Assembly (NCBI GenBank): GCA_018240595.1
Contig: JAFEFL010000010.1
Span: 42,877-106,876, forward strand
Source: Pseudomonadota bacterium
Lineage (GTDB): Bacteria > Pseudomonadota > Alphaproteobacteria > Rhizobiales > Xanthobacteraceae
Direction: 5' to 3'
Length of the DNA: 64,000 nt
Of the stretch, positions 1-64,000 are shown piece after piece; positions within the stretch are counted from its first letter, which is position 1, and each line of letters starts with the position of its first letter. The position numbers were made by a program, and so were the translations under genes. Below the pieces are notes generated by a model. The model saw only the letters and a list, made by a program, of their open reading frames with translations, was not told the DNA's origin and did not search any database.

Positions 1-1
1 C

Positions 2-1780
2 GTCATCACCGCCGACGATATCGCACGCACGCAACGCCGCACCTTGCCGGACATTCTCAACAGCGTGCCCGGCGTCAATGTCGTGCAGACCGGCGGCCCC
101 GGCGGGCAGACCGCGATCTTCATGCGCGGTACCGGCGCCCAGCACGTTAAGGTGCTGCTCGACGGCATCGACATTTCCGACCCGAGCACGCCCAACGGCG
201 CCGTTGATCTCGCCCACATCGTCACCGGCGACATCGCCACCGTCGAAGTGCTGCGCGGGCCGCAAAGCAGCCTGTACGGCGCCAACGCCATTGGCGGCGT
301 CATTTCGATCACCACGAAGCGCGGCAAGGGGCCGGCAAAGGCCACGGCGACGCTGGAAGGCGGCGCGATGGGCACGTTCAATCAGTCGGCCGCGGTCAGC
401 GGCGCGAAGGACCGCATCGACTACGCCTTCAACGTCGCGCATCTGCGCTCGACCAACATCAGCGTGACGCCGAGCTATGTCCTGCCGGCCGGGCAGGCGT
501 CCAATCCGAATTCCTACGACAACATGAGCTATGCGACCCGGCTCGGCGCGCAGCTCAATGACGACCTGCGCGTCAATCTCAGCGGCCGCTATGTCGATGC
601 CAAATTGCTGTACTCCAACGACGACTTCAGCCTGTTCCCATCGGCGCCGTTCGCGCAGCGCTCCGATTACCGCAGCAAGTCGTTCTATGGCCGCGCCGAG
701 GCGGTGTGGGCGACGCTGAACGACCGCGTCACCCACACGTTCGGCGTCAACGTCACCGACGCGCACCGCAGCAATCAGGACCCGAACGGCACCCCGCCGC
801 AGACCTATACCGGGACGCGGACGTCGGTGGACTGGCGCGGCGCCGTCAAGCTGGCGCCCGACCACACATTGATCCTCGGCGCCGAGCGCTCCGACGAGCG
901 CGCCGACGGCAAGACCATGGGCACGTTCCCGGCGGTGCCGCTCAATTTCTCCGGCAAGAACGGAAATACCGCGGGCTATGTCGAATTGCAGTCGCGCATC
1001 GCCGAGCGCCTCTCGGTGGCGGCCAATGCGCGCATCGACGACGACGATCAGTTCGGCAGCCATTCGACCTGGCGCATCGCCCCGGCGTTCCTGGTGCCGG
1101 TCACCGAGACCAAGCTGAAGGCGACCTACGGCACCGCGTTTAAAGCGCCAACCTTGTACGAGCTCTACGGCGTCGGCGATTTCGGCTATGTCGGCAACCC
1201 GAACCTGCGGCCCGAAACGAGCAAGGGCTACGACGTCGGCTTCGAGCAGCCGCTGTTCGGCGGAAGGCTGCGCTTCGGCGCCACCTACTTCCGCAACGAC
1301 ATCACCGACCTGATCAACAACGTGTTCACGCCGGTCAATACCTACGTCAATGTCGGCAAGGCCAGGACCACCGGCGTCGAGACCTTCGCCGAACTCAAGG
1401 TCAACGAGCAGTGGCGCTTCCACGCCGACTACACCCGCACCGATGCGACGGACGAGATCACGCACAGCCAGTTGTTGCGGCGGCCCAAGCACAAGGCCGA
1501 CTTCACCGTGTTCTATCAGCCGACCGAGGCCTTCGGCGTGTCGGCGACGGTGGTCTATGTCGGCCCGTGGGACGACTTCGATCGCCAGGGCCTGCTGACG
1601 GCGCCGCAGACGACGCCGGGCTACACCGTGGTCAATGTCGCCGCCAACTACGCGGTCAACAAGCAGGTCACGGTCTTCGGCCGCGTCGATAACCTGTTCG
1701 ACAAGCGCTACGAAGTTCCGGTCGGCTGGCAGGCTCCGGGCGCCAGCATCTTCGGTGGTGTCCGGGTATCGACCAACTAA
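2..1780 (+). CDS. TonB-dependent outer membrane receptor (BtuB-like), 5' end cut off by the window
   Basis: Outer membrane beta-barrel receptor for TonB/ExbBD-energised uptake of a scarce ligand, possibly a corrinoid or metal chelate. The open frame enters from the left edge, so signal peptide and TonB box are not visible; 592 residues are seen. The plug domain comes first, with the typical segment VEVLRGPQSSLYGANAIGG at about residues 81-99. The C-terminal half is the barrel, with FKAPTLYELYG and the late motif DNLFDKRYEVP. The protein ends GGVRVSTN rather than in the terminal aromatic usual for such barrels; a natural variant or a late frameshift are both possible. No partner genes follow directly. 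The family is clear; the ligand is not. Confidence 0.9.
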   Translation, partial: VITADDIARTQRRTLPDILNSVPGVNVVQTGGPGGQTAIFMRGTGAQHVKVLLDGIDISDPSTPNGAVDLAHIVTGDIATVEVLRGPQSSLYGANAIGGVISITTKRGKGPAKATATLEGGAMGTFNQSAAVSGAKDRIDYAFNVAHLRSTNISVTPSYVLPAGQASNPNSYDNMSYATRLGAQLNDDLRVNLSGRYVDAKLLYSNDDFSLFPSAPFAQRSDYRSKSFYGRAEAVWATLNDRVTHTFGVNVTDAHRSNQDPNGTPPQTYTGTRTSVDWRGAVKLAPDHTLILGAERSDERADGKTMGTFPAVPLNFSGKNGNTAGYVELQSRIAERLSVAANARIDDDDQFGSHSTWRIAPAFLVPVTETKLKATYGTAFKAPTLYELYGVGDFGYVGNPNLRPETSKGYDVGFEQPLFGGRLRFGATYFRNDITDLINNVFTPVNTYVNVGKARTTGVETFAELKVNEQWRFHADYTRTDATDEITHSQLLRRPKHKADFTVFYQPTEAFGVSATVVYVGPWDDFDRQGLLTAPQTTPGYTVVNVAANYAVNKQVTVFGRVDNLFDKRYEVPVGWQAPGASIFGGVRVSTN

Positions 1781-1876
1781 AGGCTGTAACGGTGGAGCGC
1801 GACGCGCGGGGCGATGCCGCGCGTCGCCTGTTGCCATTTGCTAGTGTGCCTCCGACGAATCCATGGGGGCGAAACC

Positions 1877-2446
1877 ATGACGAGAACTCTGCTCATTGCG
1901 GGCGCGCTATTCATTGCGGCTGTGGCCGCGCCGGCGCGCGCCGACGACATTCTCGATGCCATTGACCAAAGCCGCAAAGCCTATCAGGCCGGCGATCTGG
2001 CCGCGGCCAAGCAGTCGCTCGATCTGGCGTCGCAACTGATCGCGCAGAAGAACGCCGAGGGCTTCGCGACCTTGCTGCCCGAACCGCTGGCGGGCTGGAA
2101 GGCCGAGAAGGCGCAGACCAGCGCCGTCGGTACCGCCGTATTCGGCGGCGTTTCGGCGGCAAGCCGCGTCTACAGCAACGACAAGGGCGACACGGTGGAC
2201 ATATCGATCAGCGGCGACTCCGCGCTGCTGATGCAGTTTGCGCCGATGCTGGCCAATCCGGCCCTGGCCGGCGCGCTCGGCAAGCTCATCCGCATCGGCG
2301 ACCAGCGCGCGGTGCAGAACCAGGACGGCGACATCATGATGGTCGTGGCCAACAAGGTCCTGATCAACGTCCAGGGCTCGGCCGACGCGGCAAGCAAGAT
2401 GGCCTATGCCAGGGCCATCGACGTCGCGAAGCTGGGCAAGCTGTAG
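1877..2446 (+). CDS. Exported protein of unknown function, 189 aa
   Basis: Start chosen at the ATG after GGGGGCGAAACC, which gives a clean signal peptide (MTRTLLIAGALFIAAVAAPARA, cleavage after ARA) and a mature protein of about 167 residues. The mature part opens with a helical segment resembling a TPR-like repeat (AYQAGDLAAAKQSLDLAS) and continues as an alpha/beta domain without recognised catalytic residues. It lies 96 bases downstream of the receptor gene and could be co-transcribed, but no functional link can be shown. Conserved hypothetical periplasmic proteins of this size are common in this group. Confidence 0.75.
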   Translation: MTRTLLIAGALFIAAVAAPARADDILDAIDQSRKAYQAGDLAAAKQSLDLASQLIAQKNAEGFATLLPEPLAGWKAEKAQTSAVGTAVFGGVSAASRVYSNDKGDTVDISISGDSALLMQFAPMLANPALAGALGKLIRIGDQRAVQNQDGDIMMVVANKVLINVQGSADAASKMAYARAIDVAKLGKL

Positions 2447-2454
2447 CCGCGGCC

Positions 2455-3447
2455 TTACGGCAGCGGCGACCACATCACCGGCACCAGCTCATAGCCACGA
2501 CCAGCACGGACCATGTGTCCGCACGCCGGGAACGGGAAGTGGTAGGCCGAGACCAGCATGCGGTCGGCGCTCGCGCGGTCGAGCATGCGGCGGCGGGTTT
2601 TGACGGCGAGCGCGCCGTCCATGTCGAAGGTCGGCTGCCAGTCGGGATGCCTGGCGAACAGATAGGGATTGCGCACGGTGTCGCTCATCACCAGCATCGA
2701 ACGTCCGTCCGAGTGCAGCGCGAACGCGGTGTGCCCCGGCGTGTGACCGTAAGCGGGGATCGAGACAATGCCGGGGAGCAGCTCAGCGCCGGGTCTGAAG
2801 CGATGCACTTCGCCGGCGATATCCTTGAAGATGCGGGCGGCGTTGAGGAAATACTTGTGTACGGTACTGGTGGTGCGCGACAGGTTCGCCTCATCCATCC
2901 AGAATTTCCATTCCGGTTCCGGCACCATGATCTCGGCCCTGGTGAAGACCTTGTCGCCGTCCTTGGTCTTGATGCCGTTGATGTGATCGGGATGGAAATG
3001 CGAAATGACGACGACGTCGACGTCTTCCGGCTTGATGCCGGCGGCGGCGAGATTGGCGTTCATGAAGCCGGCGGTGTCGGTGATCTGTCCGGCGCTGCCG
3101 GTATCGATCAGGACGAGTTTCGACCCGGTATTCACCAGCAGCGCGGTAATCGAGATCGGCAGGATGTTCGGCTTGAGAAAGGCGCCGGTGAGGGCGCGGT
3201 TCACGGCGCGTGCGCCGGCGTTGCGGACGAAGCCGTCGTCGATCGGCGAATACCAGATGCCGTCATACAGCGCCGTCAGCTCGAAGCCGCCGAGATTGTA
3301 GCGGTAGACGCCGGGGCCCTGCGCCCTGGCGAAGGGAGCGGCGGCCCGTGCCGCGGCTGGCAGCGTAGCCGCAGCCGCCGTTACGAGCGAAGCAGCCGCC
3401 GCCTGCGTGATGAAGTGGCGACGCGTCGAGGTCGTTGCGGGGGGCAT
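2455..3447 (-). CDS. Exported metallo-beta-lactamase-fold hydrolase with Tat-type leader
   Basis: The N-terminus has a twin-arginine leader (TRRHFITQ, then a hydrophobic run ending in AARA), so the protein is probably exported folded by Tat. The zinc-site motif HFHPDH of the metallo-beta-lactamase fold is near residue 150. A second histidine lies in GHTPGH, the bridging aspartate in VMSDTV, and a late histidine in SAYHFPFP. Length (330 aa) fits MBL-fold hydrolases of the lactonase/esterase type. It converges on the preceding gene with 8 bases between stops. The fold and metal site are seen; the substrate (possibly a lactone) is not known. Confidence 0.88.
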   Translation of the reverse strand: MPPATTSTRRHFITQAAAASLVTAAAATLPAAARAAAPFARAQGPGVYRYNLGGFELTALYDGIWYSPIDDGFVRNAGARAVNRALTGAFLKPNILPISITALLVNTGSKLVLIDTGSAGQITDTAGFMNANLAAAGIKPEDVDVVVISHFHPDHINGIKTKDGDKVFTRAEIMVPEPEWKFWMDEANLSRTTSTVHKYFLNAARIFKDIAGEVHRFRPGAELLPGIVSIPAYGHTPGHTAFALHSDGRSMLVMSDTVRNPYLFARHPDWQPTFDMDGALAVKTRRRMLDRASADRMLVSAYHFPFPACGHMVRAGRGYELVPVMWSPLP

Positions 3448-3554
3448 GGGACGCGATCCGTATAAGCCGCGGGCGACGACCGCCCGCGCCGATTGACAGA
3501 TTACAGGCCGCTATGGTCGAAACCAAGCGAAGGCGCGTCGAAGGGGAACCACGA

Positions 3555-3971
3555 ATGCGATGGCTGGTTTTGTTCGCGGCGCTGTTCGTCGCGGGCTGCG
3601 CGAGCGATGACGTCGGGCCTAGCCCGGCCGAACTGAAGGCGCGCTGGGAAGCGCAGAACGTCGTGCCGCAGAACTACAAGGCGGATCTCGTCGCCTTCAT
3701 GCGGACGTACCTCAACGATCCGCAGCACGTGCGCAGCGCGCTGGCGACCAGGCCGGTGTTAAAGAGCCTGGGCGACGACGACCGGCAGCGCTTTGTCGTC
3801 TGCGTGCGCTATCGCGAGCGTAAATCGAATGGAAGCTACGGTTCGCCCAAAGACGGCTTCGCGACATTCGTGTCCGGCAGGCTCGACCGCTATGTCGACA
3901 CGCTGAAGGAAGTCGTCGCCGTGTGCAAAGACGCGCCGTTCGAACCGTTTCCGGAACTCGAAAAGCTCTAG
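3555..3971 (+). CDS. Putative lipoprotein, 138 aa, unknown function
   Basis: The ATG after AAGGGGAACCACGA is chosen because it gives a short lipoprotein signal (MRWLVLFAALFVAGCAS) with a lipobox VAGC and Cys16 as the lipidated residue. The rest is a small charged domain with two further cysteines (FVVCVRYRER and VVAVCKDAPF) that might form a disulfide. It is divergent from the metallo-hydrolase gene, with about 107 bases between starts. No family is recognised. Confidence 0.72.
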   Translation: MRWLVLFAALFVAGCASDDVGPSPAELKARWEAQNVVPQNYKADLVAFMRTYLNDPQHVRSALATRPVLKSLGDDDRQRFVVCVRYRERKSNGSYGSPKDGFATFVSGRLDRYVDTLKEVVAVCKDAPFEPFPELEKL

Positions 3972-4105
3972 CGTCCCAAGAACGCGCCCGCGTTAGGCGT
4001 TCAGGCGCGGATGGAGGGCGTCAAATACTCATAACCGCCGGGCGTGATCAGGCCCGACGGTCCGTCGTTACAGATTGCGGTAGAAAGAGGCCTCGGGCTA
4101 CGAGG

Positions 4106-4309
4106 TCACTTCACCTTGAGGTTTTCCGCAGACGTCTTGCCGCGGTTCTCGACGAGTTCAAACTGAACAGTCTGACCTTCGTTCAGCGTGCTAAGTCCGG
4201 CGCGTTCGACCGCCGAGATGTGCACGAACACATCCTTCCCGCCTTCTTGGGGCTGGATGAAGCCATAGCCCTTCGTCGGATTAAACCACTTTACGGTGCC
4301 CTGAGGCAT
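4106..4309 (-). CDS. cspA: Cold-shock-domain protein (CspA family)
   Basis: Small single-stranded nucleic acid binding protein of 67 residues, acting as an RNA chaperone in the cytoplasm. The start at [10 protein letters not shown] is the conserved family N-terminus, preceded by GGAG. RNP1 (KGYGFI) and RNP2 (VFVHIS) are intact, with the usual hydrophobic and aromatic surface. Length matches the family exactly. The longer upstream frame is therefore not used. Which Csp paralogue it is cannot be told from the sequence; the gene symbol is generic. Confidence 0.95.
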
Positions 4310-4445
4310 GCTAGATCTCCGAGGTATTACGAAGTAACGCTTCAGTTTGGCACAGTCCGCAACCAACGAACAAGGTCTTCGGACGCCCGATGGCCATGCC
4401 GGTTGCGTTATTTTTGGGCGAGGGCAGCGTCCGGTATCGAGCGCG

Positions 4446-4520
4446 TGGTGCCGGATGAGAGGATTGAACTCCCGACCTTCGGTTTACAAAACCGCTGCTC
4501 TACCGCTGAGCTAATCCGGC
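4446..4520 (-). tRNA. tRNA-Thr (anticodon TGT)
   Basis: The minus strand folds as a complete tRNA. The acceptor stem is GCCGGAT/ATCCGGC, the D stem GCTC/GAGC, the anticodon loop TTTGTAA with anticodon TGT, the T arm is GGGAG-TTCAATC-CTCTC type, and CCA is encoded at 4446-4448. The first anticodon-stem pair is a G-A mismatch. No integrase or attachment-site duplication is seen next to it. Confidence 0.95.
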
Positions 4521-4715
4521 GCTGTGCGGTGGAGCCGCTCCGATACCGGAATCGTGCTTACAAATCAATTGTATGGTCGCTTCCGGCGGCTGCTTATGGC
4601 GCCCCGAGGAGCGGCTATGACCGATCCGACGGCAATCGCCTCAAATTGTCGACGAACAAGCCGAAAACCTTGGCGCTGCGACACTTTGCGCGACGCGCAC
4701 GGGCGTTCGCCAAGC

Positions 4716-4751
4716 AAAAGGCCCCGCAGCGCTGCCGCCGCGGGGCCTTTT
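4716..4751. terminator. Bidirectional rho-independent terminator
   Basis: Perfect 12-base inverted repeat AAAAGGCCCCGC / GCGGGGCCTTTT with a 12-base loop. On the minus strand it lies 31 bases beyond the stop of the MHS transporter and ends in a T run, so it should terminate that gene. Reading the other way it would also stop transcripts. Confidence 0.82.
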
Positions 4752-4782
4752 ATTGTCGTGTTAGGGCCGGAAAAGTCCCGGT

Positions 4783-6411
4783 CTACATCTGCGTAATGTC
4801 GCGGTCCTTGGTCTCGGGCAGGAAGATCAGGGCGACGACGAAGCTCATCGCCGCCACCGCGATCGGGTACCAGAGGCCTGAGTAGATGTTGCCGGTGGCC
4901 GCCACGATGGCGAACACGGTGGCCGGCAGGAAGCCGCCGAACCAGCCGTTGCCGATGTGGTAGGGCAGCGACAGGCCGGAGTAGCGGATCCGGGTCGGGA
5001 ACAGTTCCACCAGCCAGGCGGCGATCGGGCCGTAGACCATGGTCACGTAGACGACCAGGATCGCGAGCAGCAGCACCGTCATCGGGTAGTTGATGTCGTT
5101 CGGATCGGCGCTGGCCGGATAGCCGTGCGCCTTCACCGCCGCGGTGATCGCCGCGGGCAGGTTCGGCGTGTCAGCCGCGAGCTGCGTATCGCCGATCTTG
5201 ACGCTGGCGCGGGTGCCGGCCGGAGCCGCCACGTTGTTGTAGTTCACCGACAGGTTGACCAGCGTCGACTTGATGATGTCGCAGGCCGTTGTGAACGTCT
5301 CGGTTCCCGTCGCCTTGAACTGGAACGAGCACTGCTTGGGATCGGCGGTCACGGTGACCGGCGATGCCGCGAGCGCCGCTTCCAGCTTCGGGTTGGCGAA
5401 GTGCGTCAGCCCCTGGAAGATCGGGAAGTAGGTGATGACCGCGAGCGCGAATCCCGCGAGCATGATCGGCTTGCGGCCGATCTTGTCCGACAACCAGCCG
5501 AACAGGATGAAGCACGGCGTGCCGATGGCCAGCGCGATGACAATCAGGATTTGCGCAGTGACCGCGGGAACCTTGATGGTCTGGGTCAGGAAGAACAGCG
5601 CGTAGAACTGGCCGCCGTACCACACCACGGCTTCGCCGGCGGTGGCGCCGAGCAGAGCGAGGATGGCGATCTTGGCGTTCGACCACTGGCCGAAGGCTTC
5701 CGACAGCGGACGCTTCGATGCCTTGCCTTCTTCCTTCATCTTCTGGAACAGCGGCGATTCGTTGAGCGAGAGTCGGATCCAGATCGACACGATCAACAAG
5801 ATTGCGGAGAGCAGGAATGGCAGGCGCCAGCCCCAGTCGCCGAAGGCCTGCTCGCCCATCGCGGTGCGGATGCCGAGGATCAGCAACAGCGCCATGAACA
5901 GGCCGAGCGTGGCCGTCGTTTGAATCCACGACGTGTAGTAGCCGCGCTTGCCCGGAGGCGCGTGCTCGGCGACGTAGATCGCCGCGCCGCCATATTCGCC
6001 GCCGAGCGCCAGGCCCTGGACGAGGCGGAAGGCGATGAGCAGTACCGGCGCCATGATGCCGAGCGTCGCATAGCCGGGCAGCAAGCCGATGAAGAAGGTG
6101 CCGACGCCCATCAGCGTCATGGTGACAAGGAAGGTATATTTGCGGCCGATGAGGTCGCCGAGGCGGCCGAAGATCAGCGCGCCGAACGGGCGAACCGCGA
6201 AGCCAGCGGCGAAGGCGAGCAGGGCGAAGATGAAGCCGACGTTCGGCGGCACGTTGGCGAAGAAGTATTTCGCCAGGAACACGCCGAGCGTGCCGTAAAT
6301 GTAGAAGTCGTACCACTCGAACACGGTGCCGAGTGACGATGCGAAAATGACCTTCCGTTCCTCGGCGGTCATTCCGCGCGATGTAAAGCCTGTTGCGGTC
6401 GTCGTTGTCAT
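4783..6411 (-). CDS. MFS transporter, metabolite:H+ symporter (MHS) family, with extra domain insertion
   Basis: Inner membrane proton-coupled uptake carrier of the ShiA/ProP/KgtP type. Seen: FEWYDFYIYG in the first membrane segment (about residue 31), the MFS signature GRLGDLIGRK (residues 82-91) and its second-half copy WLSDKIGRKP (306-315), plus about 12 hydrophobic segments. At 542 residues it is about 100 longer than classic MHS members. The excess is a hydrophilic insert at about residues 335-442 between two late membrane segments, with Cys361 and Cys377. A monocistronic gene is suggested by the terminator downstream. The substrate is unknown (an organic acid is likely by family). The upstream region has strong dyads. 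Confidence 0.9.
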   Translation of the reverse strand: MTTTTATGFTSRGMTAEERKVIFASSLGTVFEWYDFYIYGTLGVFLAKYFFANVPPNVGFIFALLAFAAGFAVRPFGALIFGRLGDLIGRKYTFLVTMTLMGVGTFFIGLLPGYATLGIMAPVLLIAFRLVQGLALGGEYGGAAIYVAEHAPPGKRGYYTSWIQTTATLGLFMALLLILGIRTAMGEQAFGDWGWRLPFLLSAILLIVSIWIRLSLNESPLFQKMKEEGKASKRPLSEAFGQWSNAKIAILALLGATAGEAVVWYGGQFYALFFLTQTIKVPAVTAQILIVIALAIGTPCFILFGWLSDKIGRKPIMLAGFALAVITYFPIFQGLTHFANPKLEAALAASPVTVTADPKQCSFQFKATGTETFTTACDIIKSTLVNLSVNYNNVAAPAGTRASVKIGDTQLAADTPNLPAAITAAVKAHGYPASADPNDINYPMTVLLLAILVVYVTMVYGPIAAWLVELFPTRIRYSGLSLPYHIGNGWFGGFLPATVFAIVAATGNIYSGLWYPIAVAAMSFVVALIFLPETKDRDITQM

Positions 6412-6561
6412 AGGCGTTTCCCCAATTGACGCATGTCGCGTCGGTCTGCGGGCGGCGCCTGGTTTCTTGTTTTTTCTTGTTGCCGCCCCGGCTGGAATCG
6501 ATACGCCCAGGGCTGGAACCGCGTCTTTGCCCCTCAGGTCTTACACCTAAAGGCTAGACTA

Positions 6562-6630
6562 AAATTTCTATCATATTGATTCAAAAAGATTATACCAACA
6601 TTACGGTACCGTAATCTTCTGATAGAATTT
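6562..6630. promoter_or_regulatory. AT-rich island with nested inverted repeats upstream of the MHS transporter
   Basis: A 16-base perfect palindrome ATTACGGTACCGTAAT lies at 6600-6615. Around it are AAGATTA (6586-6592) with TAATCTT (6612-6618), and TCTATCA (6567-6573) with TGATAGA (6620-6626). The island is unusually AT-rich for this window. It lies about 190 bases upstream of the transporter start and 40 bases beyond the end of the small leftward gene. Probable operator or promoter region; the cognate regulator is not identified. Confidence 0.5.
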
Positions 6631-6669
6631 ATGGGAAATTTATGCAGTATGCGCAGCCGGCAAGACCCA

Positions 6670-6942
6670 TCAGAGGGTCAGGGCCAGCCGCTCAAGGACG
6701 TCGATCAGCCAGGCCGCGGCCTGAAGCACGGCGAGTCGCTGGGCGAGCTTGGACTTGCGGAAGGTCTCGTTGAGCAGTTTCAGCGCGCGCTTGTAGCCCG
6801 GATGTGCCCGTGCACCGTCGCCCAGATTATTGAGACGCCCGATCAACTCAACGCGGCGATTTTCGACATCGTCATAGCGCTGTCTGAAATCGCCGCGCGG
6901 GGGTGCGGCGGCGCCGTTGTTTAAGGGGTTCCGGTTTGGCAT
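6670..6942 (-). CDS. Small conserved-looking hypothetical protein, 90 aa
   Basis: ATG start at MPNRNPLNN chosen over a TTG seven codons upstream. The product is basic and mostly helical, with an N-terminal low-complexity stretch (Asn/Pro/Ala) followed by amphipathic helices from about residue 20 to 85. There is no signal peptide, membrane segment or metal motif. I recall no named family. The gene stands alone between two regulatory-looking intergenic regions. It could be a small nucleoid or regulatory protein, but that is a guess. Confidence 0.55.
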   Translation of the reverse strand: MPNRNPLNNGAAAPPRGDFRQRYDDVENRRVELIGRLNNLGDGARAHPGYKRALKLLNETFRKSKLAQRLAVLQAAAWLIDVLERLALTL

Positions 6943-7141
6943 CGCAGTTAACTTTAACGGCAAAGGCCCTGTGGCACCATGGCTTTCTTCCGTTTTGCAA
7001 TCGCATATCGCAATCGTGATCGTAACGGCCCCGAGTCATGCACGGCTTGGTGGGATTAATGTTACCCGGCGATAGCGCGCGGCATGGTCAAGCGATCGTA
7101 TAAAATGCGCTGAGAAACATTGATCGATTGGATCATTCGCG

Positions 7142-7537
7142 ATGCGCGCATTGTTGACCATTGCCGCTCTGGCTGCCGTCGGGATCGCGGGCCTCGGCAA
7201 CGCCGCGGCGTCCGAGTGGCGCGGCCATTACGTCGCTTATTATCCGTCGAACGCGGCGCGCGTCGTTGTTTACGATGCCGGACCCGGCACCGATATTCGC
7301 CCCTACTGGGCGCGGCCGTGGCGCGGCCGTCATTATTATCCGTTCACTGGCAAGAAGCCGAAGGTCGGACGGCTCGAAAATCTCAACGCTCGATATCCCG
7401 CGCCGAAGCCGGCCCCGAGCTACTACCGCGAATGGTCGACGCTGTCGCTCTATCCGCCTCAGGTCGTGCTGCCGCCGGCCGAGATCGCTCCCGATGATAT
7501 CGCGCGGCCTTACGCGCCCCTCATGCCGCCGAAGTAA
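7142..7537 (+). CDS. Exported Pro/Tyr-rich hypothetical protein, 131 aa
   Basis: Signal peptide MRALLTIAALAAVGIAGLG followed by AAAS. The mature part is rich in tyrosine, arginine and proline (for example WRGHYVAYYP, GRHYYPF) and has no catalytic motif. The stop overlaps the next start (TAATG at 7535-7539), so the two exported proteins are translationally coupled. A strong terminator follows the pair. Probably a periplasmic or envelope-associated protein; function unknown. Confidence 0.7.
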   Translation: MRALLTIAALAAVGIAGLGNAAASEWRGHYVAYYPSNAARVVVYDAGPGTDIRPYWARPWRGRHYYPFTGKKPKVGRLENLNARYPAPKPAPSYYREWSTLSLYPPQVVLPPAEIAPDDIARPYAPLMPPK

Positions 7538-8145
7538 TGCCCATGCCGCTGTCGCACAAACTTGCCGCCTTCGTTCTCGTTGCCGCCGCTGTCGCGGGCG
7601 GGGAGGCGCGCGCGCAATATTACAGTTCAGTGCAGCAGAGCCCGCCGCCGCTTTATCCTTACGCGACGCAGCCGCGCGCCGCCCAGCCCTACGCCATCGA
7701 GGTCGCGCCCGGCACCTACGTCATTCAGCGCCCCGGTGAAACGCGGGCGGCCGAGCATCGCCATCGCGGGCAGCGCCCGGCGCCGGCGGCTAAGGCGCTG
7801 CGCACCCGCAACGACCCGCGGCTGATCGACGAATTGCGCCAGCGCGCGGCGTCGAAGACGCAGGCGATCAACACCACCAAAATCGTTCGCCACAAGCCCA
7901 AGGTGGTCGAGACCACGCGTTACGTCGACGATCCGCCGCGCGTCGTCGAGCGCTACACGGTGGTCGATGACGCCAACGGCGAGAAGAAGGTGGTGGCGGA
8001 AGCGATGGACAAGTCCAAGGGCGGCAAGAACGAGAGGCGCGTCATCCAGGCCGATGCCGAGATCACGATTCTTGGTCCCGACCGCATGACCATCCAGCTC
8101 TATCGCAAGGGTGAGCGCGGCAAGGCCGGCGCGCGCCTCAACTGA
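7537..8145 (+). CDS. Exported hypothetical protein, 202 aa, coupled to preceding gene
   Basis: N-terminal signal peptide (MPMPLSHKLAAFVLVAAAVA, cleavage near ARAQ). The next 50 residues are Pro/Tyr/Gln-rich (QQSPPPLYPYATQP). A charged C-terminal half carries Val-Val-Glu repeats (KVVETTRYVDD, RVVERYTVVDD) and ends in a beta-rich segment (ITILGPDRMTIQLYRKG). No enzyme motif is visible. It forms a two-gene unit with the upstream exported protein, closed by a hairpin terminator at 8174-8204. An envelope role is inferred from export only. Confidence 0.7.
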   Translation: MPMPLSHKLAAFVLVAAAVAGGEARAQYYSSVQQSPPPLYPYATQPRAAQPYAIEVAPGTYVIQRPGETRAAEHRHRGQRPAPAAKALRTRNDPRLIDELRQRAASKTQAINTTKIVRHKPKVVETTRYVDDPPRVVERYTVVDDANGEKKVVAEAMDKSKGGKNERRVIQADAEITILGPDRMTIQLYRKGERGKAGARLN

Positions 8146-8173
8146 CGGTCCTCAACGAGATAGTGGGCGGCGG

Positions 8174-8204
8174 CGGCGGGCTGGGGGGCCCGCCGTTTGC
8201 TTTT
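8174..8204 (+). terminator. Rho-independent terminator after the two exported-protein genes
   Basis: Stem CGGCGGGC (8174-8181) and GCCCGCCG (8188-8195) with a six-base G-rich loop, followed by TTTGCTTTT. It ends exactly at the stop codon of the convergent rRNA methyltransferase gene. Confidence 0.75.
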
Positions 8205-9034
8205 CAGCCTTGTCGCCCAGCGCGGCTGGCGATGTAGAGCGACAGCACGGCCGCGTTCGACACGTTGAGGCTCTTGATCTCGCCCGGCATGTCGATGCGC
8301 GCCACGTGATCGCAAATCTCGCGCGTCAATTGCCGCAGGCCCTTGCCCTCGGCGCCGAGCACCAGAGCCAGCGGCTGGCGCAGCTTGAGGTCCGACAGGT
8401 CGGCTTCGCCGGTGGAGTCGAGGCCGACGATGAGAAAGCCGCGCTCCTTCAGCGCCGCAAGGCCGCGCGCCAGGTTCTGCACGGCGATCAGCGGCACATG
8501 TTCGAGCGCGCCGGACGCGGCCTTGGCCAGCGCCGCGGTGGCGTCCGGCGAATGGCGCTGCGTCGTGACGATCGCGGTGGCGGCGAAGGCGGCGGCCGAA
8601 CGGAAGATGGCGCCGACATTGTGCGGGTCGGTGATCTGGTCGAGCACCAGCACCGTGCCGCGCGCCGGCACTTGCTCGATCGCCGGAGCGGGCAGGGGAT
8701 CCGCCTCGAGGTAGAGGCCCTGATGCACGGCGTCGGGCAGGAGCCGCTCGTCGATCGCCGACGGCCGCACGATCTCGGGGGCGAGCGCGCCGGAAACGCC
8801 TTCCTCGGTCAGGCGCCGCGCGGCGTTGTCGGTAGCGAGGAACTTGCGCAGCTTACGGGCCGGGTTGCGCAGGGCCGCGGTGACGGTGTGCCAGCCATAG
8901 AGGATGACGGGTTCGTCGCCCTCGGCGGTGGCGCGCAGGTCCTCGCGCCGTGCCCGCGTGAAGCGCTCGCGGCGGTCGACCTGCTCGTGGGTGGCGCCGG
9001 GTTTCTTGCCGAATTTGCTGGGACGTGAGCTCAT
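8204..9034 (-). CDS. rlmB: SpoU/TrmH-family 2'-O-ribose RNA methyltransferase, RlmB type
   Basis: SAM-dependent methylation of 23S rRNA ribose (Gm2251 in E. coli) is the known role of RlmB. Start taken at MSSRPSKFGKK (276 aa). Residues about 1-60 are a basic leader. The next part is the substrate-binding domain beginning YGWHTVTAALRNP. The C-terminal knotted SPOUT domain has all three motifs: NVGAIFRSA, LVLGAEGKGL and MPGEIKSLNVSNAA. The last contains the asparagines and the knot. Other TrmH-family targets are possible, but the N-terminal domain favours RlmB. Confidence 0.9.
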   Translation of the reverse strand: MSSRPSKFGKKPGATHEQVDRRERFTRARREDLRATAEGDEPVILYGWHTVTAALRNPARKLRKFLATDNAARRLTEEGVSGALAPEIVRPSAIDERLLPDAVHQGLYLEADPLPAPAIEQVPARGTVLVLDQITDPHNVGAIFRSAAAFAATAIVTTQRHSPDATAALAKAASGALEHVPLIAVQNLARGLAALKERGFLIVGLDSTGEADLSDLKLRQPLALVLGAEGKGLRQLTREICDHVARIDMPGEIKSLNVSNAAVLSLYIASRAGRQG

Positions 9035-9103
9035 GGGACGGACCTTTAGAGGATCGGGGGCGGGCCGAACAGCGCCCTGTGGCAACTTTCGGCAACGCGT
9101 CCA

Positions 9104-9132
9104 TTGACTTCCCGGCTGCCCCTGCCCATAAC
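9104..9132 (+). promoter_or_regulatory. Candidate sigma-70 promoter ahead of tRNA-Tyr
   Basis: TTGACT at 9104-9109 and CATAAC at 9127-9132 with 17 bases between. It lies 137 bases upstream of the tRNA. The intervening leader holds GC-rich hairpins (for example CCCCGGC/GCCGGGG at 9240-9257). Confidence 0.4.
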
Positions 9133-9269
9133 CCCTGCCATTCCATCACCGCCCGGTGCGGAATCCCCGTTTCGCTATGGGGATCAAGGCACTAGGGCGG
9201 ACGGCGCAGCAGGCGCCGGGGCGCAAGCCCGGCGGAAAGCCCCGGCCAGCGCCGGGGACACGAGCTTGG

Positions 9270-9354
9270 GGGAGAGTGTCCCGAGCGGCAAAGGGGGCGG
9301 ACTGTAAATCCGCTGGCTATGCCTTCGTAGGTTCGAGTCCTACCTCTCCCACCA
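9270..9354 (+). tRNA. tRNA-Tyr (anticodon GTA)
   Basis: Class II tRNA with long variable arm. Acceptor GGGAGAG/CTCTCCC, anticodon stem GCGGA/TCCGC around loop CTGTAAA (anticodon GTA), T arm GTAGG-TTCGAGT-CCTAC, and CCA encoded at 9352-9354. Length is 85 bases. Confidence 0.96.
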
Positions 9355-9482
9355 TCTCTCCTAAGTCATTGCCAGCCAGGTTCGTTCGAAGGCCCTGCGC
9401 CAAGGCGCGGCGGCGGCCGCGTGATCCGCCGGCGCGCGGCCTCCGTAATAGGGGCAGGTGTTGCCGCTGCAGGAGGGATGAC

Positions 9483-9905
9483 GTGGCGTTTTATGTGGTC
9501 ATCTACGTATTCGTCCTCGCCGTCTTCGTGATCCTGGACGGCATCTGGCTGTCGCAGATGGGGCAGGTGCTCTATCGCCCGGTGCTGGGCGACATCCTCG
9601 CCGACAACGTGCGGATCGTGCCGGCGGTCATCTTCTATCTGCTCTATCCGGTGGGCCTCGAGCTGTTCGCCGTCGTGCCGGCGCTGCGCGCCAGTTCCCT
9701 GCAGCATGCCGCGCTCTATGCGGCGCTGTTCGGCTTGTTCGCCTATGCGACCTATGACCTCACCAATTACGCGACCTTGCGCAACTGGTCGGCCGCGATC
9801 ACCGTGATCGATCTCATCTGGGGCGCTTTCGCCAGCGGCTTTGCGGCAGCGGCGGCTTATCTCCTGAGCCGCGCCGTCATGACGCATTTCGACATCAAGC
9901 TCTGA
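9483..9905 (+). CDS. DUF2177-family inner membrane protein
   Basis: 140 residues with about four membrane segments. It starts at GTG because AGGAGG lies at 9471-9476, six bases upstream; the nearby ATG codons are out of frame. Seen: the N-terminal FVILDGIWLSQMG and the central YATYDLTNYATLRNW, both characteristic of DUF2177. No biochemical role is established for the family, though members often sit near lipid-modification (CFA-type) genes, as here. It abuts the convergent methyltransferase gene with no spacing. Confidence 0.82.
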   Translation: MAFYVVIYVFVLAVFVILDGIWLSQMGQVLYRPVLGDILADNVRIVPAVIFYLLYPVGLELFAVVPALRASSLQHAALYAALFGLFAYATYDLTNYATLRNWSAAITVIDLIWGAFASGFAAAAAYLLSRAVMTHFDIKL

Positions 9906-10931
9906 TCACGCGGCTCTCAGCCGGTAGTGGCTGACGCCCCAGACCTCGCCGTCGTCGTAGCCGAACAGTCCTTCGGTCGCGAGGAAGAACAGGCGCCAGC
10001 GCCGCTGCCATAGCGCGGCATCCCTGCCATAGACCTCGGCCATGATCGCGCGGATCGCGCCGGCATTGTCGTCGAAGTTTTTCAGCCACAGCCGGGCCGT
10101 GTCGCGGTAATGCGTGCCGCTCCAGCGCCAGTCCTGCTCGACGGCGAGGATGTCGCCGAACTCGCGGATGAAATCGTGGCTCGGCATGATGCCGCCGGTG
10201 AAGAAGTGCTGGGCGATCCAGTCGGTCTTGTCGTTGTGGTCGAAGCGATAAGGCGCCCGGCTGTGCGTGAAGACGTGCATGAAGAAGCGCCCGTCTTCGG
10301 CAAGCCATGCGCGCACGCGCTCGAGCAGCCGCCGCCAGTTGACCATGTGCTCGAACATCTCGACCGAAACGATGCGGTCGAAACGGCGGTCCGGCGTGAA
10401 GCCGTTCATGTCGGCGGTGATCACGGTGAGATTGGTCAGGCCTCCCGCCCGCGCCCGGCCTTCGATGAATTCGCGTTGCGAGCGCGAATTGGACACGGCG
10501 ACGATGCGCGATCCCGGATAGTGCCGCGCCATCCACAGCGACAGCGAACCCCAGCCGCAGCCGAGCTCGAGGATCGACTGGCCGTCGGCGAGACCGGCAT
10601 GCGCGGCGGTCTCGGCCAGCGCCTGTTCCTCGGCGGCGGCGAGATCGTCACCCGGCGAGCGGAACAGGCAGCACGAATATTTGCGCTGCGGGCCGAGCAC
10701 GAGGTCGAAGAACGCGGCCGGCACTTCGTAATGCTGTGCATTGGCGTCATCGACATGTTCGGCGATCGGCAGCGCCGCGGTCGACAGGGCGAAAGCGCGG
10801 TTGGCGGCGTCGCCCTGGCTCGCCAGCTTGCGATGCGTGCGGCCGCATAGCGCCGCGATGCCGGCGCGCACCAAGGGATCGGGGATCGGCGTCGACTCGA
10901 TGAACTTCGTCGCGAGCGTGATGGCGCCCAT
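9906..10931 (-). CDS. SAM-dependent methyltransferase of the CFA synthase superfamily (candidate second methylase of furan fatty acid pathway)
   Basis: Start at MGAITLATK (341 aa) with GGGGAG six bases upstream; an ATG two codons earlier overlaps the upstream stop. Seen: HYEVPAAFF at about residue 75, the SAM-binding motif ILELGCGWGSLSLW, and SVEMFEHM. This HYE type is closer to coclaurine N-methyltransferase-like proteins than to classic CFA synthase. It is the last gene of the leftward sigma-chrR-hydrolase-DUF1295 operon. In Rhodopseudomonas palustris, FufM adds the second methyl group in dimethyl furan fatty acid synthesis. This gene or the one at 16192 could be that enzyme; sequence alone cannot decide. 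Confidence 0.85.
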   Translation of the reverse strand: MGAITLATKFIESTPIPDPLVRAGIAALCGRTHRKLASQGDAANRAFALSTAALPIAEHVDDANAQHYEVPAAFFDLVLGPQRKYSCCLFRSPGDDLAAAEEQALAETAAHAGLADGQSILELGCGWGSLSLWMARHYPGSRIVAVSNSRSQREFIEGRARAGGLTNLTVITADMNGFTPDRRFDRIVSVEMFEHMVNWRRLLERVRAWLAEDGRFFMHVFTHSRAPYRFDHNDKTDWIAQHFFTGGIMPSHDFIREFGDILAVEQDWRWSGTHYRDTARLWLKNFDDNAGAIRAIMAEVYGRDAALWQRRWRLFFLATEGLFGYDDGEVWGVSHYRLRAA

Positions 10932-10933
10932 GA

Positions 10934-11737
10934 TCATCTCCCCGGTGGTAGTGGAAAGAAGGCGCTGGTGCGCGCCTGGTAGTCGCGGAAGGCCGGTCCG
11001 CGCGAGCGCAGCATGTGCGCTTCCAGCGGCGGAATGCCGGAGACATAAACGAGAAGCCAGTACATGCAGGCCGGCGCCAGCAGCGCCAGCCAGCCCCAGC
11101 CGTAGGCGCCGGTGAGGTCGATGGCGAGCAGCGGATAAGCCAGCCAGCCGAGCCATTCGAAGAAATAGTTCGGATGCCGCGACAGCGACCACAGGCCGGT
11201 GTCGCAGACGCGGCCCTTGTTGTTCGGATCCTCCTTGAAGGCGCGCAACTGGCGATCGGCGACGCCTTCGCCGACGATGGCGGCCGCCATCACGACGAGC
11301 GCGGCGACGTCCTGAACGCGGAACAGCGGGGCAGGCTGATGCGCGGCGAGAAACACCGCCAGTGCCAGCGGAATCGTGACCCAGGCCTGCTTCTGCAGCA
11401 GCCAGAACATCTGGCGCGGCGCATCAGTGCCCCATTGCCGCGCCATCTCGGCGTAACGCGGATCGTCGGTGATGCCGGCGCTGCGCTGGGCGATGTGCAG
11501 ACCAAGGCGGCTCGCCCAGATCGCGATCATCAGCGCGGCAACGATCTGCCGCGATCCGATCGCATGAAACGGCGCCAGCGCGCTCGCCAGTCCCACGGCG
11601 CCGAGGCCGAAGGTCCAGATCGTATCGACCCAGCCGGAATTTCCGCTGCGTTGCTGCACCAGCCAGGCGCCGGCCATAATCGCCGATAGAGCCACCGCGA
11701 TCGACAACAGCGCGATGAGGAACTGCGCCGCGGTCAT
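10934..11737 (-). CDS. DUF1295 membrane protein (steroid-reductase / isoprenylcysteine methyltransferase-like fold)
   Basis: 267 residues with several membrane segments, and the family motif LWSLSRHPNYFFEWLGW at about residues 185-201. This region binds a nucleotide cofactor (NADPH or SAM) in related membrane reductases and methyltransferases. ATGA overlaps join it to the hydrolase upstream (11734-11737) and to the methyltransferase downstream. The position in an ECF-sigma operon with lipid-modifying enzymes suggests it acts on membrane lipids, perhaps as a reductase. That is an inference. Confidence 0.85.
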   Translation of the reverse strand: MTAAQFLIALLSIAVALSAIMAGAWLVQQRSGNSGWVDTIWTFGLGAVGLASALAPFHAIGSRQIVAALMIAIWASRLGLHIAQRSAGITDDPRYAEMARQWGTDAPRQMFWLLQKQAWVTIPLALAVFLAAHQPAPLFRVQDVAALVVMAAAIVGEGVADRQLRAFKEDPNNKGRVCDTGLWSLSRHPNYFFEWLGWLAYPLLAIDLTGAYGWGWLALLAPACMYWLLVYVSGIPPLEAHMLRSRGPAFRDYQARTSAFFPLPPGR

Positions 11738-12630
11738 GGCTTCGCCGTCCCGCGTGGATTGCGCGCGAAGGCCGCGACCTCGGTGAAGACCGGGGCGAGG
11801 AAGCGAAGCAGCGGCGAGAAGGCGCCGATCAGGCCGAGATGACCGATCCGGGCATAATGCCGTTCCGTCACGGCGCCGCGCAGGCTGCGAATATGCGCGG
11901 CGAGGCGCGTGGTGTTGCCGGGGCTGACGACCTTGTCGCGGCCGGGCGCGATCAGCAGGCTCGGCGGCGCGGCGTCGCCGACATAGCGGATCGGTTGTGT
12001 GTCGATGCGATCGGAACCGCCGAAGATGTCCTGCAGCACCGGATCGACAATGGGCAGGAAATCGTAGGGACCGGCAAGACCCACGAAACCGGCAATATCG
12101 CTCCGTGGATTGAGACCGACGCCGGCGAGCCAGCGTCCGTCGAACGCCAGCATCGCGGCGATATAGGCGCCGGCCGAATGGCCCATCGCCACGATGTGCG
12201 CCGGATTGGCGTTCCACCGTGCCGCATTGTCGCGAATGAAACGTGTCGCCTTGGCGGCGTCCTCGAGGAATTCCGGATAGCGCGCCTGCGGATAGACGCC
12301 GTAATCGGGAACGACCGTGACGATGCCCTGCGCGGCGAGCGATGCGCCGACAAAGCGGTAGATGTCGCGCGCGCCGCTCTGCCAGCTGCCGCCGTAGAAG
12401 AACACAACAGTCGGCGCCGGCGCTTGCGGCTGATCGGCCGGCGCGTAGACATCGAGCAGGCCGCGCGGGCCGGCGCGATAGGGAATGTCGGCGTGGAGCT
12501 GCCAGCCGCGGCGAGGTTGCAGGGCGTTGAGGAGGTCCGCGGCCGAGAAGCCGCGCGCAGCCCAGCGCTGCAAAATTCCGGCGCGCGGCGTCATCGATGC
12601 GGACGTCGTATCGATGATGGGCTGGCCCAA
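11734..12630 (-). CDS. Alpha/beta hydrolase, carboxylesterase/lipase type
   Basis: 298 residues, apparently cytoplasmic. The oxyanion-hole region reads VVFFYGGSWQSG (about residue 75), the nucleophile elbow MGHSAGAY (Ser about 152), the acid is in APGRDKVV and the histidine in GHLGLIG. The pattern is that of BD-FAE/kynurenine-formamidase-like esterases (HGGxW variant). The gene follows the anti-sigma gene by 10 bases and overlaps the DUF1295 gene, so it belongs to the ECF operon. Release of modified acyl chains from lipid would fit, but the substrate is unknown. Confidence 0.85.
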   Translation of the reverse strand: MGQPIIDTTSASMTPRAGILQRWAARGFSAADLLNALQPRRGWQLHADIPYRAGPRGLLDVYAPADQPQAPAPTVVFFYGGSWQSGARDIYRFVGASLAAQGIVTVVPDYGVYPQARYPEFLEDAAKATRFIRDNAARWNANPAHIVAMGHSAGAYIAAMLAFDGRWLAGVGLNPRSDIAGFVGLAGPYDFLPIVDPVLQDIFGGSDRIDTQPIRYVGDAAPPSLLIAPGRDKVVSPGNTTRLAAHIRSLRGAVTERHYARIGHLGLIGAFSPLLRFLAPVFTEVAAFARNPRGTAKP

Positions 12631-12640
12631 GGCGCTCCTC

Positions 12641-13276
12641 TCACAGCCGAACGAAGGGATTGAGCAGCGCGCCGATGAAACCGCTCAGTTTGAGCTGGCC
12701 TTCGAGCGCGACGAGGCAGATGCAGGCCATGTCCGTGCCGACGATCGGACGATGCTCGACATCGCCGTCGGCTTCCTCGAAGTCCCCGGCAAAGAAATCG
12801 CCGCCCTCGTGATGGAAGGATCCGACAAGAATGGAAGTCAGTTCGCTTCCCTCATGCGTGTGCTGTGGCAACCGGGTGCCCGGACCGGCCTTCAGAAGGA
12901 AGACGCGGACATTGCCGGACTCCGGCAGAAGAATAGGGCGCATCTCGACGCCCGGGCCGACCCAGCGCCAGCGCCCCATTTCGTACGGCTTGAGGCAAGC
13001 GGGCAAACCCGGCTCGTTGGCCACCGGTTTTGCGGGCTGCCGGGAATGCTCTCGGTCAATCCGGGCCAGCGTGCGCGCGAGGGCATGCTCAGACATTGGC
13101 GCCGGCGACAGGTCCTCGAGCATGACGCCGCCGACCTGCTCGGCGCCACGCACGAAGCGACGGCATGCGGCGCAACGTTCGAGGTGACTTGCAACGACGA
13201 CGCGCCGCCCGAGATCGAGCGTTCCTGCGGCATAGGCCGCGAGCGTTTCGTCAGAGGGGTGATGACGAATCGTCAT
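12641..13276 (-). CDS. chrR: ChrR-type zinc anti-sigma factor with cupin domain
   Basis: 211 residues. The N-terminal zinc anti-sigma domain shows His-rich IRHHPSDETL and the HLERCAACRRF motif, which together give a His/Cys zinc site. The C-terminal cupin domain carries PQHTHEGSELTS with its metal-binding histidines and a matching glutamate. In Rhodobacter sphaeroides ChrR holds RpoE inactive until singlet oxygen triggers its proteolysis. The start overlaps the stop of the sigma gene (ATGA, 13273-13276), the standard arrangement. High confidence in the family, good confidence in the signal by analogy. Confidence 0.93.
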   Translation of the reverse strand: MTIRHHPSDETLAAYAAGTLDLGRRVVVASHLERCAACRRFVRGAEQVGGVMLEDLSPAPMSEHALARTLARIDREHSRQPAKPVANEPGLPACLKPYEMGRWRWVGPGVEMRPILLPESGNVRVFLLKAGPGTRLPQHTHEGSELTSILVGSFHHEGGDFFAGDFEEADGDVEHRPIVGTDMACICLVALEGQLKLSGFIGALLNPFVRL

Positions 13277-13836
13277 GACAGGTCCCCCACGAGATCGCGC
13301 AGTTTCGCCATGGCGATCCTGATGCGGGATTTCACCGTTCCCAGGGGAATGCCGAGCGTCTGCGCGATCTCGGCATGCGGCTGATCTTCGAAGAAGGACA
13401 GTTCAATCACCTTGATCTGCTCGGGCGGTAGTTGCCGCAATGCATGTCTGACACGTTCGCCACGCTCTGCTTCCGACAGGCTCTCGTCGGGCGCCGCGGC
13501 TTCGTCGATCGCATCCGGCAGGTCGTCGCCGACCGGTACGTCGCGCCACTCCTTACGGAAGCGATCGGTCCGCAGATTGCGTGCGATCGTAAAAATCCAC
13601 GTTGCAGCCGTTGCCCGCGCCGCATCGAAGGTTTCGGCCTTGCGCCAGACGGCGAGCAGGGCTTCCTGCGCCAGTTCATCCGCCAGTCCTTCGTCGGCGC
13701 CGGCGCGCAGCAGATAGGCTTTGATGCGCGGGGCGAAGTGATCGAACAAAGCGCCGAACGCCGCGCGGTCCCGCTGGCGCGCGACCGCCACGATCATTTG
13801 CGAATAATCAAGCGTTGCCAACGGTTTACCGTCCAT
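13273..13836 (-). CDS. rpoE: ECF sigma factor, RpoE/ECF11 type, partner of ChrR
   Basis: Sigma-70 family extracytoplasmic-function factor. Region 2 reads FDHFAPRIKAYLLRAGADE to TFDAARATAATWIFTIARN, and region 4 has LPPEQIKVIELSFFED and the helix-turn-helix HAEIAQTLGIPLGTVKSRI. Start at MDGKPLATL gives 187 aa, the normal ECF size. An alternative ATG at 13932 has a better ribosome site but would lie only a few bases after the predicted transcription start of the sigma promoter at 13941-13967. Expected role: transcribe both arms of the surrounding locus, including its own gene, upon singlet oxygen stress. Confidence 0.92.
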   Translation of the reverse strand: MDGKPLATLDYSQMIVAVARQRDRAAFGALFDHFAPRIKAYLLRAGADEGLADELAQEALLAVWRKAETFDAARATAATWIFTIARNLRTDRFRKEWRDVPVGDDLPDAIDEAAAPDESLSEAERGERVRHALRQLPPEQIKVIELSFFEDQPHAEIAQTLGIPLGTVKSRIRIAMAKLRDLVGDLS

Positions 13837-13940
13837 TGCCGCATCCGTCAGCCGCGCCCGCGCCGGCCGCAGCGACGGTGCCAGGGTTCGAAAGTTGCGG
13901 GCCGTGGGGGAGGCAAGCCGGAGCGCGCTCATATGACCCC

Positions 13941-13967
13941 CTACGGCCGAACGCTGATTTTGGATCA
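13941..13967 (-). promoter_or_regulatory. Predicted RpoE (ECF11) promoter for the leftward sigma-chrR operon
   Basis: Minus-strand TGATCC at 13967-13962, 18 bases, then TA at 13943-13942. TGATCC is the -35 element known for the R. sphaeroides RpoE/ChrR regulon (from memory). The predicted transcript start is near 13935. Confidence 0.7.
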
Positions 13968-13978
13968 CGCCGGGGCAG

Positions 13979-14008
13979 TGATCCAAGCCCGCTCCTGACG
14001 CGTACCTC
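13979..14008 (+). promoter_or_regulatory. Predicted RpoE (ECF11) promoter for the rightward flavoprotein operon
   Basis: TGATCC at 13979-13984, 18 bases, then TACCTC at 14003. It has the same -35 element and spacing as the divergent copy, with the two -35 elements 11 bases apart. The predicted start near 14011 leaves about 50 bases of leader before the flavoprotein ATG. Confidence 0.7.
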
Positions 14009-14060
14009 CAGAACACGCAACCGGGGTTCCCGCAGCGGCGGAGCGAGGACGGAGAGTGCC

Positions 14061-15392
14061 ATGACCGGTGAACCTCGATTGAAAATCGCCGTGATCGGGA
14101 CCGGCATCTCCGGTATGTCGGCGGCCTGGCTCCTGAACCTCGGTCATGAAGTGACTGTGTATGAACGGGCGGGGCGGCCGGGCGGCCATTCCAATACGGT
14201 CGATGCTTCAGGCATTCCAGTCGATACGGGGTTCATTGTCTATAACCCTCTCAATTACCCCAACCTGGCGGCGCTGTTCGACCATCTCGGCGTGCCGACC
14301 AAACCGTCGGACATGTCGTTCGGCGTCTCGCTAGACGCCGGCGATCTGGAATATTCCGGCAGCGATCTTGCCGGCCTGTTCGCGCAGAAGCGCAACCTGC
14401 TGCGGCCGCGCTTCCTGTCGATGCTGCGCGACCTGACGCGCTTCTATCGCGACGCGCCGGCCGCTGCGGCCGCGCTGGCCGATCCGGCCATTACGCTCGG
14501 CGACTATCTGCGTCAGGGCGGTTACGGCGAAGCCTTCTGCCGCGATCACCTTCTGCCGATGGCCGCGGCGATCTGGTCGGCGCCGCCGCAACAGATGCTC
14601 GATTATCCGGCCGCAGCCTTCATTCGCTTTCATGCCAATCACGGCCTCTTGCAGATCGCGGACCGCCCCGAATGGCGCACCGTGGATGGCGGCAGCAAGG
14701 TCTATGTAAAAAAACTGACCGCAGGGTTTGCCGACCGTATCCGGCTCGATTGCGGTGCGGTGTCGGTACGCCGCAGTACGGGCGGCGTGCTTGTGCGCGA
14801 CGGCAAGGGCAGGGTCGAACGTTTCGATCACGTCGTGCTGGCCTCGCACGCCGATCAGTCGCTGGGGTTGCTCGAGGATGCCGACGAGACCGAGCGCCGC
14901 CTGCTCGGTGCGTTCCGCTATAGCCATAATCTTGCAGTCCTGCACACCGATGCGCGCTTCATGCCGAAGCGGCGCGCGGCCTGGTCGAGCTGGAATTTCA
15001 TCGGCGATCGCAGCAGCGATGCCGGCGTCTGCGTGACCTATTGGATGAACCGGCTGCAGTCTCTCGCCGCAGCGCCGGACATGTTCGTTACGCTCAATCC
15101 GCCCGAGCCGCCGCACGCCGGCACGCTGCTGCACAGTGAGGTGTATGAGCACCCGATGTTCGACACTGCGGCAATCCGCGCGCAATCGGAGCTTTGGTCG
15201 CTGCAGGGGCGAGGCAACACGTGGTTCTGCGGCGCCTATTTCGGCGCCGGTTTCCACGAGGATGGTCTGCAGGCGGGGCTCGCGGTCGCCGAAGCTCTCG
15301 GCGGCGTACGCCGGCCCTGGCGTGTCGCCAACGAGTCCGGCCGCATCCATCTGCCGTCGCGATGCGCACCGAACGCCGCGGAGATGGCGTAA
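14061..15392 (+). CDS. FAD-dependent oxidoreductase, amine-oxidase fold, of the ECF/ChrR lipid locus (UfaD/UfaO-type candidate)
   Basis: 443 residues. The dinucleotide-binding N-terminus IAVIGTGISGMSAAWLL is followed by YERAGRPGGHSNT, the typical FAD contact of the amine oxidase/phytoene desaturase fold. A late FAD-binding segment reads WFCGAYFGAGFHEDGLQAG. Start at the ATG after GGACGGAGAGTGCC. It opens the rightward operon with the DUF1365 and CFA-type genes, joined by overlapping stop and start codons. The same trio occurs in the singlet oxygen regulon of R. sphaeroides, where such flavoproteins act on methylated acyl chains of phospholipids. Whether this one is the desaturase or the oxygen-inserting enzyme is not decided here. 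Confidence 0.88.
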   Translation: MTGEPRLKIAVIGTGISGMSAAWLLNLGHEVTVYERAGRPGGHSNTVDASGIPVDTGFIVYNPLNYPNLAALFDHLGVPTKPSDMSFGVSLDAGDLEYSGSDLAGLFAQKRNLLRPRFLSMLRDLTRFYRDAPAAAAALADPAITLGDYLRQGGYGEAFCRDHLLPMAAAIWSAPPQQMLDYPAAAFIRFHANHGLLQIADRPEWRTVDGGSKVYVKKLTAGFADRIRLDCGAVSVRRSTGGVLVRDGKGRVERFDHVVLASHADQSLGLLEDADETERRLLGAFRYSHNLAVLHTDARFMPKRRAAWSSWNFIGDRSSDAGVCVTYWMNRLQSLAAAPDMFVTLNPPEPPHAGTLLHSEVYEHPMFDTAAIRAQSELWSLQGRGNTWFCGAYFGAGFHEDGLQAGLAVAEALGGVRRPWRVANESGRIHLPSRCAPNAAEMA

Positions 15393-16195
15393 TGACGTCC
15401 ACCCAGCCTTTACGGTCGGCACTCTATCTCGGCTCGGTGATGCACCGGCGGTTGTCGCCGCGCCGCCATCGCCTGCGCTATCGCGCTTTCTGGATGCTGA
15501 TCGACCTCGACGAAACCGGCGCGCTGAGCGAGCGCCTCGCGCTGTTCTCGCGCAATCGCTTCAACTTATTCAGCTTCCATGACGCCGATCACGGCGATGG
15601 AGGGCCCGCATCGCTACGAGCCTATGTCGACCGCACACTGTCGGAGCATAATGTGGATTGTCGCGGCGGCCGCATTGCATTGCTCTGCATGCCGCGCATT
15701 CTCGGCTACGTGTTCAACCCGCTCAGCATCTATTTCTGCCATCGCGCCGACGGTTCGCTCGCGGCCCTGCTCTACGAAGTGCGTAACACTTTCGGTGAAA
15801 TGCATAGCTATTTGTTGCCGGTGTCCGGTGACGCGCCGCTGGTGCATCAGCATTGCGCCAAGGAATTCTATGTCTCGCCATTCCTCGGCATGGATATGAC
15901 CTATGACTTCCGCGTCGCGCCGCCCGGCGAGCGCATTTCCGTGGTCGTGGCCGCCGACGACAAGCGCGGCCCCGTGCTGGTCGCCTCGCTGAGCGGGGAG
16001 CGCCGGGCACTGACTGACAGGGCGCTGGCCGCGATCTTCGTCAGCCTGCCGCTGATGACGCTGAAGGTGATGGCGGCGATTCATTGGGAAGCGCTGAAAA
16101 TCTGGTGGAAAGGCATGCGGCTTTATCCGCGGCCGCCGGCGCCGCGACAGGCGGTCACGGCGGGGCCGGTTCCAGGGGGCGGGGATAGACGATGA
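15392..16195 (+). CDS. DUF1365 family protein of the lipid-modification operon
   Basis: 267 residues. The DUF1365 hallmarks are present: LYLGSVMHRRLSPRRHRLRY at the start, then LLCMPRILGYVFNPLSIYFC and LYEVRNTFGEMHSYLL, and later CAKEFYVSPFLGMDM. The start overlaps the flavoprotein stop (TAATG), and its stop overlaps the next start (ATGA). The family has no solved mechanism but always travels with CFA-type methyltransferases and this flavoprotein. In R. sphaeroides the homologous gene pair is needed for furan fatty acids and for ChrR turnover. It is a candidate for the oxygen-dependent ring-forming step or its partner. Confidence 0.9.
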   Translation: MTSTQPLRSALYLGSVMHRRLSPRRHRLRYRAFWMLIDLDETGALSERLALFSRNRFNLFSFHDADHGDGGPASLRAYVDRTLSEHNVDCRGGRIALLCMPRILGYVFNPLSIYFCHRADGSLAALLYEVRNTFGEMHSYLLPVSGDAPLVHQHCAKEFYVSPFLGMDMTYDFRVAPPGERISVVVAADDKRGPVLVASLSGERRALTDRALAAIFVSLPLMTLKVMAAIHWEALKIWWKGMRLYPRPPAPRQAVTAGPVPGGGDRR

Positions 16196-17397
16196 GCTCT
16201 TTCGATGCTGCCGATCCTGTAGTGGCCGCGCCGCGGTTCGCGGGGCGCCTGGTTCGTGCGCTGGCGCCGCGGATCTCGTTCGGTTCGCTCCGGGTGGTCA
16301 CGCCCGCCGGCGAGCGCGTCGATTTGCGCGGGCCGCTCGCCGGGCCGGAAGCGGTGCTGGTGCTCAATCGCTGGCGCGGGCTTTGGCGTCTCATCCGGGG
16401 CGGCGAAATCGGCTTTGCCGAGGCCTTCATCGAAGGCGACTGGACGTCGCCCGATCTGACGCGCCTTCTGGAATGGGCGCTGCGCAATGAGCAAGCATCG
16501 GGCACCTATCGTGGGCACATCGGAGCCCGGCTCATGCGTCGCCTCGCGCACGGTTTGCGCGCCAACACCAGGAAGGGCAGCCGCCGCAACATCGCGGCGC
16601 ATTACGATCTCGGCAACGACTTCTATAGGCTTTGGCTCGACGACAGCATGAGCTATTCGTCCGCGCTCTATGCGGCGGCGGATGAGACGCTGGAGCAGGC
16701 GCAGCAGCGCAAGCTCGATCGCATCGTCGCCTTGCTCGACAATCCTGACGGTACGAGCGTGCTGGAGATCGGCTTCGGCTGGGGCGGCGTGCTGGAACGG
16801 CTGATCGGCGCGCATCGCTGCCGCATGACCGGCCTGACCCTGTCGACCGAGCAACTCGCCTTCTCGAAGGCCCGGCTCGGACGGCTCGGCCTGTCCGATG
16901 CGGCGGATTTGCGGCTGCAAGACTATCGCGATGTCGAGGGCCCATTCGATCGCATCGTGTCGATCGAAATGCTGGAGGCGGTCGGTGAGCGGTACTGGCC
17001 GGTCTATTTCGATAAACTTCGCGCCAGTCTGAAGCCGGGTGGCACCTGCGTGCTGCAGGTCATTACGATCGATGAAAGCCGGTTCGCCGATTACCGCGCC
17101 AATCCCGATTTCATCCAGGCCTATATTTTCCCGGGCGGGATGCTGCCGACCAAATCGGCGGTGCGGGAGGCGGCGACGGCCGCCGGGTTCACCCTCGGCA
17201 CCGAGCAAACCTTCGGCCTGTCCTACGCCCGCACGTTGCGCGAATGGCGGGAGCGCTTCCTCGCCGGCGGCCGCGATATCGCGGCGCTCGGTCTCGACGA
17301 GCGCTTCCGCCGCATGTGGGAGTATTACCTCGCCTATTGCGAGGCGGGCTTCCTGTGCGGCTCGGTCGATGTGAGCCTGTTCCAGTTGCGCGGCTGA
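16192..17397 (+). CDS. Cyclopropane-fatty-acyl-phospholipid synthase-type methyltransferase (UfaM-type candidate)
   Basis: 401 residues with the full CFA synthase layout: an N-terminal lipid-binding domain, then HYDLGNDFYRLWLDDSMSYS, the SAM motif VLEIGFGWGGVLERL, SIEMLEAVGERYW and QAYIFPGGMLP. Known chemistry of the superfamily is methyl transfer from SAM to a double bond of a membrane phospholipid acyl chain. Some members make a cyclopropane ring; UfaM leaves an 11-methyl trans-olefin. Association with the flavoprotein and DUF1365 argues for the UfaM role here. It is coupled by ATGA to the preceding gene and converges on the carbonic anhydrase. Confidence 0.9.
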   Translation: MSSFDAADPVVAAPRFAGRLVRALAPRISFGSLRVVTPAGERVDLRGPLAGPEAVLVLNRWRGLWRLIRGGEIGFAEAFIEGDWTSPDLTRLLEWALRNEQASGTYRGHIGARLMRRLAHGLRANTRKGSRRNIAAHYDLGNDFYRLWLDDSMSYSSALYAAADETLEQAQQRKLDRIVALLDNPDGTSVLEIGFGWGGVLERLIGAHRCRMTGLTLSTEQLAFSKARLGRLGLSDAADLRLQDYRDVEGPFDRIVSIEMLEAVGERYWPVYFDKLRASLKPGGTCVLQVITIDESRFADYRANPDFIQAYIFPGGMLPTKSAVREAATAAGFTLGTEQTFGLSYARTLREWRERFLAGGRDIAALGLDERFRRMWEYYLAYCEAGFLCGSVDVSLFQLRG

Positions 17398-17488
17398 CGG
17401 CCGCGCATCGAGGCACCTTTTCGAACGGCATCTATCGCGGCGACATGGTGCGCATCGAGATGAAGCTGCGCTGACGGCGCGTGAAGGC

Positions 17489-18193
17489 CTATCCCTGCCT
17501 GGCCTCGAAGGCGGCGAGGGCATGTTGGCGCATGCCGCTGACCGGCTCGGCCGGCTGCCGCGCGCGCTCGTCGATGCTGATCAACGCATCGCGCTCCTTA
17601 AGCGATGACAGATGCGGGCCGAGGTCGCGCAGCAGGCCGTCGGTGACGCCATAGAGCCAGCCGTGCAGATGCAGTTTCTGGCCGCGGTTCCAGGCCTTCT
17701 CCACTGTCGGGATCGCGGCGATCCGGCGCACCTGCATCTCGACATTGAGTTCACACATGCGGTTGATGCGCGCTTCCGGATCGGCAATGGCGTCGAACAG
17801 GCCGCGGTGCTTGCGATACAGCATGGTGATCGGCTGCAGCCAGTGATCGACCAGCGCCGTACGCTCGTCGCCGAGCGCGCGCTGGATGCCGCCGCAGCCG
17901 TAATGGCCGCAGACGATCACGTGTTCGACATGCAGAATCTCGATGGCATATTCGAGCACCGAGAGCAGGTTCATGTCGCTGGTGTGCACCATGTTGGCGA
18001 TATTACGCTGGACGAACACCTCGCCGGGATCGAGGCCGAGCACGTCGTTGGCGGTGACGCGGCTGTCGGAGCAGCCGATCCACAACAGCTTCGGGTTCTG
18101 GATGCCGGCCATGCGCACGAAATAGCCGGGATCGTCGCGGGTCTTGGCCTGCGCCCAGGCGACGTTGCGATCGAACAGGTGTTCGAGGCACAT
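17489..18193 (-). CDS. can: Beta-class carbonic anhydrase
   Basis: Zinc enzyme interconverting CO2 and bicarbonate in the cytoplasm; 234 residues. Zinc ligands are seen in IGCSDSRV (Cys, and Asp-Arg dyad) and VCGHYGCGG (His and Cys). The motif QRNIANMV is typical of the class. The C-terminal extension is short. It lies 4 bases downstream of the DUF2478 gene and so appears to be the last gene of the nar operon, an unusual place for it. It could equally have its own promoter inside the operon. Confidence 0.93.
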   Translation of the reverse strand: MCLEHLFDRNVAWAQAKTRDDPGYFVRMAGIQNPKLLWIGCSDSRVTANDVLGLDPGEVFVQRNIANMVHTSDMNLLSVLEYAIEILHVEHVIVCGHYGCGGIQRALGDERTALVDHWLQPITMLYRKHRGLFDAIADPEARINRMCELNVEMQVRRIAAIPTVEKAWNRGQKLHLHGWLYGVTDGLLRDLGPHLSSLKERDALISIDERARQPAEPVSGMRQHALAAFEARQG

Positions 18194-18197
18194 GGCG

Positions 18198-18767
18198 CTA
18201 CTGCCTCAGACTGTCTCGCGTTGGAAGCCGGCGCCCATTCTTGCACGTCGCCAGGCCTCGGGCCGCCAGCCATTGCTCGATCGCGCCCGCAGACACTTCG
18301 CATTCGTCGGCGAGACCGTTGACGAAATATCGCCACTGGTCGAGGTTGCGGTAGGGCACGCCGACGATCAGCGGAATATCGAGCAGCGCCGCGTGACCGA
18401 TGAGGTCGCGCAGGCCGCCGCCTTCGGCTTCGACCTTGCCGAACTTGTTGAGGACGATCAGGTCGAGATCCTGATCGAGGACGGCGACCAGCAGGCCGGC
18501 GGCATCCGTGAGCCGGCTGTGATCGAGCCGGCAGCCGCGCGCCGCCGGGCCGCGAACTTCCGACAGTTGGAATTTGGTGCGCGTGTACAGTTCCTCGACC
18601 GCCATGTCGCATTTGGTTCGGCCGGGGACGTCGGTGTTGATCTGCACCAGGCCGGCGATCTTGACGCCGTCCTCGCGCAGCCGGAACGCGGTGGCGGCGA
18701 TCAGCCGGTCGGCGGCAAAGCCGTCGGAGTAGGTCACGGCGAGCAGGTTGGAGAAGCGCGCGGCCAT
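18198..18767 (-). CDS. DUF2478 family protein, molybdenum-associated
   Basis: 189 residues. The sequence begins LLAVTYSDGFAADRL, where a nucleotide-binding loop would be in related NTPases, and has VLDQDLDLIVLNKFGKVEAEG, a Walker-B-like strand and NKFG motif typical of DUF2478. Members are usually found beside molybdenum transport or molybdoenzyme genes. Here it sits downstream of narGHJI in the same transcription unit. Role unknown; help with molybdenum cofactor supply to NarG is the natural guess. Confidence 0.82.
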   Translation of the reverse strand: MAARFSNLLAVTYSDGFAADRLIAATAFRLREDGVKIAGLVQINTDVPGRTKCDMAVEELYTRTKFQLSEVRGPAARGCRLDHSRLTDAAGLLVAVLDQDLDLIVLNKFGKVEAEGGGLRDLIGHAALLDIPLIVGVPYRNLDQWRYFVNGLADECEVSAGAIEQWLAARGLATCKNGRRLPTRDSLRQ

Positions 18768-18776
18768 GACGCGATC

Positions 18777-19052
18777 CTAGGGCTGCAACGCGCTGGCGAA
18801 GGCGCGCTTGATGAAGATCGCGGCCGGATCGACCGACTGGCCGATCTGGCCGAGCAGCGTGACCCATTCTTCTTCCGAAGCGTAGTCGGAATAGCGCCGC
18901 ACGGCGGCCTGGCTGAAGGTCGCCAGATCGAGCCCTGCGCTTTCGGCACGTTCGCTCATCGCGGTGAGCAGCGTCAGGTCGCCAACGCTCATGATCACTT
19001 CCGCCGCCGCTGCGTCGTCGGTCAGTTGTCGGACGATATCGCCCAGCAGCAT
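18777..19052 (-). CDS. Small hypothetical protein in the nar operon, 91 aa
   Basis: Acidic, mainly helical protein (MLLGDIVRQLTDDAAAAEVI at the start), with no signal peptide, no cysteine and no membrane segment. It lies 10 bases after the PPIase gene and 9 bases before the DUF2478 gene on the same strand. This spacing and its intact frame argue that it is real. No family is recognised. An accessory role in NarGHI assembly is possible from position only. Confidence 0.7.
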   Translation of the reverse strand: MLLGDIVRQLTDDAAAAEVIMSVGDLTLLTAMSERAESAGLDLATFSQAAVRRYSDYASEEEWVTLLGQIGQSVDPAAIFIKRAFASALQP

Positions 19053-19062
19053 GGCTTGCTCC

Positions 19063-19899
19063 TCAGTTCACGCGATGCTCGGCGGCGCCGGCGAGCGCAA
19101 TGCCTTCGATGGTCGCCGCCGACACCAGCCGGGCGATGTACTGCGCCTGGGCGCGGTGCATGACGGCCTCGCGCAGATAATCGGCGATGCGCCCGGCGAC
19201 GACTTCGAAGGGCAGGGTGCGGCCGTCGTGCTTGCGGGCGAGCTGGATGATGTGGAAGCCGTAACGGGTGGCCACAGGCGCGGCGCTGATGGCGCCGGGG
19301 GCCATCTGCGCGAGCGCGTCGGCGAATTCCGGCGTCACCTGATCGGCGGTGAGTTGGCCGAGATTGCCGCCTTGCGCGGCTGAGGGGCAGCGCGAATGGA
19401 CGCGCGCCAGATCGGCGAAGCTGTCCGGCTTGTCGCGCAAAGTCGCCAGCGCCGCTTCCGCGTCGGCTTGCGCCTGGGCATAGGCCGCCTCATCCGCCGG
19501 CAGCGCGGCGAACAGGATATGCGCCGCCTCATAGATGTCCGGCGAAGCGAAGCGCGCTGTGTTGTTCTCGTAGTAGCGCCGGCAGGTGGATTCATCGGGC
19601 TCGGGCAGGATGACCTCGCGCTCGACCACGGCGCGCATCAACGCTTCGTCGTCGGTCTCGGTGCGACCCTCTTCGGTACGCGGCTCGGGCTCGAGGCCGA
19701 GCGCCGCCGCGCGCTGCAGCAACAGCTCGCGCACGACCAGCGCCCGCGCCGCCAGTTGCCAGGCGGCGGCCGGCTTGTCGGCCGGATGGTGCTGAATTTC
19801 GCGCACGATGGTGTCGCGCGGGATGGTGATGCCGTTGACGCTGACATCGACCGGCCTGGCGCCGGTGGAGGGAAAGCGGACGTCGATGGAAACCGCCAT
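19063..19899 (-). CDS. Parvulin-type peptidyl-prolyl isomerase of the nar operon
   Basis: 278 residues from MAVSIDVRF, five bases after the narI stop. The N-terminal part is helical (SurA/NifM-like, with VNGITIPRDTIVREI). The C-terminal parvulin domain has AAHILFA, FADLARVHSRCPSAAQGGNLG and GFHIIQLARK. There is no signal peptide, so it should act in the cytoplasm, where NarGH is assembled. PPIases in this position occur in several proteobacterial nar operons and are thought to help NarGHI maturation. The catalytic pattern is seen; the client protein is inferred from context. Confidence 0.88.
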   Translation of the reverse strand: MAVSIDVRFPSTGARPVDVSVNGITIPRDTIVREIQHHPADKPAAAWQLAARALVVRELLLQRAAALGLEPEPRTEEGRTETDDEALMRAVVEREVILPEPDESTCRRYYENNTARFASPDIYEAAHILFAALPADEAAYAQAQADAEAALATLRDKPDSFADLARVHSRCPSAAQGGNLGQLTADQVTPEFADALAQMAPGAISAAPVATRYGFHIIQLARKHDGRTLPFEVVAGRIADYLREAVMHRAQAQYIARLVSAATIEGIALAGAAEHRVN

Positions 19900-19904
19900 G
19901 GCCG

Positions 19905-20609
19905 TCACTCCGCCGGAACCATCGGACGCCGCGTGCGCACCACCTGATAGCCGCGACGGCCGAGATACCAGACCGGCGCGCTCCAGATGTGGACGAGGCG
20001 CGTGAACGGGAACAGCAGGAAGATGGTCATGCCGAGGAACAGGTGCGCCTTGAAGATCGGGTGCACGTCGGCGATGACCGCCGAGACGCCCGGCTGGAGC
20101 GTGAGGATACCCTGCGCCCAGGTCATGAACTTCACCATTTCGTGGCCGTCGAGATGGCCGAGCGAGACGAAGATGGTGCTCAGGCCGAGAATGAGCTGGA
20201 CATAGAGGACGAGCAGGATGGCGATGTCGCCGAACGACGAGGTCGTACGGATGCGCGCGTCGAACAGGCGGCGGTGGATGAGCAGGGTCATGCCGACGAA
20301 GCAGGCAACGCCGGCGACGCCGCCGATCGAGATCGCCATCCACTGCTTGAAGGTGTGCGAGATGTGAAGCGTGTCGAACACCCAGATCGGCGTCAGCAAC
20401 CCGACGAAATGGCCGGCGAAGATCGCGAGAATGCCGACGTGGAACAGGTTCGACCCCCAGGTCAGTTGCCGGCGCCGCAGCAGTTGGCTGGAGCCGGATC
20501 GCCAAGTGTATTGCTCGCGGTCGAAGCGTACGAGCGAGCCGAGCAGGAACACGGTGAGGCAGAGGTAGGGATACCAGCCGAAGACGATGTAAGTGATGAG
20601 GTCGCGCAT
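19905..20609 (-). CDS. narI: Respiratory nitrate reductase gamma subunit (cytochrome b)
   Basis: Membrane anchor of NarGHI that takes electrons from quinol. 234 residues with five membrane segments from MRDLITYIVFGWYPY. The four haem-ligating histidines are visible in SNLFHVGILAIFAGHFVG and later in ADVHPIFKAHLF. Length fits NarI (about 225-240). The gene is 10 bases after narJ. High confidence. Confidence 0.97.
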   Translation of the reverse strand: MRDLITYIVFGWYPYLCLTVFLLGSLVRFDREQYTWRSGSSQLLRRRQLTWGSNLFHVGILAIFAGHFVGLLTPIWVFDTLHISHTFKQWMAISIGGVAGVACFVGMTLLIHRRLFDARIRTTSSFGDIAILLVLYVQLILGLSTIFVSLGHLDGHEMVKFMTWAQGILTLQPGVSAVIADVHPIFKAHLFLGMTIFLLFPFTRLVHIWSAPVWYLGRRGYQVVRTRRPMVPAE

Positions 20610-20619
20610 GGCTTCTTCC

Positions 20620-21327
20620 TTACTGGCGCTGCCGTTGCGGCATGTCGGGTGCGGGGCGCATGCCGCCGCGCACGCGGGCGATGATGCTGTCCTTGCAGTT
20701 GTCGCCGGCACCGGGCCCGAAATTGACCGGTTCGTCTTCCCAGGCGGCGTCGAGCGCCGCGAGGTCGTCGGCGTCGGGGTCCGGTAGCTGCAGCAGGGCG
20801 GAGACCTCCTCGTCCGTCGGCTTGGCCGCCGCGAGCGCTCCCAAGGCCCGGAACACCGCCTCGTAGGTCGACCGGCGCTTGCGCAAGCGTTCGGCGATGG
20901 CGGCGAAGATGTGCGCCGGCTGGCCGAGGCTTTCGGCCGCTTCGGCGCCAGGCCGCGTCGCCACATATTCAAGGAACAGCGGCAGGAAGTCCGGCAGCTC
21001 CGAGACATCCATAAAGAGGCCGGCCGCCTCGTATTGCGACTTGAGGTCGATCATGGCCTGGCCGCGGTCGCGGCTCTCGCCGTGCACGTGCTCGAACAGA
21101 TGCAGGGACAGCGAGCGTGTGCGATCGAACAGCAGAACGTAGCGCTCCTGCAGGTCGTAGAGATCGTTGCCCGCCAGTTCGTTGAGCAGCTTGTGCAGAT
21201 GGTCGCGCACCGACGCGGGAATTCGGCGGTCCTTGTCGAGCGCCTCGCTGATCTCGCCCGTGGCTTGCACGAGTTCGGCGGTGGGGTAGGTGAGCAGCGC
21301 CGACAGCGCCTTCAGGGTCCGGCTCAT
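20620..21327 (-). CDS. narJ: Nitrate reductase molybdenum cofactor assembly chaperone
   Basis: System-specific chaperone that holds apo-NarGH until the molybdenum cofactor and iron-sulfur clusters are in. It is not part of the final enzyme. 235 residues with the NarJ/TorD helical fold: ALLTYPTAELV at the start, LLFDRTRSLSLHLFEHVHGES and FLPLFLEYVA. The start codon overlaps the narH stop (TGATG), showing tight coupling. Length is normal. Confidence 0.96.
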   Translation of the reverse strand: MSRTLKALSALLTYPTAELVQATGEISEALDKDRRIPASVRDHLHKLLNELAGNDLYDLQERYVLLFDRTRSLSLHLFEHVHGESRDRGQAMIDLKSQYEAAGLFMDVSELPDFLPLFLEYVATRPGAEAAESLGQPAHIFAAIAERLRKRRSTYEAVFRALGALAAAKPTDEEVSALLQLPDPDADDLAALDAAWEDEPVNFGPGAGDNCKDSIIARVRGGMRPAPDMPQRQRQ

Positions 21328-22847
21328 CACACCACCTCCATCGGCGTCTTGCCCCGCTTCGGCGTACCGAACAGGTTGGGCGTGGTTTCGCCGCCCGAGC
21401 AGCCATTGCCGAACGAGAAGCCGCAGGAGCCGCGCAGGTCGTAGGCGTCCTCGTTGGCCTCGCGATGCGCGGTCGGGATGACGAAGCGGTCCTCGTAATT
21501 GGCGATCGCCATCACGTGGTACATGTCGTCGATCTGCTGGCCGGTAAGACCGACACGCTTGGCGATATTCTCGTCGATGACGCCATCGATGGTCTTGGCC
21601 CGCATGTAAGCGCGCATCGCCAGCATACGCTCGAGGCCGAGCGCCACCGGCTCTTCCTTGCCGGCGGTCAAGAGGTTGGCGAGATACTTGAGCGGAATGC
21701 GCAAAGAGCGAACGTCCGGCATCTCGCCGTCATGGCCGATCTTGCCGGCCTGCGCCGCGGACTGGATCGGCGACAGCGGCGGCACGTACCAGACCATCGG
21801 CAGCGTGCGATATTCGGGATGCAGCGGGAAGGCGACCTTCCACTCCATCGCCATCTTGTAGACCGGCGAGCGGCGCGCGCCCTCCAGCCAGTTCTCGGCG
21901 ATGCCGTCGCGCCGCGCCTGTTCGATTACCCGCGGGTCGTGCGGATTGAGGAACACGCCGAGCTGGGCGTCGTAGAGATCCTGCTCGTTCGGCACGCTGG
22001 CCGCTTCCTCGATGCGGTCGGCGTCATAGAGCACGACGCCGAGATAGCGGATGCGGCCGACGCAGGTCTCCGAGCACACGGTCGGCTGGCCGGCCTCGAT
22101 GCGCGGATAGCAGAAGATGCACTTCTCGGATTTGCCGCTCGACCAGTTGTAATAGATTTTCTTGTACGGGCAGCCGGACACGCACATGCGCCAGCCGCGG
22201 CACTTGTCCTGGTCGATCAGGACGATGCCGTCCTCCTCGCGCTTGTAGATGGCGCCCGAGGGGCAGGCCGCAGCGCAGGTCGGGTTGAGGCAGTGCTCGC
22301 ACAGCCGCGGCAGGTACATCATGAAGGTGTTTTCGAACTGGCCGTAGATGTCCTTTTGCACGCCCTCGAAATTGATGTCCTTCGAGCGCTTGGCAAATTC
22401 GGTGCCGAGGATTTCCTCCCAGTTCGGGCCCCACTGGATCTTCTCCATGCGTTCGCCGGTGATCAGCGAGCGCGGCCGCGCCGTCGGCGAGGCCTTGAGT
22501 TCCGGCGCGTTCTGCAGGTGCTCGTAGTCGAAGGTGAAAGGTTCGTAGTAGTCGTCGATCTCCGGCAGATCGGGGTTGGCGAAGATGTTGGCCAGCACCC
22601 GCCATTTGCCGCCGATGCGCGGCTCGATCTTGCCGTTGTTCTTGCGGCGCCAGCCGCCGTTCCAGCGCTTCTGGTTCTCCCACTCCTTGGGATAGCCGAT
22701 GCCAGGCTTGGTCTCGACGTTGTTGAACCAGGCGTATTCCATGCCTTCGCGGTTGGTCCACACGTTTTTGCAGGTGACCGAGCAGGTGTGACACCCGATG
22801 CATTTATCGAGGTTCAGCACCATCGCGATTTGTGCGCGGATCTTCAT
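21327..22847 (-). CDS. narH: Respiratory nitrate reductase beta subunit (iron-sulfur)
   Basis: Electron-transfer subunit with three [4Fe-4S] and one [3Fe-4S] cluster. 506 residues from MKIRAQIAMVLNLDKC. Cysteine clusters: CIGCHTCSVTCKNVWT, CEHCLNPTCAAACPSG, CRGWRMCVSGCPY and CIFCYPR. The tryptophan in CRGWRMC replaces a cysteine, as expected for the [3Fe-4S] site of NarH. ATGA overlap with the narG stop at 22844-22847. Confidence 0.97.
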   Translation of the reverse strand: MKIRAQIAMVLNLDKCIGCHTCSVTCKNVWTNREGMEYAWFNNVETKPGIGYPKEWENQKRWNGGWRRKNNGKIEPRIGGKWRVLANIFANPDLPEIDDYYEPFTFDYEHLQNAPELKASPTARPRSLITGERMEKIQWGPNWEEILGTEFAKRSKDINFEGVQKDIYGQFENTFMMYLPRLCEHCLNPTCAAACPSGAIYKREEDGIVLIDQDKCRGWRMCVSGCPYKKIYYNWSSGKSEKCIFCYPRIEAGQPTVCSETCVGRIRYLGVVLYDADRIEEAASVPNEQDLYDAQLGVFLNPHDPRVIEQARRDGIAENWLEGARRSPVYKMAMEWKVAFPLHPEYRTLPMVWYVPPLSPIQSAAQAGKIGHDGEMPDVRSLRIPLKYLANLLTAGKEEPVALGLERMLAMRAYMRAKTIDGVIDENIAKRVGLTGQQIDDMYHVMAIANYEDRFVIPTAHREANEDAYDLRGSCGFSFGNGCSGGETTPNLFGTPKRGKTPMEVV

Positions 22848-25800
22848 TCTGCGGCCTCCAGCCTGGAATTGGGCGCGACGCTGAGCGCTTCGGGTTGATC
22901 GGCGGTGGGCTTGTCCAGCCAATCCACTTTCGACATCTTGCGGATGATGACGAATTCGTCGCGGTTGGTGCCGATCGTGCCGTAGTAGTTGAAGCCGTAG
23001 GCCTGCTGGGCGTAACCGCCGATCATGTGTGTCGGCTTGACGACGACGCGCGTCACCGAGTTATGGATGCCGCCGCGCTGGCCCGTTACTTCCGAGCCCG
23101 GCACGTTCACGATCTTTTCCTGTGCATGATACATCATGCACATGCCGTCCTTGACGCGCTGCGAGACGACCGCGCGAGCGACCAGTGCGCCGTTCGCGTT
23201 GTAGGCCTCGATCCAGTCGTTATCGGCGATGCCGACCTTCTTGGCGTCGTTCTCGCTGATCCAGACGATCGGACCGCCGCGCGACAGGGTGAGCATCAGC
23301 AGGTTGTCGGTATAGGTCGAGTGAATGCCCCACTTCTGATGCGGCGTGATGAAGTTGAGGACGATCTGCTTCTCGCCGTTCGGCTTGGTATCGATCACCG
23401 GCTTGACCGCCTTGAGGTCGACCGGTGGGCGATAGACGCAGAGCGCCTCGCCGAAGGCCCGCATCCACAGGTGATCCTGATAGAGCTGCTGGCGGCCGGA
23501 GAGGGTGCGCCACGGGATCAGCTCGTGCACGTTGGTATAGCCGGCGTTGTAGCAGACCTTCTCGGACTCGAGCCCCGACCAGGTCGGCGCCGAGATGATC
23601 TTGCGCGGCTGTGAGACCACATCGCGGAAGCGGATCTTCTCGTCTTCCTTGGGAATGGCGAGGTGCTTGTGGTCGAGGCCGGTGGTCTTGGATAGCGCCT
23701 CCCACGCCTTCACCGCCACTTCGCCATTGGTCTCCGGCGCCAGCGACAGGATCACTTCCGTGGCGTCGATGTCGCTGTCGATGCGGGCGAGGCCCTTGGT
23801 CGCGCCTTCCTCGGTGACTTCGCCGTTGAGGCGCTTGAGCAGCTCGACCTCGTGCTCGGTGTTCCAGGCCATGCCCTTCACGCCGTTGCCGATCTTCTGC
23901 ATCAGCGGCCCGAGCGCGGTGAAGCGCTTGTAGACGTTCGGATAGTCGCGTTCGACCACGGTGACCGCCGGCATGGTCTTGCCGGGGATCGGGTCGATCT
24001 CACCCTTCTTCCAGTCCTTGACGTCGAAGGGCTGCGCGATCTCGCCGGGCGAGTCATGCTGGATCGGCGTGAGAACCACATCCTTCTCGACGCCGAGCGC
24101 TTCCGGCGCGACGCGCGAGAACGCCTTGGCTATGGCCTTGTAGATCTCCCAGTCGCTTTTCGCCTCCCACACAGGGTCCACCGCCGAGGTCAGCGGATGG
24201 ATGAAGGGGTGCATGTCGGAGGTGTTGAGGTCGTTCTTCTCGTACCAGGTCGCGGTCGGCAGCACGATGTCCGAGTAGACGCAGGTGGTGGACATGCGGA
24301 AGTCGAGCGTCACCAAGAGGTCGAGCTTTCCCTTCGGCGCGTCGTCGTGCCAGGCGACTTCCTTGGGCTTCTTGTGACCGGTCTCGCCGAGGTCCTTGCC
24401 CTGCACGCCATGCGTGGTGCCGAGCAGATGCTTGAGGAAATATTCGTGGCCCTTGCCGGACGAGCCGAGCAGGTTGGAGCGCCACACGAACATGTTGCGC
24501 GGCCAGTTGTCGGGATGGTCCGGATCCTCGCAGGACATCTGCAGTTCGCCGGACTTCAGCGCCTTGGCGACATAGTCCTTGGGCTCGAGGCCGGCGGCGG
24601 CCGCCTTCTTGGCAATTTCCAGCGGGTTCTGCTTGAGCTGCGGCGCCGACGGCAGCCAGCCCATGCGCTCGGCGCGCACATTGTAATCGATCAGCGCGCC
24701 GTCCCACGGACCGGCCGGCGCGGTCGGCGACAGGATTTCCTCGACGCCGACGGTCTCGTAGCGCCACTGGTCGGTATGCGCATAGAAGAATGACGTCGAG
24801 TTCTGCTGGCGCGGCGGCCGGCCCCAATCGAGGCCGAAGGCGAGCGGCAGCCATCCGGACTGCGGCCGCAGCTTCTCCTGGCCGACATAATGCGACCAGC
24901 CGCCGCCCGACTGGCCGACGCAACCGCACATCACCAGCATGTTGATGACGCCGCGGTAGTTCATGTCGCAGTGATACCAGTGGTTCATCGCCGCGCCGAT
25001 GATGACCATGGAGCGGCCATTGGTCTTCTCGGCGTTGAGCGCGAATTCACGCGCCGTGGTGATGATCTGGTCGCGCGGCACGCCGGTGATCTTCTCGGCC
25101 CAGGCCGGCGTATAGGGCACGTTCTCGTCGTAGCTCTTGGCGACATGCTCGCCGCCGAAGCCGCGATCGAGGCCGTAATTGGCGACGAACAGGTCGTAAA
25201 CCGTGGCGACCAGTTTCTCGCCGTCCTTGAGGGCGACGAGCTTGGCCGGGACCTTGCGCTTCAGCACGCTCGGATGATCGGTGCCGGCGAAGTGATCGTG
25301 CTCGCGGTTGCCGAAATAGGGGAAGTCGACATCGGCCAGTTCGTCGCGGTCCTCGGCGAAGGAGAGTTGCAGCTTCGTCGCCGCGCCGTCGGATTTCTTC
25401 TCTTCGAGATTCCACTTGCCTTTCTCGCCCCAGCGGAAGCCGACAGAGCCGCGCGGCGCCACGATCGACTTGCTGGCCTGGTCGAAGGCGACGGTCTTCC
25501 ATTCCGGATTGTTGGTCTCGCCGAGTTCGCCGCTGAAATCGGAGGCGCGCAGCAGGCGGCCGGGCACCAGTTTGCCGTTCTGCTTCACCAGCTCCACCAG
25601 CATCGGCATGTCGGTGTACTGGCGGACATAGTCCTCGAAATATTTGGCCTGCCGGTCGATATGGAATTCGCGCAGGATGACGTGGCCCATCGCCATCGCC
25701 AGCGCCGCGTCGGTGCCTTGCTTCACCGAAATCCACAGATCCGCGAACTTGGAGGCTTCCGAATAGTCCGGCGAGATGACGACGCTCTTGGCGCCGCGGT

Positions 25801-26614
25801 AGCGCGCTTCGGTGTAGAAGTGGGCGTCGGGCGTGCGCGTCTGCGGTACGTTGGAGCCCCACAGGATCAGGAAGCCGGAATTGTACCAGTCGGCGCTTTC
25901 CGGAACGTCGGTCTGCTCGCCCCAGGTCTGCGGCGAGGACGGCGGCAGGTCGCAGTACCAGTCGTAGAACGACATGCAGACGCCGCCGAGCAGCGACAGA
26001 TAGCGCGAGCCGGCGGCATAGGAGACCATCGACATCGCCGGGATCGGCGAGAAGCCGATGATGCGGTCGGGGCCGTGCTTCTTCGCGGTGTAGGCGTTGG
26101 CCGCGGCGATGATTTCGGTGACTTCATCCCAGGTGGCGCGGACGAAACCGCCCAAGCCGCGCTTCGACACGTAAGCCTCGCGCTTGGCCGGCTCCTCGAC
26201 GATCGAGGCCCAGGCCGCCACGGGCATGCGCACCGCCCGCGCTTCGCGCCACAGCTTCAGGAGGCGCGAGCGCACCAGCGGATACTTCACGCGGTTGCCC
26301 GAGTAGAGATACCAGGAGTAGCTGGCGCCGCGCGAGCAGCCGCGCGGCTCGTGGTTGGGCAGTTCCGGCCGCGTGCGCGGATAGTCGGTCTGCTGCGTCT
26401 CCCAGGTGACGATGCCGCCTTTGACGTAGATCTTCCACGAGCACGAGCCGGTGCAGTTGGCGCCGTGCGTCGAACGCACGATCTTGTCGTGCTGCCAGCG
26501 CTTCCGATAACCGTCTTCCCAGCGCCGGTCCTCGTGCGTGACGATGCCGTGGCCGTTGGCAAACGGTTCGTCATGACGTTTGAAGAAGGTCAGTCGATCG
26601 AGAAAGTGACTCAT
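22844..26614 (-). CDS. narG: Respiratory nitrate reductase alpha subunit (catalytic)
   Basis: Cytoplasm-facing molybdo-bis(MGD) enzyme reducing nitrate to nitrite; 1256 residues, a normal NarG length. The N-terminal FS0 cluster uses His plus cysteines in STHGANCTGSCSW. The Mo ligand aspartate is expected in ESADWYNSGF, followed by LWGSNVPQTRTPDAHF. No Tat leader of the periplasmic Nap type is seen. Together with NarH and NarI it forms the membrane-bound complex. The gene follows narK by 12 bases. Confidence 0.98.
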   Translation of the reverse strand: MSHFLDRLTFFKRHDEPFANGHGIVTHEDRRWEDGYRKRWQHDKIVRSTHGANCTGSCSWKIYVKGGIVTWETQQTDYPRTRPELPNHEPRGCSRGASYSWYLYSGNRVKYPLVRSRLLKLWREARAVRMPVAAWASIVEEPAKREAYVSKRGLGGFVRATWDEVTEIIAAANAYTAKKHGPDRIIGFSPIPAMSMVSYAAGSRYLSLLGGVCMSFYDWYCDLPPSSPQTWGEQTDVPESADWYNSGFLILWGSNVPQTRTPDAHFYTEARYRGAKSVVISPDYSEASKFADLWISVKQGTDAALAMAMGHVILREFHIDRQAKYFEDYVRQYTDMPMLVELVKQNGKLVPGRLLRASDFSGELGETNNPEWKTVAFDQASKSIVAPRGSVGFRWGEKGKWNLEEKKSDGAATKLQLSFAEDRDELADVDFPYFGNREHDHFAGTDHPSVLKRKVPAKLVALKDGEKLVATVYDLFVANYGLDRGFGGEHVAKSYDENVPYTPAWAEKITGVPRDQIITTAREFALNAEKTNGRSMVIIGAAMNHWYHCDMNYRGVINMLVMCGCVGQSGGGWSHYVGQEKLRPQSGWLPLAFGLDWGRPPRQQNSTSFFYAHTDQWRYETVGVEEILSPTAPAGPWDGALIDYNVRAERMGWLPSAPQLKQNPLEIAKKAAAAGLEPKDYVAKALKSGELQMSCEDPDHPDNWPRNMFVWRSNLLGSSGKGHEYFLKHLLGTTHGVQGKDLGETGHKKPKEVAWHDDAPKGKLDLLVTLDFRMSTTCVYSDIVLPTATWYEKNDLNTSDMHPFIHPLTSAVDPVWEAKSDWEIYKAIAKAFSRVAPEALGVEKDVVLTPIQHDSPGEIAQPFDVKDWKKGEIDPIPGKTMPAVTVVERDYPNVYKRFTALGPLMQKIGNGVKGMAWNTEHEVELLKRLNGEVTEEGATKGLARIDSDIDATEVILSLAPETNGEVAVKAWEALSKTTGLDHKHLAIPKEDEKIRFRDVVSQPRKIISAPTWSGLESEKVCYNAGYTNVHELIPWRTLSGRQQLYQDHLWMRAFGEALCVYRPPVDLKAVKPVIDTKPNGEKQIVLNFITPHQKWGIHSTYTDNLLMLTLSRGGPIVWISENDAKKVGIADNDWIEAYNANGALVARAVVSQRVKDGMCMMYHAQEKIVNVPGSEVTGQRGGIHNSVTRVVVKPTHMIGGYAQQAYGFNYYGTIGTNRDEFVIIRKMSKVDWLDKPTADQPEALSVAPNSRLEAAE

Positions 26615-26626
26615 CTTCCGTATTCC

Positions 26627-29368
26627 TTATTCGGCCGGTTGCGGGGCGACAGGCGGCAGCGAGCGGCCGTGCTCGACGTCGTAGAGCAGGGCGCCGCGGC
26701 GCGTGTAGAACCACCAGGTGATGATGAGGCAGGTGACGTAGAAGGCGAAGAAGCCCCACAGCGCGGCCTGCACACCGCCGGTCATCGCGATCGAGGTGCC
26801 GTAGGACTTCGGCACGAAGAATGCGCCGAAGGCCGCGATTGCCGAGGTGAAGCCGGTGATGGCCGCCGATTCCTTTTCCGCCTGACGCAACCGCGTGTCG
26901 CGGTCGGCGGTCGGCATCAGCCGATCCATCTCCTTGCGCATGATGTTGGGGATCATCTGGAAGGTCGAGGCATTGCCGACGCCGGCGGCGAAGAACAACA
27001 CCAGGAACATCGCGAAGAAGCCCCAGAACGCGTAAGGCTGGTCCTTGATGCCGAGGAAGTAGAGAACCCCAAGCACGCCGGCCATCATCAGCAGCCAGAC
27101 CCAGATCGTGACGCGGCCGCCGCCGAACTTGTCCGACACCCAGCCGGTGGCCGAGCGCGACAGCGCGCCGACCAGCGGTCCGAGGAAGACGAAAGGCAGG
27201 GCATCGACTGCCGGGAACTGCGTCTTGGCGAGCAGCGGGAAGCCGGCGGAGTAGCCGATGAACGAGCCGAAGGTGCCGGTGTAGAGCCAGCACATCAGCC
27301 AGTTGTGCTTGCGCTCGAAGATCACGGCCTGCTCGCTGAACGAGGCCTTGGCGGAGGCGATGTCGTTCATGCCGAACCAGGCGGCGAAAGCGCTGGCTGC
27401 GATGAACGGCACCCAGATGAAGCCGGCGTTTTGCAGCCAAAGCCTGGCCGTCGCGCTGACCGGCTGCGGATCGCCGCCGAGCCAGCCGAACACGCCGGCG
27501 GTGATGGCGATCGGCACGACGAACTGCACGACGCTGACGCCGAGATTGCCGAGGCCGGCATTGAGCGCCAATGCGTTGCCCTTCTCCGACCGCGGGAAGA
27601 AGAAGGAGATGTTGGCCATCGACGAGGCGAAGTTGCCGCCGCCGAGACCGCAGAGCAGCGCCAGGATGAGGAACACGACATAGGGTGTGCTCGGATTCTG
27701 CACCGCATAGCCGATGCCGACCGCCGGGATCATCAGCGACCAGGTCGCCACGGTGGTCCACAGACGGCCGCCGAAGATCGGCACCATGAAGGAGTAGAAG
27801 ATGCGCAGCGTCGCGCCGGAGATGCCGGGCAGCGCGGCGAGCCAGAACAGCTCATCGGTCGAGAACTTGAAGCCGACCGAGGGCAGCTTGGCCACCACCA
27901 CCGACCAAACCTGCCAGACCGCGAAGGACAACAGCAGCGCCGGGATCGAGAGCCACAGGTTGCGCCGGGCGATGGCGCGGCCGCTCTGCTCCCAGAAGGC
28001 TTTGTCTTCCGGACGCCAGTCGGTGAGAATCTTGCCGGAGAGGGCGCCGACATGCTCGGGCTTGTGGATCTCCTGCATCTCGGGGAGTTCGGGCAGCTTC
28101 TCGAGCGCCGCGCCGACCGCGCCGCGTTCCATCTGCCGGATGGCGAGATGCATCCAGATCAGCGCGCCGGTCACCAGGACGAAGAGCAGCATGAAGCAGC
28201 TCGTCCAGATGCCGGTGAGGTCGTTGAGCGCGCCGAAGGCGATCGGCAGCACGAAGCCGCCGAGGCCGCCGATCATGCCGACGAGGCCGCCGACCGAACC
28301 GACATTCTTCGGGTAGTAAACCGGGATGTGCTTGTAGACGGCGGCCTTGCCCAGCGCCATGAAGAAGCCGAGCACGAAGACCGTGACGATGAACGGCACG
28401 AGCCCCATTTCCATGTGGAACGAGACCGGGCCGCCGACGGTCCGCACGACATAATCCGTCGGCGGGTAGGACAGCACGAAGGTGCAGACGACGCTGACCA
28501 GGAAGGTCCAGTACATCACGCGGCGCGCGCCGTACCGGTCGGACAGGTGGCCGCCATAGACGCGGAAGATGCTGGCCGGCAGCGAGAACATCGCCGCCGC
28601 CATGCCCGCGGTCTTGATGTCGACGCCGTAGACGCTGATCAGATAGCGTGGCAGCCACAGCGACAGCGCGACGAAGGCGCCGAACACGAAGAAATAGTAG
28701 AGCGCGAAACGCCAGACCTGGATGTTCTTGAGCGGCGCGAGCTCGAGCCAGGCGCTGGTCGGCTTCTCGCCGCGGGCGCGGCGCGCGACCAGCACCGGAT
28801 CGTCCGTCGTGGTGAACCAGAACACGATCGCCATGACGGCGATGCCGACAGCCCAGACCTGCGCCGTGACCTGCCAGCCATAGGCGACGAGCACGAACGG
28901 CGCGGCGAACTTGGTGACCGCGGCGCCGACATTGCCGGCGCCGAAGATGCCGAGCGCGGTGCCTTGTTTTTCCGTCGGGTACCAGCGCGACACATAGGCG
29001 ATGCCGACCGCGAAGGAGCCGCCGGCAATGCCGACGCCGAGCGCGGCGACGAGCACCTGCGGATATGTGTGGGCGTAAGTCAGTAGCCATGTCGCGACCG
29101 CCGCGGCCAGCATGGTGACGGTGTAGACGACGCGGCCGCCGTACTGGTCGGTCCAGATGCCGAGCGCGAGGCGGATCAGCGAGCCGGTAAGGATCGGCGT
29201 GCCGACCAGCAGGCCAAACTCGGTCTCGTTGAGGTTGAGCTGCTGCTTTATCTGGACGCCGATGATGGCGAAGATGGTCCAGACGGCGAAGCACACCGTG
29301 AATGCGATGGTGGACATCCACAGCGCGCGGCCTTGGCCGGCGGTGGTCGTGGCGGCTTGCGATGTCAT
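26627..29368 (-). CDS. narK: Fused nitrate/nitrite transporter NarK1-NarK2
   Basis: Inner membrane MFS protein of 913 residues with two complete 12-segment transporters in one chain. The first half (to about residue 430) is the NarK1 type, thought to be a nitrate/proton symporter. The second half (from about 470) is the NarK2 type, a nitrate/nitrite antiporter. Glycine-rich nitrate signatures occur in both halves (GIAGGSFAVGIAYVSRWYP; LLCGLGGGNFASSMANISFF). The same fusion is known in Paracoccus. It is the first gene of the nar operon, with an FNR-type box about 60 bases upstream. Confidence 0.95.
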   Translation of the reverse strand: MTSQAATTTAGQGRALWMSTIAFTVCFAVWTIFAIIGVQIKQQLNLNETEFGLLVGTPILTGSLIRLALGIWTDQYGGRVVYTVTMLAAAVATWLLTYAHTYPQVLVAALGVGIAGGSFAVGIAYVSRWYPTEKQGTALGIFGAGNVGAAVTKFAAPFVLVAYGWQVTAQVWAVGIAVMAIVFWFTTTDDPVLVARRARGEKPTSAWLELAPLKNIQVWRFALYYFFVFGAFVALSLWLPRYLISVYGVDIKTAGMAAAMFSLPASIFRVYGGHLSDRYGARRVMYWTFLVSVVCTFVLSYPPTDYVVRTVGGPVSFHMEMGLVPFIVTVFVLGFFMALGKAAVYKHIPVYYPKNVGSVGGLVGMIGGLGGFVLPIAFGALNDLTGIWTSCFMLLFVLVTGALIWMHLAIRQMERGAVGAALEKLPELPEMQEIHKPEHVGALSGKILTDWRPEDKAFWEQSGRAIARRNLWLSIPALLLSFAVWQVWSVVVAKLPSVGFKFSTDELFWLAALPGISGATLRIFYSFMVPIFGGRLWTTVATWSLMIPAVGIGYAVQNPSTPYVVFLILALLCGLGGGNFASSMANISFFFPRSEKGNALALNAGLGNLGVSVVQFVVPIAITAGVFGWLGGDPQPVSATARLWLQNAGFIWVPFIAASAFAAWFGMNDIASAKASFSEQAVIFERKHNWLMCWLYTGTFGSFIGYSAGFPLLAKTQFPAVDALPFVFLGPLVGALSRSATGWVSDKFGGGRVTIWVWLLMMAGVLGVLYFLGIKDQPYAFWGFFAMFLVLFFAAGVGNASTFQMIPNIMRKEMDRLMPTADRDTRLRQAEKESAAITGFTSAIAAFGAFFVPKSYGTSIAMTGGVQAALWGFFAFYVTCLIITWWFYTRRGALLYDVEHGRSLPPVAPQPAE

Positions 29369-29428
29369 GGTGAGCCCCGTCGTGAAAATCGATGGGGCGA
29401 GGAAGCCGTATTTTACCCGTGTCTTCTT

Positions 29429-29442
29429 TGAGCTTGATCAAC
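29429..29442 (-). promoter_or_regulatory. FNR-type box upstream of narK
   Basis: TTGAGCTTGATCAA matches TTGAT-N4-ATCAA with one mismatch. If the centre (29435.5) is at -41.5, transcription would begin near 29394, 26 bases before the narK ATG, as for a class II activated promoter. Confidence 0.65.
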
Positions 29443-29518
29443 TCGACTTGAAAACGGACTGATTTATATAGTCTTGACGCAAGCAAACCTTACGATTGAT
29501 TTGTATAGTGCTATGACT

Positions 29519-29532
29519 TGATATGCATCAAG
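29519..29532. promoter_or_regulatory. Perfect FNR-type box between narK and the Crp/Fnr regulator
   Basis: TTGATATGCATCAA is an exact TTGAT-N4-ATCAA; with flanking C and G it is a 16-base perfect palindrome (29518-29533). At -41.5 for the rightward gene the start would be near 29567, 36 bases before the regulator ATG. It could also act on narK from a distance. Confidence 0.8.
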
Positions 29533-29602
29533 TGTGTTTGCATTGTAGTTTTGCTTGTCGGTGCGTTTGCTTTGACGCACGGCATGCGATCCGGAGATCA
29601 AG

Positions 29603-30295
29603 ATGTCAGTTCGCCTCGCCGAGACGCCGCTGATCCGCTCCTTGCCGTTGTTCAAGGAGATGTCGGAGCAGAGCTTCACCGACATGATGGATCTGTCGAT
29701 GCTGCAGCGCTTTCCGGCGCGCGCCGACATCATCCGCGAAGGCGAGATGCCGGATTTCCTGCACATCGTGGTCGAAGGCGCCATCGATCTGTTCGCGACC
29801 CGCGACGGCGAGGAATCGACCATCGACATTCTCTATCCGGTGTCGACCTTCATTCTTGCAGCGGTCATTCGCGACGAGCCTTATCTGAAGTCAGCGCGTA
29901 CGCTGGTGCCGTCGCAGATCCTCATGGTGCCATCGCAGGTCGTGCGCGACACCTTCAATCGCGATGCGGCATTTGCGCGCGGTATCGTCGCCGAGCTCGC
30001 CGCCCGCTATCGCAGCGTCACGCGCGTTCTAAAGAACGACCGCATGCTCACCTCGACCGAGCGGCTCGCAAACTGGATCCTGAACTCGGCCCGGCGGCTC
30101 AAGAGCGACGAATTCGAATTGCCGCTGGAGAAGCGCAAGCTTGCGTCCTACCTTGGCATGACGCCGGAAAGCTATTCGCGCGGCATGAGCGCCCTCGAGC
30201 AGCACGGCGTCCACAGCCATGGCGCGACAATCAAGGTTACGGACGTGGCGCAGCTAAAGGAATTCGCGCGGCCGGCGCTCAGCGACGACGCTTGA
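29603..30295 (+). CDS. Crp/Fnr-family regulator without cysteines (NarR-like)
   Basis: 230 residues with an N-terminal cyclic-nucleotide-binding-like sensor domain (EGEMPDFLHIVVEGAIDLFA), a dimerisation helix and a C-terminal winged helix. The recognition helix PESYSRGMSAL carries Glu189, Ser192 and Arg193, the E-x2-SR set that reads TTGAT half sites. There is no cysteine at all, so it cannot carry the oxygen-sensing [4Fe-4S] of FNR. Paracoccus NarR, a cysteine-less nitrate/nitrite-responsive member next to narK, is the best analogue. A DNR/NnrR-type NO sensor is the alternative, especially with nnrS next door. Good ribosome site CCGGAG before the ATG. Confidence 0.85.
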   Translation: MSVRLAETPLIRSLPLFKEMSEQSFTDMMDLSMLQRFPARADIIREGEMPDFLHIVVEGAIDLFATRDGEESTIDILYPVSTFILAAVIRDEPYLKSARTLVPSQILMVPSQVVRDTFNRDAAFARGIVAELAARYRSVTRVLKNDRMLTSTERLANWILNSARRLKSDEFELPLEKRKLASYLGMTPESYSRGMSALEQHGVHSHGATIKVTDVAQLKEFARPALSDDA

Positions 30296-30324
30296 TCGCG
30301 GGGCAGGGCGGCTGCGAACGTTGC

Positions 30325-30357
30325 CTGATCGAGCTCAAGCTGCCTGATCTAGATCAA
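30325..30357 (+). promoter_or_regulatory. Tandem FNR-type boxes upstream of nnrS
   Basis: CTGATCTAGATCAA at 30344-30357 differs from TTGAT-N4-ATCAA by one base. Its centre would put a -41.5-spaced start near 30392, 22 bases before nnrS. A weaker copy CTGATCGAGCTCAA lies at 30325-30338, exactly 19 bases upstream, within a near-direct repeat. Confidence 0.6.
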
Positions 30358-30413
30358 TATGTCGCGCGCGAGACCGGCGTCACTCTTCCTGGCCATTTGC
30401 CGGGACAACAGAC

Positions 30414-31610
30414 ATGACCAATGCCGCGCTCGATCGCCGCCGCCACTATGCCGGTCCGGCGCTCTTTTCTTACGGCTTCCGCATCTTCTTTCTGAGCGCC
30501 GCGGTTTGGGCGGCCGCCGGCGTTCTGCTCTGGCTGCCGGTCTATCTGGGGCTGCTGCCGTTCGCGACGGCGTTCTCGGCGCTTGATTGGCATATCCATG
30601 AGATGATCTTCGGCTACGCCGCCGCCGCCATCGCGGGGTTTCTGCTTACGGCAATTCCCAACTGGACCGGGCGCCTGCCGGTCAATGGCCTGCCGCTGGC
30701 GGCGCTGGCCTTGCTCTGGCTCGCCGGCCGCGTCGCCATGCTGGCTTCGGCAAATCTCGGTGCGGCGCTGACGGCGGCGATCGATGTCGCCTTTCTCGCC
30801 GCGCTCGCTTTCGTCTGCGGCCGCGAGATCGTCGCCGGCAAGAACTGGCGCAATCTGCGGGTTCTCGGCGTCGTCAGCGTTCTGCTGGCGTCGAACGTCC
30901 TCTTTCACGTCGAGTGCGCTTTGCGCAGCGGCGGAACCTATAGCGTCCGCCTGGCGCTGGCGACCGTGGTCGTGCTGATTGCTCTGGTCGGCGGCCGCAT
31001 CGTGCCGAGCTTCACCAACAACTGGCTGACGCGGAACAACCCCGGCCGTTTGCCCAAACCGTTCTCGCGCTACGACGCTGTGACGCTGGCGCTGTCCGTC
31101 ACGTCGCTGGCGGGGTGGGTCGTTGCCCCGGCCGCCGCACTGACCGGGTGGACCATGTTACTTGTCGGGGTGATGCAGACTGTTCGTCTGGCGCGCTGGG
31201 TCGGCTATCGCACGACAGCGGACCGGCTGGTGCTCGTCCTGCACGTCGCCTATGCCTTCGTGCCGCTCGGTTTCCTGCTGAACGGCCTTTCGGTCGTCGC
31301 CGCGCTGCCGCCAAGCGCCGGCATTCACGCCTGGGCGGCAGGGGCCATTGGCCTAATGACGCTCGCCGTGATGACGCGAGCGTCGCTTGGCCACACCGGT
31401 CACGCCTTGCATGCCGGACCTGCGACGCAAGCGATCTACGCGCTGGTGTTCACCGGGGCGGTGCTGCGTGTCGTGGCGGCTTTGTCCGGCAATCTTTTGC
31501 TGCTCGAAGGCGCCGGCGCCTTATGGATCGGTGGATTCATTTTGTTCGCCGCCGCCTATGGCCCGATGCTCGCGCGCCAGCGCCCGGCCTGGGCCGAAGC
31601 CCGCTGCTGA
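30414..31610 (+). CDS. nnrS: NnrS family haem-copper membrane protein
   Basis: 398 residues, about 12 membrane segments. NnrS proteins protect cells against nitrosative stress during nitrate/nitrite respiration, and bind haem and copper. Family features seen: LFSYGFRIFFL near the start, DWHIHEMIFGYAAAAIAGFL (two histidines), GGRIVPSFTNNWL, and MTRASLGHTGH near the end. The position beside nar genes and an FNR-type box fits. Regulation by the adjacent Crp/Fnr protein is likely. Confidence 0.92.
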   Translation: MTNAALDRRRHYAGPALFSYGFRIFFLSAAVWAAAGVLLWLPVYLGLLPFATAFSALDWHIHEMIFGYAAAAIAGFLLTAIPNWTGRLPVNGLPLAALALLWLAGRVAMLASANLGAALTAAIDVAFLAALAFVCGREIVAGKNWRNLRVLGVVSVLLASNVLFHVECALRSGGTYSVRLALATVVVLIALVGGRIVPSFTNNWLTRNNPGRLPKPFSRYDAVTLALSVTSLAGWVVAPAAALTGWTMLLVGVMQTVRLARWVGYRTTADRLVLVLHVAYAFVPLGFLLNGLSVVAALPPSAGIHAWAAGAIGLMTLAVMTRASLGHTGHALHAGPATQAIYALVFTGAVLRVVAALSGNLLLLEGAGALWIGGFILFAAAYGPMLARQRPAWAEARC

Positions 31611-31724
31611 TCCCGGCGGCGGCGTAGCTTCCCGCAGTACTTCGACCGTCCCGGCAAATCCGCCGCTTGCCCGCGCGCGCCAGCGGCATGTTGATGGCGG
31701 CCGCAATCGCGGTGTCGCGGCGCA

Positions 31725-31760
31725 TTTGCCATTGGCAAAGGCTATCTCATATTATAGAAA
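31725..31760 (+). promoter_or_regulatory. Upstream dyads of the aldehyde dehydrogenase operon, including IclR-box candidate A
   Basis: TTTGCCATTGGCAAA (31725-31739) is an odd-centred palindrome. TCTCATATTATAGAAA (31745-31760) is copy A of a motif repeated upstream of the other units of this cluster. The ALDH start is 44 bases further on. Confidence 0.55.
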
Positions 31761-31803
31761 CGCCTGCCTGATGATGAAATCCGGCGAGCCCTGGGGTCGA
31801 TCC

Positions 31804-33255
31804 ATGCCGTCGAGTGCCGCAAAATCCGCGTCCGATCAATCGCCCGTGATCCCCATGCTGATCAATGGGGAATGGGTCGCGCCGTCGCGCGTCTATGATG
31901 TCGTGGATCCGTATCGCGGTGAAGTGGTCTGGCAGGCGCCGAACACGACAGCGGCCGAGCTGGAAAAGGCTATTTCCTCGGCCGTTGCGGCGAAAAAGAT
32001 CATCGCGGCGATGCCCGGCTACGAGCGGGCGGCGATCCTGCGGCGCGTCGGCGCGCTGCTCGCCGAGCGCACCGCGCATATCGCCGAGGTGATGGCGCGC
32101 GAGACCGGCAAGGCCCTGCGCGATGCCAATGGCGAAGTCGCGCGGTCGCAGGACACCATCGATCTCTCGGCGGAGGAGGCGATCCGCATCGAAGGCGCGC
32201 ACGTGCCGCTCGACGGCTCGCAAATGGGCGCCGGCAAGATCGCGATGATGCTGCGTTTTCCGGTTGGCGTCGTCGCCGGCATCACCCCGTTCAACGCGCC
32301 GTTCAATTTGGCCTGCCACAAGGTGGCCCCGGCGATCGCCGCCGGCAATTCGATCGTGCTCAAGGCTTCGCCGCAAGCGCCGATGGTGGTGCACGAACTG
32401 GCGAAAATGTTCGTCGATGCCGGCTGCCCGAAAGGTGCGGTGAACGTCGTTTACGGCGCCGAAGCGGGGCCCGCTCTGGTGCGCGATCCGCGCATCGATT
32501 TCGTCACCTTCACCGGGTCATCGCGCGTCGGTGCCGACATCAAGGCGGGCTCCGGCCTGCGCCGAGTCGCGCTCGAACTCGGCGGCAACGGCCCGACCAT
32601 CATCGCCGCCGACGCCGATATCGCCCAGGCGGCGCCGATCTGCGCCCGCAGCTCGATGCGGCTGGCAGGGCAGAGCTGCATCTCGGTGCAGACCGTCCAC
32701 GTCCACCGCTCGCTCTACGAGCCGTTCCTCGCGGCGCTGGTCGCCGGTGTCAAAGCGCTCAAGCTCGGCGATCCGCTCGATCAGTCGACCGACGTCGGCA
32801 CACTGATCGACGAGAACGCCGCCCGCCGCGTCGAAAGCTGGGTCGCCGAAGCGGCGAACCAGGGCGCCAAAATCATGACCGGCGGCAAGCGCCATGGCGC
32901 GGCCTTCGAGCCGACCGTGCTCGCCAACGTCAACGCCACCATGAAGGTGGTGTGCGACGAGGTGTTCGGCCCGGTGGTCAGCGTGATGCCGTTCGACAAC
33001 CTCGACGACGTCCTGACCATGATCAGCGACAGCAATTTCGGCCTGCAATGCGGGCTTTTCACGCGTTCGATCGAGACCGCGATCACGACCATCCGGTCGC
33101 TGCGCACGGGCGGCGTCATCGTCAATGGCCCATCGACTTGGCGCACCGATCAGCTACCCTATGGCGGCATCAAGGACAGCGGCATTGGCCGCGAAGGTCC
33201 GCGCTACGCCATCCGCGAAATGACCGACGAACGCCTCGTCGTGTTCAATATGTAG
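31804..33255 (+). CDS. NAD(P)-dependent aldehyde dehydrogenase
   Basis: Oxidises an aldehyde to the acid in the cytoplasm. 483 residues from MPSSAAKSAS; in-frame ATGs at 31771/31774 would add 10-11 residues. Seen: the cofactor region GVVAGITPFNAPFNL, the catalytic glutamate in VALELGGNGP (about residue 260), the nucleophile Cys in LAGQSCISVQ (about 294) and EVFGPVVSVMPF near the end. The profile is nearest the lactaldehyde/succinate-semialdehyde/phosphonoacetaldehyde group. It is first in a unit with a ThDP enzyme and TcuAB-like proteins, so it may oxidise the aldehyde that a decarboxylase makes. Confidence 0.9.
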   Translation: MPSSAAKSASDQSPVIPMLINGEWVAPSRVYDVVDPYRGEVVWQAPNTTAAELEKAISSAVAAKKIIAAMPGYERAAILRRVGALLAERTAHIAEVMARETGKALRDANGEVARSQDTIDLSAEEAIRIEGAHVPLDGSQMGAGKIAMMLRFPVGVVAGITPFNAPFNLACHKVAPAIAAGNSIVLKASPQAPMVVHELAKMFVDAGCPKGAVNVVYGAEAGPALVRDPRIDFVTFTGSSRVGADIKAGSGLRRVALELGGNGPTIIAADADIAQAAPICARSSMRLAGQSCISVQTVHVHRSLYEPFLAALVAGVKALKLGDPLDQSTDVGTLIDENAARRVESWVAEAANQGAKIMTGGKRHGAAFEPTVLANVNATMKVVCDEVFGPVVSVMPFDNLDDVLTMISDSNFGLQCGLFTRSIETAITTIRSLRTGGVIVNGPSTWRTDQLPYGGIKDSGIGREGPRYAIREMTDERLVVFNM

Positions 33256-33298
33256 CGTTCGCGCCGCTACCGAGAAAATTCTGGGAGAAGATGCTCTG

Positions 33299-35104
33299 AT
33301 GGCTGGTACGAACAAGCTGAACGGCGCGCAGGTTATCGTCGATTATCTGATTCAGGAGAAAGTGCCTTACGCCTTCGGGCTCTGCGGGCACGGCAACATC
33401 CAGTTCATCGACGCGCTGTACGAGCGCTCGTCCGAGATCAAGACGATCTCGACGCATCATGAAAGCGTGGCCGGTTTCATGGCGGACGCCTATTACCGCG
33501 TGAAGCGCCAGCCGGTCGCGACCTTCACGTCCTGCGGTCCGGGCTCGGCCAACCTGCCGATCGCGCTGGCGACCGCCTATCTCGACTCGGTGCCGTTCCT
33601 GGCCGTGACCGGCAACGTGCCGACCAGCCAGTTCAACCGCGGCGCCTTCCAGGAGATGTACCGGCAGAACCAGGCCGACTTCCCCTCGACCGTGCGCAGT
33701 CTGTGCAAGCGCGTCTATCAGCCAACCCGCGGCGAGATGGTGCCGCTCGCCGTGCGCCAGGCGTGGAAGACCATGGTCACCGGCCGGCCCGGTCCGGTGG
33801 TGCTCGACGTGCCGTTCGACGTGTTCCTCGAAGCGGCGGCGGAAGAGGCGCCCAATCCGGCGGAGTGGAGCGCCAATATTTCGAGCCGCTGCGGCGCCGA
33901 TCCCGATGGCGTCATCAAGGCCGTCGACATGCTGCTTGCCGCCGAGCGTCCGGTCATTCTGGTCGGCCAGCAGATCCGCCACAACGATGCCGCCGCCGAA
34001 CTCAAACAGCTCGCCGAGCGTCTGCAGATCCCGGTCGCCGCGTCGATGAGCGGTCTGGGCGCGCTCGACACGCATCATCCGCTGGCGCTCGGCATGGTCG
34101 CGCGCGGCGGCCACTATCAGGCCAACCACGCCACGCGTCAGGCTGACGTCCTCCTCTCGCTCGGCGCGCGTTTCGACGATCGCACATCGAGCTCTTGGAT
34201 TCCCGGCTACTCCTTCACTATTCCGCCGACCAGGCTCATCCATGTCGATATCGACCCGGAAGAGATCGGCCGCAATTATCCGGTCGCGCTCGGCCTGATG
34301 GCTGACCTGCGCACCTTCCTGCGCCAGGTGCTCGCCGAACTCGACCGCCGCAAGGACGTCGAGAAGAAGCTCGACGCCCGCAAGCAGTGGCTCGCGCAGA
34401 TCGACACCTACCGCCAGGAGTGGGACAAGCTGGTCGCGCCGGGCTTCACCGACGACAGCCAGCCGATCAACCCGCAGCGCGCCGCCTTCGAGATCGACCG
34501 CGCGCTGCCGGAAGACGCCATCCTCGTCTCCGACATCGGCGTGCACCACAACTGGCTGCTCGGCTACTGCAAGCCGCGCCGCCCGGATTCGCTGATCGGC
34601 TGCATGGGCTTCGGCTCGATGGGCTTCGGCGTCGCCGGCGTCCTCGGCGCCAAGTTCGCCGCGCCCGACCGGCCCTGCGTTTCGGTCTGCGGCGACGGCG
34701 CCTTCTTCATGCACGCCAACGTGCTCGGCACCGCGGTCGAGTACAATCTGCCGGTCGTCTGGGTGGTGTGGAACAACTACGCCTACGCCTCGATCCGCGG
34801 CCTGCAGCGCGGCTATCTGAATGGCCGCGAACTGGCGACCGACTTCCACGACCCGGTCACCGGGCAGCGCTACAACCCGGACTTCGCGGCGATGGCGCGC
34901 TCCGCCGGCGTCGAGGGCGTGCGGGTCGATCGCGCCGCCGATATCGGCGAGGCCATCCGGAAAGGCATTGCTGCCAACAAGCCATATCTGATTGACGTGG
35001 ACATCGCGGCCGATACAAATCCGGCCGGTGCCGGCGTGTGGGAACTGCCGGGTCTCGGCACCAGCAAGCCGTCGATCGGCACGCGCTATATCCCGGGCAA
35101 CTGA
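33299..35104 (+). CDS. Thiamine-diphosphate enzyme of the acetolactate synthase / 2-oxoacid decarboxylase superfamily
   Basis: 601 residues with three domains: N-terminal PYR domain (GLCGHGNIQFIDAL; catalytic Glu in THHESVAGFMADAYYR; SCGPGSANL), a central NAD/FAD-type domain (about 195-340), and a C-terminal PP domain with the ThDP motif GDGAFFMHANVLGTAVEYN ending in WNN. The glutamate is present, so it is not a glyoxylate carboligase. The pattern is ALS-like (RPGPVVLDVPFD) but no small regulatory subunit is adjacent and the gene lies in a catabolic operon. A decarboxylase or carboligase acting on a 2-oxoacid is therefore more likely than valine biosynthesis. Confidence 0.88.
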   Translation: MAGTNKLNGAQVIVDYLIQEKVPYAFGLCGHGNIQFIDALYERSSEIKTISTHHESVAGFMADAYYRVKRQPVATFTSCGPGSANLPIALATAYLDSVPFLAVTGNVPTSQFNRGAFQEMYRQNQADFPSTVRSLCKRVYQPTRGEMVPLAVRQAWKTMVTGRPGPVVLDVPFDVFLEAAAEEAPNPAEWSANISSRCGADPDGVIKAVDMLLAAERPVILVGQQIRHNDAAAELKQLAERLQIPVAASMSGLGALDTHHPLALGMVARGGHYQANHATRQADVLLSLGARFDDRTSSSWIPGYSFTIPPTRLIHVDIDPEEIGRNYPVALGLMADLRTFLRQVLAELDRRKDVEKKLDARKQWLAQIDTYRQEWDKLVAPGFTDDSQPINPQRAAFEIDRALPEDAILVSDIGVHHNWLLGYCKPRRPDSLIGCMGFGSMGFGVAGVLGAKFAAPDRPCVSVCGDGAFFMHANVLGTAVEYNLPVVWVVWNNYAYASIRGLQRGYLNGRELATDFHDPVTGQRYNPDFAAMARSAGVEGVRVDRAADIGEAIRKGIAANKPYLIDVDIAADTNPAGAGVWELPGLGTSKPSIGTRYIPGN

Positions 35105-35119
35105 TCGGCAGGGTCGGCT

Positions 35120-36526
35120 TTGGCATCGTCCTCGGTTTTCGATGAGACTTACGACGTTGTCGTCATTGGCGGCGGCAATGCGGCGCTGTGCGCGGCGATC
35201 ACCGCGCGGCGGGCAGGGCGCAGCGTGGTCGTGCTCGAAGGCGCTTCGGAGTTCTATCGCGGCGGCAATACGCGCCACACCCGTAATCTGCGCTGCTCGC
35301 ATGATGGCACCGCGCCGACCATGACCGGGCCCTACGAGCAGGGCGAATTCCTCGACGATCTCTATCGCGTCACCGGCGGCCAGACCGACAAGGCGCTGGC
35401 CGAGCTCACCATCGAGAAATCGCGCGAGTTGCTGTCCTTCATGGACGACGTCGGCGTCCGCTTCCAGCCGCCGCTCGGCGGCACCCTCAGTCTCGGCAAG
35501 ACCAACGCCTTCTTCCTCGGCGGCGGCCGCGGCATGCTCAACGCGCTGTACCGCAAGGCCGAGGATCTCGGCGTCACATGCGTCTACGATGCGCGGGTGA
35601 CCGGCCTCACCATCGAGAACGGCTACTTCGTGTCCGCCCAGGTCGACCACAAGGGCGCGGCGAGGACGGTACGCGGCAAGGCGCTGGTCGCGGCGGCCGG
35701 CGGTTTTGAATCCAACATCGAGTGGCTGAAGGAATACTGGGGCGACGCGGCAGAGAACTTCATCATCCGCGGCACCAGGTTCAATCGCGGCGATGTGCTG
35801 CGCTTGCTGCTCGACGCCGGCGTCCAGCCGGTCGGCGATCCGACGCAGTGCCACGCCATCGCGCTCGACGCGCGCTCGCCGAAATTCGACGGCGGCATCG
35901 CGACGCGTCTCGACAGCATCGTCTTCGGCATCGTCGTCAACCGCGACGCCCAGCGCTTCTACGATGAGGGCGAGGATGTCTGGCCCAAACGCTATGCCAT
36001 CTGGGGCCGCCTGATCGCCCAGCAGCCCGGCCAGATCGCCTATTCTATCGTCGATTCCCGCTCGATCCGGCTGTTCATGCCGTCGATCTTTCCGGCTATC
36101 GAGGCGCAGTCGATCGGAGAACTCGCGGGCAAGCTGTCGCTCGACGCGGCGGCGCTGGAAAAAACCGTCGCGGAGTTCAACGCCGCGGTCAGGCCCGGCA
36201 GCTTCGATCACACGGTGCTCGACGACTGCCGCACGCAGGGCCTGCCCGTTGAGAAGACGCACTGGGCCCGCGCCATCGACCATCCGCCTTATTACGCCTA
36301 TCCGCTGCGGCCCGGCATCACCTTCACCTATCTCGGCGTGCGCGTGAACCAGGAGGCGCGCATGCTGATGGCCGACGGCAAGTCGTCGGGCAATATGTTC
36401 GCCGCCGGCGAGATCATGGCCGGTAACGTGCTGGGCAAGGGTTATCTGGCCGGCATCGGAATGACGATTGGCGCCGTGTTCGGGCGGCTCGCGGGCGAGG
36501 GAGCCGCTCTCCATGCACGGAACTGA
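35120..36526 (+). CDS. tcuA: FAD-dependent dehydrogenase, tricarballylate dehydrogenase TcuA-like
   Basis: 468 residues; TTG start 15 bases after the previous stop, as no ATG precedes the FAD motif. Seen: YDVVVIGGGNAALCAAITAR for FAD binding, RGGNTRHTRNLRC, and the late GEIMAGNVLGKGYLAGIGMT of the succinate dehydrogenase/fumarate reductase flavoprotein fold. TcuA oxidises tricarballylate to cis-aconitate in Salmonella, with TcuB reoxidising its flavin. The stop overlaps tcuB by 14 bases. No TcuC transporter is present; uptake may be by the ABC system downstream. The true substrate may be another polycarboxylate. Confidence 0.85.
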   Translation: MASSSVFDETYDVVVIGGGNAALCAAITARRAGRSVVVLEGASEFYRGGNTRHTRNLRCSHDGTAPTMTGPYEQGEFLDDLYRVTGGQTDKALAELTIEKSRELLSFMDDVGVRFQPPLGGTLSLGKTNAFFLGGGRGMLNALYRKAEDLGVTCVYDARVTGLTIENGYFVSAQVDHKGAARTVRGKALVAAAGGFESNIEWLKEYWGDAAENFIIRGTRFNRGDVLRLLLDAGVQPVGDPTQCHAIALDARSPKFDGGIATRLDSIVFGIVVNRDAQRFYDEGEDVWPKRYAIWGRLIAQQPGQIAYSIVDSRSIRLFMPSIFPAIEAQSIGELAGKLSLDAAALEKTVAEFNAAVRPGSFDHTVLDDCRTQGLPVEKTHWARAIDHPPYYAYPLRPGITFTYLGVRVNQEARMLMADGKSSGNMFAAGEIMAGNVLGKGYLAGIGMTIGAVFGRLAGEGAALHARN

Positions 36527-37640
36527 TCCTGCTTCCTCCTCGGCCGGACGTTCGCCGGCTCTTGCGGAAGTCGATCGTCTGATGACGATCTGCAACGCCT
36601 GTCGCTATTGCGAAGGCCTGTGCGCGGTGTTTCCGGCGATGGAAATGCGCCGCACCTTCACTGAGGCCGACATCAACTATCTCGCCAATCTGTGCCACCA
36701 GTGCGGCGCTTGTTACACGGACTGCCAGTATTCGCCGCCGCACGAATTCAACGTCAATGTCCCGGCGGCGATGGCGGTGGCGCGCAACGACAGCTACGCG
36801 CATTACGTCTGGCCGGGCTTCCTGGCCGGCGTGTTCAACCGCAATGGCCTCCTGGTGACGCTACTGACGGCGGTCGGTCTGGCCGTCTTCATCGTCGGTT
36901 TCGTACTGTGGGTCGATCGGGCGGCGCTGTTCGCCGCGCATGGCGGCGACTTCTACAAGATCATGCCGCACAACGCGATGGCCGGCATCTTCGGCGCGGT
37001 GGCGCTGTACGCCGTGCTCGCCTTCGTGATCAGCCTGACGCGGTTCTGGCGCGACATCAACGGCGGCACGCCGATCGGATTGCGCGACTTCGGCCGCGCG
37101 CTGATCGACACCTTCCATCTGACCTATCTGCACGGCGGGGGCGGCGGCTGTACCAGCGAGGACAAGCGTCCGTCGCCGTCGCGCCGCATGTTTCACCACT
37201 TCACCTTCTACGGCTTCCTGCTCTGCTTCGCTTCGACCTCGGTGGCGACGCTCTATCACTACGCCTTCGGCTGGCATGCGCCTTACGGGCTGCTCAGCCT
37301 GCCGGTGATCTTCGGCACGGTCGGCGGAATCGGCCTGCTGATTGGCCCGGCCGGCCTCTACGCGCTGTCGGCGCGCCGCGATCCGGTGCTGACCGACGTC
37401 AACCGCCGCGGCATGGCGACGGCCTTCATCGCCATGCTGTTCCTGGTGGCGCTGACCGGCTTGCTGCTGCTCATGCTGCGCGACAGCGCCGCGATGGGCA
37501 TCCTGCTCGCGATCCACCTCGGCACGGTACTCGGCCTGTTCTTGAGCCTGCCTTACGGCAAGTTCGTGCACGGCCTCTATCGCTTCCTGGCGCTGGTCAA
37601 ATACGCCGCCGAGCGCCGGCAAGGGACCTTCGTCGAATAA
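36513..37640 (+). CDS. tcuB: TcuB/CitB-like iron-sulfur membrane protein, electron acceptor for TcuA
   Basis: 375 residues from MHGTDPASS. Two [4Fe-4S] clusters are predicted from CNACRYCEGLCAVFP and CHQCGACYTDCQY. About six membrane segments follow, with histidines (MFHHFTFYG, TLYHYAFGWH) that could hold haem. In the tricarballylate system TcuB passes electrons from the TcuA flavin to the quinone pool. Length and order match tcuAB. It converges on the IclR gene with 19 bases between. Confidence 0.88.
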   Translation: MHGTDPASSSAGRSPALAEVDRLMTICNACRYCEGLCAVFPAMEMRRTFTEADINYLANLCHQCGACYTDCQYSPPHEFNVNVPAAMAVARNDSYAHYVWPGFLAGVFNRNGLLVTLLTAVGLAVFIVGFVLWVDRAALFAAHGGDFYKIMPHNAMAGIFGAVALYAVLAFVISLTRFWRDINGGTPIGLRDFGRALIDTFHLTYLHGGGGGCTSEDKRPSPSRRMFHHFTFYGFLLCFASTSVATLYHYAFGWHAPYGLLSLPVIFGTVGGIGLLIGPAGLYALSARRDPVLTDVNRRGMATAFIAMLFLVALTGLLLLMLRDSAAMGILLAIHLGTVLGLFLSLPYGKFVHGLYRFLALVKYAAERRQGTFVE

Positions 37641-37659
37641 GGCGGTGTAACGCGCCGCG

Positions 37660-38571
37660 CTACTTCGGCGCTTTCAACACGTCGCTGGCGCCGAAGGCTT
37701 CCGACAAGGTCCTGGCGGCGGCGGCGAGCGTCTTGGCGCGGCTTTGCAGCCCCTGGATCGACAAGCGCCATACCGGGCCGGAAATGCCGATGGCGCCCGT
37801 CACCTGACCGCTGAAATCGTAAACCGGAATCGCCGCGCAACGCACTTCGCTGTTGAACTCACCGTCGTCGAAACCGATGCCGACGTGGCGGATTTCCTCG
37901 ATGTCTCGGCGCAGGCGGTTCTTGTCGGTGATGGTGGCGGGTGTCAGCGGTTCGAGCGAGACGCGGTCGAGATAATGCTCAAGCTGATCCGGCGAGAGCG
38001 CGGCGAGGATCACCTTGCCGAGCGCGGTGCAATAGGCCGGGCGAACGACGCCGGCGCGCTCGGTCAACTGGAACGCACCGGGGCCCGGCGTGCGCGCCAG
38101 CACCACGACGGCGTCACCGACGCGTGCCGCGAAATGCGCGCTCTCGCCGGTGTCGTGCGCGAGCTTCTCGAGCACGGGCGTCGCCATGCTCACCATTTCC
38201 ATTTCGTCGAGTGCGCTCGCCGCCAGCGCGAACAGCGGCCGTCCGATGCGGTAACGTTTGGAGTCCTTGATTTGCCGGATGTAGCCGAGCGACACCATGG
38301 TCTTGACCAGGTGGAACGTCGTCGAGTTATGCAGGCCGACGCGCTTGCTCAGATCGGCGAGGCCGATGCCTTCGCGGTTGCGCGCCACTTCCTCAAGGAT
38401 CGAGAAGGCGCGGGCGATCGACTGGACGCCGCCTTGGGCGCGCTCGGCGCCGTCGCCGCCGTCGGCGTCGTCGCGCGCGGCAGCGACGTTATCGACCACT
38501 TTCTTGACGGCTGGCGCGGTATCGCTGTGCCGCTCGGTGGCGGCCTTCTTCAACTTGGCGGGAGTTCTCAA
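37660..38571 (-). CDS. IclR-family transcriptional regulator
   Basis: 303 residues. The N-terminal winged helix is in GVQSIARAFSILEEVARN to LADLSKRVGLHNSTTFHLV, and the C-terminal effector domain in PAYCTALGKVILAAL and DDGEFNSEVRCAAIPVYDF. Start set at TTG 38571 because GGAGG lies seven bases upstream; the frame before it is not credible as protein. Effector domains of this type bind small organic acids. It sits between the tcuAB unit and the second dehydrogenase unit, and a motif shared with their upstream regions lies 37 bases before its own start, which suggests autoregulation. Confidence 0.9.
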   Translation of the reverse strand: MRTPAKLKKAATERHSDTAPAVKKVVDNVAAARDDADGGDGAERAQGGVQSIARAFSILEEVARNREGIGLADLSKRVGLHNSTTFHLVKTMVSLGYIRQIKDSKRYRIGRPLFALAASALDEMEMVSMATPVLEKLAHDTGESAHFAARVGDAVVVLARTPGPGAFQLTERAGVVRPAYCTALGKVILAALSPDQLEHYLDRVSLEPLTPATITDKNRLRRDIEEIRHVGIGFDDGEFNSEVRCAAIPVYDFSGQVTGAIGISGPVWRLSIQGLQSRAKTLAAAARTLSEAFGASDVLKAPK

Positions 38572-38607
38572 GCGCCAGCCTCCGGCGAACAGGTGAGTGT
38601 CAGACCC

Positions 38608-38624
38608 TTTTATTATGTCGGAAG
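38608..38624. promoter_or_regulatory. IclR-box candidate upstream of the iclR-type gene (weak copy)
   Basis: TTTTATTATGTCGGAAG matches 11 of 16 positions of the copy upstream of the cupin gene. It lies 37 bases before the TTG start of the regulator. The rest of the region to 38766 shows no other feature. Confidence 0.35.
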
Positions 38625-38766
38625 CCCTATTTAAAGGTGCAACCCTGGCCCACCGGCAAATGCTGGCGTTTGGCCTTCGGCGGCCCACCCCGCCGCGGAT
38701 GGGCACGATCCGCCCCTCCGCCGCGGCCGGAACTGCCCAGCAATCATTTCAGGATGCAGAAGTAGT

Positions 38767-38782
38767 TTTCGTATTGTGAAAT
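38767..38782 (+). promoter_or_regulatory. IclR-box candidate B before the second dehydrogenase unit
   Basis: TTTCGTATTGTGAAAT has TTTCR-N5-TGAAA dyad symmetry and resembles copies A, C and D. It touches the ATG of the small open frame at 38783. Confidence 0.5.
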
Positions 38783-39010
38783 ATGATTGACCGCCCGGCG
38801 CAGGCGCCTAGAGTGCTCGGCGGGAGACGCTCATGGCGACTGATGCGGCGCTGTTCGGCTGCAATACGAATTGTGCCGTTCGTCGACATTCCGGCGATGC
38901 TCGAGCGCGCCGGCCACACCGGCCGCTGCTGCCTGCTCGAGATCATCTCCGCATCACCCGACACCGACATCCCCGATAGCGCCGCGCGTCTCAAGGCAAT
39001 GGGTTTCTGA
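38783..39010 (+). pseudogene. Short frame, probable C-terminal remnant of a sugar-phosphate isomerase/epimerase
   Basis: 75 codons. The last 45 or so (VPFVDIPAMLERAGHTGRCC, then LLEIISASPDTDIPDSAARL, ending KAMGF) resemble the end of AP-endonuclease-family-2 TIM barrels such as IolE or hydroxypyruvate isomerase: aspartate before a helix, Gly, a strand ending in Glu, then a helix ending in LGF. The upstream part matches nothing. It ends two bases before the FAD dehydrogenase start, so it may still serve to couple translation. The call rests on a remembered family pattern and is tentative. Confidence 0.35.
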
Positions 39011-39012
39011 CC

Positions 39013-40440
39013 ATGAACGATATCGATGTGATTGTCGTCGGCGGCGGCGGCGCGGGACTGGCGGCGGCGATCGAGGCGCGGGCGGCCGGCGCGCGCGTTT
39101 TGCTGCTGGAGAAGAACGCATCGCCCGGCGGCTCGACCGCATGGTCGATCGGCTCGGTGACCGCGACCGGCACGCCGCATCAGCAGCGCGCCGGCATGGT
39201 CGATTCGCCGGAAGAGCACTGGCGCGACATGGCCGGCTTCAACGGCGCGCTCGACAACCGCGACAATCCATCGCTGCGCCGCGTGCTCGCCGACAACATC
39301 CCCGACACGTTCCGCTGGCTGCTCGCCCAGGGCGTGCGCTTCTCCGGGCCGATGCCCGAGCCTCCGCACCAGAAGCCGCGCATGCACAACGTGCTGCCGA
39401 ACTCGCGCTCCTACATCGTGCATCTGTCGAAGACGGCGCGGCGGCTCGGCGTCGCGGTGCGAACCGGTTTCCGCGTCACCGAACTCGTCACCAACAATGG
39501 CCGCGTCACGGGCGTCAAGGACGCGTCGGGCGAGGCGATCGGCGCGAAAGCGGTCGTGCTCGCGGCCGGCGATTTCACCAGCGATCCGGAGCTGAAGGCC
39601 GCGCATATGGGCCCGCGCGAAGCCCGCATCGACGGCGTCAACATCACCGCGACCGGCGACGGGCAGAAGCTCGCATTGGCGCTCGGCGCCCGCGTCATCA
39701 ACGGCGATCTGGCGCTCGGGCCGGAACTGCGTTTCGTGCCGCCGCAAAAGCCCAACTGGCTGCTGCGCCTGCCGCCCTGGCCGCTGCTCGCCGAGTTCAT
39801 GGCATGGTCGCTCGGCCACATGCCGCCGGCATTGCTGCGACCTTTCGTGATGAGCTTCGTCACCACGGCGCTGGCGCCGTCGCTAACGCTGTTCGAGGCC
39901 GGCGCCATACTGGTGAACGCCAATGGCGAACGCTTCACCGACGAGCGCAACGCTCCGGCCTTCGATCTGCCCGATCAGCCCGGAAAGATCGCCTACATCG
40001 TGCTCGACGCGGCGACGGCGCAGCGCTTCACGCAATGGCCGGATTTCATCTCGACCGCGCCCGGCGTCGCCTACGCCTATCTGCCGGACTATCGGCGCAA
40101 CCGCCGCGACATCTACGCGCAGGCCGATACGCTGCCGGCGCTCGGCGCGCGGCTCGGCATGAACGCGTCATCGCTGACGGCGGCGGGGAAGTCCATCGGC
40201 GCCGGCCCTTATGTCGCGCTCGGTCCGGTGCGCGCCGTGTTCGTGCACGCCGAAGGCGGGCTCGCGGTCGATAACGACCACCGCGTTCTCGGGCCGGGTG
40301 ATGTCGCCATCCCCGGCCTCTACGCCGCCGGCGCCAACGGGCAGGGCGGCCTTCTGCTCAAGGGCCACGGCCATCATCTGGCCTGGGCCTTTGTCTCCGG
40401 GCGCCGCGCCGGGCGCAACGCCGCGCAGTTTGCGCGCTAG
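39013..40440 (+). CDS. FAD-binding dehydrogenase, fumarate reductase / 3-ketosteroid dehydrogenase flavoprotein fold
   Basis: 475 residues. FAD site IDVIVVGGGGAGLAAAIEAR and LLLEKNASPGGSTAWS at the N-terminus; late FAD segment GLYAAGANGQGGLLLKGHGHH. The central substrate domain has the long insertion seen in this fold. No haem domain or covalent-flavin motif is evident. It is one of two such dehydrogenases in the cluster (with the TcuA-like one), so the pathway likely has two alpha,beta-dehydrogenation or reduction steps. Its stop overlaps the end of the convergent cupin gene. Confidence 0.85.
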   Translation: MNDIDVIVVGGGGAGLAAAIEARAAGARVLLLEKNASPGGSTAWSIGSVTATGTPHQQRAGMVDSPEEHWRDMAGFNGALDNRDNPSLRRVLADNIPDTFRWLLAQGVRFSGPMPEPPHQKPRMHNVLPNSRSYIVHLSKTARRLGVAVRTGFRVTELVTNNGRVTGVKDASGEAIGAKAVVLAAGDFTSDPELKAAHMGPREARIDGVNITATGDGQKLALALGARVINGDLALGPELRFVPPQKPNWLLRLPPWPLLAEFMAWSLGHMPPALLRPFVMSFVTTALAPSLTLFEAGAILVNANGERFTDERNAPAFDLPDQPGKIAYIVLDAATAQRFTQWPDFISTAPGVAYAYLPDYRRNRRDIYAQADTLPALGARLGMNASSLTAAGKSIGAGPYVALGPVRAVFVHAEGGLAVDNDHRVLGPGDVAIPGLYAAGANGQGGLLLKGHGHHLAWAFVSGRRAGRNAAQFAR

Positions 40441-40814
40441 CGCGGCTCTTCGTCCGACACCGGCGAGGTAACGACGATGAAGACGAGGTCGGACATGCCG
40501 GTGTTGTTGATCGAATGCGGCACGCCCGGCGGCAGGTAGATGACGTCGTGCTTGCGCACCAGCCGCGTTTCGTCGCCGATCTCCATCAGGCCTTCGCCTT
40601 CCAGCACGTGATAGACCTGCTCCTGGACCTTGTGGCTGTGCCGTTCGACATAGGCCATCGGCTGGTACATCGAAATCCGGTAGTCGAGGTGCTTCGACTT
40701 GACGCTGTCTGGCGCGGCCAGCGGCTTCGAAAGCGCGCCGCCGAAATGGTTGGGATATTGCCGCCACGGCGTCTCGGCGACGCTTTTCACGGAAGCCTTG
40801 CGTTCATCGGTCAT
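40437..40814 (-). CDS. Single-domain cupin protein
   Basis: 125 residues from MTDERKASVK; an in-frame ATG at 40904 would add 30 residues. Cupin motif 1 reads VERHSHKVQEQVYHVLEGEG with metal-binding His, His, Glu(Gln), and motif 2 reads LPPGVPHSINNTG with the last His. Such small cupins may be isomerases, dioxygenases or sensors. The gene is divergent from the SDR gene with IclR-box candidate C between them. Function unknown; membership of the catabolic regulon is inferred. Confidence 0.8.
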   Translation of the reverse strand: MTDERKASVKSVAETPWRQYPNHFGGALSKPLAAPDSVKSKHLDYRISMYQPMAYVERHSHKVQEQVYHVLEGEGLMEIGDETRLVRKHDVIYLPPGVPHSINNTGMSDLVFIVVTSPVSDEEPR

Positions 40815-40917
40815 TGTCGTCTCGCTCTCTTCTTCGCCCTGCGGCGGTTGCAGCCTCGCACGAAAGCCGGCCGGCTCACGACGATCTTTTGCGGAATATG
40901 CCATAATGTAAATTGAC

Positions 40918-40933
40918 TTCCAATAATATGAAA
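40918..40933 (-). promoter_or_regulatory. IclR-box candidate C between cupin and SDR genes
   Basis: On the minus strand TTTCATATTATTGGAA, 13 of 16 positions identical to copy A before the ALDH gene. It lies 104 bases before the cupin start and 60 bases before the SDR start. Confidence 0.55.
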
Positions 40934-40992
40934 TAGTAGGGTCCGGCGCGTCGCAGGGCCTGTCGCCCCGCAAACAGCAATGAGGCGCCGGC

Positions 40993-41850
40993 GTGCAGGG
41001 TTCTTCGACGAAGCGGACATGGCTCATCACCGGCTGCTCCAGCGGCATCGGCCGCGCGCTGTGCGAGGCGGTGCTCGGCCGCGGCGAGCGGGTGGTGGCG
41101 ACCGCGCGCAACACCGCGCGGCTCTCCGATCTGGTGGCGAAGTATCCGGCCCAGGTGACGGCGCTGCGGCTCGACGTCACGGATCCGCTGGGCGTCATTC
41201 GCGTGGTCGACGAAGCGATCGCGCGCACCGGCGGTATCGACGTGCTGGTCAACAATGCCGGGTTCGGCACTGTGGGCGCGCTCGAGGAGACCGACGAGCG
41301 CGCGGTGCGCGATGCCTTCGAGACCAATGTCTACGGTCCGTACCGCATGGCGCGGGCGATCCTGCCGCACATGCGGGAGCGCAAACGAGGCCATATTCTC
41401 AACGTTTCCTCGATGACCGGCTTTGCCGGTGTCGCCGGCTTCTGCTTCTACAGCGCCACCAAGTTCGCGCTCGAAGGCATGTCGGAAGCGCTGGCGCAGG
41501 AGATCGCGCCTTTCGGCCTCAAACTGACCATCGTCGAGCCGGGACCGTTCCGCACCGACTTCCGCAAAGAAGGCTCGCTCGTTTCCGCGGCGCCGCTCGA
41601 AGCCTATGCCAACACCGTCGGCAAATTTCGCCAGATGCTGGCGGACACCGATGGCAAGCAGCCGGGCGATCCCAGGCGCGCCGCCGGCGCGATGATCGCG
41701 GTGGTCGACGCCAAGGAGCCGCCGCTGCGCCTGCCGCTCGGCGAGCCCTGCGTGAACCTGATCCGCAAGAAACTCGGCCAGGTGAGCGACGAACTGGAGA
41801 AGTGGCTGCCGGTGTCGCTGGCGACCGCATTCGAGCAGCCCGCAAAATAA
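40993..41850 (+). CDS. Short-chain dehydrogenase/reductase
   Basis: 285 residues, GTG start with GAGG seven bases upstream. Classical SDR features: cofactor loop ITGCSSGIGRAL, VNNAGFG, catalytic Ser in ILNVSSMTGF, and Tyr-Lys in YSATK. An arginine just after the glycine loop region (TARNTARL) suggests NADP(H). It would oxidise or reduce a hydroxyl/keto group. The position between the dehydrogenases and the ABC uptake genes suggests a step in the same pathway. Confidence 0.88.
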   Translation: MQGSSTKRTWLITGCSSGIGRALCEAVLGRGERVVATARNTARLSDLVAKYPAQVTALRLDVTDPLGVIRVVDEAIARTGGIDVLVNNAGFGTVGALEETDERAVRDAFETNVYGPYRMARAILPHMRERKRGHILNVSSMTGFAGVAGFCFYSATKFALEGMSEALAQEIAPFGLKLTIVEPGPFRTDFRKEGSLVSAAPLEAYANTVGKFRQMLADTDGKQPGDPRRAAGAMIAVVDAKEPPLRLPLGEPCVNLIRKKLGQVSDELEKWLPVSLATAFEQPAK

Positions 41851-41864
41851 GGTCGCAGTACGGA

Positions 41865-41900
41865 TTTCAGAACTTGAAATGAACTCTGACAATATGAGAA
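41865..41900. promoter_or_regulatory. IclR-box candidate D and dyad upstream of the first ABC transporter
   Basis: TTTCAGAACTTGAAA (41865-41879) has perfect TTTCA-N5-TGAAA symmetry. On the minus strand 41900-41885 reads TTCTCATATTGTCAGA, sharing TCTCATATT with copy A. The binding-protein gene begins 69 bases downstream. Confidence 0.5.
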
Positions 41901-41969
41901 CATTCTAGGGCGTCGGCGGCAGAAGGCTCGCAGAAAGCATCGGCCGGCCGCGATAGGGAGGAGCAACTG

Positions 41970-43214
41970 ATGACTCAAACGACCCGTCGTAACGTGTTGA
42001 AAGGCGGCGTAGCCCTGACCGGCGCGCTGACGATCGGAATGCCGTCGATCCTGCGCGCCCAAACGGGCCCGCTGAAGATCGGCCATCTCACGCCTTTGAC
42101 CGGCTTCCTCGGCGCCATCGGCGGCTATGCGCAACTCGGCGCCAAACTCGCCGCCGAAGAGATCAACGCCTCCGGCGGCGTTCTCGGCCGCCAGATCGAA
42201 CTCATCTCCGAAGACTCGGTGAACCCCGCCATCGCCTCGAACAAGGCGCAGCGCATGGTGGAGCAGGACGGCGTCGTCGCGCTGCTTGGCGAAATCAATT
42301 CGGCCTCGGCCCTGACGATCATGCAGGTCGCCGAGCGCAACAAGAAGGTGTTCTTCTCCACCGGCGCCCGTTCCGACGCGCTGCGCGGCAAGAACTGCAA
42401 CAAGTACTCCTTCCACAGCGACATCCCGAACACCGTGATGGTCAACGCCGTGGGCACGGCGCTGATGCAGCAGAACATGGTGAAGGGAAAAAAGTTCTTC
42501 ACGCTGACCGCCGACTACATATTCGGACACGATCTGCTCAAGGCCGCCAAGGCGTTCTTCGCCCGGACCGGCGGCAACCTGATCGGCGACGAATTGATTG
42601 CGACCGACGTCACCGACTTCAGCCCGTATCTCCTCAAGGTGCGTCAGGCGCAGCCGGATGTGGTGTGCTGCAATCTCGCCGGCAACCAGGTCACCAACCT
42701 CGTCAAGCAATATGCCGAGTTCGGCTTCAAGTATCCGCTGGTCGGCTTCAACCTGAACACGGGTGACGCCTGGGCGGCGGGCGCCGGCAATCTCACCGGC
42801 ACCTGGCCAACGCCGTGGTATCACACACTCGACAATCCGGCCTCCAAGAAGTTCGTCGAAGCCTTCATCAAGAAGAATGGCAAGCCGCCGGAGAACCACG
42901 CGTGGATCGACTACATCTCGCTGAAGATCATGGCGCAGGCCATGAACGACACGAAGTCGACCGACAGCGCCAAGCTGATCGAACACTTCGAGAAGCAGTC
43001 CGAGTTCGACCTGATGAAGGGGCGCAAGGGCTACTTCCGCAAGTGGGATCACCAGCTCGTGCAAGAGGCCTATCCGTTCACGGTCAAGGCCAAGAGCGAG
43101 ATGAAAGATCAGTGGGACATGCTGGTGCTGGGGCCGTCGGTGCCGCCGGCGGGCGAGCCGCTCGAGACCATCTATCCGACGCAGGAGCAGAACCCCTGCA
43201 GCATGCCGGCCTGA
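41970..43214 (+). CDS. ABC transporter periplasmic substrate-binding protein, Leu/Ile/Val-binding (HAAT) type
   Basis: 414 residues with a Tat-like leader (TRRNVLKGGVALTGALTIG, cleavage near LRAQ). The mature protein begins GPLKIGHLTPLTGFLGAIGG, the usual start of type I Leu-binding-like proteins, followed by LAAEEINASGGVLGR. Ligand cannot be read off; HAAT-type binding proteins in this group often take aromatic or dicarboxylic acids. It is followed by a strong hairpin and by permease and ATPase genes. An IclR-box candidate lies upstream, so it probably imports the substrate of the neighbouring pathway. Confidence 0.9.
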   Translation: MTQTTRRNVLKGGVALTGALTIGMPSILRAQTGPLKIGHLTPLTGFLGAIGGYAQLGAKLAAEEINASGGVLGRQIELISEDSVNPAIASNKAQRMVEQDGVVALLGEINSASALTIMQVAERNKKVFFSTGARSDALRGKNCNKYSFHSDIPNTVMVNAVGTALMQQNMVKGKKFFTLTADYIFGHDLLKAAKAFFARTGGNLIGDELIATDVTDFSPYLLKVRQAQPDVVCCNLAGNQVTNLVKQYAEFGFKYPLVGFNLNTGDAWAAGAGNLTGTWPTPWYHTLDNPASKKFVEAFIKKNGKPPENHAWIDYISLKIMAQAMNDTKSTDSAKLIEHFEKQSEFDLMKGRKGYFRKWDHQLVQEAYPFTVKAKSEMKDQWDMLVLGPSVPPAGEPLETIYPTQEQNPCSMPA

Positions 43215-43240
43215 CGGTCGGCGAGAGCACCTGTCATGGG

Positions 43241-43270
43241 CGGCGCCGGTACTGACCAGCCGGCGCCGCA
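43241..43270 (+). other. Strong hairpin between binding-protein and permease genes
   Basis: GCGGCGCCGG / CCGGCGCCGC, a perfect 10-base stem with a 10-base loop and no T run. It is likely to stabilise the upstream mRNA or cause partial termination, so the binding protein is made in excess. Confidence 0.6.
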
Positions 43271-43294
43271 AACTTATGAAGATCAAGACACGGC

Positions 43295-44170
43295 ATGCAG
43301 CTCGTATTCCTGATGGAGCAAGTCGTTAATGGCCTCGTTCTCGGGGGCTATTACCTGCTCATTGCGCTCGGACTGTCGCTGATCTTCAGCGTCGGCGGCG
43401 TCGTCAACCTCGCCCACGGCGCGTTCTACGCCATCGGCGCCTATCTCGCCGTCACGTTGACGAACATGACCGGCTTCCTGCCGGCGGTGGTGATCTCGCC
43501 CTTCGCCGTCGCCGCGCTCGGCCTGCTGTTCGAGCGCTTCCTGCTGCGCCGCTTTTATTCGGCCGATCCGATCCTCGGCCTGCTGCTCACCTTCGGCCTC
43601 GCCATGCTGGTGGAGCAGGCGATCCGCATGATCTGGGGCTCGCCGCCTTTGTCCTCGGTGATGCCGTCCGAACTCAAGGGCGCGGTGATCGTCGGCGACT
43701 TCCTGTTTTCGCGCTACCGCCTGATCCTGCTCGCGGTCGTCGCCGCCGTTCTGGTCGGCGTCTGGCTGCTGCTGCACAAGACGCCGTTCGGCCGCGTCGT
43801 GCGCGCCGGCATCCAGCGCCCCGACATGGTCGCTGTGCTCGGCATCAAATTGCAGCCTTACATGGCGACCGTGATCGCGCTCGGCGTCGGCATGGCGGCG
43901 CTGGCCGGCGCGCTGTTCGCGCCGATCACGGTGGTGCATCCGGCCATGGGCTCGGAAATCATCATCGTCGCCTTCGTCGTCGTCGTCATCGGCGGTCTCG
44001 GCAGCTTCTGGGGCGTCGTGCTCGCGGCGCTGCTGGTCGGCGTCGTGCGCGGCATGACGATCCATTTCATGCCGGCGGCAGGCGAAGCCTCGATCTACGT
44101 CCTGATGTTTCTGGTGCTGCTGCTGCGCCCGCGCGGCCTGCTGGGCGAGCGCATGGAACGGTTCGAATGA
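43295..44170 (+). CDS. livH: HAAT-type ABC transporter permease (LivH-like)
   Basis: 291 residues with about eight membrane segments. The family start FLMEQVVNGLVLGGYYLLIA, then GVVNLAHGAFYAIGAY, and late VVVIGGLGSFWGVVLAALLVG containing the cytoplasmic coupling region. It pairs with the LivM part of the next protein to form the channel. ATGA overlap with that gene. The gene symbol marks the family; the substrate is probably not leucine. Confidence 0.93.
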   Translation: MQLVFLMEQVVNGLVLGGYYLLIALGLSLIFSVGGVVNLAHGAFYAIGAYLAVTLTNMTGFLPAVVISPFAVAALGLLFERFLLRRFYSADPILGLLLTFGLAMLVEQAIRMIWGSPPLSSVMPSELKGAVIVGDFLFSRYRLILLAVVAAVLVGVWLLLHKTPFGRVVRAGIQRPDMVAVLGIKLQPYMATVIALGVGMAALAGALFAPITVVHPAMGSEIIIVAFVVVVIGGLGSFWGVVLAALLVGVVRGMTIHFMPAAGEASIYVLMFLVLLLRPRGLLGERMERFE

Positions 44171-46698
44171 TGCCGAAGATCAATCCCTCCATGCGCCTCT
44201 TGCTGGTGACGGCGGTCTCGCTCGCCGTGCTGCCGCTGCTGTTTCAGGCCGTCGGCCTCACCTCGACCATCGCCGCCATGGCGGTCAGCCTCGCGATCGC
44301 CGCGATGGGCCTCAATCTGCTGGTCGGTTACACGGGCCTCACCTCGTTCGGGCAGAGCGCCTGGTTCGGCATCGGCGGCTTTGCGGCGGCGCTGATCCAG
44401 AAGCACTGGCTGCCGGGGCAGGTCATCCTGCCGATGCTGCTGATGCTTGTCTTCATTGCTGCGTTGTCGGCCGTTGTCGGCATGCTCATCCTGCGCCGTC
44501 GCGGCGTCTATTTCTCGCTGCTGACGCTGGCGCTGGTGGCGCTGACCTACACCATCGCCTTCCGCTGGACCGAAGTGACCGGCGGCGAGGACGGCCTCGG
44601 CGGTATCACGCGCGGCTGGATCGGTCCGCTCAGCCTCGACGACTCGCTGGTGTTCTACGTCTTCACCGCGCTCATCGGCTTCGGCGTCGTCTATGCGATG
44701 CAGCGCATCACGCGCTCGCCCTTCGGCCGGGTGCTGGTGGCGATCCGCGAGAACCAGTTGCGCGCCACGTTCCAGGGCTATCCGGTCGAGCGTTACAAGC
44801 TGGGCGCCTTCATCCTGTCGTCCTGCATCACCGCGATCGCCGGCGCGCTGACCGCGTACCAGCACTACTTCATCTCCTATGACGCCACCTCGATCGCGCT
44901 GTCCGGCGAAATGCTGGCCATGGTGATCATCGGCGGCATGCACCATCTGCTCGGACCGGCGCTCGGCGCGGTGTTCTTCACGCTGTTCCGCGAGGTGCTG
45001 TCGATCTGGACGCCGAACTGGCTGTTCTGGTTCGGCCTCGTCTTCGTCGGCTTCGTGATGTTCTCGCCCGACGGCCTCATCGGCATCTGGAAGCAGGTGA
45101 GCCGGCGCTGGTGGCCGCAGCCGAACGAGAGCGCGGCGATGAGCCGGCGCAAGATCTACGAGGGCCTGCCGCTGCCGGACTTCCTGCGGCCGAAGCCTTC
45201 GACCGGCGCGGTGCTCGAAGTGCGCGGCGTCGCCAAGTCGTTCGGCGGCATCCACGCCGTGGACGGGGCGGGTTTGACCCTGTCGGCCGGCGAGATTCAC
45301 GCGCTGATCGGGCCGAACGGCGCCGGCAAGACCTCGCTGTTCAACATCATCTCCGGACTCTATATCCCGAACGCCGGCTCGGTGCGACTGCGCGGCCAGA
45401 AGATCGAAGGCCGGCCGATCCCCGAGATCTGCCAGTCGGGCCTGGCGCGGTCCTTCCAGATCACCAGCCTGTTCAAGGCGCTGACCATCGAGGAGAACCT
45501 GCGCCTGTCGCTGCAGGCGCGGCATCCCGGGCGCTTCAATTTCTGGCGCGACATCGACAGCTATGACGACATCAACCGCGAGACCGCGGAGCTGATGCGC
45601 TTCCTCGGCCTCGAGGGCATCGAGGATATTCTCGGCGGCGACCTGTCCTATGGCGGCCAGCGCCTGGTCGATCTCGGCATCGCGCTCGGCTCGAAGCCGG
45701 AAGTGCTGCTGCTCGACGAGCCGCTCGCCGGCCTCGCGGCGGCGGAGCGCGAGCGCGTCTCAAATCTGGTGCGCAACATCGCCAGCAACATTCCGGTCTT
45801 GATCGTCGAGCACGATATCGATCGCGTGCTGGCGTTCTCGCACCAGGTTACGGTCATGAATCAGGGCGCCGTGCTGATGACCGGCGCGCCCGACGCCGTG
45901 CGCAACGACAAACGCGTGCAGGAAATCTACACCGGAACCGGTATTCCGCCGGTGCAAGGCCGCAACGCCGCGGCCTCCACCGACAAGCCGCTGCTGACAT
46001 TCGACAAGGTCAACGCCTATTACGGCAAGAGCCACATCATCAACGACGCCTCGCTCGACGTGAAGCAGAACGAGATCGTGGCGCTGCTCGGCCGCAACGG
46101 CGCCGGCAAGTCGACCTTGCTGAAGACGTTGTGCGGCCTGCTCAAGCCGGCCTCCGGCGAGATCGTGTTCGACGGCAAGCGCATCGACGGCCTGTCGGCG
46201 CCCGACATTGCGCGCATGGGCATCGGCTACGTGCCGCAGGGCAGGGGCCTGTTCGCCGGCATGACGGTCGCCGACAACCTCGCGCTCGGCCGTCTTGCGC
46301 GCAAGACCGACGGCTCGAACGGCGTCGTCTGGCCGGAAGAGAAGATCCTGTCATACTTCCCGCGGCTGAAGGAGCGCCTGCACGTCGCCGCCGACTATCT
46401 GTCGGGCGGCGAGCAGCAGATGGTCGCGGTGGCGCGCGCGCTGTCCGGCAACGTCAAGCTCCTGCTGCTCGACGAGCCGTTTGAGGGTCTCGCGCCGGCG
46501 GTGGTGCTCGAGCTGTTCAAGGTGTTCGACGCGCTGCGCGCCGAAGTGTCGATCGTGATCGTCGAGCACAATCTCGATCTGGTGCTGGCGCTGGCCGACC
46601 GCGTCTTCGCGCTCGAGCGCGGCGCGGTGTTCCACGAGGGCGCGGCGACGCCGCTGCTCACCGATCTCGACTACCGCAAGAAGATCCTCTGGCTATAG
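44167..46698 (+). CDS. Three-domain ABC transporter protein: LivM permease fused to LivG and LivF ATPases
   Basis: 843 residues. Residues about 1-320 are a LivM-type permease (NLLVGYTGLTSFGQSAWFGI; ending SPDGLIGIWKQV). Residues about 345-590 are the first ATPase, LivG-like, with Walker A GPNGAGKT near 381, signature LSYGGQ and Walker B LLLDEP. Residues about 608-843 are the second ATPase, LivF-like, with Walker A GRNGAGKS near 641, signature LSGGEQQ and Walker B LLLDEPFEGL. Normally these are three genes. Both nucleotide sites look intact, so the fusion should be functional. It needs only the separate LivH and binding protein. It converges on the next gene with a 6-base overlap. Confidence 0.93.
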   Translation: MMPKINPSMRLLLVTAVSLAVLPLLFQAVGLTSTIAAMAVSLAIAAMGLNLLVGYTGLTSFGQSAWFGIGGFAAALIQKHWLPGQVILPMLLMLVFIAALSAVVGMLILRRRGVYFSLLTLALVALTYTIAFRWTEVTGGEDGLGGITRGWIGPLSLDDSLVFYVFTALIGFGVVYAMQRITRSPFGRVLVAIRENQLRATFQGYPVERYKLGAFILSSCITAIAGALTAYQHYFISYDATSIALSGEMLAMVIIGGMHHLLGPALGAVFFTLFREVLSIWTPNWLFWFGLVFVGFVMFSPDGLIGIWKQVSRRWWPQPNESAAMSRRKIYEGLPLPDFLRPKPSTGAVLEVRGVAKSFGGIHAVDGAGLTLSAGEIHALIGPNGAGKTSLFNIISGLYIPNAGSVRLRGQKIEGRPIPEICQSGLARSFQITSLFKALTIEENLRLSLQARHPGRFNFWRDIDSYDDINRETAELMRFLGLEGIEDILGGDLSYGGQRLVDLGIALGSKPEVLLLDEPLAGLAAAERERVSNLVRNIASNIPVLIVEHDIDRVLAFSHQVTVMNQGAVLMTGAPDAVRNDKRVQEIYTGTGIPPVQGRNAAASTDKPLLTFDKVNAYYGKSHIINDASLDVKQNEIVALLGRNGAGKSTLLKTLCGLLKPASGEIVFDGKRIDGLSAPDIARMGIGYVPQGRGLFAGMTVADNLALGRLARKTDGSNGVVWPEEKILSYFPRLKERLHVAADYLSGGEQQMVAVARALSGNVKLLLLDEPFEGLAPAVVLELFKVFDALRAEVSIVIVEHNLDLVLALADRVFALERGAVFHEGAATPLLTDLDYRKKILWL

Positions 46699-47595
46699 CG
46701 CCGCGATCACGTCGTCCCAGACGGGGAGCGGGCGCGCCTCATAGGGCCTGTTCCAGGCCGCGCAGTTGCTGGCGTCGATGATCTCGACCGGCAGCATGAC
46801 CTCGGCCGGCACGCGTTCGCCCTTGAGATGCCGGACGGCGGCCTCGACGGCGATGGCGCTCATTGCCATCGGATCGAAATTCGCCGTCGCCAGCATCCGG
46901 CCGGCCGCGATGGCGGCGACGGCGTCAGGGATGGCGTTGATGCCGGCCATCGGCGGCAGTTTCGCGGCGCCGAGCTCGGTCATGGCGTCGATGATGCCGA
47001 GCGTCATGTGATCGTTGGCGCTGAGCACCGCGTCGATGCCCTGCACCTTGTCAGCGGCATCGAGCCACGCCTGTTTGGCGATCGGCCGCAGATACTCGCC
47101 GCGCAGCGACGCCCGCACCTTGATGCCGGGATGATCGGCGAGCGTGTCCTGAAAGCCGAGGAGGCGTTCGCGGCTGGTCGGCGAGGCACTCGCGCCCTCG
47201 ACGATGACGATGTCGCCGCGACCCTGCAGTTTGTCGAACAGATACTTCGCGATGTCGCGGCCGAGTGCGCGATCGTCGGAGCCGACGAAGCAGACGCGCT
47301 TGCCGGCCGTGGTCTTCGATACAATATTGAACAGGGGAATGGCAGCGGCATCGAACTGAAGGATCGCCTCGTTCACCGCGGTGTCGTGCACCGGCACGAA
47401 CACCACAGCATCGGGCTTTTCGCGGATGGCCCGGCCGATCAGCGCGATCTGTTCGTCGACGTCGTCGGGCTTCTGCGGGACATAATGCGTGACGGCCGCG
47501 CCGAGCCGCGCCGCGGTGCGCTCGGCGCCGATCCGCGCCGACTGATAGCCGGGATTGACCAGGTTCTTGGTGAAGACGGCGACGCGCGGCGACAT
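46693..47595 (-). CDS. Periplasmic-binding-protein-like (RbsB/LacI sugar-binding fold) without signal peptide
   Basis: 300 residues beginning MSPRVAVFTKNLVNPGYQSA, the first strand of the Peripla_BP_4 fold (residues about 1-290). Later motifs: EGASASPTSRERLLGFQDTL and VLSANDHMTLGIIDAM. No signal peptide or helix-turn-helix is present at the N-terminus, and no upstream in-frame start would add one. It may be a cytoplasmic ligand binder, or the start may be misjudged. It lies 10 bases after the LVIVD-repeat gene, so the two form a unit. Cognate sugar ABC permease genes are not nearby. Confidence 0.8.
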   Translation of the reverse strand: MSPRVAVFTKNLVNPGYQSARIGAERTAARLGAAVTHYVPQKPDDVDEQIALIGRAIREKPDAVVFVPVHDTAVNEAILQFDAAAIPLFNIVSKTTAGKRVCFVGSDDRALGRDIAKYLFDKLQGRGDIVIVEGASASPTSRERLLGFQDTLADHPGIKVRASLRGEYLRPIAKQAWLDAADKVQGIDAVLSANDHMTLGIIDAMTELGAAKLPPMAGINAIPDAVAAIAAGRMLATANFDPMAMSAIAVEAAVRHLKGERVPAEVMLPVEIIDASNCAAWNRPYEARPLPVWDDVIAAL

Positions 47596-47605
47596 GCGGA
47601 ACGCT

Positions 47606-48835
47606 TCAAGCCCCGTTGAACTGCAGGACGCTCAGGCCGGCATTCGGGTCGGTCACATACATGAGGCCGTTCTTGTCGACGAAGCAGTCGGCCGACTGCA
47701 CGACCTGCGGCCGGTTCGGCCGCGGGTCCATCATCTTCACCGGATTGGGCGGCACATAGAAGCCGACTTCTTTCGGCTGGAACTGGTTGGCGATGTTGAA
47801 GACGCGCACGCCGGCATTATAGAAAGTGGCGAAGATCAGTTCCGAGCTCTGGAACGAACCGGGCCGGTTCTCGTGCATGTTGTGCGCGCCGAAAAAGCCG
47901 CCCTTGGCGCAATAGTCGTCCTCCGCCGGCATCGGCATGGTGGCGATGCTGACCGGATTATGCGGCGCGCGGATGTCGTAGACCCAGATGTAGCGCAGGC
48001 CGTCGGCGCAGTTGTTGGTCGACGGCTCGTCGGCGACCACCAGCAGATTGCGATCCGGCAGCGGCAAAGGCGAGTGCGTGCCGCCGCCGAACGGCGGATC
48101 TGTGTTGCGGTGTGCGATGATGCGCGGCTTGGTCCGATCAGCGAGGTCGATGACGGTGAGGCCGCCGTCGCGCCACGCGCCGAAGGCAAGATCGCCGGCG
48201 ACCAGCGCGTGATGCAGCGCGTAGCGCCGGTTCGAGGGCCAGGCCGGGCTCTCGCCGCCGCCGCGCCACATGCCCGGGATCCAGCAGCGGCCGATCACGT
48301 GCGGCTTGGTCGGATCGGCCATGTCGATGACCGCAAGCACATGGTCGGTGAAATCGTGGAAATGGATGGAGGCGTAAGCATAGCGGCCGCCGACATACCA
48401 GAGGCGGTGCGGGCCGACGCCTTCGACCGGCATGAAGCCGATCTCTTTCGGCTTCTCGGGCTTCGAGATGTCATAAACGCGGATGCCGGGCGTGAAGGTG
48501 TTGCCCATGGCCTTCATCTGCTCGGCCCACGAGCCGCCGAAATAAGCCTTGTCGGTCTGGAACTGCTGCATGTGCCAGACGCTCGGCGCGTTCACCGCCA
48601 GCAGCAGGTCGTCATGCGTCTGCAAATGAAGCGCGCGCGTCCCGGGAGGACAGGCGATGAAGTCGACGACCTTCGGGTTTTTTGCGTCGCGCACATCGAG
48701 CGTGGTGATGCCGTTGGAGAAGCCGTGGCCGACATAGGCGAAGCCGCGGTGCACCATGATCTGCACGCCGTCGGCGCGACCGTTCATGTCGGTGTGGCTG
48801 ACGAACGAGATGTTGCGGGATGGTTGAGTGGCCAT
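47606..48835 (-). CDS. LVIVD-repeat beta-propeller-like protein, 409 aa
   Basis: Start at MATQPSRNISF. Repeats of a beta-propeller type with the pattern strand, aspartate, then KPKVV or similar are visible: TTLDVRDAKNPKVVDF, RVYDISKPEKPKEIGF, AVIDMADPTKPHVIG, TVIDLADRTKPRIIA, WVYDIRAPHNPVSIA and RVFNIANQFQPKEVGF. Many conserved His and aromatic residues (HFHDFTDH, FGAHNMHENRPGS) could line a metal or ligand site. There is no signal peptide. It is co-transcribed with the binding-protein-like gene and divergent from the LysR regulator. Function is not established. Confidence 0.82.
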   Translation of the reverse strand: MATQPSRNISFVSHTDMNGRADGVQIMVHRGFAYVGHGFSNGITTLDVRDAKNPKVVDFIACPPGTRALHLQTHDDLLLAVNAPSVWHMQQFQTDKAYFGGSWAEQMKAMGNTFTPGIRVYDISKPEKPKEIGFMPVEGVGPHRLWYVGGRYAYASIHFHDFTDHVLAVIDMADPTKPHVIGRCWIPGMWRGGGESPAWPSNRRYALHHALVAGDLAFGAWRDGGLTVIDLADRTKPRIIAHRNTDPPFGGGTHSPLPLPDRNLLVVADEPSTNNCADGLRYIWVYDIRAPHNPVSIATMPMPAEDDYCAKGGFFGAHNMHENRPGSFQSSELIFATFYNAGVRVFNIANQFQPKEVGFYVPPNPVKMMDPRPNRPQVVQSADCFVDKNGLMYVTDPNAGLSVLQFNGA

Positions 48836-49252
48836 GGTGTTTATGTCCGGCGCTTCGAAGAGAGAAGTCTGGCGAGGGTCACGCCGTGGTTGCAGCGCCA
48901 GTCGCTGCTGGCCGAAGCGGCGCGTCGGCTGGACCCTATCACCGGCCATTCAGGATTAGCAAATGCCAACTCACAATGTGGGATAGTTGTTGACTCCGGT
49001 CACGCCGCCTCGCAAGAGTAGGCGCGGGGCGGAAAGCGGCCAAGGGCCGGCTTCGGAGTCACGGCACAAGTGACCTTAGAGATGACCGGGGGACGAGCAG
49101 GCGTTGCGATCGCGCGCGCGATGCCGGGTGCATCGCGATCACGCCGCGATGTGGCGGCGCCGCGCCGGTCCGCGGCGCTGGCCGCGGTGCCGGAACGCCG
49201 CAGACCTGCTAACCTGCCGGCCGACATTAACAACCCTCGCGCCCCGCATCTG
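48836..49252. other. Divergent intergenic region with LysR-type operator candidate
   Basis: 417 bases without a credible gene between the leftward LVIVD unit and the rightward LysR gene. The segment 48967-48989 carries arms CAACT and AGTTG around CACAATGTG, itself a palindrome; this resembles a LysR-type site. The rest, including a G-rich stretch at 49020-49200 that is open in the LysR frame, shows nothing else recognisable. Confidence 0.45.
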
Positions 49253-50203
49253 ATGTTGACGCTCCGGCAGATCGAAGTCATCCGCGCCATCATGGTGACC
49301 GGCACGGTTGGCGGCGCTGCCCGTCTGCTGAACGTGTCGTCGCCGGGGATCAGCCGCGTCATGAAGCACGCCGAGACCTCGGTCGGCGTCAAGCTGTTCG
49401 ATCGTCAGGGCGGCCGCTATGCGCCGACCAACGAGGCGCACGCGATCTTCGATCAGATCAACGGCGTTTATGACAAGATCGAGGATCTGCAATTCGTCAT
49501 TTCGCGCATCAAGCGCGGCGCCGACAGCGAACTGAAGGTCGCCTCGGTCCCCAGCATCGCCAATGTAATGGTGCCGCGCGCGCTCGCCAATGTGCGCAAG
49601 GCTTTTCCCAATCTGCTGATCGACTGCGACATCCTAAAGATCGAGGACGCCGTCGATTACCTGCTGCTCGGCAAGGGCGAGCTCGTCGCGCTGAGCTCGA
49701 AGATCGAGCACCCAATGCTGACCTGCGCGCCACTGGCGCGCGGCCGCCTCAAATGCATCGTCCCGGTGGACCACGCGCTCGCGAGCCGGACGCGCGTGCG
49801 TACCGACGAGATCGTCGGCTATCCGCTGATCGGCGTCGACCCGAACGATCCCTATGGCCGAATCATGGCCGACCTGTTCGCCAGCCATTCGCTCGACTAC
49901 GACGTCACCATCCGCGCGCGCTTCGGCTCGACGGTCTGCGCGCTGGTGACGCAGGGTCTCGGCATCGCCATCGTCGATGAGTTCACGTTGGCGGCCAACA
50001 ATTGGCCGGATGTCCGCGTACTAGACCTCGTGGAGCCGACGGCGTTCCAGACCTATGTCGTTCACCGCAAGGACGCGCCGTTGTCGCGCTACGCGGCTCT
50101 GTTCGTCGATGCGCTGCGCGAGCACATGGAGGGTCTCGGCGCGCCGGCAGCGCCGGCGCGCCGTGGCCAGGCGGCGGCCGCGCGAGAGGTGCGTCGGAGA
50201 TAA
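49253..50203 (+). CDS. LysR-type transcriptional regulator
   Basis: 316 residues from MLTLRQIEVIRAIMVTGTVG; the frame extends 61 codons upstream but this ATG is the normal LysR beginning. The helix-turn-helix spans GGAARLLNVSSPGISRVMKH. The effector domain follows (LKVASVPSIANVMVPRAL; VTQGLGIAIVDEF). It is placed head-to-head with the LVIVD/binding-protein unit and directly upstream of the second ABC operon, so either may be its target. C-terminal tail is Ala/Arg-rich. Confidence 0.9.
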   Translation: MLTLRQIEVIRAIMVTGTVGGAARLLNVSSPGISRVMKHAETSVGVKLFDRQGGRYAPTNEAHAIFDQINGVYDKIEDLQFVISRIKRGADSELKVASVPSIANVMVPRALANVRKAFPNLLIDCDILKIEDAVDYLLLGKGELVALSSKIEHPMLTCAPLARGRLKCIVPVDHALASRTRVRTDEIVGYPLIGVDPNDPYGRIMADLFASHSLDYDVTIRARFGSTVCALVTQGLGIAIVDEFTLAANNWPDVRVLDLVEPTAFQTYVVHRKDAPLSRYAALFVDALREHMEGLGAPAAPARRGQAAAAREVRRR

Positions 50204-50360
50204 CTTGATGTTACCTTTCGATGACGTTTTGGTTGTTGACCGGATGCAACTGCGCCGCGATGGTCTGGCAACCAGAAAAGTGTCCGGCAACGCGGACCGC
50301 GACTGATCTCAACGCCGGGGCGACACCGGCGCAGCTTTAACCAACTGAGGGGAGATGCCC

Positions 50361-51509
50361 ATGCTTCGCACTGGATTCCTTGTATCGCTCGTTGCCGCCA
50401 GCATCGGTCTGGCCGGGACGGCGCATGCACAGCAAAAGACCGTCTACATGCCGGCCATCCTGGAATTGTCCGGCGCCGGCGCCGTGTCCGGCACCAACTT
50501 CCGCGACGGCATGCTCATGGCCATCGACGAGATCAACAAGGCCGGTGGCATTCTCGGCCACAAGATCGAGACGCCGGTGCTCGACACGCAGAGCGACGCC
50601 GGCACTTCGCGCGCGCAGTTGCAGAAGGTGCTCGACAACAACCCCTATGTCGTGTTCGGCCCGGTGTTCTCCGGCTCTGTGCTCGTGACGCAACTCATGA
50701 CGATGAAGGCCGAGATCCCGGAAATCGTCGGCGGTGAGGCCGCGGCGATCACGCAGAAGAACGCCAGCTATGTTTTCCGCACCTCGTTCGGCCAGCAGTT
50801 CTCGATGCCGAAGATCGCCAACTACATTCACGACAGCATCAAGGCCAAGAGCGTGGCCGTGGTCTGGGTGAACAACGACTTCGGCAAGGGCGGCCGCGAC
50901 AACTTCACCAAGGAGATGAAGGACCGCGGCATCAATGTCGCCGCCGACATCTCGACCGAAGTCGGGCAGGCCGATTTCTCCGCCGACGTTGTCAAGCTGA
51001 AAGGCGCCAATGCCGATGCCGTGTTCGTCTATCTCAACGAGGAAGAGAGCGCGCGCTTCCTCAAGGAAGCCAAGAAGCAGGGCATCAAGGCGCCGCTGAT
51101 CGGCGAGACCACGCTGCTCGGCCAGAAGGTGATCGATCTCGCCGGCGGCGCCGCCGAAGGCGTGCAGGGCCATGTCGGCCTCACCGTCGACGCGCCGATC
51201 AAGGCGGTGCAGGACTTCGCCGCCAAGTTCAAGGCGCGCTACAACTACGTCTGCGATCACAACGGCATCAAGGGCTATACCGGCGTCTACTTCGTCAAAT
51301 ACGTGACGGAGAAGATCGGCAAGTTCGACGGCAAGGCCTTCGCTGAAAAGGCGCATGGCATCACCATCACGCCGCAGGAAGAGCCCGGCATCCTGATGGA
51401 AGCCAAGTGGGACAAGAACGGCGACATCGATCGTGAAAGCTTCCTCGGCGAGGTCGTCGACGGCAAGCAGAAGATCGTCAAGACCCTGCCGATGCTGAGC
51501 AAGAAGTAA
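50361..51509 (+). CDS. ABC transporter periplasmic substrate-binding protein, HAAT type, second system
   Basis: 382 residues from MLRTGFLVSL with GGGGAG six bases upstream; an ATG two codons earlier overlaps that site. Sec signal peptide (LVSLVAASIGLAGTAHAQ). The mature domain starts KTVYMPAILELSGAGAVSG and DGMLMAIDEINKAGGILG. It has the two-lobe Leu-binding-like fold and ends LSKK. A perfect hairpin follows before the permease genes. Substrate unknown; a convergent exported hydrolase gene stands at the other end of the operon. Confidence 0.92.
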   Translation: MLRTGFLVSLVAASIGLAGTAHAQQKTVYMPAILELSGAGAVSGTNFRDGMLMAIDEINKAGGILGHKIETPVLDTQSDAGTSRAQLQKVLDNNPYVVFGPVFSGSVLVTQLMTMKAEIPEIVGGEAAAITQKNASYVFRTSFGQQFSMPKIANYIHDSIKAKSVAVVWVNNDFGKGGRDNFTKEMKDRGINVAADISTEVGQADFSADVVKLKGANADAVFVYLNEEESARFLKEAKKQGIKAPLIGETTLLGQKVIDLAGGAAEGVQGHVGLTVDAPIKAVQDFAAKFKARYNYVCDHNGIKGYTGVYFVKYVTEKIGKFDGKAFAEKAHGITITPQEEPGILMEAKWDKNGDIDRESFLGEVVDGKQKIVKTLPMLSKK

Positions 51510-51528
51510 TCGCCCTTCGTCGTAACGC

Positions 51529-51557
51529 TTCCGCCCGGCCGACCACGCCGGGCGGAA
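51529..51557 (+). other. Strong hairpin between binding-protein and permease genes, second system
   Basis: TTCCGCCCGGC / GCCGGGCGGAA, a perfect 11-base stem with a 7-base loop and no T run, 18 bases before the permease start. Same position and probable role as the hairpin at 43241. Confidence 0.65.
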
Positions 51558-51575
51558 CCTGACGGGCTCCGTCTC

Positions 51576-52451
51576 ATGGCCTCGTTCATCCAGCTCATGG
51601 TCTCGGGACTTGCGACCGGGGCGATCTACGCGCTTATCGCCATCGGCTTCACGCTGCTCTGGCAGACGTCGCAAACCATCAACTTCGCCCAGGGCGAGTT
51701 CGTCATGCTGCCGGCTTTCTTCGTGCTGGCGGCGATGAACATGGGCGCACCATATTGGCTGGCGGCGTTGATCGGCATCGCGCTCTCCGTCGTCATCCTC
51801 GGCGTGCTGTTTAAGGCCGTCATCGTCGACCCGATGATCAGGCACGGCGTGCTGCCGCTGGTGATCACGACCATCGCGCTGTCCTTGTTCCTCAAGGAAA
51901 GCGTCAAGGATTTCTACTCGTCGCAGGCGCAGCCGTTTCCGGCGCTGGTGGCGCCGCGCGACCTGCATTTTCTAGGTGCCGTGGTGTCGCTGCAGAGCAT
52001 CGTCGTGCTCGCCGTCGCTGTGGCGACCGTCATCGGCCTGCATCTGCTGCTCAACAAGACGCGGCTCGGCCGCTGCATGCAGGCGACCGCGCAGAACCCG
52101 ACGGTGGCGCGCATTCTTGGCATTCCGGTCGGCCGCATGGTGCTCTACACCTTCCTCATCAACGGCGCGCTGGTCGCCATCGCCTCGCTTTTGATCTCGC
52201 CGATCTATCTCGCCAAGTTCACCAATGGCGAGGCGCTCGGCATGGCGGCCTTCATCGCCGCCATCATCGGCGGCTTCAATCAGGTGCGCGGCGCCATTCT
52301 CGGCGGCATCATTCTCGGCGTGCTCGACAACCTGTCGGCGGCCTATCTGTCGTCGTCGTATCGCGGCGCGTTTCCGCTCGTCATTCTCATCGCGGTCATC
52401 CTGTTCCGGCCGCAGGGACTGCTCGGCCGGGTCGAGGAGCGCGCGGTATGA
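51576..52451 (+). CDS. livH: HAAT-type ABC transporter permease (LivH-like), second system
   Basis: 291 residues. LMVSGLATGAIYALIAIGFT at the start, TINFAQGEFVMLPAF, and the late AFIAAIIGGFNQVRGAILGG with the coupling loop. About eight membrane segments. Joined by ATGA to the LivM gene. With it forms the transmembrane channel. Confidence 0.94.
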   Translation: MASFIQLMVSGLATGAIYALIAIGFTLLWQTSQTINFAQGEFVMLPAFFVLAAMNMGAPYWLAALIGIALSVVILGVLFKAVIVDPMIRHGVLPLVITTIALSLFLKESVKDFYSSQAQPFPALVAPRDLHFLGAVVSLQSIVVLAVAVATVIGLHLLLNKTRLGRCMQATAQNPTVARILGIPVGRMVLYTFLINGALVAIASLLISPIYLAKFTNGEALGMAAFIAAIIGGFNQVRGAILGGIILGVLDNLSAAYLSSSYRGAFPLVILIAVILFRPQGLLGRVEERAV

Positions 52452-53428
52452 AGCGCTTCGGTCCTCTGTCGGTAGCGGTCGCCGCCGCGGCGGCGATCGG
52501 GTTGCCGTTCCTGCTCAAGCCGTTCGGCGTCTACCTGATCTCGATGTGGGCGGTGCTGACCATCGCCGCCATCGGCCTCAACCTCACGCTCGGTTATGCC
52601 GGACAGGTGTCGATGGCGCAGGGCGCCTTCGTCGGCATCGGCGCCTACACGGTGGCGCTGCTGACCGCCGCGGGCTGGCCATTCTTTCCCGCCTTCATTC
52701 TCGGCGGCGCGCTGTGCTTCGTCATCGGCTGGCTGCTCGGCTATCCGGCGCTGCGCGTGCAGCATCATTATCTCGCCTTCGTCACGCTGGCCTTCAATAC
52801 ATTGGTCTTCCTCGTGCTGCGCAACGAGGAATGGCTGACCCGCGGCAGCTACGGCATCGCCGGCACCGACCGGCCGAGCCTGTTCGGCCTGTCGACCGAC
52901 AATGCGCGCGTGTTCTATTTCCTCTGCCTCGCGATCCTCATCCTCCTCTCGGCGGCGACGTGGTGGATGCTGCGCTCGCCCTGGGGCAGGGCCTTCGTCG
53001 CCTTGCGCGAAAATCCGATCCGCGCGCTGTCGCTCGGCCTCGACACGCGGCGCTACACGCTGATGGCTTTCGCCCTCGGCTCGACCTTGGGCGGTCTGGC
53101 CGGCGGGCTCTACGCGCCGCTGGTGCAGTTCATCGAGCCCGGCTCGTTCTCGCTGAACCTGTCGTTCAACCTGCTGCTGATGGTGATCGTCGGCGGCAGC
53201 GGCCGCTTCTTCGGGCCCTTCGTCGGCGCGCTGATCGCCGTGCTGCTGCCGGAATGGATGCGCGTCGCCGAAGGTTATTACCTCATCATCTATGCCATGC
53301 TGGTGATGGTGCTGATGGTGTTCTGTCCGTCGGGCGTGATCGGCCTGTTCGAAAAGGCCATGAAGCCGAAGAAGCCGCCGGCGGCGCCGGCTGCCGCGGC
53401 GATCAAGGCGGAGGCGACCCCGCAATGA
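52448..53428 (+). CDS. livM: HAAT-type ABC transporter permease (LivM-like), second system
   Basis: 326 residues. Hydrophobic N-terminus, then LNLTLGYAGQVSMAQGAFVG, the LivM signature, and VIVGGSGRFFGPFVGALI near residue 250. It ends in a Lys/Pro/Ala-rich cytoplasmic tail. In contrast to the first system, permease and ATPases are separate genes here. ATGA overlap with livG. Confidence 0.94.
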   Translation: MKRFGPLSVAVAAAAAIGLPFLLKPFGVYLISMWAVLTIAAIGLNLTLGYAGQVSMAQGAFVGIGAYTVALLTAAGWPFFPAFILGGALCFVIGWLLGYPALRVQHHYLAFVTLAFNTLVFLVLRNEEWLTRGSYGIAGTDRPSLFGLSTDNARVFYFLCLAILILLSAATWWMLRSPWGRAFVALRENPIRALSLGLDTRRYTLMAFALGSTLGGLAGGLYAPLVQFIEPGSFSLNLSFNLLLMVIVGGSGRFFGPFVGALIAVLLPEWMRVAEGYYLIIYAMLVMVLMVFCPSGVIGLFEKAMKPKKPPAAPAAAAIKAEATPQ

Positions 53429-54168
53429 CCGCCGTCCTCGAAGTCAACAACCTCAGCAAGCGTTTCGGCGGCATCGTCGCCGTCGACAACGTGTCGTTCA
53501 CCGTCAATGACGGTGACATTCTCGGCATCATCGGGCCGAACGGCTCGGGCAAGTCGACCTTGTTCAACTGCGTGCTCGGTCAGCTCTTGCCTTCCGAGGG
53601 TTCGGTGCGCATCGACGGCCAGGAGTCGACCGGCATGCGGCCGTGCGATCTCAACCGTCTCGGCGTCAGCCGTACATTTCAGTTGCTGCAGGTGTTTCCG
53701 CAGTTGTCGGTGCGCGACAATCTCATTCTCGCCGGCCAGGAGCATCAGGGCTCGATGGCGTCGCGGCTGTTCGGCCGGCCCGATGCCGGGCTCGGCGATG
53801 CGGCCGATCAGATGATCGAGTTCTTCCGTCTGACGCATCTTTCCGACGAACAGGCCGGCATGCTCAGCTACGGCCAGCAGAAACTGCTCGACGCGGCGAT
53901 GGCCTTCATGGCCGGCCCGCGCCTCGTGCTGCTCGACGAGCCGGCCGGCGGCGTCAACCTCACCATGCTCGGCCTGTTGCGCGAGCGCCTGCAGGCCTAT
54001 CACGCAGAGCGCAAGGCGACCTTCGTCGTCATCGAGGACCAGATGGAATTCGTCATGGCGCTGTGCACCCGTGTCCTGGTGCTGGCGGAGGGCAAGATCA
54101 TTGCCGAAGGCGCGCCGGAGGAAGTGCGGCGCAACCCCGCCGTGATCGAAGCCTATCTCGGTCATTGA
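53425..54168 (+). CDS. livG: HAAT-type ABC transporter ATPase (LivG-like), second system
   Basis: 247 residues. Walker A GPNGSGKS at about residue 37, Q-loop region VSRTFQLLQVFPQLS, signature LSYGQQK, Walker B LVLLDEPAGGV. ATG chosen at the overlap with livM. It hydrolyses ATP with LivF to drive uptake. Confidence 0.94.
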   Translation: MTAVLEVNNLSKRFGGIVAVDNVSFTVNDGDILGIIGPNGSGKSTLFNCVLGQLLPSEGSVRIDGQESTGMRPCDLNRLGVSRTFQLLQVFPQLSVRDNLILAGQEHQGSMASRLFGRPDAGLGDAADQMIEFFRLTHLSDEQAGMLSYGQQKLLDAAMAFMAGPRLVLLDEPAGGVNLTMLGLLRERLQAYHAERKATFVVIEDQMEFVMALCTRVLVLAEGKIIAEGAPEEVRRNPAVIEAYLGH

Positions 54169-54180
54169 GGATCACTCGCC

Positions 54181-54921
54181 ATGTCCGCAAGCGACGCCAT
54201 CCTCACCCTCGACGACATCTATGCCGGCTACGGCAAGATGACGATCCTCAACGGCACTACCGCGCGCATCCGCCGCGCCGCCATCACCACGGTGATCGGG
54301 CCGAACGGCGCCGGCAAGTCGACTTTGTTTAAGACCATCTACGGCCTGTTGCCGGTGCGCACCGGCTCGATCACCTTCGACGGCCGCGCCACCACGAACT
54401 TCCAGCCGCGGCAGATGCTCGATGCCGGCGTCGCCTATATTCCGCAGGGCCGCAACATCTTCCCTGAGCTGAGCGTGCGCCATAACCTCGAACTCGGCGG
54501 CGTCGCGCTGGCCGATCAGTCGCAGCTCCCCGAACGCATGGAGCGCATCATGCAGCGCTTCCCGATGCTGCGGGAGAAGGCTGACACCCAGGCCTCGACC
54601 ATGTCGGGCGGCCAGCAGAAGCTGCTCGAGGTCGCGCGCGGCCTGCTGCTCGATCCCAAGCTGATCCTGATCGACGAGCCGTCGATCGGCCTGTCGCCGC
54701 TGATGGTGCAGGAAGTGTTCGGCATTCTCAAAGACCTGCGCGACAAGGGCGTCACCATCCTGCTCATCGAGCAGAACGCCAAGCAGGCGCTGCAGATGTC
54801 GGATTACGGCCTGGTGCTGGAGCAGGGCCAGACCCGAATCGAGGACACGGCGGCCAACATCCTCAACGATCCGCGCATCGCCCAGCTTTTCCTCGGCGGC
54901 GGACTGGCGGCGGCGTCCTGA
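54181..54921 (+). CDS. livF: HAAT-type ABC transporter ATPase (LivF-like), second system
   Basis: 246 residues. Walker A GPNGAGKS near residue 40, YIPQGRNIFPELSV, signature MSGGQQK, Walker B LILIDEPSIGL. Lies 12 bases after livG and is the last gene of the operon. A GC-rich inverted repeat (CCGGGCG 54953-54959 / CGCCCGG 54972-54978) follows in the short convergent gap. Confidence 0.94.
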   Translation: MSASDAILTLDDIYAGYGKMTILNGTTARIRRAAITTVIGPNGAGKSTLFKTIYGLLPVRTGSITFDGRATTNFQPRQMLDAGVAYIPQGRNIFPELSVRHNLELGGVALADQSQLPERMERIMQRFPMLREKADTQASTMSGGQQKLLEVARGLLLDPKLILIDEPSIGLSPLMVQEVFGILKDLRDKGVTILLIEQNAKQALQMSDYGLVLEQGQTRIEDTAANILNDPRIAQLFLGGGLAAAS

Positions 54922-54990
54922 GCGGCAAAGACAACTTCTCGCGAGCGAGCGACCGGGCGCCGCGATGCGGACGCCCGGCGCCGGTCGGTG

Positions 54991-56028
54991 TCAGGGCTTT
55001 TTCGTCAGGCCCTTGTCGTTCATCCATTTGTGAATCAAGTCGGCGATCTGCACATTGTTCTTGTCCATCATCATCATGTGCGAGTTGCCCTTGATGCCGA
55101 CCTTCGGCAGGTCGATCACGTCGACGGTGCCGCCGGCCTTCTTCATCGCTTCGGCAAAGGACACACCCGTGGCGCGGATCTTCGGCCAGCGCGAGTCCTG
55201 GTCGATGTAATCGCCGTAGACGACGAGCGTCGGGATATCCTTGAGCAGGTCGGCCTTGGCGGGATCGCCGACGCCGGCCGGTTCGATGGCGATCAGTGCC
55301 TTGACCTTGTCGGGCCGTGCCTGCGCCGCCTTGAAGCCGAACGTTCCGGCCTGGCTGTGAAACAGGATGACGCACGGACAGACCTTGTCGATCTCGGCGA
55401 TGTAGGCTTTCAGGATCGCGTCGTCGGTGGTGGTCCAGCGCGGCACGTTCTGCTTGACGAACTGTTCGTAGGCCTCGACGGGAAACTGGTTGCCCGGCAG
55501 CACCTTTCGCTTGGCCGGATCGGGGTCGTAGGAGCCGGCGCCCTGGCCGATGCGGAAGCGCTCGAACGGGTTGGCCGTCGTCAGGAAAACCGGATCGCCT
55601 TCGAACACATCCGGCGGCGCGAAGCCCGAGAGGCCGCGCTCCACGGCATCGGAGTTGTAAACGGCCCAGCCCTTGCGCAGGAAATAATTGAGCCAGCCTT
55701 CGCGTCCGTCCGGCGTCGTCTCATAGGTCACGCCGGTCAAGCCGCCGCCGTGCCACATCAGCAGCGGATAGGCGCCAGTCTCGTTGGTTGGCAGGAAGTA
55801 CTGCACGTACATCTGCTCGACCTGATAGGTGCCGTTCGGATCGATCCTGGCGGGCACGCCGCCTTTGGTGAAGGTGACTTCTTTCACATGCTTGCCGGAG
55901 ATCGTCACCAGGCGTCCGCCGACGTGAAAAGAGCCCATGTCGCGCAGCGAGATCGGCTCCGCCGCGCCGGCGGGTCCGGCGACTCCTGTCATGGCGAGTG
56001 CGCCTCCGAGCAGCAGTCCCTTCCACAT
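54991..56028 (-). CDS. Exported alpha/beta hydrolase, esterase-like
   Basis: 345 residues with a signal peptide (LLLGGALAMTGVAGPAGA). The oxyanion region reads LLMWHGGGLTG, the nucleophile sits in LFHSQAGTFGF (Ser near 225), the acid likely in VVYGDYID and the histidine in KGNSHMMMMD. The fold matches exported esterases often found beside HAAT transporters. Convergent with the second ABC operon, so a role in cleaving an ester outside the cytoplasm before uptake is plausible but unproven. Confidence 0.85.
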   Translation of the reverse strand: MWKGLLLGGALAMTGVAGPAGAAEPISLRDMGSFHVGGRLVTISGKHVKEVTFTKGGVPARIDPNGTYQVEQMYVQYFLPTNETGAYPLLMWHGGGLTGVTYETTPDGREGWLNYFLRKGWAVYNSDAVERGLSGFAPPDVFEGDPVFLTTANPFERFRIGQGAGSYDPDPAKRKVLPGNQFPVEAYEQFVKQNVPRWTTTDDAILKAYIAEIDKVCPCVILFHSQAGTFGFKAAQARPDKVKALIAIEPAGVGDPAKADLLKDIPTLVVYGDYIDQDSRWPKIRATGVSFAEAMKKAGGTVDVIDLPKVGIKGNSHMMMMDKNNVQIADLIHKWMNDKGLTKKP

Positions 56029-56521
56029 ACCGTCATCCTCCTTGGTCCTCTGATTTTTCTTGCGTCGCTAGCCCGCCCGGTCCGCCCGTCTGGCATGCCC
56101 GGCAGTCGGGCGGGAGAGGTATTCTAGGAGGCAAGAGTGCCGGCGGCGCGGCGCTGTCGGCCCGGCCGCTATGTGCTGCCTGCATGCCCCGCCGGTTCGA
56201 GGACCTCAGGTCAGCCGCCAGGGCAGCCGTTGCGGTCGAGCGTGTGGAATACATAATAACCGACGTCCCCCTGTGGCGCTTCGCCACAAATGGTGGCGAA
56301 GGACTGAACTCGGCCGCTTTCAGGCAAATTTCAGAGGCGGGCTAGATTCTATCGGCCAGTTAGCGACGAAAAGCCAATTCAATAGGCTTTCGCTATTGCG
56401 AAATGTTATTGGAAAATCGAGTTTTGATAGTGATTGTCGATCAATCCATCGAAACAGGCTTCTTGATCGGTAAAATCAAACAATTCTAATGCAGCGAAGC
56501 GCAGAAAAAGCGGTTCGAAAC
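56029..56521. other. Long intergenic region upstream of the formate dehydrogenase operon, with dyads
   Basis: 493 bases without a credible gene; the right half is AT-rich for this genome. It holds a hairpin CTTCGCCAC/GTGGCGAAG (56279-56301) and a 16-base dyad TTTCGC-TATT-GCGAAA (56388-56403) that also fits the LysR T-N11-A pattern. AAAGCC/GGCTTT arms (56370-56390) overlap the latter. TTGAT-N7-ATCAA lies at 56463-56479, which is the wrong spacing for FNR. Probable promoter and operators of fds; a LysR gene for it is not in the window. Confidence 0.5.
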
Positions 56522-56995
56522 ATGACAGCATCATCCGGGTGGGACGCGAATCTGGCGGCGGAGATCATCGGCCGCCACAAGGATACCGAGGGGCCGCTGC
56601 TCCCGATCCTGCACAGCCTGCAGGAAGCCTTTGGCTACATCCCGGAGCCGGCCGAGCCGATGGTGGCCGACGCTCTCAATATATCCCGCGCCGAAGTGCA
56701 CGGCGTCGTCACCTTCTATCACGACTACCGCCAGGCTCCGGCCGGCCGCCACGTCCTCAAGCTCTGCCAGGCCGAGGCCTGCCAGGCCTGCGGCAGCGAC
56801 GCGCTCGCCGCGCGCGCCCAGGAGAAGCTCGGCGTGAAACTCGGTGAAACCTCGGCCGACGGCCGGGTCACGCTGGAACCGGTTTACTGCCTCGGCCTTT
56901 GTTCTGTGTCGCCCTCGGCGATGATTGACGGCCGCATTGTCGCCCGGCTCGACGCCAACAAGCTCGATGCCCTGATCGCGGAGACGGCCCGATGA
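56522..56995 (+). CDS. fdsG: NAD-dependent formate dehydrogenase gamma subunit (NuoE-like)
   Basis: 157 residues from MTASSGWDANL; an ATG 11 codons upstream is possible. A thioredoxin-like [2Fe-2S] domain has cysteines in CQAEACQACG and YCLGLCSVSP, as in NuoE. It relays electrons between the flavin subunit and the rest of the soluble complex. First gene of fdsGBACD, ATGA-coupled to fdsB. Confidence 0.93.
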   Translation: MTASSGWDANLAAEIIGRHKDTEGPLLPILHSLQEAFGYIPEPAEPMVADALNISRAEVHGVVTFYHDYRQAPAGRHVLKLCQAEACQACGSDALAARAQEKLGVKLGETSADGRVTLEPVYCLGLCSVSPSAMIDGRIVARLDANKLDALIAETAR

Positions 56996-58548
56996 GCACG
57001 ATCCGCATTTATGTTCCCGGCGACGCCGCGGCGGTGGCTTGCGGCGCCGATGACATTGCCCGCACCATCGGCGATCTCGCGGCGAGGAAGAACGTCGCCG
57101 TGCAGATCATCCGCAACGGCTCGCGCGGCATGCACTGGCTCGAGCCGATGCTCGAAGTCGCGACCGGTGACGGCCGCATTGCCTACGGCCCGGTCGAGGC
57201 CGGCGACGTCGAGGGCGTGTTCGAAGCGATGCTGGCCAATGGCGGCGAGCACAAGCTGCGCGTCGGCAAGCCGGAAGACCATCCGTTCATGAAGAAGCAG
57301 ACGCGCCTGACGTTCGCCCGCTGCGGCATCGTCGATCCGCGCTCGCTGGAAGACTACTGCGCCCATGGCGGCTATCGCGGCCTCAACAAGGCGCTGGCCA
57401 AGCCCGCCAACATCGTCGCCGAAGTCACGCAATCCGGCCTGCGCGGCCGCGGCGGCGCCGGCTTCCCGACCGGCATCAAGTGGAAGACGGTGGCCGACAC
57501 CAAGGCGGAGCAGAAATACATCGTCTGCAATGCCGACGAGGGCGACAGCGGCACCTTCGCCGATCGCATGATCATGGAAGGCGATCCCTTCGTCCTCATC
57601 GAAGGCATGACGATTGCCGGCATCGCGGTGGGCGCCACCAAGGGATACATCTATATCCGCTCCGAATATCCGCACGCCATTGACGTTATGAACGACGCCA
57701 TCGCCGCCGGTCGCCGCGGCGGCGTGCTCGGCGACAAGGTGTGCGGCTCCAGTTACGCCTTCGATCTCGAAGTCCGCGTCGGCGCCGGCGCCTATGTCTG
57801 TGGCGAGGAAACGGCGCTGCTCGACAGTCTCGAAGGCAAGCGCGGGCAGGTGAGGGCGAAGCCGCCGCTGCCGGCGCACAAGGGCCTGTTCGGCAAGCCG
57901 ACCGTCATCAACAACGTGCTGTCGCTCGCCACCGTGCCGATCATCATGGACAAGGGCGCGGAGTTTTATAAGAACTTCGGCATGGGCCGCTCGCGCGGCA
58001 CGATGCCGATCCAGCTTGCCGGCAATCTCAATTACGGCGGGCTGTTCGAAACCGCCTTCGGCATCACGCTCGGCGAACTGGTGGACGAGATCGGCGGCGG
58101 CTGCTTCACCGGCCGCCCGGTCAAGGCCGTGCAGGTCGGCGGCCCGCTCGGGGCCTACTTCCCGCGGGCGCTGTTCGATACGCCGTTCGACTACGAAGCC
58201 TTTGCCGCCAAGGACGGCCTGATCGGCCACGGCGGCATCGTCGTGTTCGACGACAGTGTCGATATGGCCAAGCAAGCCCGTTTCGCCATGGAATTCTGCG
58301 CCGTCGAATCCTGCGGCAAGTGCACGCCGTGCCGCATCGGCTCGACGCGCGGCGTCGAGACGGTCGATCGCATCATGAAGGGCATCGAGCGCGACAAGAA
58401 CCTCGAAGTCCTCACCGACCTCTGCAACACCATGAAATTCGGCTCGCTCTGCGCGCTGGGCGGCTTCACGCCGTATCCGGTGATGAGCGCGCTCACCCAT
58501 TTCCCCGAAGACTTCGGCGCCTCGCCGCGTCTCGAAGCCGCTGAATAA
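56992..58548 (+). CDS. fdsB: NAD-dependent formate dehydrogenase beta subunit (NuoF-like, FMN and NAD site)
   Basis: 518 residues. An N-terminal NuoE-like thioredoxin-fold extension covers about residues 1-100. Then the FMN/NAD Rossmann domain (GRGGAGFPTGIKW, near residue 150; CNADEGDSGTFADR) and a C-terminal [4Fe-4S] domain with ESCGKCTPCRIGSTRG and a distal Cys in DLCNTMKFGSLCALG. It reduces NAD+ with electrons from formate. Confidence 0.95.
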   Translation: MSTIRIYVPGDAAAVACGADDIARTIGDLAARKNVAVQIIRNGSRGMHWLEPMLEVATGDGRIAYGPVEAGDVEGVFEAMLANGGEHKLRVGKPEDHPFMKKQTRLTFARCGIVDPRSLEDYCAHGGYRGLNKALAKPANIVAEVTQSGLRGRGGAGFPTGIKWKTVADTKAEQKYIVCNADEGDSGTFADRMIMEGDPFVLIEGMTIAGIAVGATKGYIYIRSEYPHAIDVMNDAIAAGRRGGVLGDKVCGSSYAFDLEVRVGAGAYVCGEETALLDSLEGKRGQVRAKPPLPAHKGLFGKPTVINNVLSLATVPIIMDKGAEFYKNFGMGRSRGTMPIQLAGNLNYGGLFETAFGITLGELVDEIGGGCFTGRPVKAVQVGGPLGAYFPRALFDTPFDYEAFAAKDGLIGHGGIVVFDDSVDMAKQARFAMEFCAVESCGKCTPCRIGSTRGVETVDRIMKGIERDKNLEVLTDLCNTMKFGSLCALGGFTPYPVMSALTHFPEDFGASPRLEAAE

Positions 58549-58560
58549 AGGAGACCGGTC

Positions 58561-61437
58561 ATGTCTCTCATCCACGAAACCGATTACGGCACACCCAAAT
58601 CCAAATCCGAGAAGATGGTCACGCTGACCATCGACGGCGTCGAGGTCACGGTGCCGGAGGGCACCTCGATCATGCGCGCCGCCATGGACATGGGCACGCA
58701 GATCCCGAAACTGTGCGCGACCGACATGGTCGACGCCTTCGGTTCCTGCCGCCTCTGCCTGGTCGAGATCGAGGGCCGCGCCGGCACGCCGGCCTCGTGC
58801 ACCACGCCGGTGGCGCCGGGCATCGTCGTCAAGACGCAGACCGATCGTCTCAAGACCATCCGCAAGGGCGTGATGGAGCTCTACATCTCCGACCATCCGC
58901 TCGACTGCCTGACCTGCTCGGCGAATGGCGACTGCGAATTGCAGGACATGGCCGGCCAGGTCGGCCTGCGCGACGTGCGCTACGGCTATGAGGGCGAGAA
59001 CCACGTCTTCGCCAAGACGCCCGAAGGCCTCAACCCGAACTGGCTGCCGAAGGACGAGTCGAACCCGTACTTCACCTACGAGCCGTCGAAGTGCATCGTC
59101 TGCTCGCGCTGCGTCCGCGCCTGCGAGGAAGTGCAGGGCACTTTCGCGCTGACCATCGCCGGCCGCGGCTTCGGCAGCCGCGTCGCCGCCGGCATGGAAG
59201 AGAGTTTCCTCGGGTCCGAATGCGTGTCGTGCGGCGCCTGCGTGCAGGCCTGCCCGACCGCGACGCTGAACGAGAAGAAGGTGATCGAGATCGGCAAGCC
59301 CGAGCACTCGGTCGTCACCACTTGCGCGTACTGCGGTGTCGGCTGCTCGTTCAAGGCCGAGATGCGCGGCGAGGAGCTGGTCCGCATGGTGCCGTGGAAG
59401 GACGGCGAGGCCAATCGCGGCCATTCCTGCGTCAAGGGCCGCTTCGCCTGGGGCTACGCCACCCACAAGGAGCGCATCCTCAATCCGATGATTCGCTCCT
59501 CGATCCACGAACCGTGGAAGGAAGTGAGCTGGGACGAGGCGATCGCCTACACGGCCTCCGAGTTCAAGCGCATCCAGAAAAAGTACGGCAAGGACTCCGT
59601 CGGCGGCATCACCTCGTCGCGCTGCACCAACGAAGAAACCTTCCTGGTGCAGAAGCTGATCCGCGCCGCCTTCCGCAACAACAACGTCGATACCTGCGCC
59701 CGCGTCTGCCACTCGCCGACCGGCTACGGCCTCGGCCAGACCTACGGCACCTCGGCCGGCACGCAGAATTTCGATTCGGTCGAAGACAGCGACGTCATGG
59801 TCGTGATCGGCGCCAATCCGGCGGCGGCGCATCCGGTGTTCGCCTCGCGCATGAAGAAGCGGCTGCGCCAGGGCGCCAAGCTGATCGTCATCGATCCGCG
59901 CCGCACCGAGATGGTGCAGTCGGCGCATATCCAGGCCGACTATCATCTCGCGCTGCTGCCCGGCACCAACGTCGCCGTCGTCACGGCGCTGGCGCATGTC
60001 ATCGTCACCGAGAAGCTGTACGACGAGAAGTTCATTCGCGAGCGCTGCGACTGGGATGAATTCCAGCACTGGGCCGAGTTCGTCTCGCTGCCGCAGAATT
60101 CGCCGGAAACCGTCGCCAAATTGTCCGGCGTGCCGGCGGAGCAGATCCGCGGCGCGGCGCGGCTCTATGCCACCGGCGGCAACGGCGCGATCTATTACGG
60201 CCTCGGCGTCACCGAGCACAGCCAGGGCTCGACCACCGTCATGGGCATCGCCAACCTCGCCATGGCGACCGGCAATATCGGCCGCAAGGGCGTCGGCGTG
60301 AACCCGCTGCGCGGCCAGAACAACGTGCAGGGCTCGTGCGACATGGGTTCGTTCCCGCACGAACTGTCCGGCTATCGCCACATCTCGCTCGACGAACCGC
60401 GCCAGCTCTTTGAAAAGGACTGGGGCGTGACGCTGGAGAAGGAGCCGGGTCTGCGCATCCCGAACATGCTCGATGCCGCCGTCGAAGGCACATTCAAGGG
60501 CATCTACATCCAGGGCGAAGACATCCTGCAGTCCGATCCCGACACGCATCACGTGTCGGCCGGCCTCGAAGCGATGGAATGCGTCGTGGTGCAGGATCTG
60601 TTCCTCAACGAGACGGCGCGCTTTGCCCACGTCTTCCTGCCGGGTTCGACGTTCCTGGAAAAGAACGGCACCTTCACCAATGCCGAGCGCCGCATCCAGC
60701 TCGTGCGCAAGGTGATGTCGCCGAAGAACGGCTACGAGGACTGGGAGATCACCTGCATGATCTCGAACGCGCTCGGCTATCCGATGCACTACGAGCATCC
60801 CTCGCAGATCATGGACGAGATCGCACGCCTGACGCCCGGCTTTGCCAACGTCTCCTTCAAGATGTTGGAGGAGCGCGGCTCCGTGCAGTGGCCGTGCAAC
60901 GACAAGGCGCCGGAAGGCTCGCCAATCATGCACGTCGACGGCTTCGTGCGCGGCAAGGGCAAGTTCATCGTCACCGAATACGTGGCGACCGACGAGAAGA
61001 CCGGCCCGCGCTTCCCGCTGCTGCTCACCACCGGCCGCATCCTGTCGCAGTACAATGTCGGCGCCCAGACGCGGCGCACCGACAATTCGCTGTGGCACGC
61101 CGAGGACGTGCTGGAGATCCATCCGCACGATGCCGAGCAGCGCGGCGTCAAGGATGGCGACTGGGTCAAGCTCGCCAGCCGCGCCGGCGAAACCGCCTTG
61201 CGCGCGGTGGTCACCGACAAGGTGGCCCCGGGCGTGGTCTACACCACGTTCCATCACCCGGACACGCAGGCCAACGTCATCACCACGGACTACTCCGACT
61301 GGGCGACCAACTGCCCCGAGTACAAGGTCACCGCGGTGCAGGTGTCGCCGTCGAACGGCCCGACGCCGTGGCAGGAGGAGTACGAGCGCTTCTCCAAGGA
61401 GACGCGGCGCATCGTTCCGGCGGAAGCCGCGGAGTAG
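58561..61437 (+). CDS. fdsA: NAD-dependent formate dehydrogenase alpha subunit (molybdenum, catalytic)
   Basis: 958 residues. The N-terminal NuoG-like part has a [2Fe-2S] site (FGSCRLCLVEIEG), a His-Cys3 [4Fe-4S] (DHPLDCLTCSANGDC) and two ferredoxin clusters (CIVCSRCVRACEE; CVSCGACVQACPTATL). Next comes the FDH-type [4Fe-4S] (CAYCGVGCSF) and the bis-MGD domain. The Mo ligand is a cysteine in ARVCHSPTGYG, not selenocysteine, with the usual following His. C-terminal MGD-binding domain to residue 958. Soluble enzyme oxidising formate to CO2. Start ATG 12 bases after fdsB with GGAG upstream. Confidence 0.96.
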   Translation: MSLIHETDYGTPKSKSEKMVTLTIDGVEVTVPEGTSIMRAAMDMGTQIPKLCATDMVDAFGSCRLCLVEIEGRAGTPASCTTPVAPGIVVKTQTDRLKTIRKGVMELYISDHPLDCLTCSANGDCELQDMAGQVGLRDVRYGYEGENHVFAKTPEGLNPNWLPKDESNPYFTYEPSKCIVCSRCVRACEEVQGTFALTIAGRGFGSRVAAGMEESFLGSECVSCGACVQACPTATLNEKKVIEIGKPEHSVVTTCAYCGVGCSFKAEMRGEELVRMVPWKDGEANRGHSCVKGRFAWGYATHKERILNPMIRSSIHEPWKEVSWDEAIAYTASEFKRIQKKYGKDSVGGITSSRCTNEETFLVQKLIRAAFRNNNVDTCARVCHSPTGYGLGQTYGTSAGTQNFDSVEDSDVMVVIGANPAAAHPVFASRMKKRLRQGAKLIVIDPRRTEMVQSAHIQADYHLALLPGTNVAVVTALAHVIVTEKLYDEKFIRERCDWDEFQHWAEFVSLPQNSPETVAKLSGVPAEQIRGAARLYATGGNGAIYYGLGVTEHSQGSTTVMGIANLAMATGNIGRKGVGVNPLRGQNNVQGSCDMGSFPHELSGYRHISLDEPRQLFEKDWGVTLEKEPGLRIPNMLDAAVEGTFKGIYIQGEDILQSDPDTHHVSAGLEAMECVVVQDLFLNETARFAHVFLPGSTFLEKNGTFTNAERRIQLVRKVMSPKNGYEDWEITCMISNALGYPMHYEHPSQIMDEIARLTPGFANVSFKMLEERGSVQWPCNDKAPEGSPIMHVDGFVRGKGKFIVTEYVATDEKTGPRFPLLLTTGRILSQYNVGAQTRRTDNSLWHAEDVLEIHPHDAEQRGVKDGDWVKLASRAGETALRAVVTDKVAPGVVYTTFHHPDTQANVITTDYSDWATNCPEYKVTAVQVSPSNGPTPWQEEYERFSKETRRIVPAEAAE

Positions 61438-61440
61438 GCC

Positions 61441-62265
61441 GTGGCCGGTCCGATCCGCACCGTCGAACGCTTGGCCTGGCGGGCAGGGCGCTTTACGCCC
61501 GGCGAGCGTGCGATCGCGGAGGAGACGGCCGTCGCCTTCACCTATAACGGCACCTCCTATGCCGTGATGATGGCGACGCCGCAGGACCTCGAGGACTTCG
61601 CGGTCGGCTTCACCGTCACCGAAGGCATCGTCACTGCGCCGGACGAGATCGAGCATCTCGAAGTGCTCGAGCTCGAGGCCGGCATCGAACTGCAGATGCG
61701 GCTCACCGAAGCGCGCGCCGGGGCGCTGGCGGCGCGGCGGCGTCATCTGGCCGGGCCGACCGGCTGCGGCCTGTGCGGCATCGAGTCGCTGACCGAGGCG
61801 ATGCGGCCGCTGTCGCCGCTGGCCGATCACGTGGCGGTTTCGCCGCGCGACATCATGCGCGCGATCGGCGCCTTGTCCGATCTGCAGGTCATTAACCAAC
61901 AGACGCGCGCTGTACATGGCGCCGCGTTCTATCGGCCGGTCGAGGACAGCCTCGTCATGCGCGAGGATGTCGGCCGCCATAACGCGCTCGACAAATTGTG
62001 CGGCGCGCTGCTGCGCGACAATATTTCGCGGCAGAGCGGCTTTGCGCTGGTCACCAGCCGGCTGTCGATCGAGATGATCCAGAAGGCGGTGGTCGTCGGC
62101 ATTCCGATCCTGGTCGCGGTGTCGGCGCCGACAGCGCTCGCCGTGAAGGCCGCCGAAGCCGCCGGCATGACATTGGTCGCGGTGGCGCGGGCCGACGGAT
62201 TCGAGGTGTTCACGCACCCGCAACGTATCAAGGAAGAACGGAGCCTTCATGTCGTCGCAGGGTAA
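61441..62265 (+). CDS. fdsC: FdhD/FdsC-type accessory sulfurtransferase/chaperone for formate dehydrogenase
   Basis: 274 residues, GTG start three bases after fdsA. The CXXC-type motif is GCGLCGIES near residue 110, and EDVGRHNALDKLCG is the typical conserved later segment. FdhD in E. coli supplies sulfur to the Mo cofactor; Rhodobacter FdsC binds bis-MGD and delivers it to FdsA. It is needed for activity but not part of the enzyme. Overlaps fdsD by 17 bases. Confidence 0.93.
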   Translation: MAGPIRTVERLAWRAGRFTPGERAIAEETAVAFTYNGTSYAVMMATPQDLEDFAVGFTVTEGIVTAPDEIEHLEVLELEAGIELQMRLTEARAGALAARRRHLAGPTGCGLCGIESLTEAMRPLSPLADHVAVSPRDIMRAIGALSDLQVINQQTRAVHGAAFYRPVEDSLVMREDVGRHNALDKLCGALLRDNISRQSGFALVTSRLSIEMIQKAVVVGIPILVAVSAPTALAVKAAEAAGMTLVAVARADGFEVFTHPQRIKEERSLHVVAG

Positions 62266-62533
62266 GGGAGCCGACAAGCTGGTCTATATGGCCAACCAGA
62301 TCGGCAAGTTCTTCGCCACGCAGAAGCAGGGCGGCGATGTCGATGGTGTCGCCACCCACATCCGCAAGTTCTGGGATCCGCGCATGCGCGCGGCGATCTT
62401 CGCGCATCTCGACGCCGGCGGCGCCGGTCTCGATCCGCTGGCGCTCCAGGCGCTTCGGAAGCTGAAAGCGGAAGCGGCCCAGGTCTCGGGCGCGCATCCG
62501 GCGGCCGACGCGGTGATCGAACCGTCGGGCTAG
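62249..62533 (+). CDS. fdsD: NAD-dependent formate dehydrogenase delta subunit
   Basis: 94 residues, helical, with the FdsD core LVYMANQIGKFFATQ and IRKFWDPRMRAAIFAHL. The start overlaps the end of fdsC. The family is known only as the small subunit of soluble Mo formate dehydrogenases. Completes the order fdsGBACD as in Rhodobacter capsulatus and Cupriavidus. Confidence 0.93.
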   Translation: MSSQGKGADKLVYMANQIGKFFATQKQGGDVDGVATHIRKFWDPRMRAAIFAHLDAGGAGLDPLALQALRKLKAEAAQVSGAHPAADAVIEPSG

Positions 62534-62609
62534 CCGGTTCCGGCCGTTTTGGCCTCGCTTGCACCTGAACGGCGGCTGCGGTAGCAAAAACGCGGCCGTC
62601 GAGGCTTTT

Positions 62610-62683
62610 GCGGGTGTAGCTCAATGGTAGAGCAGCAGCCTTCCAAGCTGAATACGAGGGTTCGATTCCCTTCACCCGCTCCA
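62610..62683 (+). tRNA. tRNA-Gly (anticodon TCC)
   Basis: Acceptor GCGGGTG/CACCCGC, D stem GCTC/GAGC, anticodon loop CTTCCAA (anticodon TCC), T arm GAGGG-TTCGATT-CCCTT, discriminator T and encoded CCA at 62681-62683. Complete cloverleaf. Confidence 0.96.
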
Positions 62684-62729
62684 GCCTTTCCGATGCCGGC
62701 CCGCTAGGGAACAGGCGGACCGCCGCAGC

Positions 62730-63590
62730 ATGACATCCGCCAGCCAGCAAATCCGCCCCGTGCTCGATCATGCCGTCGTCAATGTCAGGGCCGGGCTCGA
62801 CGACGCGGTCGCGCAGTTCAGCCGTCTCGGCTTTCACCTCACCGAACGCGGCCATCATTCGCTCGGCTCGAGCAATCATCTGGCGGTGTTCGGCAGCGAC
62901 TATCTCGAACTGCTCGGCTTCATGCCCGAGAACGAGGGCAAGCGCCCCGACCTCCTGACGCATCCGCTCGGCCTCACCGGGCTGGCGTTCCGCGCCGACG
63001 ATCCGGCGATGGTCTATGACATCCTGCGCGCGCGCGGCCTGCCGGCGCTGGAGCCGCTGCCGTTCCAGCGCCCGGTCGCGTTGCCCGACGGCACCAGCGC
63101 CGATGCGCGCTTCACCATCGTGCGCTTTCCGGCCGGCACCGTGCCGAACGGCCGCAGCTTCTTCTGTCACCATCACACGCCCGAGCTGGTCTGGCGGCCC
63201 GAGTGGCAGGTGCATCGCAACGGCGCGCTCGGCGTCGCCGAATTCGCCATCGCCGCGCATGAGCCATCGCGCACCGCGGCATTGTACGAAGCGATGTTCG
63301 GCTCGGAGCTGATGGCGCTGGTGCCGGGCGGCGTCGCCTTCACGACGCCGGCGCTGACGCTGCTGATCCTGACGCCGGACGCCGTCGCGCAGCGCTACAA
63401 CGGCGCGGCTCTGGTCAGTCCCGATGGTTCGGATCGCATGGTTGCCCTCGGCATCGCCGTGCGCTCGCTCGACACGGCGCGCGCCGTGCTGGACGGCGAG
63501 GGCGTTCCCTATACGGCTCTGCCGTCGGGCGGCATTGTCGTGCCGCATGCTCAGGCCGGCAACGTGGCGCTGGCCTTCGTCGAGCGGTGA
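62730..63590 (+). CDS. VOC-family (glyoxalase-like domain) protein
   Basis: 286 residues from MTSASQQIRP. First VOC module LDHAVVNVRAGLDDAVAQF to LAVFGSDYLELLGF; second from ALGVAEFAIAAHEPSRTAAL onward, ending VALAFVER. Matches the Glyoxalase_3 type, with His17 and Glu70 of the first module as possible metal ligands (positions approximate). Reaction unknown. It stands alone after the tRNA. Confidence 0.82.
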   Translation: MTSASQQIRPVLDHAVVNVRAGLDDAVAQFSRLGFHLTERGHHSLGSSNHLAVFGSDYLELLGFMPENEGKRPDLLTHPLGLTGLAFRADDPAMVYDILRARGLPALEPLPFQRPVALPDGTSADARFTIVRFPAGTVPNGRSFFCHHHTPELVWRPEWQVHRNGALGVAEFAIAAHEPSRTAALYEAMFGSELMALVPGGVAFTTPALTLLILTPDAVAQRYNGAALVSPDGSDRMVALGIAVRSLDTARAVLDGEGVPYTALPSGGIVVPHAQAGNVALAFVER

Positions 63591-64000
63591 GGGGACGCGG
63601 CTTCATCCTCTTTCCTTAGTTACCCTCCCCCTCCAGGGGAGGGTGAAGCGGGGAGGGTGGTGTAAATTAATATTCCTAGGACTATTGACTCTGGTCCTTC
63701 CCTAGCCCTATATTCCCAACCATCCCGCCCCTGCTAGCGAGGGGTGTCTGTGCAGCATCTTCAGATGCGGGGCGGGGAGCGGTGGCCGGGGGCGGGGCGT
63801 CGGAGATGCGGCGCAAATTTCCCCTCCCGGCGGTCCAAGCCGCTCGGTCCCGGCGCGCCTACCGCGCGTCACTGGGGCGTAAGGCCTATGGGCAAGGGGC
63901 AGAGCCAGGCGCGCCGATCCGAAAGACGGCGCGCCTTTCCGAAGCAACCTCCCCGGACAGCCGACAAGCCCCGCAGCGGTGGATAGCAAGGTCAGTCCAC
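63591..64000. other. Gene-free right end with palindromic repeat
   Basis: 410 bases with no credible gene; overlapping frames on both strands are Arg/Pro-rich and read as shadows. A perfect hairpin ACCCTCCCC / GGGGAGGGT (63622-63644, 5-base loop) recalls the GC-rich intergenic repeats common in Bradyrhizobium relatives, and may also end the VOC-gene transcript. A short AT-rich stretch lies at 63660-63715. Confidence 0.5.

Follow-up and report, generated by a model that had tools for sequence, protein, structure and literature searches.

A putative singlet-oxygen-regulated locus for mono- and dimethyl furan fatty acids that also encodes a predicted membrane reductase

As relatives of UfaM, UfaD, UfaO and FufM are encoded beside an RpoE-ChrR pair in the 64,000-nucleotide stretch analysed here (the window), we consider it very likely that this locus specifies a singlet-oxygen-regulated pathway from vaccenoyl chains to mono- and dimethyl furan fatty acids, in which a DUF1295 protein, a predicted NADPH reductase, would act on the furan chain or on what its oxidation yields. 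A gene-by-gene study in two alphaproteobacteria, R. sphaeroides and R. palustris, established the enzymes of furan fatty acid synthesis, and its available part covers the biochemistry of UfaM, UfaD, UfaO and FufM in these species (PMC7380195). In the proposed pathway, UfaM would methylate an 18:1 (vaccenoyl) phospholipid chain, UfaD would add a second double bond, UfaO would insert an oxygen derived from O2 to close the furan, and FufM would add the second ring methyl. The dimethyl furan fatty acids likely mop up singlet oxygen in this bacterium too, in which no photosynthetic reaction-centre gene was recognisable.

The sequence-only reading had described two arms around an RpoE/ChrR pair, and all eight of its genes were found at the expected positions and on the expected strands. 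The left arm, on the minus strand, was described as hydrolase, DUF1295 and methyltransferase; these genes are present, but the arm starts with rpoE and chrR themselves and is read from them as a single run of genes: rpoE (13273..13836, Sigma70_r2 and r4 domains, start assigned in the analysis), chrR (12641..13276), the hydrolase gene (11734..12630), the DUF1295 gene (10934..11737) and fufM (9906..10937). The right arm, on the plus strand, consists of ufaD (14061..15392), ufaO (15392..16195) and ufaM (16192..17397). With start codons as assigned in the analysis, adjacent genes inside each arm overlap by 1–4 bases or lie 10 bases apart. Although both arms stood, the extent originally given to the locus was too short: a DUF2177 gene that had been missed (9483..9905, plus strand), with a box of its own, ends at 9905 and directly adjoins the fufM stop at 9906, so the unit extends further left.

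Divergent TGATCC-N18-TA boxes, predicted RpoE promoters, were matched upstream of the left arm (13942..13967, minus strand) and the right arm (13979..14004, plus strand), their −35 parts forming an inverted repeat, and a third lies 35 bases upstream of the DUF2177 start (9422..9447, plus strand). The 4.9 Mb genome has 29 matches to the exact pattern and 5 to a reversed control, and three of the exact-pattern matches fall inside 4.6 kb at this locus, which argues against chance. Among relatives, a relaxed box was present upstream of 31 of 43 rpoE genes (0.52 expected), 25 of 57 ufaD genes (0.82 expected) and 13 of 55 DUF2177 genes (0.44 expected); in FufM-less genomes of the class, the box stood immediately upstream of only one of six DUF2177 genes. 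The anti-sigma factor encoded with the sigma factor belongs to the ChrR family (TIGR02451, 206.6 bits versus a cut-off of 124.5), although its score against a second model, NF051881, was under the cut-off of that model. The zinc ligands of both ChrR domains, as listed in PMC6852236, are present (His5/6, His31, Cys35, Cys38; His139, His141, Glu145, His175). RpoE-ChrR is thus presumed to be a singlet-oxygen switch: ChrR would keep RpoE held until singlet oxygen causes its loss, whereupon RpoE would read the left arm, the right arm and the DUF2177 gene through the three boxes.

The left methyltransferase (CMAS, 133.8 bits; motif EMFEHM) is 63% identical over 338 aa to its FufM-type counterpart from an R. 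palustris JSC-3b scaffold and falls into one clade with it (support 1.0). Its best solved relative is coclaurine N-methyltransferase, and its closest solved relatives in general are plant alkaloid N-methyltransferases (265.6 bits), which speaks for a rival reading, that it is a small-molecule N- or O-methyltransferase, or else a plain CFA synthase, with no link to furan lipids. We regard this as very improbable: FufM itself belongs to the same family, sharing 37.87% identity with Arabidopsis AT4G33110, which now bears the name AtFUFM1, according to the available text of PMC10940516; of the 80 loci that the left methyltransferase gene retrieved, 57 contain UfaO; and the gene shares the 63% identity given above with its JSC-3b counterpart.

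The right methyltransferase (CMAS, 272.5 bits) carries the UfaM motif EMxEAVG, here EMLEAVGE, and not the CFA motif FEHVG; where the CFA synthase of the same genome has the histidine of the FEHVG loop, the right methyltransferase has alanine. It is 45% identical to the JSC-3b gene adjoining ufaO and scored under the cut-offs of the NCBIfam CFA models, and the split between UfaM and CFA in the tree had low support (0.38). By its motif and neighbours we read it as UfaM-like. Hence neither methyltransferase grouped with unrelated enzymes or with simple CFA synthase. The UfaD-type flavoprotein (FAD; Pfam Amino_oxidase, 68.2 bits) is 50% identical to its JSC-3b counterpart over the 163 residues in reach, and the UfaO-type DUF1365 protein (Pfam, 281.1 bits) is likewise 50% identical, so that orthologues of UfaM, UfaD and UfaO are encoded together at the locus. 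The alignments that the sequence-only reading had called for thus matched all four enzymes, with JSC-3b as the reference for the identities and the FufM clade, rather than strain CGA009 of PMC7380195 or R. sphaeroides.

The same gene families were found together again across many alphaproteobacterial genomes. The scan retained 80 FufM loci, of which 68 had DUF1295, 58 UfaD, 57 UfaO, 56 DUF2177, 44 RpoE, 38 UfaM, 36 ChrR and 27 the hydrolase, and 13 loci held all nine families. A cultured relative, Pseudolabrys sp. Root1462, has the complete locus. UfaD adjoined UfaO in 51 of 52 UfaO-anchored loci. One or the other of two accessory sets accompanies the pathway, and they were not seen together in any of 121 UfaO loci: set B, which is the one at this locus and includes DUF1295, was the sole set in 73 and set A in 32, and 16 had neither. 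An SDR profile had a match somewhere in 12 of the 80 FufM loci, but within 5 kb of the core in just one of the 57 that have UfaO. DUF6134 and photolyase also recur beside set-A loci but were not counted as members of the set, since 11 and 3 of the 80 FufM loci, respectively, have them too. In R. sphaeroides, RSP1087-1089 encode proteins of 245, 186 and 402 aa, lengths that would presumably fit the SDR, DUF3833 and MFS proteins of set A.

We also considered whether DUF1295 and DUF2177 are tied to FufM alone, as neither was present in any of 48 FufM-less UfaO loci. This idea was dropped because, in an order-level sample, five genomes without a FufM match at E ≤ 1e-100 keep a set-B DUF1295, in four of them inside a UfaD-UfaO-UfaM/RpoE-ChrR locus and in the fifth adjoining DUF2177 only. 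Genome-wide counts of Pfam DUF1295 are misleading here, since a generic RHPNYFG type turns up frequently in other places.

The DUF1295 protein (209.8 bits) shares its predicted fold with the SRD5A/sterol reductase superfamily, at 10–14% identity to membrane sterol reductases (SRD5A, delta-14 sterol reductase) over the aligned fold. Asn190 is invariant (67 of 67) and Glu194 is kept in 60 of 67; we take such residues, on the cofactor side, to bind NADPH. A SAM-dependent methyltransferase of the ICMT/PEMT type, modifying a lipid head group or carboxyl, is an unlikely alternative for this protein, as the Steroid_dh profile matches in 58 of 58 cases and more strongly (best 2.2e-9), and the asparagine and acidic residue of the signature recur in two SRD5A sequences and the sterol reductase but are absent from Ma-ICMT and AtTam46. 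We therefore predict a membrane NADPH reductase, in line with the reduction role first suggested for it. Such an enzyme might act within synthesis, for instance by reducing a chain with a methylated diene or alkene, which would draw intermediates away from the furan. Sterol reductases of this fold reduce conjugated dienes. UfaD yields such a diene (PMC7380195). Nonetheless, according to the available part of that study, the R. palustris enzymes UfaM, UfaD and UfaO are enough to give 9M5 in R. sphaeroides, and FufM is enough for 9D5, so no reductase is required, and DUF1295 is missing from the surroundings of the core in set-A loci; we hold a role within synthesis to be possible but doubtful.

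Like DUF1295, the alpha/beta hydrolase lies outside the published pathway, as had been claimed. It is a predicted esterase or lipase (BD-FAE, 87.6 bits), whose GHSAG serine nucleophile motif, D220 and H252 are retained in at least 95% of 27 relatives; a TTG start was assigned, and an ATG at 12594 is also possible. DUF2177 is a four-helix membrane protein (Pfam, 143.4 bits), whose predicted model (pLDDT 96.3) gave no convincing match to known folds. As three genes of the R. sphaeroides operon, RSP1087-1089, are unneeded for synthesis there (PMC7380195, available part), DUF1295, DUF2177 and the hydrolase would act once the furan is made.

The locus thereby raises the question of the fate of furan lipids after oxidation. 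A bolder reading makes set B a renewable singlet-oxygen sink that recycles the opened furan, with green algae using the same module in their SAK1 response. Singlet oxygen would open the ring, giving a membrane-bound ene-dione; the DUF1295 reductase would use NADPH to saturate it, and the 1,4-diketone so formed would close back to the furan, perhaps with help from DUF2177. If true, a single furan chain could quench many singlet oxygens, but we rate this reading as quite improbable.

For the SAK1-dependent singlet-oxygen genes of Chlamydomonas, the first 25 of 104 rows name CFA1, CFA2 (which also appears there under coclaurine N-methyltransferase), DUF1365, DUF2177 and DUF1295 (PMC4067076). The Chlamydomonas DUF1295 gene is Cre09.g401701. 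The likeness is by family name only, in a eukaryote with unlinked genes and another regulator, yet it connects DUF1295 and DUF2177, there listed merely as DUFs in the part available, to a singlet-oxygen response, and the locus now gives these uncharacterised membrane families a specific context. The RpoE-ChrR regulon of R. sphaeroides, with its RSP1091-1087 operon, has in common with the locus a ChrR-type anti-sigma factor, UfaD- and UfaO-type genes and presumed singlet-oxygen control; ufaM lies elsewhere (RSP2144) and FufM is outside its pathway, as far as the available text of PMC7380195 goes. In the same text, R. palustris CGA009 has the four enzymes whose relatives the locus encodes and the same ufaD-ufaO-ufaM order (RPA2571-2569), with fufM apart (RPA0924). 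A DUF1295 gene likewise precedes the FufM-type gene in the related strain JSC-3b, from which RPA0923 of CGA009 is probably DUF1295; the authors of PMC7380195 list a strain without RPA0923. Whereas fufM and ufaDOM are separate in CGA009, the present locus unites the four enzymes with rpoE-chrR, DUF1295, DUF2177 and the hydrolase, placing the whole set beneath one presumed singlet-oxygen switch.

The locus in the window consists of two tightly packed gene runs that diverge from a short intergenic stretch. With start codons of our own choosing, the leftward run comprises rpoE (13273-13836), chrR (12641-13276), an alpha/beta hydrolase gene (11734-12630), a DUF1295 gene (10934-11737) and the left methyltransferase gene (9906-10937), and the rightward run comprises the genes for a flavoprotein (14061-15392), a DUF1365 protein (15392-16195) and a second methyltransferase (16192-17397). 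Adjacent genes inside each arm overlap by 1-4 bases, the sole exception being a 10-base gap before the hydrolase gene. A DUF2177 gene (9483-9905, + strand) lies stop to stop with the left methyltransferase gene. Just past the second methyltransferase gene (ufaM), on the opposite strand, positions 17489-18193 encode a carbonic anhydrase (Pro_CA match of 165.7 bits), which looks like a chance neighbour, as none was found across 80 FufM loci. ORFs at 19063-21008 resemble, by eye, a peptidyl-prolyl isomerase and the gamma subunit of a respiratory nitrate reductase. No PF00124 reaction-centre gene was found in the genome.

UfaM, UfaD (the flavoprotein) and UfaO (DUF1365) are reported to act on phospholipid chains to yield the monomethyl furan 9M5, which FufM methylates to the dimethyl furan 9D5; in R. 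palustris, ufaD-ufaO-ufaM are RPA2571-2569 and fufM lies elsewhere, as RPA0924 (JBC 2020, PMC7380195). The UfaM of the window had two matches on a scaffold of R. palustris JSC-3b (a single record and not a whole genome): one (45% identity) adjoins UfaO and UfaD genes, and the other is 63% identical to the left methyltransferase of the window. The FufM-type gene of JSC-3b comes after a DUF1295 gene that is 61% identical to that of the window. When 80 sequences of FufM type were placed in one tree with 82 called UfaM and the CFA of the genome itself, the 80 fell into one clade (support 1.0); the split between UfaM and CFA had a support of only 0.38. A loop motif tells the three kinds apart: UfaM types carry EMxEAVG, the Ala being present in 81 of 82 and replaced by His in the other; the genome's own CFA has GMFEHVG; and FufM has an EMFEHM type, whose E and H all 80 sequences share. 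The best solved relative of the FufM family is coclaurine N-methyltransferase (265.6 bits versus 127.8 for E. coli-type CFA synthase), consistent with a published comparison in which FufM and Arabidopsis AT4G33110 are 37.87% identical (PMC10940516).

Scanning named genomes for the FufM family gave at least 578 candidate stretches encoding a relative, of which the best 80 were kept, so that these loci represent nearest relatives and not a census. Profiles detected DUF1295 in 68 of them, UfaD in 58, UfaO in 57, DUF2177 in 56, RpoE in 44, UfaM in 38, ChrR in 36 and the hydrolase in 27, with all nine families together in 13. Among the 58 loci with long flanks, 51 held DUF1295 and 45 DUF2177. DUF1295 always lay within 300 bases of FufM on the same strand (68/68); several of the 12 loci missing it come from Caulobacteraceae and have a tandem pair of FufM and DUF2177 genes. 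In these DUF1295-less Caulobacteraceae loci, L035 and L069 among them, the two genes share a strand and are consecutive, in some cases with contact or overlap.

To sample UfaO loci without selection for FufM, we collected DUF1365 matches in 115 genomes of the class; 55 had a match, and 52 loci were taken. UfaD was near UfaO in 51 of the 52, FufM was present in four, and DUF1295 and DUF2177 were present in three each, only where FufM was present. Recurrent neighbours in the 48 FufM-less loci were SDR, MFS_2, DUF3833, DUF6134, SnoaL and photolyase. We defined set A (MFS_2, DUF3833 or SnoaL) and set B (FufM, DUF1295 or DUF2177) after these neighbours were known, with profiles built from the same loci and contig ends that can hide genes; on this basis, 121 UfaO loci, no pair of which were copies at 97% over 2 kb, carried set A alone in 32 cases, set B alone in 73, both in none and neither in 16. 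Of the 73 set-B loci, 69 were retrieved by searching for FufM or for DUF1295 of the set-B kind, which predetermines the set-B count but not the lack of set A in these loci. These 73 held FufM (69), DUF1295 (64), DUF2177 (62) and the hydrolase (29). Of the 32 set-A loci, 24 had an SDR at most 5 kb from the core, versus 2 of the 73 set-B loci. DUF6134 and photolyase were left out of set A because their separation was not clean: of the 80 FufM loci, 11 had DUF6134 and 3 had photolyase.

Across 121 genomes of the order, FufM (E ≤ 1e-100) was found in 12, and DUF1295 of the set-B kind, with a score of 300 bits or more, in 16, namely 11 of the 12 FufM genomes and five others; 12 further genomes had weaker DUF1295 matches only. 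In four of the five FufM-less genomes the DUF1295 gene sits within a UfaD-UfaO-UfaM/RpoE-ChrR locus, and in the fifth it is accompanied by DUF2177 only; one of the five (G191) belongs to the same family as the window. FufM is thus optional, and the occurrence of set-B DUF1295 in genomes lacking it indicates that DUF1295 is independent of the dimethyl step. In the class sample, DUF1365 was present in 10 of 10 DUF2177 genomes, and full-length DUF1295 occurred anywhere in the genome in 6 of 6 FufM genomes (of the weaker type in two, G053 and G064) versus 7 of 109 others.

Exact TGATCC-N18-TA boxes lie upstream of rpoE, the flavoprotein gene and DUF2177, and the -35 parts of the two central boxes form an inverted repeat. 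This motif, a predicted RpoE promoter type, was put to the test: it occurs 29 times genome-wide versus 5 for a reversed control. In related loci, a relaxed box (TGATC-N18/19-TA, at most 250 bases upstream) preceded 31 of 43 rpoE genes, 25 of 57 ufaD genes and 13 of 55 DUF2177 genes, versus 0.52, 0.82 and 0.44 expected from shuffles, and none of 57 internal ufaO genes. In genome G005, DUF2177 is divergent from UfaD-UfaM and the two have a box each (L176), and RpoE-ChrR and UfaO occupy a separate locus (L138). At another site (L092, G000:C9:49255-49280), an exact box stands 35 bases before an ORF that by eye is MsrP-like, a methionine sulfoxide reductase subunit and a possible further RpoE target. 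At a third (L113, G000:C74:137076-137101), the box is 8 bases before an ORF resembling, by eye, a Rieske 2Fe-2S protein; a Rieske protein also appears in Table 5 of a Chlamydomonas study (PMC4067076).

In the likely mechanism, singlet oxygen leads to loss of ChrR, and the freed RpoE drives transcription of both arms and DUF2177. Vaccenoyl chains would then likely be converted to methyl furans, themselves probably consumed by singlet oxygen. In R. sphaeroides, 9M5 is reported to vanish rapidly upon singlet-oxygen exposure, and RSP1087, RSP1088 and RSP1089 to be dispensable for synthesis (PMC7380195). By analogy with these three genes, DUF1295, DUF2177 and the hydrolase would work after synthesis, on oxidised or spent chains. 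A bolder and less probable reading is that such chains are recycled, from ene-dione through diketone to furan.

A possible distant parallel is the mycobacterial sigK locus, where the neighbours of an ECF sigma factor gene likewise include DUF1295, DUF1365, a flavoprotein and a methyltransferase resembling CFA. A literature search of limited coverage listed no publication seen to tie DUF1295 or DUF2177 to furan lipids. In Chlamydomonas, singlet-oxygen induction of 104 genes requires SAK1, and CFA1, CFA2, DUF1365, DUF2177 and DUF1295 are among the first 25 rows of the SAK1-dependent list, and another table names CFA2 as coclaurine N-methyltransferase; the main text nowhere uses the word "furan" (PMC4067076). 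Set B and this response share the family names DUF1295 and DUF2177. A 2021 review, which calls the link under study, already ties the algal CFA genes to bacterial furan lipids (PMC8491031).
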